The notes under the pieces are model-generated. The model was not told the origin of the DNA. It ran no database searches and was given only the letters and a program-made list of their open reading frames with translations. Below, piece after piece: positions 1-23,246 of a stretch of DNA of 23,246 nt. The translations under genes and the position numbers were made by a program. The stretch comes from a virus: the IMG/VR virus record IMGVR_UViG_3300048121_000421, positions 1 through 23,246 of that record; one strand, 5' to 3'. Position 1 is the first letter of the stretch; each line of letters starts with the position of its first letter.

Positions 1-1023
1 AACCCTGCATCGAGACAGCAGATTGCCGATAGGCTAATGAAGAAGGGTTGGACACCACAAGAGTTTACTCCATCAGGAGAGCCAAAAGTTGACGAAAAAA
101 TCTTGGCGGGAATTGATATGCCCGAAGCTAAGTTGCTAACAGAGTTCTTAATGCTAAACAAACGATTAGGACAATTAGGCAATGGTAAACAAGCGTGGCT
201 CAAGCTTGAAAGGAAAGGACGAATACATGGGCGTGTTAATCATATGGGTGCTGTTACTTCTAGGTGTACACATAGTGATCCTAATGTCGCTCAAGTACCA
301 AGCGGAACAGCCGCCTTTGGGAAGGAATGCCGCCAACTATTTCGTGCGCCAAAGGGTTATTCATTACTGGGTGCAGACGCAAGTGGTTTAGAACTACGAT
401 GTCTTGCTCACTACATGGCTAGATACGATGGTGGTAAGTACGGCAAACAGATATTAGAAGGTGATATACATACAGCTAATCAAGAAGCAGCAGGGTTAGC
501 TACAAGACCACAGGCAAAAACTTTCATTTACGCTTTTTTGTATTCTGCTGGAAATGAAAAGATAGGTCAAATTATAGGTAAAGGTGCAAAAGATGGAGGT
601 GCTATTAAAAAGCGTTTTCTTGCTAAAGTGCCAGCGTTAAAAAAATTGACTGATGCAATTAAGCTACGACTAGAAACACAACAAGGTGAGAAGTCTATTA
701 ATGGTCTTGATGGTAGGATTATACCTATACGTCACCCCCATGCAGCTCTCAATACATTACTTCAATCAGCAGGAGCTATTGTCTGCAAGCATTGGTACGC
801 AACCATCGAGAAGATGATACGTGCTAAAGGCTACACTAACGAAGAAGTTTCGATAGTGGCGTTTGTGCATGATGAAGTACAAATCATAGTTAAGGAAGGC
901 TTGGAGGATGACATAGGTGCGATCACTAAAGAAGCAATTAAAAAGACAGAACAACACTACAACTTCAAATGCCCTCTCGACTCAGAGTTCGATGTCGGCA
1001 GAAGTTGGGCAGAAACTCACTAG
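1..1023 (+). CDS. T7-type DNA polymerase (family A), C-terminal part, cut by left edge
   Basis: Replicative family A DNA polymerase; the frame is open from base 1, so the N-terminal exonuclease part and the start lie outside the window. About 340 residues of the polymerase domain are visible. The sequence follows T7 gp5 closely: the HGRVN...GAVTSRCTH segment, motif A DASGLELR (Asp codon 376-378), motif B RPQAKTFIYAFLY (Arg 505, Lys 517, Tyr 529-531) and motif C FVHDEV (His-Asp-Glu at 868-876), followed by a T7-like C-terminus. The tyrosine at the position equivalent to E. coli Pol I Phe762 is the same as in T7. Odd point: T7 has YGFLYGAG after motif B Lys, while here it reads YAFLYSAG, two glycines replaced. 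The stop at 1021-1023 lies inside the next gene. T7 gp5 needs host thioredoxin for processivity; the thioredoxin-binding loop would lie upstream and cannot be judged here. Confidence 0.97.
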   Translation, partial: NPASRQQIADRLMKKGWTPQEFTPSGEPKVDEKILAGIDMPEAKLLTEFLMLNKRLGQLGNGKQAWLKLERKGRIHGRVNHMGAVTSRCTHSDPNVAQVPSGTAAFGKECRQLFRAPKGYSLLGADASGLELRCLAHYMARYDGGKYGKQILEGDIHTANQEAAGLATRPQAKTFIYAFLYSAGNEKIGQIIGKGAKDGGAIKKRFLAKVPALKKLTDAIKLRLETQQGEKSINGLDGRIIPIRHPHAALNTLLQSAGAIVCKHWYATIEKMIRAKGYTNEEVSIVAFVHDEVQIIVKEGLEDDIGAITKEAIKKTEQHYNFKCPLDSEFDVGRSWAETH

Positions 1024-1300
1024 TCCGAGTAGGCTTGGTGACGTTGCAGAGTTCTACGCAATCACATGGTTGTGGGATGAAGGGTTTGAGGTGTTCTATA
1101 ACGCTGGCTCAACAGGAGCTGTGGATATTATAGGCATAAAAGATGGAGAGGTTTACTTGTTTGATGTGAAGATGAATAAAGAAACTAAACGTGGAAGCTA
1201 CGCTAGTTCACGGACACCTTTACAAAAAGAGCTAGGAGTACAGTTCCTTCTGTTTGATCCTATTACTCGTAAACTAAGACTACAGAAACACAGGGTATAG
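992..1300 (+). CDS. Small PD-(D/E)XK nuclease, possible Holliday junction resolvase
   Basis: A 102-residue protein with the order of residues expected of the PD-(D/E)XK nuclease fold: Glu20 in the first helix (GDVAEFYA), Asp45 (AVDIIGI) and Asp58-Val-Lys60 (FDVK), after a Gly-rich turn. The pattern resembles archaeal Hjc-like resolvases and small phage/intron endonucleases, so a role in cutting branched replication or packaging intermediates is plausible. In T7 that job belongs to endonuclease I (gp3), which lies elsewhere in the genome. I chose the ATG at 992 because the conserved fold begins just after it. An upstream ATG at 917 would add 25 residues, deepen the overlap with the polymerase gene to 107 bases and add only low-complexity Gln/Asn/Thr/Ser-rich sequence. 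The gene overlaps the polymerase end by 32 bases. The fold is inferred from motifs only; the substrate is unknown. Confidence 0.7.
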   Translation: MSAEVGQKLTSPSRLGDVAEFYAITWLWDEGFEVFYNAGSTGAVDIIGIKDGEVYLFDVKMNKETKRGSYASSRTPLQKELGVQFLLFDPITRKLRLQKHRV

Positions 1301-1302
1301 AT

Positions 1303-1473
1303 ATGGAAACAAACATACTGAACATCATACTGGTTGCAAGTTTTGCTTTTGTCAGTGTAGCCGTTGGAGTCAAATGGGCTATTGAATCCCTGATTGATTA
1401 CCAAATGGCAAAGCACGGTATGCGAATGATGAGAGAGATAAATAAGGAGGCGGAAGACGATGAAGAATACTAG
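1303..1473 (+). CDS. Small single-pass membrane protein (56 aa), unknown function
   Basis: An open frame of 56 codons plus stop starts two bases after the nuclease gene. Residues about 4-27 form one hydrophobic segment (LNIILVASFAFVSVAVGV), followed by a Met/Arg-rich stretch (HGMRMMRE) and a strongly acidic end (EAEDDEEY). This looks like a one-span inner membrane protein. It overlaps the exonuclease gene by 14 bases, and the exonuclease ribosome binding site (AAGGAGG, 1443-1449) lies inside it, so the two are probably translationally coupled. T7-like phages often carry small accessory genes between polymerase and exonuclease; I do not recognise a family. Support is the tight packing, the fit between neighbours and the sensible protein composition; the possibility that it is not expressed remains. 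Confidence 0.6.
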   Translation: METNILNIILVASFAFVSVAVGVKWAIESLIDYQMAKHGMRMMREINKEAEDDEEY

Positions 1474-2185
1474 GACACTATTAGTAGATGGTGACATTGT
1501 AGCGTACAAAGCCGCTGTCATTGCAGAGACTCCTATCGACTGGGGCAACGGGGTGTGGACATTACACGCCCACGAGAAAGATGTCATAAGTTCGATGGAG
1601 GACTTCATGGCTAAGATTATAGAGGAGTCTGGTTGTGATAAAGTTATTACGTGTTTGTCTGGTGACAAGTTGTACCGCAAAGATGTAGCACCTTATTACA
1701 AAGCGAACCGTAAAGGTACACGCAAACCCATGCTTCTAAATTTTGCTAAAAAATATTTGTCAGATAATTACAACGGTAAAGTTGAGGATAAGCTAGAAGC
1801 AGATGACCTCTTAGGAATACTAGGCAGTGCGGATAAGAATACAGTAATCTGGTCTATAGACAAAGACCTGTTAACCATCCCTGCCTACCACTTGCTTGAC
1901 GGTAAAGTTACTGAAGTAGATCAAGAGGAAGCTGACTACTGGTTCTTGTACCAAACATTAATAGGTGACTCGACTGATAACTACAAAGGTTGCCCTGCTG
2001 TTGGAGCGAAGACAGCCGATAAGCTGCTCCAAGAGAATGGTGCAACATGGCAAACAGTAGTCGATGCTTTTGCTGATAAAGGTTTTGGTGAAGAGGTTGC
2101 CATAGAGAACGCAAGACTGGCTCGTATACTACGTGACGGTGAATATGATTTTAAAACTAAGGAGGTAAGTTTATGGATGCAGTAA
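1460..2185 (+). CDS. 5'-3' exonuclease, T7 gp6-like (FEN/PIN-type)
   Basis: A 241-residue member of the 5'-3' exonuclease / flap endonuclease family. The metal-binding motifs appear in the usual order: LVDGDIVAYKA near residue 8, the basic YRKDVAPYYKANRKG segment near 71-85 that contacts DNA, EADDLLG (Glu113, Asp115, Asp116), SIDKDLLTIP near 134-143, and GDSTDNYKG (169-177) leading into the helix-hairpin-helix part GCPAVGAKTADKLL. In T7 gp6 degrades host DNA and removes RNA primers, and the position after the polymerase matches T7. The start at 1460 follows AAGGAGG by about ten bases. It overlaps the small membrane protein upstream by 14 bases and the DUF3310 gene downstream by 13. Length is somewhat shorter than T7 gp6 (about 300). 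No catalytic residue seems missing. Confidence 0.93.
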   Translation: MKNTRTLLVDGDIVAYKAAVIAETPIDWGNGVWTLHAHEKDVISSMEDFMAKIIEESGCDKVITCLSGDKLYRKDVAPYYKANRKGTRKPMLLNFAKKYLSDNYNGKVEDKLEADDLLGILGSADKNTVIWSIDKDLLTIPAYHLLDGKVTEVDQEEADYWFLYQTLIGDSTDNYKGCPAVGAKTADKLLQENGATWQTVVDAFADKGFGEEVAIENARLARILRDGEYDFKTKEVSLWMQ

Positions 2186-2454
2186 TTTCAGAAGTTAAGG
2201 TAACAGAAAGAGCCGCTGATCCTGTCAACAGCCCAGAGCATTACAATGCAGGGAAGATAGAAACAATAGATTACATTGTAGATGTGCTAGGGGAGTTTGA
2301 TGCTATCTCCTATTGTCACGGTAACGTAATTAAATACACTAGCACTAGACTATGGAACAAAGGCAAACCTATACAGGATGCAAAGAAGGCTGTCTGGTAC
2401 TTAAACAAGATGATTGAATTAATGGAAAAAACCGAAGGGGAGAACTGGGGATGA
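2173..2454 (+). CDS. DUF3310 family protein (T7 gp1.7-related)
   Basis: A 93-residue protein whose residues 17-86 match the DUF3310 pattern: DPVNSPEHYNAGKIETIDYI at the start, the central YCHGNVIKYTSTRLWNKGKP part and the ending DAKKAVWYLNKMIEL. The family includes T7 gp1.7, described as a nucleotide kinase; most other members are uncharacterised, and the short phage versions may not all be kinases, so I give the family rather than the activity. A strong ribosome binding site (AAGGAGG at 2159-2165) decides the ATG at 2173. The gene overlaps the exonuclease by 13 bases and the MazG gene by an ATGA. Lying between an exonuclease that releases nucleotides and two nucleotide-processing genes fits a role in nucleotide metabolism. 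Confidence 0.85.
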   Translation: MDAVISEVKVTERAADPVNSPEHYNAGKIETIDYIVDVLGEFDAISYCHGNVIKYTSTRLWNKGKPIQDAKKAVWYLNKMIELMEKTEGENWG

Positions 2455-2819
2455 AAAACGCATTAGGTGGTGCTTCATACGAACAGATAACAGGAATGTT
2501 TGAAGGCTTTGATTGGTATCAAAGTAAGTGTTCAGAGACTGTAGTCTTTGATGAAGATGTAGCAGTAGAATATTTAACACTTGGATTAGCTTCCGAGGCT
2601 GGCGAAGTAGCTGGTAAACTAAAAAAGAAAATGAGAGATGGCGAACCTTATGATTTCAAAGATCAGATGGCTTCTGAGTTGGGTGATGTATTCTGGTATC
2701 TTGCCGTACTCACTGATCGCATGGGGCTTAATCTCAGCGATATTGCCTTTGACAATTTAAACAAACTATACAAGCGTAAGATTAACGATACGCTGCAAGG
2801 CTCAGGAGATGACCGATAA
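2451..2819 (+). CDS. MazG-like nucleotide pyrophosphohydrolase
   Basis: A 122-residue all-alpha NTP pyrophosphohydrolase of the MazG / dUTPase-like superfamily. The metal-binding signature is intact: Glu49-Ala-Gly-Glu52 in GLASEAGEVAGKL and Glu76-Leu-Gly-Asp79 in ELGDVFWYLAVL, 24 residues apart. Phage MazG proteins have been proposed to clear non-canonical dNTPs or to lower (p)ppGpp in the host; tests on cyanophage MazG pointed to dGTP/dCTP hydrolysis rather than ppGpp. Here the gene begins in the stop codon of the DUF3310 gene (ATGA, 2451-2454), and its own stop TAA overlaps by one base the ATG of the ribonucleotide reductase, so three nucleotide-metabolism genes are coupled. The size matches single-domain phage MazG, half the length of cellular two-domain MazG. 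Confidence 0.9.
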   Translation: MKNALGGASYEQITGMFEGFDWYQSKCSETVVFDEDVAVEYLTLGLASEAGEVAGKLKKKMRDGEPYDFKDQMASELGDVFWYLAVLTDRMGLNLSDIAFDNLNKLYKRKINDTLQGSGDDR

Positions 2820-4699
2820 TGGATTCATATCAACAGTACATACACAAATCCCGTTACGCTAGGTGGCGGGAAGAAGATAACAGAAGAGAGACATGGAAGG
2901 AAACTGTACAGCGGTACATTAACTTCTGGGTAGATAGAGGACAGTTAGATACTACACTAGCGTATGAACTCTTTGATGCTATCTACAAGCAAGAAATTAT
3001 GCCATCAATGCGTTGTCTAATGACAGCGGGTGAGGCACTAAAGCGTGATAACATGGCAGGGTTTAACTGCTCCTATGTTGCCGTAGATAACCAGCGAGTA
3101 TTCGATGAGATACTTTACGTATTAATGTGTGGCACAGGTGTAGGCTTCTCCGTGGAGCGGCAGTCTGTAGTCAAACTACCAACAATTAGTGAGGAGTTCC
3201 ATGAAACAGAAACTACAATCCATGTCCAAGATAGCAAAATTGGTTGGGCTAAAGCTTTCCGTGAGTTGGTTAGTCTTTTGTATTCGGGTCAAGTGCCTAC
3301 TTGGGATGTCTCTAAGTTACGGGCTAAAGGTGAAAGGCTTAAAACATTTGGTGGTAGATCGAGCGGGGCTGATCCTTTGGTTAGGCTTTTCGAGTTTACT
3401 GTTTCTACTTTCAAGAACGCTGCTGGACGTAAGCTAACGAGTATTGAATGCCATGACATTGTTTGTAAAATTGCTGAGATCGTTGTTGTTGGTGGTGTGC
3501 GTAGGTCTGCTCTCATCTCTCTATCTAACTTGTCTGATGACCGTATGCGTCATGCGAAGTCTGGGAATTGGTGGGAGACACAAACGCAAAGAGCCTTGGC
3601 AAACAACAGTGCCGTCTACAATGAGAAGCCAGAGTATGAAACCTTTTTGGAAGAATGGGTAGCACTCTATAAATCTAAAGCAGGGGAGCGAGGTATCTTC
3701 TCCCGTACTGCTGCAAAGAAACAAGCAGAGAGAAATGGACGTAGAGATGTAGGTCACGACTTTGGGACTAACCCTTGTAGTGAGATTATCCTACGCTCTG
3801 CACAGGTATGTAACTTGTCTGAGATTGTAGTACGGGCTGATGACACACAAGAATCTTTAGAACGTAAGACACGACTAGCAACAATACTGGGAACACTACA
3901 GTCAACCCTAACTGACTTTAGGTATGTACGCTCTGTGTGGAAGAACAACACACAAGAAGAATGTTTACTTGGTGTAAGTATGACAGGCATCATGGATCAC
4001 AAGTTGTTATCAGGTAAGGGTAGCCTTGTAGTCCTGAAAGAGACACTAGAGAAACTGAAGAAGATTGCTGTACAAACCAACAAGCACTTTGCGGCTGAGT
4101 TAGGTGTAAACCAATCGACAGCTATTACGTGTGTGAAGCCGTCAGGTACAGTGTCCCAACTGGTAGACAGTGCTAGTGGTATTCATGCTAGGTTCTCTCC
4201 TTATTATATAAGACGAGTACGAAGCGATGGGAAAGACCCTATCTCTGCATTCCTGAAAGACTCAGGTGTGAAGTGGGAGAAGGATGTAATGAACACAGAG
4301 AACTATGTGTTTGACTTCCCTGTGAAAGCCCCCAAGGGTGCAACTTGTGTTAACGAGCTTAATGTGCAACAGCAGTTAGATTTGTGGGAGATATATCAGG
4401 AACACTGGTGTGAACATAAGCCTAGTGTAACCATCTACTACTCTGATGACGAGTTCTTGGCAGCAGGGCAATGGCTATGGGAACGACTAGATAGCTGCTC
4501 AGGTATTAGCTTCCTGCCTCGAACTGACCACGTGTATGCCCAAGCTCCTTATGAAGCAATTGATAAGGACAGGTATATGGAACTTAAACGAGAGACCCCT
4601 TCAGAAATTGAATGGGACAGGCTAGGTGAATATGAAAAAGAGGACACCACTACTGGAACTCAGGAGTTGGCTTGCTCGTCAGGTTCATGCGAAATATAG
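2819..4699 (+). CDS. nrdJ: Class II (adenosylcobalamin-dependent) ribonucleotide reductase, monomeric type
   Basis: Reduces ribonucleotides to deoxyribonucleotides for phage DNA synthesis, using B12 rather than a di-iron subunit, so no second subunit is needed and oxygen is irrelevant. The 626 residues show the class II monomeric (RTPR-like) pattern: FNCSYV with Cys84, CGTGVGFSVER, NPCSEIILRSAQVCN with Cys320, Glu322 and Cys331, the KPSGTVSQL phosphate-binding loop, and the C-terminal redox pair Cys619/Cys624 in ACSSGSCEI. The 11-residue spacing between Cys320 and Cys331 and the five-residue spacing at the C-terminus equal those of Lactobacillus leichmannii RTPR (C408/C419, C731/C736). It is shorter than that enzyme (739 residues), as are other phage versions. 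This class is common in marine podoviruses and cyanophages. Last gene of the replication block; a hairpin and promoter-like site follow. The subtype is by motif recognition. Confidence 0.93.
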   Translation: MDSYQQYIHKSRYARWREEDNRRETWKETVQRYINFWVDRGQLDTTLAYELFDAIYKQEIMPSMRCLMTAGEALKRDNMAGFNCSYVAVDNQRVFDEILYVLMCGTGVGFSVERQSVVKLPTISEEFHETETTIHVQDSKIGWAKAFRELVSLLYSGQVPTWDVSKLRAKGERLKTFGGRSSGADPLVRLFEFTVSTFKNAAGRKLTSIECHDIVCKIAEIVVVGGVRRSALISLSNLSDDRMRHAKSGNWWETQTQRALANNSAVYNEKPEYETFLEEWVALYKSKAGERGIFSRTAAKKQAERNGRRDVGHDFGTNPCSEIILRSAQVCNLSEIVVRADDTQESLERKTRLATILGTLQSTLTDFRYVRSVWKNNTQEECLLGVSMTGIMDHKLLSGKGSLVVLKETLEKLKKIAVQTNKHFAAELGVNQSTAITCVKPSGTVSQLVDSASGIHARFSPYYIRRVRSDGKDPISAFLKDSGVKWEKDVMNTENYVFDFPVKAPKGATCVNELNVQQQLDLWEIYQEHWCEHKPSVTIYYSDDEFLAAGQWLWERLDSCSGISFLPRTDHVYAQAPYEAIDKDRYMELKRETPSEIEWDRLGEYEKEDTTTGTQELACSSGSCEI

Positions 4700-4711
4700 G
4701 AACTGGATAAC

Positions 4712-4742
4712 GGTGTTGGAGGTAGTAACTTGCCTCCACATC
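4712..4742 (+). other. Bulged hairpin after the RNR gene
   Basis: Bases 4717-4722 and 4733-4738 pair perfectly (TGGAGG with CCTCCA). Skipping one T at 4716, the stem continues with 4712-4715 against 4739-4742 (one G-T pair), giving ten pairs around a ten-base loop. There is no T-run after it, so it is not a classical intrinsic terminator. In T7, RNase III cuts at hairpins between early and middle genes and such hairpins stabilise mRNA ends; this could be a processing or 3'-end protection site for the replication transcript. That role is inference only. Confidence 0.4.
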
Positions 4743-4785
4743 ATCGCTAACGTCTGGCTACACTTCCCGTCATAACTGGGCTGGC

Positions 4786-4808
4786 TCTAACCACCCCCTA
4801 TAGAGAGT
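4786..4808 (+). promoter_or_regulatory. Candidate T7-type RNA polymerase promoter before the structural genes
   Basis: The 23 bases align without gaps to the T7 class III promoter consensus with 15 identities. The match includes the whole TATAG core around the start site (4799-4803), the C/A positions of the upstream recognition loop and the G-A-G just after +1. Predicted +1 is G4803, 11 bases before the ATG at 4814. The location, in the largest gap before the head genes, corresponds to where T7 has its phi6.5 promoter. If real, the phage encodes its own single-subunit RNA polymerase upstream of the window. Only one convincing copy is seen here, so the phage-specific consensus cannot be built from this window alone. 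Confidence 0.5.
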
Positions 4809-4813
4809 AACAA

Positions 4814-4993
4814 ATGAAGAATAACATATTCATAAGTGAAGATTTAGTACAATATTTAAGGAAACTTTTTCCCAATAAACTCCCTAATAAAAGAAATATA
4901 TCAGAGAATGATATAGCATTTTTACAGGGGCAACAATCCGTCATCGAACGCATGGAACTCATGTTAGAGAATGACCAACCAGAAGAGATTTAA
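4814..4993 (+). CDS. Small protein (59 aa) upstream of portal, unknown function
   Basis: An open frame of 59 codons plus stop fills the space between the promoter candidate and the proline-rich gene. The protein has an amphipathic start (ISEDLVQYLRKLFPNKLP), then NISENDIAFLQGQQSVIERME and an acidic end. Small proteins with this look (a 'YLRKLFP...LPN' part and a 'IAFLQGQQSVI' part) are familiar to me just upstream of the portal in several T7-like podoviruses, but no function is known to me. The ATG is preceded by a purine-rich AGAGAG (4802-4807), a moderate ribosome binding site. The next gene starts two bases after its stop. Predicted mainly helical; no membrane segment. Confidence 0.7.
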   Translation: MKNNIFISEDLVQYLRKLFPNKLPNKRNISENDIAFLQGQQSVIERMELMLENDQPEEI

Positions 4994-4995
4994 TT

Positions 4996-5226
4996 ATGTG
5001 TTTATCAAGCCCTAAAGCCCCACCACCACCAAAACCACCACCCACTGTAGTAGCACCACCTCCACCAGAGAAAGCTCCCGCTGAACTTGAGAATGCGGTA
5101 GACTCTAACGCTACATCTTTAAACAAGAAGCGTAAAGGCTCTAAGCAGCTTAGACGAAACAACAACACAGGTGCTAATTACGTAGGGCAGTCTAGTGGTG
5201 GCTCAGGACTAACAATTAAAAAATAG
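4996..5226 (+). CDS. Proline-rich small virion protein, T7 gp7.3-like
   Basis: A 76-residue protein directly before the portal gene. It starts MCLSSPKAPPPPKPPP, a Cys-then-polyproline beginning, followed by an Ala/Glu linker, a lysine/arginine cluster (KKRKGSKQLRR) and a Gly/Ser tail ending SSGGSGLTIKK. T7 gp7.3, a small tail protein also encoded just before the portal, ends in a similar way: basic residues, then SSGGGINI. Position and C-terminal pattern therefore suggest the same role, a minor virion protein at the tail or connector needed for adsorption. The proline run would form a stiff extended arm. Overall similarity to gp7.3 is otherwise low, so the assignment rests on synteny and the short tail motif. 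Gap to the portal start is seven bases. Confidence 0.65.
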   Translation: MCLSSPKAPPPPKPPPTVVAPPPPEKAPAELENAVDSNATSLNKKRKGSKQLRRNNNTGANYVGQSSGGSGLTIKK

Positions 5227-5233
5227 GATATAA

Positions 5234-6787
5234 ATGATGCACGATCAATCTATAGCCAAAGCTTATGAGAACATGGCGGCAGATCGTGATGCTTTTCTTA
5301 CACGAGCAAGGTCTTGTGCGGAGTTAACAATCCCTACACTTATGCCCCCTGAAGGGCATACAGGGTCAACTCAGTACGATACCCCTTATCAGTCAGTGGG
5401 CGCAAGAGGTGTTAACAACCTTGCTTCTAAGCTGCTGATGACTCTTCTCCCTCCCAACCAAGCATTCTTTCGTTTAACTATAGATGATTATGATCTAGTA
5501 GAGTTAGGCGGTGATGCTAGAGGTAAGGCAGAAGAAGCACTAGCCCGTATTGAAAGATCAGCAACACAAGTCATAGAATCAAAAGCCATTCGAGTTCCGA
5601 CATTCGAGGCACTTAAGCAATTAATAGTAGCGGGTAACTCTTTAGTCCATATGCCGCCCAAGGGTGGAATGAAAGTATTTAGACTAGATCGTTACGTTGT
5701 TCAACGAGACACGATGGGCAACATCTTAAAGATTATTACCAAAGAGACAGTAGCGTATGATGCGCTGCCTAAAGATGTCTTACAGGCTCTAACAGAAAAC
5801 CCTGACTATGAATTAGACACCAGTAAAAAAGAATGTGATATTTTTACCTGTGTTAAGAGAGTGGGCAAGAAGTTTGAAGTGCATCAAGAAGTCCATGACG
5901 TTGTTATTGAAAGCACTAAAGGTTCGTATGCAGAAGATAAACTACCTTGGATGGCACTCCGCTTTATTGCTGTTGATGGCAACCACTATGGTCGTTCTTT
6001 CTGTGAAGAAATTGTCGGTGACTTAAAATCTCTTGAAGCATTAACCAAAGCTATTGTCGAAGGTAGTGCTGCCAGTGCTAAACTTTTATTCTTGGTAAGA
6101 CCAAACGGTACGACTAAGATGAGAAGTATTGCAGATGCCCCTAACGGTGGTATTGTCTCTGGTGATGCTAACGATGTAACTACTTTACAAGCCAATAAGT
6201 TTAATGACTTTAGAGTAGCACAAGAAACAATGCAGAAGATTACAGAACGCTTATCCTTTGCTTTCTTACTTAACAGCTCTGTTCAACGACAAGCTGAGAG
6301 AGTAACAGCAGAAGAAGTACGATATATGGCACAGGAGCTAGAGACAGCTCTGGGTGGCATTTACTCTGTACTATCACAAGAGTTCCAAGTTCCCCTAGTC
6401 AACCTCCTTTTAGCAAAGATGCAGAAAGAGGGTAAGATGCCTAAGTTCCCTAAAGACACCTTAAAGCCTCAGATCGTTACTGGTCTTGAAGCTCTTGGTC
6501 GTGGACAGGACTTAAACAAACTAAGCCAGTTCCTCCAAATGCTACAACCACTAGGACAGCAAGTTATTGCTAGTGAGTTAAACATTGGAGACTACTTAGA
6601 TCGTCTTGGCGCATCACTAGGTATTGATACACAGGGTCTTGTGAAATCTGATGAGCAGAAGATGCAAGAACAACAAGCTATGCAAGAACAGATGCAGCAA
6701 CAACAAATGATGGCAATGGCAGAGAAGGGCGTAGCCCCTGCTGTTAAAGGCATGGTTGATGCTTCACAACAGCAAGCTGAAGAATAA
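5234..6787 (+). CDS. Portal (head-tail connector) protein, T7 gp8-like
   Basis: Forms the dodecameric ring through which DNA enters and leaves the head. The 517 residues (T7 gp8: 536) begin with the hallmark segment LTIPTLMPPEGHTGS...YQSVGARGVNNLASKL and LLPPNQAFFRL (about residues 32-80). Later come the NSLVHMPPKGGMKVFRLDRY segment near 138-157 and AERVTAEEVRYMAQELE near 355-371, all typical of the T7-type portal. The C-terminal 60 residues are low-complexity Gln/Met-rich (MQEQQAMQEQMQQQQMMAM), likely the flexible crown or barrel extension inside the head. ATGs at 5234 and 5237 are both possible; AGGAT at 5226-5230 suits either. The gene opens the head operon with the scaffold and capsid genes after it. 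Confidence 0.95.
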   Translation: MMHDQSIAKAYENMAADRDAFLTRARSCAELTIPTLMPPEGHTGSTQYDTPYQSVGARGVNNLASKLLMTLLPPNQAFFRLTIDDYDLVELGGDARGKAEEALARIERSATQVIESKAIRVPTFEALKQLIVAGNSLVHMPPKGGMKVFRLDRYVVQRDTMGNILKIITKETVAYDALPKDVLQALTENPDYELDTSKKECDIFTCVKRVGKKFEVHQEVHDVVIESTKGSYAEDKLPWMALRFIAVDGNHYGRSFCEEIVGDLKSLEALTKAIVEGSAASAKLLFLVRPNGTTKMRSIADAPNGGIVSGDANDVTTLQANKFNDFRVAQETMQKITERLSFAFLLNSSVQRQAERVTAEEVRYMAQELETALGGIYSVLSQEFQVPLVNLLLAKMQKEGKMPKFPKDTLKPQIVTGLEALGRGQDLNKLSQFLQMLQPLGQQVIASELNIGDYLDRLGASLGIDTQGLVKSDEQKMQEQQAMQEQMQQQQMMAMAEKGVAPAVKGMVDASQQQAEE

Positions 6788-6804
6788 AACTAAAAGAGAC
6801 TATT

Positions 6805-7590
6805 ATGAATCAAGAAAGCATTAGTACACACGAAGAACAAACAGAGTCACAAGAACACATCGATGAGATGGTTGCTAAGAGTGACGAACTGGACAGGTTA
6901 AACGACCCGTCCCAAGGTGATCGACCAGATTGGTTGCCTGAGAAGTTTAAAAACGTAGAACAGATGGCTGAAGCTTATGGTCATCTAGAGAAAAAGTTAG
7001 GCGGGGAAAGTGTAGAGGAAGGTGTTGAGCCTGAAGCTGCACCCGAACCCACTCCACAACAAGAAGCAAGTGACGTTAGAGAAGCAGTAGAAAACGCTGG
7101 CGTTGATTTTGATTCTTTACAGTCGGAGTATAACGAACAGGGAGGGCTATCGGAAGATGCTTATAACAAGCTTAGTGAAGCTGGCTTCCCACAAGATTTG
7201 GTAAACAGTTGGATACAGGGACAAGAAGCCCTAGCAAACAACTATCAAAAAGCTGTCTATGAAAGTGTAGGCGGTGAACAAGCTTACGGTGACATGATTG
7301 ACTGGGCGGGCGATAACTTATCGGATAACGAAATCGCTGCCTTTGATCGAGCTGTAGGTTCAGGAGACGTTGATATGGTCAAGTTGGCTGTGTCAGGATT
7401 ACAAACCCAGTATCAAGCTGCGGAGGGTACAGACCCATCTTTAATAGGTGGACAATCCAGTAACTCAACAGGCGGTAATTATAGTTCTTGGGCAGAAGTA
7501 ACCCAAGCTATGAGCGACCCACGATACAACAGTGATCCAGCATACCGTCAGTCTGTTTCGACTAAGATAGCTCGAAGCAACATACAATAG
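6805..7590 (+). CDS. Capsid assembly scaffolding protein, T7 gp9-like
   Basis: A 261-residue very acidic protein lying between portal and major capsid, where T7 has gp9. The segment RPDWLPEKFKNVEQMAEAYG followed by LEKKLGG (residues about 41-67) is the signature of the family. It is followed by an acidic Glu/Pro/Gln linker and helical regions, and near the C-terminus by WAEVTQAMSDPRYNSDPAYRQ, a motif repeatedly seen at the capsid-binding end of phage scaffolds. It would shape the procapsid and then leave. The ribosome binding site is weak (AAGAGA before the ATG). A strong terminator follows ten bases after the stop, ending the portal-scaffold transcript. Confidence 0.9.
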   Translation: MNQESISTHEEQTESQEHIDEMVAKSDELDRLNDPSQGDRPDWLPEKFKNVEQMAEAYGHLEKKLGGESVEEGVEPEAAPEPTPQQEASDVREAVENAGVDFDSLQSEYNEQGGLSEDAYNKLSEAGFPQDLVNSWIQGQEALANNYQKAVYESVGGEQAYGDMIDWAGDNLSDNEIAAFDRAVGSGDVDMVKLAVSGLQTQYQAAEGTDPSLIGGQSSNSTGGNYSSWAEVTQAMSDPRYNSDPAYRQSVSTKIARSNIQ

Positions 7591-7599
7591 TCTCTTTAT

Positions 7600-7621
7600 G
7601 CCCTCTTCGGGGGGCTTTTTT
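7600..7621 (+). terminator. Intrinsic terminator between scaffold and capsid genes
   Basis: Six-pair stem 7600-7605 with 7610-7615 (GCCCTC/GGGGGC, one T-G pair) closed by a TTCG loop at 7606-7609, then six T. The C(UUCG)G loop is exceptionally stable. It lies ten bases downstream of the scaffold stop codon. Confidence 0.85.
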
Positions 7622-7747
7622 AACAGGAACGAAACACAACGATTAATTACCTTTGACCCCTGCGGGGACAATCTAAGCGGAAAGATTAAGTGTTAAGTGA
7701 CTAAACATTAAACATTCATTTAAACATTTAACAAAAGGTAAAATATT
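7622..7747 (+). promoter_or_regulatory. Leader region of the major capsid gene
   Basis: This 126-base AT-rich gap must hold whatever starts or releases capsid mRNA, since a terminator lies directly upstream. It contains two small hairpins: CCCC-TGC-GGGG at 7657-7667 and AATCT/AGATT at 7670-7674 with 7683-7687. Then come tandem 7-mers (listed separately) and an AAAGGT ribosome binding site at 7735-7740 before the ATG at 7748. TTGACC at 7653-7658 looks like a host -35 box, but no good -10 box sits 16-18 bases later. An alignment of 7648-7670 to the T7 promoter gives only 10 of 23 matches. T7 has its strongest promoter, phi10, in this position; here the site cannot be named with certainty. Confidence 0.4.
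7686..7728 (+). repeat. Tandem 7-mers in the capsid leader
   Basis: TTAAGTG occurs twice head to tail (7686-7692, 7693-7699). AAACATT then occurs twice head to tail (7703-7709, 7710-7716) and a third time at 7722-7728. The stretch would be unpaired AT-rich leader RNA just before the capsid ribosome binding site; it may act as a translation enhancer or protein binding site, or be simple slippage. Confidence 0.6.
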
Positions 7748-8665
7748 ATGTCTAGCAACTATGCTGCACCCTCACGATTGGGTGAAAACGCTGCTACTGG
7801 TGCTAATGCCAAGGAACTCTTTCTAAAGACGTTTACGGGCGAAGTGCTTACAGCGTTCAATACTAACAACATCGCAATGCCACTACACCGTGTACGCACA
7901 ATCTCTTCAGGTTCTAGCGCACAGTTCCCACTAACAGGTATCGCTACTACTAACACTCTTGTGGCTGGTAACGAGGTAGTACCAACTGCTATCGCTCACA
8001 GTGAGAAAGTAGTTAACATCAATGATCTTCTAACTTCTTCAGTTTTCATTGCGAAAATTGATGAAGCGATGAACCACTATGATGTTCGCTCTATCTACTC
8101 TTCTGAGATCGGTACTGCTCTAGCTAAAGCTGCGGATACAGCCGTATTCCAAGCTATTGCTGATGCGACTGATGATACTGCTGAGTACGCTCAAGGTGCT
8201 AACAAGAACAATGCTGATATTGAAATTGCTCAAGCTCCTTCTGCTTCTACTGGTACTGATGTAGCTGATGCTATCTTCAAAGCTCTAGAAGCTCTAGATA
8301 CTAAGAACGTAACTGGTGAGAAGTCTGTTGTCCTTGACGCAGAAACTTACTACAAAATGTTCTCTGGCACTAATTCTAACATCGCTGGTGTAATGAGCAA
8401 AGACTTCGGTACAGGTGGTAACTTAAACACTGGTACTGTTCCTTTGATCGGTGGCGCAAAAGTGTATATGTCTAACAACCTACCTTCAGGTTCTAAAGGC
8501 TTAGTATTCACTAAAGATGCTGCTGCAACAGTTAAGCTATTAGACTTAGGCGTTGAATCAGAGTACCAAGTTTCACGACAAGGTACACTAATGGTAGCTC
8601 GCTACGCAATGGGTCACAGCTCATTACGTCCTGAGTGTGCTGTTAAACTGACTAACGCTTCGTAA
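7748..8665 (+). CDS. Major capsid protein, T7 gp10-like (HK97 fold)
   Basis: Main shell protein, 305 residues (T7 gp10A: 345). The start SNYAAPSRLGENAATG and the following LFLKTFTGEVLTAFNTNNIA and VRTISSGSSAQFPLTG segments (residues about 2-65) match the T7-type capsid family. So do VVNINDLLTSSVFIAKIDEAMNHYDVR near 95-121 and the C-terminal VSRQGTLMVARYAMGHSSLRPECAV. Codon use is visibly more restricted than in neighbours (many GCT, GGT, ACT, AAC codons), as expected of the most abundant protein. It is the only gene between two terminators, so it makes up its own short transcript. No slippery run near the stop suggests a T7-like frameshifted minor form, and no extra C-terminal domain is present. 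Confidence 0.95.
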   Translation: MSSNYAAPSRLGENAATGANAKELFLKTFTGEVLTAFNTNNIAMPLHRVRTISSGSSAQFPLTGIATTNTLVAGNEVVPTAIAHSEKVVNINDLLTSSVFIAKIDEAMNHYDVRSIYSSEIGTALAKAADTAVFQAIADATDDTAEYAQGANKNNADIEIAQAPSASTGTDVADAIFKALEALDTKNVTGEKSVVLDAETYYKMFSGTNSNIAGVMSKDFGTGGNLNTGTVPLIGGAKVYMSNNLPSGSKGLVFTKDAAATVKLLDLGVESEYQVSRQGTLMVARYAMGHSSLRPECAVKLTNAS

Positions 8666-8687
8666 GATTAGTTTAGTAAACTTTAAG

Positions 8688-8713
8688 AACACCTCCTTCG
8701 GGGGGTGTTTTTT
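8688..8713 (+). terminator. Intrinsic terminator after the capsid gene
   Basis: Nine-pair stem 8688-8696 with 8701-8709 (AACACCTCC with GGGGGTGTT, one T-G pair) closed by TTCG at 8697-8700, with six T at 8708-8713. This corresponds to the T7 T-phi terminator after gene 10. A smaller near-perfect palindrome, AGTTTAGTAAACT, lies just before it at 8670-8682. Confidence 0.9.
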
Positions 8714-8737
8714 CTTTATTTTTTCATTGAGGTAAAC

Positions 8738-9343
8738 ATGACAACTCCAACAACACAGCTTCAGGCTGTAAACTCTATGCTCTCGACCATTGGCGAAGCA
8801 CCAGTCAACAGCTTAAGTTCTGGTTTAGTTGATGCTGAAACGGCTGAGACTGTACTCAATGAAGTTTCAAGAGATGTTCAGTCATTTGGCTGGAACTTCA
8901 ACACTGAGCCAGATGTAATAAGAGGTAAAAACGGGGATGGTAGGGTGCAGCTAACCGACAACACCTTGCGAGCTGACCTAGCTAGTTCAGTAAATAAGTA
9001 CAGAAGCAATAAGAATGAATATGTACAACGTGGTCTGTTCATGTACGACAAAGTACAACACACAGACATCATCAATAAAGATTTAAAACTAGATATTGTC
9101 TATATGCTAGACTTCACAGAAATACCAGAAGTAGCAAGACGATACATCACAATTAAAGCTGCACGATTATTCCAAGAAAGAGTAGTCGGTAGTGACAACC
9201 TCTCAGCCATGAACAGAGCTGATGAGCAGCAAGCCCTATTCGCTTTGAAAGAAATGGAAAGTGAAAATGGGGACTATAACATATTTGACGATGGAGGCAC
9301 GTACAGTGTTCTTGATCGCTCAGTCGGATATAAGGTGATCTAA
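8738..9343 (+). CDS. Tail tubular protein A, T7 gp11-like
   Basis: A 201-residue gatekeeper/adaptor protein that docks under the portal (T7 gp11: 196 residues). Residues 1-40 (TTPTTQLQAVNSMLSTIGEAPVNSL) and the VSRDVQSFGWNFNTE segment near 48-62 are family hallmarks, as are YITIKAARLFQERVVGS near 134-150 and the C-terminal DR...YKVI. I use the ATG at 8738, which has GAGGT eight bases upstream. A GTG at 8705 would add 11 residues but lies inside the terminator stem and T-run. Its stop TAA at 9341-9343 is followed without a gap by the ATG of tail tube B. Confidence 0.93.
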   Translation: MTTPTTQLQAVNSMLSTIGEAPVNSLSSGLVDAETAETVLNEVSRDVQSFGWNFNTEPDVIRGKNGDGRVQLTDNTLRADLASSVNKYRSNKNEYVQRGLFMYDKVQHTDIINKDLKLDIVYMLDFTEIPEVARRYITIKAARLFQERVVGSDNLSAMNRADEQQALFALKEMESENGDYNIFDDGGTYSVLDRSVGYKVI

Positions 9344-11872
9344 ATGGCTTTAGTTTCTAAAAGCATCCCCAACCTGATTAACGGGGTGTCGCAACAATCC
9401 CCAACTCTTCGATTGGAGAGCCAAGGAGAAGAACAAGAAAACGGTTTATCAGATGTGGTTGACGGTCTTAAGAAACGCCCACCCACTGAGTGGTTAAACA
9501 GTCTTCAGAAAGTTGTATCTTATCCTAGCACTGCCCCTGGGTTATATGTAGCACACTATGACCCACCAGTCCTTGAGCCTATAGTAGCTGATGAATATAC
9601 ATGGCATACTTATAAAAGAAGCGATGACGAACTGTACACGGTTGCGGTTGAACTCGAAGCATCATCCCCAATTATCCTTGTATACGATAAGGAGGGTAGG
9701 TTACGCTACCAATCAAATGTGGGAAGTTTTGAAGGAAATGGTTTTGGTTATGCGATTAACCTGAACACACATAGCACAAGCGGCTATCTAGGTAATCCAT
9801 CTAAACTTAAGTTCACTACAGTTGCAGATGCTACGTTTATCGTTAACACTGATAAAACAGTAGCTCTTCCCAGCACTAGCCAAGGAGTACTGTCGCACGA
9901 TACTAGAAAGTCTTTGGTTTACCTTAAGAGTGTAAATTACGGGAGAAACTATAACGTCACATTACTTAATTCAAGCGGATCTTCTTTTGCGGGTCTTACA
10001 TCAACTACACCAAAACAAATAACTACCGTTGCTACTAATGACGATCAAACAATAAATTCAGATGTTCTCAAAACGTCCACAGTAATTAATGCACTGAGGA
10101 ACATAGTAAATGATACTGATGTTACAAACGTTTATCCATCTGGTACTCCTAAACTGCCTTATTTTGTTTTAAGGTCTGGTCTCTCTCCTTATACAATTAG
10201 AGTTTCAGATGATGACGGGGGTGTGAACCTTAAAGCATTCAGAACCACTGCTAAATCGTTTACAGATTTACCCAACCAATGCGAGGATGGTTTTGTCTTA
10301 GGCGTTGTAGGGGATAACCAAAAGAAAGAAGACGATTTCTATGTGAAATTTGAAGGTGAAGGTGGTTCAGGTTTTTGGAGAGAGTGTGTAGCTCCTAATG
10401 TAAATAATGGCATTGACGCTTCCACCATGCCACACCAACTAGTACAGAACGCTGACGAAAGTTTCTCATTCCAACCTATATCTTGGGACAACCGTAAGTG
10501 CGGTGATAATGACACTAACCCTTTCCCTAGTTTTATAGGGAACAAGATAACGGATATATTCTTCCACAGAAACCGCCTAGGTATTCTATCAGGAGAGAAT
10601 GTAATATTTAGTGAGGCAAGTAGTTACTACAACTTCTTCCGCACAACAGTACGCTCCTTATTAGACTCAGACCCTATTGATGTGGCAGTGAGTCAGAACG
10701 AGGTGTCCGATCTTAAAGCAGCCTTACCTATTCAAGATAACTTGCTCCTCTTTTCAGCTCTAAACCAATTCACTCTTTCATCGGATCAGCTATTAACACC
10801 ATCAGAGGTAACAATAGAGCAGTCCACAAGGTACGAGAGTGACCTTACGTCTGATCCTGTAGGTTCAGGTACTAGTGTTTTCTTCGGTACACGTAATGGT
10901 GACTATGGTGGGGTAAGAGAGTTTATCACGAAAGATGATGTTGAGGTTAAGGATGCGTTAAACATTACATCCCACGTTCCTAAATATCTTAAAGGTAGGA
11001 TAAGGCAGATGGTTACATCTCCTAACGAAGATATGCTCGTAGCCTTAACAGATGACGGGACTGCTGCTTCTAAAAAGGAGTGTTATGTTTATAAGTGGTA
11101 TGACAACGGTCAGGAAAGATTACAAAGCTCGTGGTCTAAATGGAAGTTTGATGAAGAAATAACTCACCTATTCTTCACCAACAACTTAATCTACGTGGTT
11201 TTTAAAAACGGTTATTTTGAAAAACTTGATTTAACCTACGATACTTCCAAACCACACCTCGATCATTTAATCGAGCTAGAGAAGACAGGGGACTATTTCT
11301 ATGGAATCGGGAAGATGTCAAAAAGCCCTTTACGAAATTATGACTTTACGGCAGGGGCTAATTTACAAGGTGTATCTATGGACGGGGAGGGATTAGGGAG
11401 GTTTGCGGCAGAAGCCAATCTCCCCAGAAACTATAATATGATACCTGATAGTATAGTTTCTGATAGCCTTCTACTCCATTTGAAAGACAATGAAATATAC
11501 GTAGGCACACCCTATACCTTTAAATACAAACTCTCAGAGCAAGTGTTTAAACCAGTACAGGGTGACACAACACACTTGGCTAGATTCCAGTTAAGAAAGA
11601 TTGCTTTTAACTTTAGCGACACAGGTAGCTTTGAGGTTGCTGTAGAGTCTTTAGGGAAACCTGTTAAGACCGCAGAGTTTACAGGCAATATTCTAGATAC
11701 CACTTCCGTCTTAGATCAAGCAAACATCATTGACAACGGTTCGTTTGAGGTAGGCGTACAAGCACAAGCATCACAAACAGACATAACAATAACCAACGAC
11801 ACGCACCTTCCCAGCACGTTCCAAAGTGCAGAGTGGGAGGGGTACATCGTACTACGAAACCAGAGACTTTAA
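9344..11872 (+). CDS. Tail tubular protein B (nozzle), T7 gp12-like
   Basis: An 842-residue nozzle protein that extends the short tail (T7 gp12: 794). The N-terminus, SIPNLINGVSQQSPTLRLESQGEEQENG, is the strongly conserved start of this family, followed by LSDVVDGLKKRPPTEWL. Further family landmarks are FFHRNRLGILSGENVIFSEASSYYNFF near 403-430, VSQNEVSDLKAALPIQDNLLLFS near 448-470, and the C-terminal 'STFQSAEWEGYIVLRNQRL' that is typically the last strand. The gene starts directly after the tail tube A stop, and its ribosome binding site (AAGGTGAT) lies in the upstream gene. No enzymatic domain is seen. Confidence 0.93.
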   Translation: MALVSKSIPNLINGVSQQSPTLRLESQGEEQENGLSDVVDGLKKRPPTEWLNSLQKVVSYPSTAPGLYVAHYDPPVLEPIVADEYTWHTYKRSDDELYTVAVELEASSPIILVYDKEGRLRYQSNVGSFEGNGFGYAINLNTHSTSGYLGNPSKLKFTTVADATFIVNTDKTVALPSTSQGVLSHDTRKSLVYLKSVNYGRNYNVTLLNSSGSSFAGLTSTTPKQITTVATNDDQTINSDVLKTSTVINALRNIVNDTDVTNVYPSGTPKLPYFVLRSGLSPYTIRVSDDDGGVNLKAFRTTAKSFTDLPNQCEDGFVLGVVGDNQKKEDDFYVKFEGEGGSGFWRECVAPNVNNGIDASTMPHQLVQNADESFSFQPISWDNRKCGDNDTNPFPSFIGNKITDIFFHRNRLGILSGENVIFSEASSYYNFFRTTVRSLLDSDPIDVAVSQNEVSDLKAALPIQDNLLLFSALNQFTLSSDQLLTPSEVTIEQSTRYESDLTSDPVGSGTSVFFGTRNGDYGGVREFITKDDVEVKDALNITSHVPKYLKGRIRQMVTSPNEDMLVALTDDGTAASKKECYVYKWYDNGQERLQSSWSKWKFDEEITHLFFTNNLIYVVFKNGYFEKLDLTYDTSKPHLDHLIELEKTGDYFYGIGKMSKSPLRNYDFTAGANLQGVSMDGEGLGRFAAEANLPRNYNMIPDSIVSDSLLLHLKDNEIYVGTPYTFKYKLSEQVFKPVQGDTTHLARFQLRKIAFNFSDTGSFEVAVESLGKPVKTAEFTGNILDTTSVLDQANIIDNGSFEVGVQAQASQTDITITNDTHLPSTFQSAEWEGYIVLRNQRL

Positions 11873-11874
11873 AT

Positions 11875-12342
11875 ATGACACACTACTATAGAAAAGCAAC
11901 ATTTCAGGATTGCCGAGAACTAGCCCCAGCTATGCGTGAACAAGACGCTAAGGAAGTAATGGCTAGTGACGGGCTTACACCTTTAAGAGCGTTACAGCAT
12001 AGCTACAACAGCTCTGCGCCTGAATGCTTTAGTATCATCCATGAGGATGGTGATGTAGTGGGGATGTTTGGGTTGGCTGATTGTGGTCACTTTGCAAGTC
12101 CTTGGTTGTTAGGTTCTCATAAACTACCTGAGACCAAAAAGGTGATGTTACCAGTTTCAGCAAAGTGGGTGGAGGAAAAGAACGACCAATACCCACTCTT
12201 GCTTAACTACGTACACGCAGAAAATACAGTTTCGATGAGATGGTTAAAAGCTCTAGGCTTTAAGTTCATCAAACTAATTAAGGAATATGGGGAAGGTAAG
12301 CAAGCTTTCTACCAATTTGTGAGGATAAAAGAAAATGTGTAA
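11875..12342 (+). CDS. Internal virion protein, T7 gp13-like (DUF2833, acetyltransferase-like fold)
   Basis: A 155-residue protein in the position of T7 gp13. The start YRKATFQDCRELAPAMREQD, the central GDVVGMFGLADCGHFASPWLLGS and the ending NTVSMRWLKALGFKFI follow the GNAT-like fold that this family shares with N-acetyltransferases. An acetyl-CoA binding loop (R/Q-x-x-G-x-G/A) is not evident, so enzymatic activity is doubtful. In T7 gp13 is needed to build the internal core and infectious particles. I use the ATG at 11875, three bases after the tail tube B stop. An in-frame ATG at 11833 would overlap tail tube B by 40 bases and add residues unlike the family. The gene overlaps the following one by eight bases. 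Confidence 0.8.
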   Translation: MTHYYRKATFQDCRELAPAMREQDAKEVMASDGLTPLRALQHSYNSSAPECFSIIHEDGDVVGMFGLADCGHFASPWLLGSHKLPETKKVMLPVSAKWVEEKNDQYPLLLNYVHAENTVSMRWLKALGFKFIKLIKEYGEGKQAFYQFVRIKENV

Positions 12343-12829
12343 TCCACCACTTTTAGCGGCAACCGCTGCTACTCTGAAAGTTTTAGGGTCTAACGAGCAA
12401 TATCAAGCCCAAAAAGTAAAAGAGCAAGTTAATAGACGTAATGCACTACAGGCTCAAAAAGACGAGCAACGACAAATTAACCTAGAGGCAGCCCAAGAAG
12501 ATACAAAAGCTGCTGAACAGAAATTACAAACAGATTTAGATACAAGAGTGATGGCATCACGAGCAACTGTAGCTGGTGGTGAAAGTGGCGCAGTCTTGAA
12601 TAACAACGCTGTGCTGCAAGATATAGAACGTCAGGGTCTAATGGCTAATACTGTTGTTGATAGAAACTTAGACAACACCATGCTAGGTCTACAAGAACAG
12701 CGACTAGGTGCTAAAACAAGAACGCAATCAAGAATTAACTCAGTGTCCAAACCAAGCGCAAGAGCTAGAAACCTTCAGATAGGTTCTGCTGTTGTAGGTG
12801 GTATGAGCGACTCTGGAAAATTTGATTAA
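12335..12829 (+). CDS. Internal virion protein, T7 gp14-like
   Basis: A 164-residue, Ala/Gln/Asn-rich, mainly helical protein in the T7 gp14 slot. It begins MCNPPLLAATAATLKVLGS and continues as a long Gln/Glu-rich helical stretch with QAQKVKEQVNRRNALQ and ASRATVAGGESGAV. T7 gp14 (196 residues) is ejected first and forms a channel in the outer membrane. Here the N-terminal hydrophobic part (LLAATAATLKVL) could be the membrane-inserting piece. The start overlaps the gp13-like stop (ATGTGTAA) and has GAGGATAA upstream, so it is coupled. Sequence similarity to T7 gp14 itself is weak; synteny and composition carry the call. Confidence 0.8.
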   Translation: MCNPPLLAATAATLKVLGSNEQYQAQKVKEQVNRRNALQAQKDEQRQINLEAAQEDTKAAEQKLQTDLDTRVMASRATVAGGESGAVLNNNAVLQDIERQGLMANTVVDRNLDNTMLGLQEQRLGAKTRTQSRINSVSKPSARARNLQIGSAVVGGMSDSGKFD

Positions 12830-12848
12830 ACAAATTAGGAAAAACTAA

Positions 12849-14438
12849 ATGGCAACCTCAATAGATAAATCAGTGAATTGGCGTAATGCTGCGGCTACGC
12901 CTGATTATCAGGTTACTGCTCAACGAGTGGATACATTCGTTCAAGGTGAAAGAAATACTAGAGGGGAACAAGTAGCTGCGGCTCTTGACTCTGCTGCTGG
13001 TACTTTAAGTAACGTGGCTAAAACACAGGCTGTAAAACAACAGCGAGAACAAACTAAGGCAGAGAAACAAGCAGAAGCCTTGGATAAACTACAAGCTAAC
13101 AATGAATCTGCTTCACAAAGAGAACTGGCAACACAGTGGCTGGCTGATACGGATATATCGTCCTTTGCCACCCCAGACCAAGCTTTAGAGCAGTATGCTC
13201 AGGATAACCCATCATACGGTGAAGCTATAACAAGTCTTACTACTGATGTCGGTAGAATAACCTTTGGAACAGAGTTCGGTGATGTTTTTAACCAAGGCTT
13301 CTATGAAAAGCATAAAGAACTAAAAGATTTTAAAACAGCTTCGACCCTTAACGTCTTCGCTATGAACGAACTAAACAAAGACGGACAAACGGATCAGGCT
13401 ATGTCTGTTGATGACCCACGCTTTACGCTGTTGGTTCAGTCGCTAGAAGGTCAAGCCTCTACATTGGGATATGAAACACCACAGTCTCAATATGAATTGC
13501 TGGCTGCTGTAGCAGAGCAACAGTACAGAGAAACGCAGGATGTACGACTTTTTGATTACCTACAGGGAAATGTAAAAGGGCGTAATGCAATAGGTGGCAC
13601 AGACTTCCAAAACTCCTTAGCAACTAAAAGAGAGTCTATTAGAAAGCTACACTTGTCACAAGATAATGAGGCACGTTTGACCAAGGAAAGAGACCTTAAA
13701 CAAAATAAGGTTCTCCTAGGTCAAGAAGTAGCTGCTATATTAATGAGTGGTGAAGGTGATCTACTTGAGCTTGCTAATAAGTACACAAGCATGGGCGTAG
13801 CTAGTGCTATGCAAACTGTTAAGTCAATGAAAGATGCTCACGAAGATTTAGACGATGTCAACCTAGACTCTTCTCAGTATTCATCAATCTGGCAAGGTTT
13901 CCTACAACAGTCTACTCCTATGGATCAGATGGCGTATTTAAACACCCACGTAGCTAATGACACGATTAGTAAACCGCTGCTTGCACAACTGTATTCACGT
14001 ATTGGCAACGACCAAGACAAGGCTATGTTTAATAACATGGCTTGGAAAAGTGTTGAGGCTGGTATTAATACTTTGTCTAGAGACAGAGATAGCGGGATGG
14101 CTTTAGCTGAGTTCACCTACTTAGATGGTGTAGGTAAACAGCTTTGGATTGATCTTTACACATCTCCTGAATTTAAGGACATGGGGCTACAGCAGCAGAT
14201 AGCTTCAGCAAACAACATTGTTAAAACTTTAATGACTCTTAAAGAAACCGATAACTCCACTAACGCTATTGTGGACGGCAGGGAAGAGTTCGGAAAACAG
14301 CAAGATATACAACAAACTGATTTACAAGTTAGAACACTAAGTGAGCCAGTTAAGGGCGAAACCCCCGCTGAGGCGTTGGTTAGAGACACAAAACTTTTAG
14401 AGGCGCAAGAGCGGCTCAGAAAATTAAGAGAAGATTAA
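12849..14438 (+). CDS. Internal core / ejection protein, T7 gp15-like
   Basis: A 529-residue protein between the gp14- and gp16-like genes. It is predominantly helical, with a hydrophilic Gln/Ala/Glu-rich coiled-coil start (QAVKQQREQTKAEKQAEALDKLQANNES, about residues 60-87 read in two halves) and recognisable segments such as ITFGTEFGDVFNQGFYEKHKE near 136-156. T7 gp15 (747 residues) forms part of the internal core, is ejected into the periplasm, builds the channel hub and binds gp16. This version is about 220 residues shorter. No peptidoglycan-cleaving motif or signal peptide is visible. The call is based on order, size and composition; I recognise no domain beyond that. Confidence 0.75.
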   Translation: MATSIDKSVNWRNAAATPDYQVTAQRVDTFVQGERNTRGEQVAAALDSAAGTLSNVAKTQAVKQQREQTKAEKQAEALDKLQANNESASQRELATQWLADTDISSFATPDQALEQYAQDNPSYGEAITSLTTDVGRITFGTEFGDVFNQGFYEKHKELKDFKTASTLNVFAMNELNKDGQTDQAMSVDDPRFTLLVQSLEGQASTLGYETPQSQYELLAAVAEQQYRETQDVRLFDYLQGNVKGRNAIGGTDFQNSLATKRESIRKLHLSQDNEARLTKERDLKQNKVLLGQEVAAILMSGEGDLLELANKYTSMGVASAMQTVKSMKDAHEDLDDVNLDSSQYSSIWQGFLQQSTPMDQMAYLNTHVANDTISKPLLAQLYSRIGNDQDKAMFNNMAWKSVEAGINTLSRDRDSGMALAEFTYLDGVGKQLWIDLYTSPEFKDMGLQQQIASANNIVKTLMTLKETDNSTNAIVDGREEFGKQQDIQQTDLQVRTLSEPVKGETPAEALVRDTKLLEAQERLRKLRED

Positions 14439-14450
14439 CTGAGGTTAAAC

Positions 14451-17400
14451 ATGAGTGATTACACTTATTATCTAGATTTAGCAGAACAAGCTAAACAAGA
14501 AGGCGATTTAGAAACAGCAAAAGGTTTGGCAGATGTTGCTGAGAGATTAATGCCTAAACAGGAAGAAGAAACACAGCCAGAACCACAAGAACAGGGTTCA
14601 CAGTTTGGGCTACCTATGCAGACCTCTTTGAGCGTTGCTGGAGGTGTTGGCAGTGCTTTTACAGAGTCTGCTGGGTTCTTAGATTTAATCCTAGACCCTA
14701 TAGCTGATGACATAAGCAAAGTTACGGGTGATGTAGCTACCTTTAAAACAAAAGGCGCAAGTGAAGAAGAATTAACCCTATGGGAGAACCTAAACGGGGC
14801 TGTTGTCTTTGACGCTTTCGGTAGAGAAGTTAAACACTTTAACTACGACCAACTACAACAACTTAAGCAAAGTAAACTTATTGACAACGCTAGACTTGGC
14901 TACTTTGGTGAAGGTTCGTTAGAGAACGTCACAGAGTCAGCTTTACTAACTAACAAAGACTTAAAAGAGTCTGGTGTAGTCGATAGCGGCTTTGCTCAGT
15001 TCACTGGCGGTGTAACACAATTCCTAGCTGGGTGGGTTACTTTAGGTAAGTTTAAGAAAGGTGCTGAGGCTACACAAACAGTTACACAAAGAGTTACTGA
15101 AGCTACTGCAAAAGGTTTTGTCGTAGATACGGTAGCCTTTGATGGTCACGATGCTAACGCTGCTGATCTTGTTAAGGTGATGGGTCTTGAGGCTGAATAC
15201 CTAGACTGGCTTACTGATAAAGAAACAGATGAAGAGTTTTTCAATAGACTTAAGAACGGTATAGCTGGTGGTGCAACAGGCATAGCTTTAGACTATACAA
15301 TAGAGGGTTTAATTAAAGGGTTTAGGCTTGTAAAATCAGGTAAGAAGTCAAAAGACGAAACCCTAGCACCAGAGGAACAAGCGGCTGCTAAAGAAGAAGC
15401 TGAAGTTTTAGATAAGGAGCTAAAAGATGATCTTAACCCAGAAGAGGGTAACACTAAAGTTCTTGATGAAGATGGTAACACACTTAACGTAGAGACCCCT
15501 GAGACTACATCTAAGAAGTTTGAGGATGAAACACCAGAGCCTAAAGCAGAAGAACCAGAAGTACCTTTAGGTAAGCCTGAGAAATGGGGCGAGAACGAAG
15601 CTGGTGATATGGTTCATCAAGTTGATTACGAAGGCACAACCATCAACATCATTAAGCGCAAAGACTCCAAGAGATATGGCATTGAGGATTTAGAGGGTTT
15701 TGGTACATTCGGTTCAGTTAAAGAAGCTAATGAGTTTATCCATAATACACTGTATCGTTCAAACGATGTAGCTGATATGAACAAGTGGCAGAAAGCTGCT
15801 AAGTCAAAAAGAGATGCAGAAGAGTTACCCGAAGCTCCGTTAAGTATTAACACTAAACCTGTTAAGGTGGGTAAGGGTGAGTACACAGTAGAGCGAAACG
15901 GTACTACTTATAATGTCAAGAAAGTTAGCAGCAACAAGTGGGAGATAGAAGGACAGGAAGGAACTGTTAAAAGTCTTAAGGAAGCCACAGAGAAGCTAAA
16001 CAAACTAGCTGAGGATGCTGCGAGAGAAAGTAAGAAACCAACCTACGCTAACCAAGAATTTTCCATTAATAAGGTAGACGAAGATACATACACATTTACC
16101 AGAACAAACTTTGGTAACGAATACGATTATGTAGTTACAAAACAAAAAGATGGTAAATGGAAAAGAACAGAGAACGGTAGAGAAGATGACAGGCGTTACA
16201 ATACTGTTGAAGAAGCCGTAGATGAGATTGATGAAACAATTAACTATAACGACCCTGCGAGAAAGGAAAGGTTTGGTGAACACGTTAGAGAACGTGACCA
16301 AGTAGCCTCCCTTGGAAAAGTAGAAGATTCAGATGTGCCTAACATCCCTGACTACACTAGAATGTCTAAGGATGAGCTAGACATCATCACTAAGGAAGCT
16401 AGAGCGAAGTTCAAAAGCTTACGGTCTCCTGATGATACAGGTACTAAAACAATTCCTGTTAAGAAGTCTATTGCTCAAGGTAGAGCTTATATTACCAAAC
16501 TCTTAAAGGAGCAGGAAGTAACAGCCGACATCTTAGACTTTGTTAAACAACTAACAAAAGAAAAACCACACCCTTCAATGGCAGCAGCCTTTACTAAAGG
16601 TGTACAAGACTTACAAAAAGATATTGTACTGTCTATAAGGTTGATTGAGGAAAGCACAGCTTACAAAAAAGGCGATCCTAATGCCATAGCTAAGAAGAAA
16701 ATGCTTACACAGGCTTACTTAGAACTTCATACCATAATAGAAGGTCTAGGTAGTTCTTGGGGTAGGGCGTTACAAGCTTTACGAGTAGCAGTTACAGGTA
16801 GCAAGCCAAGAGACTTATCGTCTTACTTTGGTGAAGATTTAGCCAGAGCGCAGGACAAGATGGTTGATAAAGCGGCTAAGGCTGCTCAGAAAGAGATTGA
16901 TCGTCTTAAGAAAGGTAAGAACCTCTCAGAAGATGACCTTCTTAGAAAAGATATGCTAGAGGAATCAGGCATCGAAGTGTCGCCAGAAGATATGACCTTC
17001 ATCAACCGTATCAAAGAGAAAGCTGGTAGTTACTACTCAACTACTAAAAAAGGCTTGGACATGACTGTAGAGTTTGCAACAGCTAACCTACTGACCAGTA
17101 TAGACACACAATTAATTAACATCATAGCTAACTCAGTGATGACCCTAGTTAATAATATCGAAACCATGTCTGGTGCGCCTATTGCTCTTTTACGTGGTGA
17201 TGTTAAGGCTGCTAAGAGACAATGGCGTAGAGGTTATGTGCAAATGTTTGGTATTGCCCTACACTCTAGAAGAGCTTTGGCTGCTTCGGCTGAAGTTATC
17301 GCCTCTGGTAAAAACATCCTCGACCCAGACTTTAAAGTAAAGGAAGAAGTACGTGGAGCAAAGGACAGTGTTTCTATCGGTAAAGGTGATCTAGACTTAC

Positions 17401-19070
17401 GTGATATTAGAGAAAAGATCAGGAACGCAGATTGGGATGAGTTGAAAGATATTCCTATTGGGGATTGGGTTGGTAATACTGTACGTATCCCATTTAGAGG
17501 TCTAGCCGCTGGTGATGAATTTTTTAAGCAAGTCAACTACCGCTCTGTGTACATGGGCTTGGTAGATGCTAGATGGCAACAGGCTGGCAAGCATCAAGAC
17601 GAAGGTATGAAAGAATACTGGGGATTGGTGAAAGCTGAGGTTGATAAAAGCTTAGACCTTGTTAAAAAATGGAGAGACGGTGAGGAAGTATTAACCGAAC
17701 AAGATTTAACTGATTTAGGGGAGGTTATTTACGCTCTCCAACAATCTCGCCAAGTTACGTTTACAGATAAATTAGGTGGCTTTGGTCAGTGGATACAAAA
17801 AGGTGTAAACCAGTTCCCACTTGCTAGGCTTATCATGGATGCTTGGTTTATTCGTACTCCTACAAACGTGTTTAAGTTTGGTCTAAGACGCTTTCCAGTA
17901 ACAGCTGTATTCTCCAGAAGATTCCACGAAATGATGAGAAGAGGTGGGGACGATAGAGATAGGGCTATAGGCGAAATGGTTATGATGACTACGGCTGTCT
18001 ACACTGCATGGAACTTTATCAACGAAAAAGAAAAAGTACCTGACGGTAAAGGCGGTGAAGTAGAAATATACAAGTGGACAAGCACCATGGATCATACGTC
18101 CTACAACCACCAAAAGAATCTTAAATTGGCTGGTGTAGCCCCTCACTCGTACTACCACGAGGGTAAGTTCTATACTACTTCTCGTTTTGACCCTGCTGAT
18201 GTAATCTTAATGACACTCGCAAACACTAGAGATTTAGTAGAGTTAGGCAAGTACGAAGAAGCTAACGAAATACTAGGTGCTACGGTTGTCTCCTTTATGA
18301 ACCTTGCTAAAGATAAAACCTTTACACAAGGTATAGCAAACTTTGTAGAGATGACAGCTGATCCCATCAACAAGGGTGGTAAATACTTAGAAGCAAAAGG
18401 TAGAGTGTTTACTCCATCAGTCTTGAAGATGATTGGTGAGGATGAAGTATACAGAGAAGTGAACGGTGTTATCGAGGCTATGCAAAGCCAGATACCCACA
18501 CTGTCTCCTAACCTTCAACCTAAGTTCGATAGGCTTGGTCAGGTTATGAACAAACCCGATAAAGGTTTGTCTAACGTAACCCTCTTATCAGATAACCCAG
18601 TTCGTTTAGAGTTCTTAAAGATGAACTCAAACATCTCTGACATTCCTAAACAACGAGGAATACTTGATCTGGAAGCTGCCTACTTTTACAAAGACGGTAA
18701 GTCTGCTTGGACTAGGTTCAATGAGATTTACTCAAGTATTGAAAAGAACGGTTTAACTCTAGAAGAGCGTATAGCTAAATACTTCAAATCTTCAAAATAC
18801 CAAAAGGTAACTAAGAGAAGCTTATCTACTCCTGAGAGAGATTTAAAGAGTGGAGCAGAGATAGATGTTATGACTATTCTTAGCGCTTACGAAAGGTACG
18901 CTATGAAGAAGCTTCTTAAGGAATACGAAGATACAGGTCTTGCAGAAGTATATGAAGTTAATCGTAAACTTGAACGTAACGCCCAACGAGAGAAAACTGT
19001 AGAAGGTATCATAACTGATCCTGAAGAAATTATAGCCAACTGGCGCAGAAAAAATAGGAAAATCAAATGA
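14451..19070 (+). CDS. Large internal core / ejection protein, T7 gp16-like
   Basis: The largest gene: 1539 residues (T7 gp16: 1318). T7 gp16 is ejected with gp15 to make the channel that pulls DNA into the cell, and carries a lytic transglycosylase domain at its start. Here no transglycosylase signature (catalytic Glu-Ser followed by a Gly-Leu-Met-Gln motif) is seen. Instead residues 1-45 form a short helical hairpin, 300-380 are a highly acidic linker, and about 385-434, 473-522 and 536-599 are three related small modules (see findings). The C-terminal half is conserved-looking: SIDTQLINIIANSVMTLVNN near 880, then VRIPFRGLAAGDEFFKQVNYRS near 1012-1033 as in other podovirus gp16-type proteins. 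GAGGTT precedes the ATG. The last four bases overlap the tail fibre start (ATGA). Confidence 0.85.
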   Translation: MSDYTYYLDLAEQAKQEGDLETAKGLADVAERLMPKQEEETQPEPQEQGSQFGLPMQTSLSVAGGVGSAFTESAGFLDLILDPIADDISKVTGDVATFKTKGASEEELTLWENLNGAVVFDAFGREVKHFNYDQLQQLKQSKLIDNARLGYFGEGSLENVTESALLTNKDLKESGVVDSGFAQFTGGVTQFLAGWVTLGKFKKGAEATQTVTQRVTEATAKGFVVDTVAFDGHDANAADLVKVMGLEAEYLDWLTDKETDEEFFNRLKNGIAGGATGIALDYTIEGLIKGFRLVKSGKKSKDETLAPEEQAAAKEEAEVLDKELKDDLNPEEGNTKVLDEDGNTLNVETPETTSKKFEDETPEPKAEEPEVPLGKPEKWGENEAGDMVHQVDYEGTTINIIKRKDSKRYGIEDLEGFGTFGSVKEANEFIHNTLYRSNDVADMNKWQKAAKSKRDAEELPEAPLSINTKPVKVGKGEYTVERNGTTYNVKKVSSNKWEIEGQEGTVKSLKEATEKLNKLAEDAARESKKPTYANQEFSINKVDEDTYTFTRTNFGNEYDYVVTKQKDGKWKRTENGREDDRRYNTVEEAVDEIDETINYNDPARKERFGEHVRERDQVASLGKVEDSDVPNIPDYTRMSKDELDIITKEARAKFKSLRSPDDTGTKTIPVKKSIAQGRAYITKLLKEQEVTADILDFVKQLTKEKPHPSMAAAFTKGVQDLQKDIVLSIRLIEESTAYKKGDPNAIAKKKMLTQAYLELHTIIEGLGSSWGRALQALRVAVTGSKPRDLSSYFGEDLARAQDKMVDKAAKAAQKEIDRLKKGKNLSEDDLLRKDMLEESGIEVSPEDMTFINRIKEKAGSYYSTTKKGLDMTVEFATANLLTSIDTQLINIIANSVMTLVNNIETMSGAPIALLRGDVKAAKRQWRRGYVQMFGIALHSRRALAASAEVIASGKNILDPDFKVKEEVRGAKDSVSIGKGDLDLRDIREKIRNADWDELKDIPIGDWVGNTVRIPFRGLAAGDEFFKQVNYRSVYMGLVDARWQQAGKHQDEGMKEYWGLVKAEVDKSLDLVKKWRDGEEVLTEQDLTDLGEVIYALQQSRQVTFTDKLGGFGQWIQKGVNQFPLARLIMDAWFIRTPTNVFKFGLRRFPVTAVFSRRFHEMMRRGGDDRDRAIGEMVMMTTAVYTAWNFINEKEKVPDGKGGEVEIYKWTSTMDHTSYNHQKNLKLAGVAPHSYYHEGKFYTTSRFDPADVILMTLANTRDLVELGKYEEANEILGATVVSFMNLAKDKTFTQGIANFVEMTADPINKGGKYLEAKGRVFTPSVLKMIGEDEVYREVNGVIEAMQSQIPTLSPNLQPKFDRLGQVMNKPDKGLSNVTLLSDNPVRLEFLKMNSNISDIPKQRGILDLEAAYFYKDGKSAWTRFNEIYSSIEKNGLTLEERIAKYFKSSKYQKVTKRSLSTPERDLKSGAEIDVMTILSAYERYAMKKLLKEYEDTGLAEVYEVNRKLERNAQREKTVEGIITDPEEIIANWRRKNRKIK

Positions 19071-21466
19071 CAAACACTTTACACTCTATAAATGAGTACG
19101 ACTACACGGGGCAAAGCGACTTTGTTGCCCCCAGTCACCAACAAGCCAGTGACATTGTTGTTCTGGTAAACGATGTTGTCAAAACACAAGATACTGATTA
19201 CACGCTAACGGGTAATCTTGTAGCTTTCACAGGCTTCACCCCTTCAAACGGAGATAAGATAAGTATAAGGCGTGAGACAGCATCCGCAGCTAGAGCAGTA
19301 GACTTTACTGCTGGTTCAATGCTTAAAGCAGAGACGTTAGACCAAGACTCTAATCAAATCTTCAACATAGCTCAAGAAGCCCTTGATAAAGCTGAAATGA
19401 TTGGTGGAGACTACAACGCTAGGTACTATGGTGCTTCTACTGCTGCACCTACATCCCCTGCACCCGAAGAGGGTGACTTATGGTTTGATGCTGCTAATGA
19501 TATAATGAAGGTTTATAGAGAAGCTACAACAGACTGGGCTTCGTTAAAACTAACTGATGCAGAACTAGCTAAGGTAAGCACGGTTGAAGGTATTGCAACT
19601 GCGGTAGAGACTGCGGCAGCAAACGCTACAGGGATAAACCATTACGGTAGAACCTTTTTAGGGTCAGGGACTGTACCACCTTCAACATACTCTGACGGTA
19701 CTGCAATACAGGTCGGAGCTTTGTGGTTTGACTCTAGCGTTAACACCATGAAAGCGTATCGAACAGACGGTAGTTGGCAACCAATGACTTCTAGCGTCTC
19801 CAACACTATTAGAAGGGAATCGACAACACTTACTTCATCACAGTCCACCTTTAGTGGGAGTGGTTATGAGATTGGCAACCTAGATATATATCTTAATGGT
19901 GTTAGATTAGTTGGTAAGGTGGGTAATGTTGCTAACGACTATACGGCTGACGATGGTATTTCATTTACTTTAACAACCCCAGCCGTTGCTGGAGATGTTA
20001 TAGAGGCAATAACTTACGGAACGTCTCCTTTGATAGGCGCACAGTCAGGGGCAGCGGGGACAGACGCTTCTTGGGACTCACTTACAGGCATCATAACAGT
20101 ACCTCGTGGTGATACTGGTGCTACTGGTGCTGCTGGTGCTGACGGAGCAGATGGGGCAGATGGAGCAGATGGGGCAGATGGGGCAGATGGAGCAGATGGA
20201 GTAGACGGCACAAACGGTACAAATGGCACAAATGGTACAAATGGTACAAACGGCACAGATGGTACAGACGGTACAGATGGTAATGGTTTCACAGGCGGGT
20301 CTTATGACTCATCAACAGGAATTGTGACATTTACCTCAGATGATGGGTTAGGATTTAGCACATCTGATTTACGAGGCGAGGACGGTGCTTTGCTTTCAGG
20401 GGCTAACTTCACTGGCGATGTTAGCGCACCTAATATAGGTATAGGCACATCAACACCTATTGCACCTTTGACTATTCATAAGGATAACTCAGAGTATAGA
20501 GTTACTCAAGATACTTTTATTTCAGACGGTACTCTTGTATCTTCTTATAATACCGATACTTTAACATATGGGAGTATTTTAACTAGAGCTTCTGACCATA
20601 GGTGGGGTATTGGTTCAGATGAGAAAATGCGTATTGATGATACAGGTTATGTCGGAATAAATAATAATAACCCTAGTGAAGCCTTAGACGTTACTGGAAA
20701 CATCGCAGTAAGCGGCACAGTGGATGGTAGAGACGTAGCCGCAGACGGTACTAAGTTAGATGGTTTAGAGCGAACAGTGCGACAGCGTTTTCAAAGACGA
20801 GGTTATAACAACACACTTTCGTTTAGTTCTTTAACCACCTCCTATGCACAAGTGGGTTCTACATTACGTATAAACTCAGGAGCAACTACAGCTGTTGAAA
20901 ATGTTTTAGACTTAAACTTAAACGTACATTTTGGTGACATTAACTCTACAAACGATGGCTTGTTTGTAGTAACTGTTGATGCTCCTAATCCATCAAACGA
21001 GACAACTGTAAATTTAGGAACTGTGACTGGATCGACTCAGGGTACATTCTCGGTTAGCGGTGATTTCACTAAACATTTCTCACCGTATTGTGGGTTGTCA
21101 ACAAACTCAGATGGTTCAAATGCTTTTAACTTTTCAAATCAACAAGGTTGGGATTATAACCCTGTAACCGATAAAACAACTGTATACTTCTACCCTTACC
21201 AAGCGAACACCCCCTCAACAGGTGATACAGTTTACTTGCACCCTTTTGATTGGGAAACTACAGGCACTGAAATCAACGGGGATGAGTATCCTATAGATGC
21301 ATACAACGCTCATGGAACTGTCAATGTTAATCAATTTCAGCAAATATACCTTGGATACTATAAACCAGAAAGAACCTTTAAGATTAAAGCTAAAGAAACA
21401 AGCACGAGCGAGAGCATCAGTTTAGCAAGGGTGTCGGGTACTTATTCACAGATTATAGGAGGTTAA
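19067..21466 (+). CDS. Tail fibre with T7 gp17-like base and collagen-like stalk
   Basis: A 799-residue fibre. Residues about 8-115 match the T7 tail fibre N-terminal domain (DYTGQSDFVAP..., VLVNDVVKTQDTDYTL, FTAGSMLKAETLDQDSNQIF) that anchors the fibre to the tail. Two copies of a GDLWFD/GALWFD module lie at about 135-160 and 217-242, and a second 'LNGVRL...DYT...GDVIEAITYG' module at about 272-316. Residues 348-404 are 19 Gly-X-Y triplets. They are flanked by two 'SxTGIxT' strands (ASWDSLTGIITV before, SYDSSTGIVTFT after). Then comes a beta-rich part with VGINNNNPSEALDVTGN and GTVDGRDVAADGTKLDGLE, familiar from many marine phage fibres. The last ~230 residues are an unrecognised, probably receptor-binding, domain. 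The protein probably trimerises through the collagen-like stretch. Confidence 0.92.
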   Translation: MTNTLHSINEYDYTGQSDFVAPSHQQASDIVVLVNDVVKTQDTDYTLTGNLVAFTGFTPSNGDKISIRRETASAARAVDFTAGSMLKAETLDQDSNQIFNIAQEALDKAEMIGGDYNARYYGASTAAPTSPAPEEGDLWFDAANDIMKVYREATTDWASLKLTDAELAKVSTVEGIATAVETAAANATGINHYGRTFLGSGTVPPSTYSDGTAIQVGALWFDSSVNTMKAYRTDGSWQPMTSSVSNTIRRESTTLTSSQSTFSGSGYEIGNLDIYLNGVRLVGKVGNVANDYTADDGISFTLTTPAVAGDVIEAITYGTSPLIGAQSGAAGTDASWDSLTGIITVPRGDTGATGAAGADGADGADGADGADGADGADGVDGTNGTNGTNGTNGTNGTDGTDGTDGNGFTGGSYDSSTGIVTFTSDDGLGFSTSDLRGEDGALLSGANFTGDVSAPNIGIGTSTPIAPLTIHKDNSEYRVTQDTFISDGTLVSSYNTDTLTYGSILTRASDHRWGIGSDEKMRIDDTGYVGINNNNPSEALDVTGNIAVSGTVDGRDVAADGTKLDGLERTVRQRFQRRGYNNTLSFSSLTTSYAQVGSTLRINSGATTAVENVLDLNLNVHFGDINSTNDGLFVVTVDAPNPSNETTVNLGTVTGSTQGTFSVSGDFTKHFSPYCGLSTNSDGSNAFNFSNQQGWDYNPVTDKTTVYFYPYQANTPSTGDTVYLHPFDWETTGTEINGDEYPIDAYNAHGTVNVNQFQQIYLGYYKPERTFKIKAKETSTSESISLARVSGTYSQIIGG
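20108..20278 (+). repeat. Nine-base repeats coding for 19 collagen-like Gly-X-Y triplets
   Basis: In-frame 9-base units inside the tail fibre gene: GDT, GAT, GAA, seven GAD, GVD, five GTN and three GTD triplets, then GNG. There is no proline; Asp, Ala, Thr and Asn fill the X and Y positions. Units differ only at wobble bases (for example GCAGATGGG and GCAGATGGA), so they are recent duplications. Change in copy number would keep the frame and alter the stalk length. Confidence 0.95.
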
Positions 21467-21469
21467 AGA

Positions 21470-21703
21470 ATGAGAGTAGGATATACAAGAATTAACGCAG
21501 ATGGCATAACTGAACAAGTATTACACAGCAATCACGATTCAAGAGAAGAGGCACATACAGCCGCAGTAGCTTTAGCTGACAGTTTAGTCGATACCCCTGA
21601 CGTTGTAGACGTACAAAGAGGTTATGCAATTGGAGAAACATTTTTCCAGCCTAGAGTAATCTACAACATACCACCAACTGACGCACAAAGAAACCCGTCT
21701 TAA
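21470..21703 (+). CDS. Small protein after the tail fibre, unknown function
   Basis: A 77-residue protein starting three bases after the tail fibre stop, with a strong ribosome binding site (GGAGGT, 21459-21464) inside the fibre's last codons. It reads MRVGYTRINADGITEQVLHS, then a helix rich in Ala/Glu (SREEAHTAAVALADSL), a VVDVQRGYAIGE strand and a Pro-ending tail. No membrane segment or signal peptide. Its position between two adhesion proteins suggests a fibre chaperone, a small virion decoration or an attachment part, but I recognise no family and cannot choose between these. Confidence 0.65.
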   Translation: MRVGYTRINADGITEQVLHSNHDSREEAHTAAVALADSLVDTPDVVDVQRGYAIGETFFQPRVIYNIPPTDAQRNPS

Positions 21704-21724
21704 ATTAAATGGAGGTAACTCATT

Positions 21725-22342
21725 ATGACTAAAGCAAGAACCTTAGCAGACTTTAACTCAGTGGACGCTCTTACGAGTGCCTCTGATCTTAACGCAAGTA
21801 ACTTAGTATCGGGAACGATCCCTAACGATAGATACGGTACACCCACATTTAATGGGGCTAATTTGTCAAACGTACACAACACTCCGTATTTCCTAGCCTA
21901 TAGGACTGGTAATCAAGAAGATCTCCCCGCTAACGCTTGGATAGAGGTGCTGTGTAATGGAGAAGATGTTGACTCAGCAAATGCTTATAATACCACCACG
22001 GGTAGATTCACACCCCAAGAAGCAGGATATTATCAAGTTCAGTTTGTGGGTTCAGTGATAAATTTGGGGGGCAGCGCTTCAGCGGCTGTAGCTCAAATAA
22101 TGTACGGCATTGTAAAGAATGGTACGGGTGATCCTGTTGCAATTAATTTTATTGATGACGCATTTAACGGAATGCAAAGATTTACAGCAACTGTTTCAAC
22201 TATAGTGTACCTCAACGGGACTACAGATTTTGTATCCCCCCACACTTATGTTGTTAAGCCAAATGGTAGTGGGTCATATTACTATGACGTTCACGGTGAG
22301 AGGCAATACACGAACTTTAGCGCATTCAAAATCTCAGAATAA
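21725..22342 (+). CDS. Second fibre / receptor-binding protein with C1q-like domain
   Basis: A 205-residue protein. Residues 1-40 (TKARTLADFNSVDALTSASD, then LNASNLVSGTIPNDRYG) are a small module often found in marine phage tail fibre proteins. From about residue 54 the rest resembles the C1q/TNF-like jelly-roll: FLAYRTGNQEDLPANAWIEV, a 'YNTTTGRFTPQEAGYYQVQF' core (the conserved FxxxxxGxYxVxF pattern), internal beta strands and a final 'TNFSAFKISE' strand. Such domains trimerise and sit at the tips of collagen stalks. It is probably a separate receptor-binding or fibre-tip protein working with the collagen-bearing fibre two genes upstream. GGAGGT lies seven bases before the ATG. The fold is inferred from pattern, not from a search. 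Confidence 0.75.
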   Translation: MTKARTLADFNSVDALTSASDLNASNLVSGTIPNDRYGTPTFNGANLSNVHNTPYFLAYRTGNQEDLPANAWIEVLCNGEDVDSANAYNTTTGRFTPQEAGYYQVQFVGSVINLGGSASAAVAQIMYGIVKNGTGDPVAINFIDDAFNGMQRFTATVSTIVYLNGTTDFVSPHTYVVKPNGSGSYYYDVHGERQYTNFSAFKISE

Positions 22343-22353
22343 CAGGATAACCA

Positions 22354-22575
22354 ATGGAGCAACTAAAACAACAAGTAGAACGCTTGGAATGGCGAGTCGA
22401 TCTACAAGATGAACAACTTAAGACGCTCACGGCTAACGCCAACGAGCTTAGAGGGATGCTGGATAGCATCAACCGCACCCTACTACAAATCAAGTGGTTA
22501 GTTGTTGGTGGTGCTGTTGTTTACTGGGCGCAGTCTATGGGGCTTGGTTCAGCTCTCAAATTACTAGGAGTATAA
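22354..22575 (+). CDS. XhlA-like coiled-coil membrane protein, possible lysis accessory
   Basis: A 73-residue protein with an N-terminal heptad-patterned coiled coil (MEQLKQQVERLEWRVDLQDE, then QLKTLTANANELRGMLDSINR, residues 1-42). One hydrophobic segment follows (IKWLVVGGAVVYWAQSMGLG, about 46-65). This is the layout of haemolysin XhlA and similar phage proteins, which act with a holin in lysis. It could also be a small spanin-like or holin partner. ATG at 22354 follows AGGATAA. Immediately downstream, one base after its stop, starts the holin gene, so the two are co-expressed. No lipobox is seen, so a lipoprotein spanin is unlikely. Confidence 0.65.
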   Translation: MEQLKQQVERLEWRVDLQDEQLKTLTANANELRGMLDSINRTLLQIKWLVVGGAVVYWAQSMGLGSALKLLGV

Positions 22576-22576
22576 T

Positions 22577-22948
22577 ATGATACAGCAATTGATAGCACCT
22601 GTAACAGGGTTGCTAGATAAGTTTATCCCTGATGCGGATATGAAGCAAAAGATAGCACATGAAATTGCTACGATGTCGGAGAAACACGCACAACAAATTG
22701 CTCTAGCTCAGATCGAAGTCAATAAAGAAGAAGCCAAAGGAAATTGGTTTCAGTCTTCGTGGAGACCCGCAACAGCTTGGGTATGTGTATTAGGGTTCAT
22801 GGTAAACTTCCTTATATCACCACTTGCAGCACCCTTTGGTGTTGTCGTGCCACAGGCAGATACATCAACCATGTTACCTGTACTAATGGGTATGCTTGGT
22901 CTTGGTGGTCTACGTACAATGGAACGAGTTAAGGGAGTAGGTCGATGA
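22577..22948 (+). CDS. Holin, 3TM family (GTA-type)
   Basis: A 123-residue holin that would make holes in the inner membrane at the end of infection. Residues 1-55 are a hydrophilic amphipathic part (IQQLIAPVTGLLDKFIPDAD and KIAHEIATMSEKHAQQIALA, which includes charged residues). Then comes the FQSSWRPATAWVCVLGFMVN motif near 58-77, characteristic of the three-transmembrane holins first named for gene transfer agent release. Hydrophobic stretches lie at about 65-83, 84-92 and 99-113. The C-terminus is basic (RTMERVKGVGR). AGGAG six bases before the ATG is a good ribosome binding site. Its stop overlaps the start of the peptidase gene by ATGA (22945-22948), so lysis genes are coupled. There is no visible dual-start or antiholin signal. 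Confidence 0.85.
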   Translation: MIQQLIAPVTGLLDKFIPDADMKQKIAHEIATMSEKHAQQIALAQIEVNKEEAKGNWFQSSWRPATAWVCVLGFMVNFLISPLAAPFGVVVPQADTSTMLPVLMGMLGLGGLRTMERVKGVGR

Positions 22949-23246
22949 AGTATTTTGACATAAGCGAATTTGATTGTAGTTTCACAGGGAACAATGAGAT
23001 GAACGAGGAGTTTCTAGAAAAACTAGATGCTCTTCGTGAAGCTTGTGGTTTTCCTTTTAAGATTACAAGTGGTTATCGAGACCCTGAAGGACACCCTATC
23101 GAAGCTAAGAAACAAAATCCTGGCACTCATGCACGAGGCATAGCTGCCGACATACAAGTAATCAACGGAGTACAGAAATATAAGATCATTGAGGAAGCTA
23201 TTAAGTTAGGTTTCAATGGCATAGGCGTTGCTAAGACGTTTATCCA
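22945..23246 (+). CDS. M15-type peptidoglycan peptidase (endolysin), cut by right edge
   Basis: The first 100 residues of a zinc peptidase that cuts peptide crosslinks of the cell wall. It begins MKYFDISEFDCSFTG, has FKITSGYRDPEGH near 38-50, and carries the metal-binding GTHARGIAADI motif with His62 and Asp69. The third zinc ligand is normally a histidine in a 'xFIHxD' motif. Here the window ends at ...AKTFI followed by CA, so the very next codon starts as expected for His. This matches the Peptidase_M15_3 / VanY-like family. The start overlaps the holin stop by ATGA. No signal peptide, so release needs the holin. T7 itself uses an amidase (gp3.5) early in the genome; here the endolysin is in the late lysis cassette. 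The 3' part is outside the window. Confidence 0.88.
   Translation, partial: MKYFDISEFDCSFTGNNEMNEEFLEKLDALREACGFPFKITSGYRDPEGHPIEAKKQNPGTHARGIAADIQVINGVQKYKIIEEAIKLGFNGIGVAKTFI

Follow-up and report, generated by a model that had tools for sequence, protein, structure and literature searches.

In the portions available of the papers cited here, T7 gp16 is modelled after ejection as lying across the periplasm, inner membrane and cytoplasm (PMC8954989; PMC11784390), and its C-terminal part is described as binding DNA (PMC8954989). Homologues of gp16 vary in size and domain composition, ejection proteins swap domains (PMC8954989), and internal virion protein genes are reported to be more divergent and/or mosaic (PMC10386132). 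Phages and conjugative elements also encode polyvalent proteins, chains of several domains that are presumed to enter the cell along with the injected DNA and in which ADP-ribosyltransferase (ART) domains are common (PMC5512222, PMC9503650). The available part of PMC5512222 contains no mention of gp16, T7-like phages or internal virion proteins, and no effector slot in T7-like gp16 is named in the literature titles and abstract openings that we surveyed. A third described system is N4 gp8, which is listed as targeting HolA in the accessible part of PMC6466130. Here we analyze a marine T7-like phage contig of 23246 bases from a virus record (the whole stretch is called the window below), in which a gp16-like protein carries three small modules at a length-variable site.

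The gp16-like gene and its genome context

ORFs in the window match DNA polymerase A, a 5'-3' exonuclease, ribonucleotide reductase, the T7 capsid assembly protein and a holin family, as well as the Pfam families for the head-tail connector, Phage_nozzle, T7_gp14 (9e-20) and Phage_T7_tail; the ORF at the gp13 position matches Phage_T7_Gp13 below cut-off. The gp16-like gene follows gp14 and gp15 and precedes the tail fibre, an order shared with four related loci (L024, L025, L026 and L028).

12849-14438: gp15-like ORF, adjoining the gp16-like gene upstream
14451..19070, + strand: gp16-like internal virion (ejection) protein, an ORF of 1539 aa between the gp15-like ORF and the tail fibre
19067-21466: tail fibre ORF, adjoining the gp16-like gene downstream

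This ORF, its coordinates and three sequence strings had been given in an earlier note on the same DNA, and all proved correct. With the gp16-like protein as query, tblastn matched 22 phage records, including Pelagibacter, Roseobacter and Desulfovibrio phages, with a best E of 1e-20 and identities all below 60%; these are annotated as internal virion protein D (11), internal virion protein (2), hypothetical (8) or otherwise (1). A relative at 44% identity, L025, matches phrog_6651 (internal virion protein) at 2.1e-12, and each of the five relatives submitted to this comparison (L025, L033, L050, L056 and L086) matches the same family. The window's own protein has no match in PHROGs at 0.1 and, in Pfam, neither a domain above cut-off nor a transglycosylase family; LPD25 reached only 0.21 and was rejected. 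Since the gp16 profile fails to pick up T7 gp16 itself, transfer of the T7 topology to this protein relies on gene order and family annotation. The protein ends in WRRKNRKIK, and a basic C-terminus is described for gp16 of T7's close relatives in the available text of PMC8954989; at least three K/R among the last 12 residues occur in only 16 of 67 proteins.

Several other features of the window are recorded here. The tail fibre has a T7-type N-terminus and a collagen-like stretch at residues 348-405, and its first 160 aa are just 38-41% identical to those of three close relatives. The DNA of the ribonucleotide reductase ORF (2819-4699) gives the window's only near match in phage records, to Puniceispirillum phage HMO-2011 (80.6% over 98 bases). 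A small ORF at 917-1300, which overlaps the end of the DNA polymerase ORF, matches the Holliday junction resolvase family Hjc (1.2e-6).

A recurrent insertion site of variable length in gp16-like proteins

An alignment of 68 gp16-like proteins places the modules within a site of highly variable length.

15342..16397, + strand: length-variable insertion site, residues 298-649

The set comprised the window, its three close relatives in IMG/VR (L005, L006 and L007), 10 of the 22 tblastn records and 54 of the other 78 loci, the loci being drawn from the best 80 of 484; on visual inspection we excluded 24 loci that seemed to be duplicates, fragments or near copies, and some duplication persists in the 68 (L025 is identical to L026, and lengths are equal in L033/L037 and L063/L072). 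Between conserved anchors the site spans 60-1433 aa and measures at least 200 aa in 20 of the 68 proteins; because the alignment of such divergent proteins is rough inside the site, its borders are approximate. The block of 92 core columns that overlaps the site has a length SD of 209, versus 5.6-32 in the ten other blocks.

The content of the site differs sharply among relatives. An HMM of the modules matches 4 of the 68 proteins, namely the window and its three near relatives, and the next best row has an E of 0.27. Those three gp16 proteins are 77-93% identical to the window (best segment) and keep the modules; the L007 ORF stops at 1252 aa after an ambiguous residue, and tblastn follows it to 1536. 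The nearest outgroups, all at 44% identity, carry a short linker (L024) or a different segment (L025 and L026, whose proteins are identical); the site measures 99 aa in L024, 204 aa in L025 (about 105 aa more) and 352 aa in the window.

Named domains were sought by a Pfam scan of 11 of the 54 whole proteins from the loci, mostly those with long sites; in L005-L007, Pfam coverage was confined to the modules. Enzyme matches above cut-off occurred in only two of the 11: ART-PolyVal, an ADP-ribosyltransferase, in the L050 site (3e-19) and Methyltransf_23 in the L056 site (9.4e-7, 29.1 bits vs a cut-off of 27). Below cut-off were ART-PolyVal (7.6e-6) and SAP (3.6e-4) in the L086 site and an ART-like match in L033 (0.005-0.007), and seven proteins (L025, L088, L051, L054, L083, L042 and L024) had no Pfam family above cut-off. 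All the named Pfam domains of the relatives fall within the site. These results show a recurrent insertion site of variable length and content in gp16-like proteins, which we read as permissive and fast-changing.

Two relatives are described further. In L050 (1678-2184), ART-PolyVal occupies residues 491-659 of a 2603-aa gp16-like protein, and most of the large phage proteins matched by the neighbouring stretches have no known function. In L025 (5992-10212), site residues 317-520 include an unnamed segment of ~80 aa with the pattern Y.Y...K...F.N...KA.YIV.GKGKS, for which no Pfam family was found. This segment recurs at 35-37% identity in an unannotated stretch of Macromonas phage BK-30P and in residues 310-385 of the Sphaerotilus phage R1 internal virion protein, which is otherwise unmatched by the gp16 profile (-1.6 bits).

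Three tandem modules and their alleles in four phages

Within the site, an acidic linker is followed by three modules.

15381..15602, + strand: acidic linker, residues 311-384, net charge -15
15594..15770, + strand: module m1, residues 382-440, related to m2, predicted beta-beta-beta-beta-alpha
15840..16025, + strand: module m2, residues 464-525, 91-97% identity among four close relatives
16044..16259, + strand: module m3, residues 532-603

The earlier note had described an acidic linker, which is real, and three related modules, a claim that holds for m1 and m2 and is borderline by sequence for m3. Local alignment of m1 with m2 scored 69 or 80 depending on gap cost (z 9.7-9.8), and none of 2000 shuffles scored as high. 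An HMM built from m2 alone found the window's m1 at 11.2 bits, versus a best of 3.8 in 300 shuffled gp16 sequences, and found the L005/L006 allele of m1 at just 0.9-1.3 bits; conversely, an m1-only HMM gave m2 1.9-5.2 bits, not above shuffles (5.5). Sequence comparison thus supports kinship of m1 and m2. For m3, z ranged by gap cost from 1.0 to 2.0 against m1 and from 1.9 to 3.5 against m2, the L007 allele of m3 reached z 6.2 against m2 (0 of 3000 shuffles), and hhalign P values were 1e-4 (m1-m3), 0.005 (m2-m3) and 1.7e-4 (m1-m2). In leave-one-out HMMs omitting one module, m3 was not separated from shuffles and the omitted module was not found above them. Given these borderline scores, m3 is likely related to m1 and m2 on the basis of its predicted plan together with borderline sequence similarity. 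As for the shared motifs that had been noted, the 'S/T-x-x-EA' helix start is present in all three modules and 'GTTxNx' in m1 and m2 only. Net charge is acidic in m1 and m3 (-2 to -8) and mildly basic in m2 (+3 to +5).

AlphaFold2, run with four sequences on residues 351-638, predicts at a mean pLDDT of 66, in model numbering, strands 27-31, 37-43, 46-52 and 59-61 with helix 73-85 for m1; strands 121-124, 127-132, 135-143 and 146-149 with helix 159-178 for m2; and strands 190-193, 196-203, 206-214, 220-224 and 227-233 with helix 236-250 for m3. The pLDDT is below 50 for most of the segment that joins m1 to m2 (model residues 86-94 and 96-117). A single-module run, on m2 with rows of all three modules, returned the same plan at pLDDT 79. 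With moderate confidence, the models therefore assign one common plan to the three modules, of four strands (five in m3) and then a helix. This replaces the 'beta-beta-helix' plan proposed earlier, and the models contain neither three unrelated folds nor disorder of the modules, the outcomes named beforehand as refuting a common fold.

Among solved structures, the top row of one of two fold searches is 1ylx, a protein of unknown function (Z 5.0), and the other folds listed are mostly protein-binding at low Z, such as SH2 domains (best row 3gxw_D, Z 5.2, rmsd 2.3 over 63 residues, a Z in the tool's common-arrangement range) and the tyrosinase caddie protein. The SH2 and caddie folds share the sheet-plus-helix arrangement (Z 4.3-5.4) but are only about 3-18% identical to the modules, with Z within that same common range, and the resemblance is likely analogy only.

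The modules were sought widely, as the earlier note had suggested for phage and bacterial proteins, and DNA and protein searches detected them in no contig beyond four phage contigs: the window and three from IMG/VR (L005, L006 and L007). In 50,697 phage records, tblastn did not find them, giving 3-5 weak rows per query (E 2 to 10), with four such rows for the module region alone (E 2 to 10); two of these, from Brevundimonas phage Domovoi and Mycobacterium phage CRB2, matched only PHROGs of unknown function when scanned. Genome contigs yielded 17 pattern matches and no relatives, and six-frame searches of the window and the relatives' loci showed no module elsewhere. Against Pfam, PHROGs and NCBIfam, the modules matched neither a DNA-binding nor a peptidoglycan-binding family; the matches seen included phrog_6396 (unknown function) to m2 (0.0018 over 24 residues) and DUF2188 to the L006 m3 (0.1 only). 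A PDB profile search returned nothing below 0.076, and Photosystem I rows in a PDB sequence search (best 0.03) were taken as chance.

Comparison of the four phages shows that parts of the module region exist as discrete alleles.

15600..15660, + strand: two-allele part of m1, with the window and L007 of one type and L005 and L006 of the other
16020..16320, + strand: exchanged cassette carrying m3, two alleles with sharp edges (window vs L007, 20-base blocks)

In 150-base blocks, window and L007 DNA are 88-100% identical over 13701-18950 (80% in the last block, from 18951), except for three blocks at 15951-16400 with 55-76%. In 20-base blocks, identity is 35-75% across 16020-16320 and 90-100% just outside, and L006 has the same cassette edges. 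Between L005 and the window, identity is 94-99% over 15951-16850 and 68-92% in the rest of gp16. At the protein level, residues 524-622 are 98% identical between the window and L005, 74% between L006 and L007 and 38-41% in the other pairs, whereas residues 382-412 are 100% identical between the window and L007, 90% between L005 and L006 and 48% in the others. Since the pairings differ between m1 and m3, the module alleles reassort, and all four m1 x m3 combinations are present in the four phages. Module m2 is 91-97% identical across all six pairs, versus 77-99% for flanking gp16 segments. The m3 pattern (window with L005, L006 with L007) is absent from six segments taken from gp13, gp14, gp15 (two halves), the nozzle (C-terminal part, partial in L007) and the fibre (first 160 aa). 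The m3 alleles have thus been swapped by recombination, and the four genomes show that recombination, not its cause.

Leaving aside the m3 cassette, the window and L007 share roughly 5 kb (13701-18950) at 88-100% DNA identity. L007 diverges more in its nozzle, its gp14, its fibre and the first half of its gp15, placing a mosaic boundary inside gp15.

Candidate roles of the modules

The computations show the m1/m2 relation, a common predicted plan, a variable site bearing other domains in relatives and allele exchange, and it is from these that we infer what the modules might do. Because gp16 is ejected and, in T7, crosses the inner membrane, any insertion compatible with assembly would travel along, presumably entering the cell envelope or cytoplasm as infection begins. 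The exchanged modules, together with the other domains that distant relatives carry at this place, suggest, short of proof, a slot for proteins delivered to the host cell. We tentatively favor the idea, nearly as easy to believe as to doubt, that m1-m3 are protein-binding cargo domains of an ejection protein, working like polyvalent proteins. Small beta-beta-beta-beta-alpha protein-binding domains inserted in tandem at a permissive gp16 site could form a binder or inhibitor with several heads, aimed at a host protein of replication, defence or another early target, with m1 and m3 as variable heads and m2 as a constant head, in the manner of polyvalent-protein domains.

Alternatively, the modules may be structural, packing the gp16 part of the internal core or stiffening the trans-envelope channel through contacts with gp15, gp14 or gp16 and varying with those partners; we consider this rather unlikely. 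The available text of PMC11784390 has T7 gp16 forming a core with gp15, and the constancy of m2, whose lowest-pair identity of 91% is the highest among 13 segments compared in four genomes, is as expected for a fixed contact. However, L024 has just a short linker yet keeps gp14 and gp15, and its lineage therefore does not need the modules; moreover, of the segments compared from gp13, gp14, gp15, nozzle and fibre, not one shows the m3 allele pattern. Binding to another core protein, one of three functions put forward in the earlier note, may apply, but in the four genomes the m3 alleles diverge in a different way from the gp14, gp15, nozzle and fibre segments compared.

A neutral role strikes us as improbable. 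Under it, gp16 would tolerate insertions that recombination shuffles and the modules would have no selected role, consistent with a site that accommodates 60 to 1433 residues and holds no named domain in most of the relatives scanned. A mere spacer would not readily account for m2 at 91-97% identity against 77-99% for flanking gp16, for a reading frame open in all four phages, or for the ART and methyltransferase domains of two relatives, which are unlikely as filler. Still harder to sustain is DNA binding, whereby the modules would resemble the C-terminal part of T7 gp16, which binds DNA according to the accessible text of PMC8954989, and would assist in holding the genome as it enters. The mildly basic m2 and a weak SAP match in the L086 site would agree with it, but m1 and m3 are acidic and the modules match no DNA-binding family in Pfam, PHROGs or NCBIfam, which disfavors this suggestion of the earlier note; its other suggestion, peptidoglycan binding, likewise finds no such family among the module matches. 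Ig-like or adhesin-type binding repeats can be set aside as scarcely credible: Big_13 to m3 (0.001, 19.9 bits vs 27) and Ca_tandemer to m2 (0.0083, 16.5 vs 50) are below cut-off, and the closing helix predicted in every module misfits an all-beta Ig fold, which we rejected.

For the cargo reading, a lead to a concrete action comes from the N4_GP8 family. A viral fold search with one module placed the phage protein JenP1 second (probability 0.99, E 0.15, 27% identity, TM 0.54-0.56), behind A0A8S5TML4; with the whole module region JenP1 ranked 33rd and A0A248SJX6 12th, and all Foldseek E-values exceeded 0.001. JenP1 belongs to N4_GP8 (PF25713, E 1.5e-18). Module m2 resembles it in sequence (z 5.2, 0 of 5000 shuffles), and m1 and m3 show no similarity to it. 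Profile alignment with the N4_GP8 family scored 23.5, whereas 100 column shuffles averaged 7.9 and never exceeded 13.5, and the reversed family reached 11.7; because JenP1 was picked after the fold search, this match is not independent evidence. Across 180 small ORFs, the module HMM ranked JenP1 first (E 0.022) with two relatives in the top 12 (E 0.38 and 1.6), a top 12 that does not include N4 gp8 itself, and six module sequences against Pfam, at a maximum E of 5, gave no N4_GP8 row. JenP1's N4-gp8-type protein is tentatively the closest identified stand-alone match to the modules, offering as a candidate action that of a small inhibitor of a host protein.

Taken furthest, the gp16 site could be a general effector slot of T7-like phages, into which each lineage puts its own injected weapon, be it an ART, a methyltransferase or, here, a three-headed inhibitor. 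The modules would then be an ejected, tandem version of an N4-gp8-like inhibitor fold, with outer heads exchanged between phages to keep up with shifting host targets; we put this forward as a long shot. If true, a core part of the marine podophage DNA-injection machine would double as a delivery vehicle with exchangeable payload, searching the gp16 gap would be an easy way to discover new phage effectors and counter-defence proteins, and the modules would offer a testable case of single-domain alleles reassorting within an injected protein.

Compared with known systems, the window's protein resembles T7 gp16/internal virion protein D in gene order, size class, T7-type neighbours and the annotation of its relatives, but differs from T7 gp16 in having no detectable sequence match to it, no Pfam transglycosylase family and an extra three-module site. 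The N4 gp8 family may have a similar small plan, as the JenP1 row of the fold search suggests, and its profile match to the modules is weak but co-linear, whereas its members are stand-alone proteins of 65-71 aa and the modules have no Pfam match to the family. In a polyvalent protein, one chain holds several domains whose known activities are unlike one another; the window's protein has no such combination and no enzyme or polyvalent domain above cut-off, but it shares with them a virion-protein context, a large multidomain chain and, in the same site of a relative (L050), an ART-PolyVal domain.
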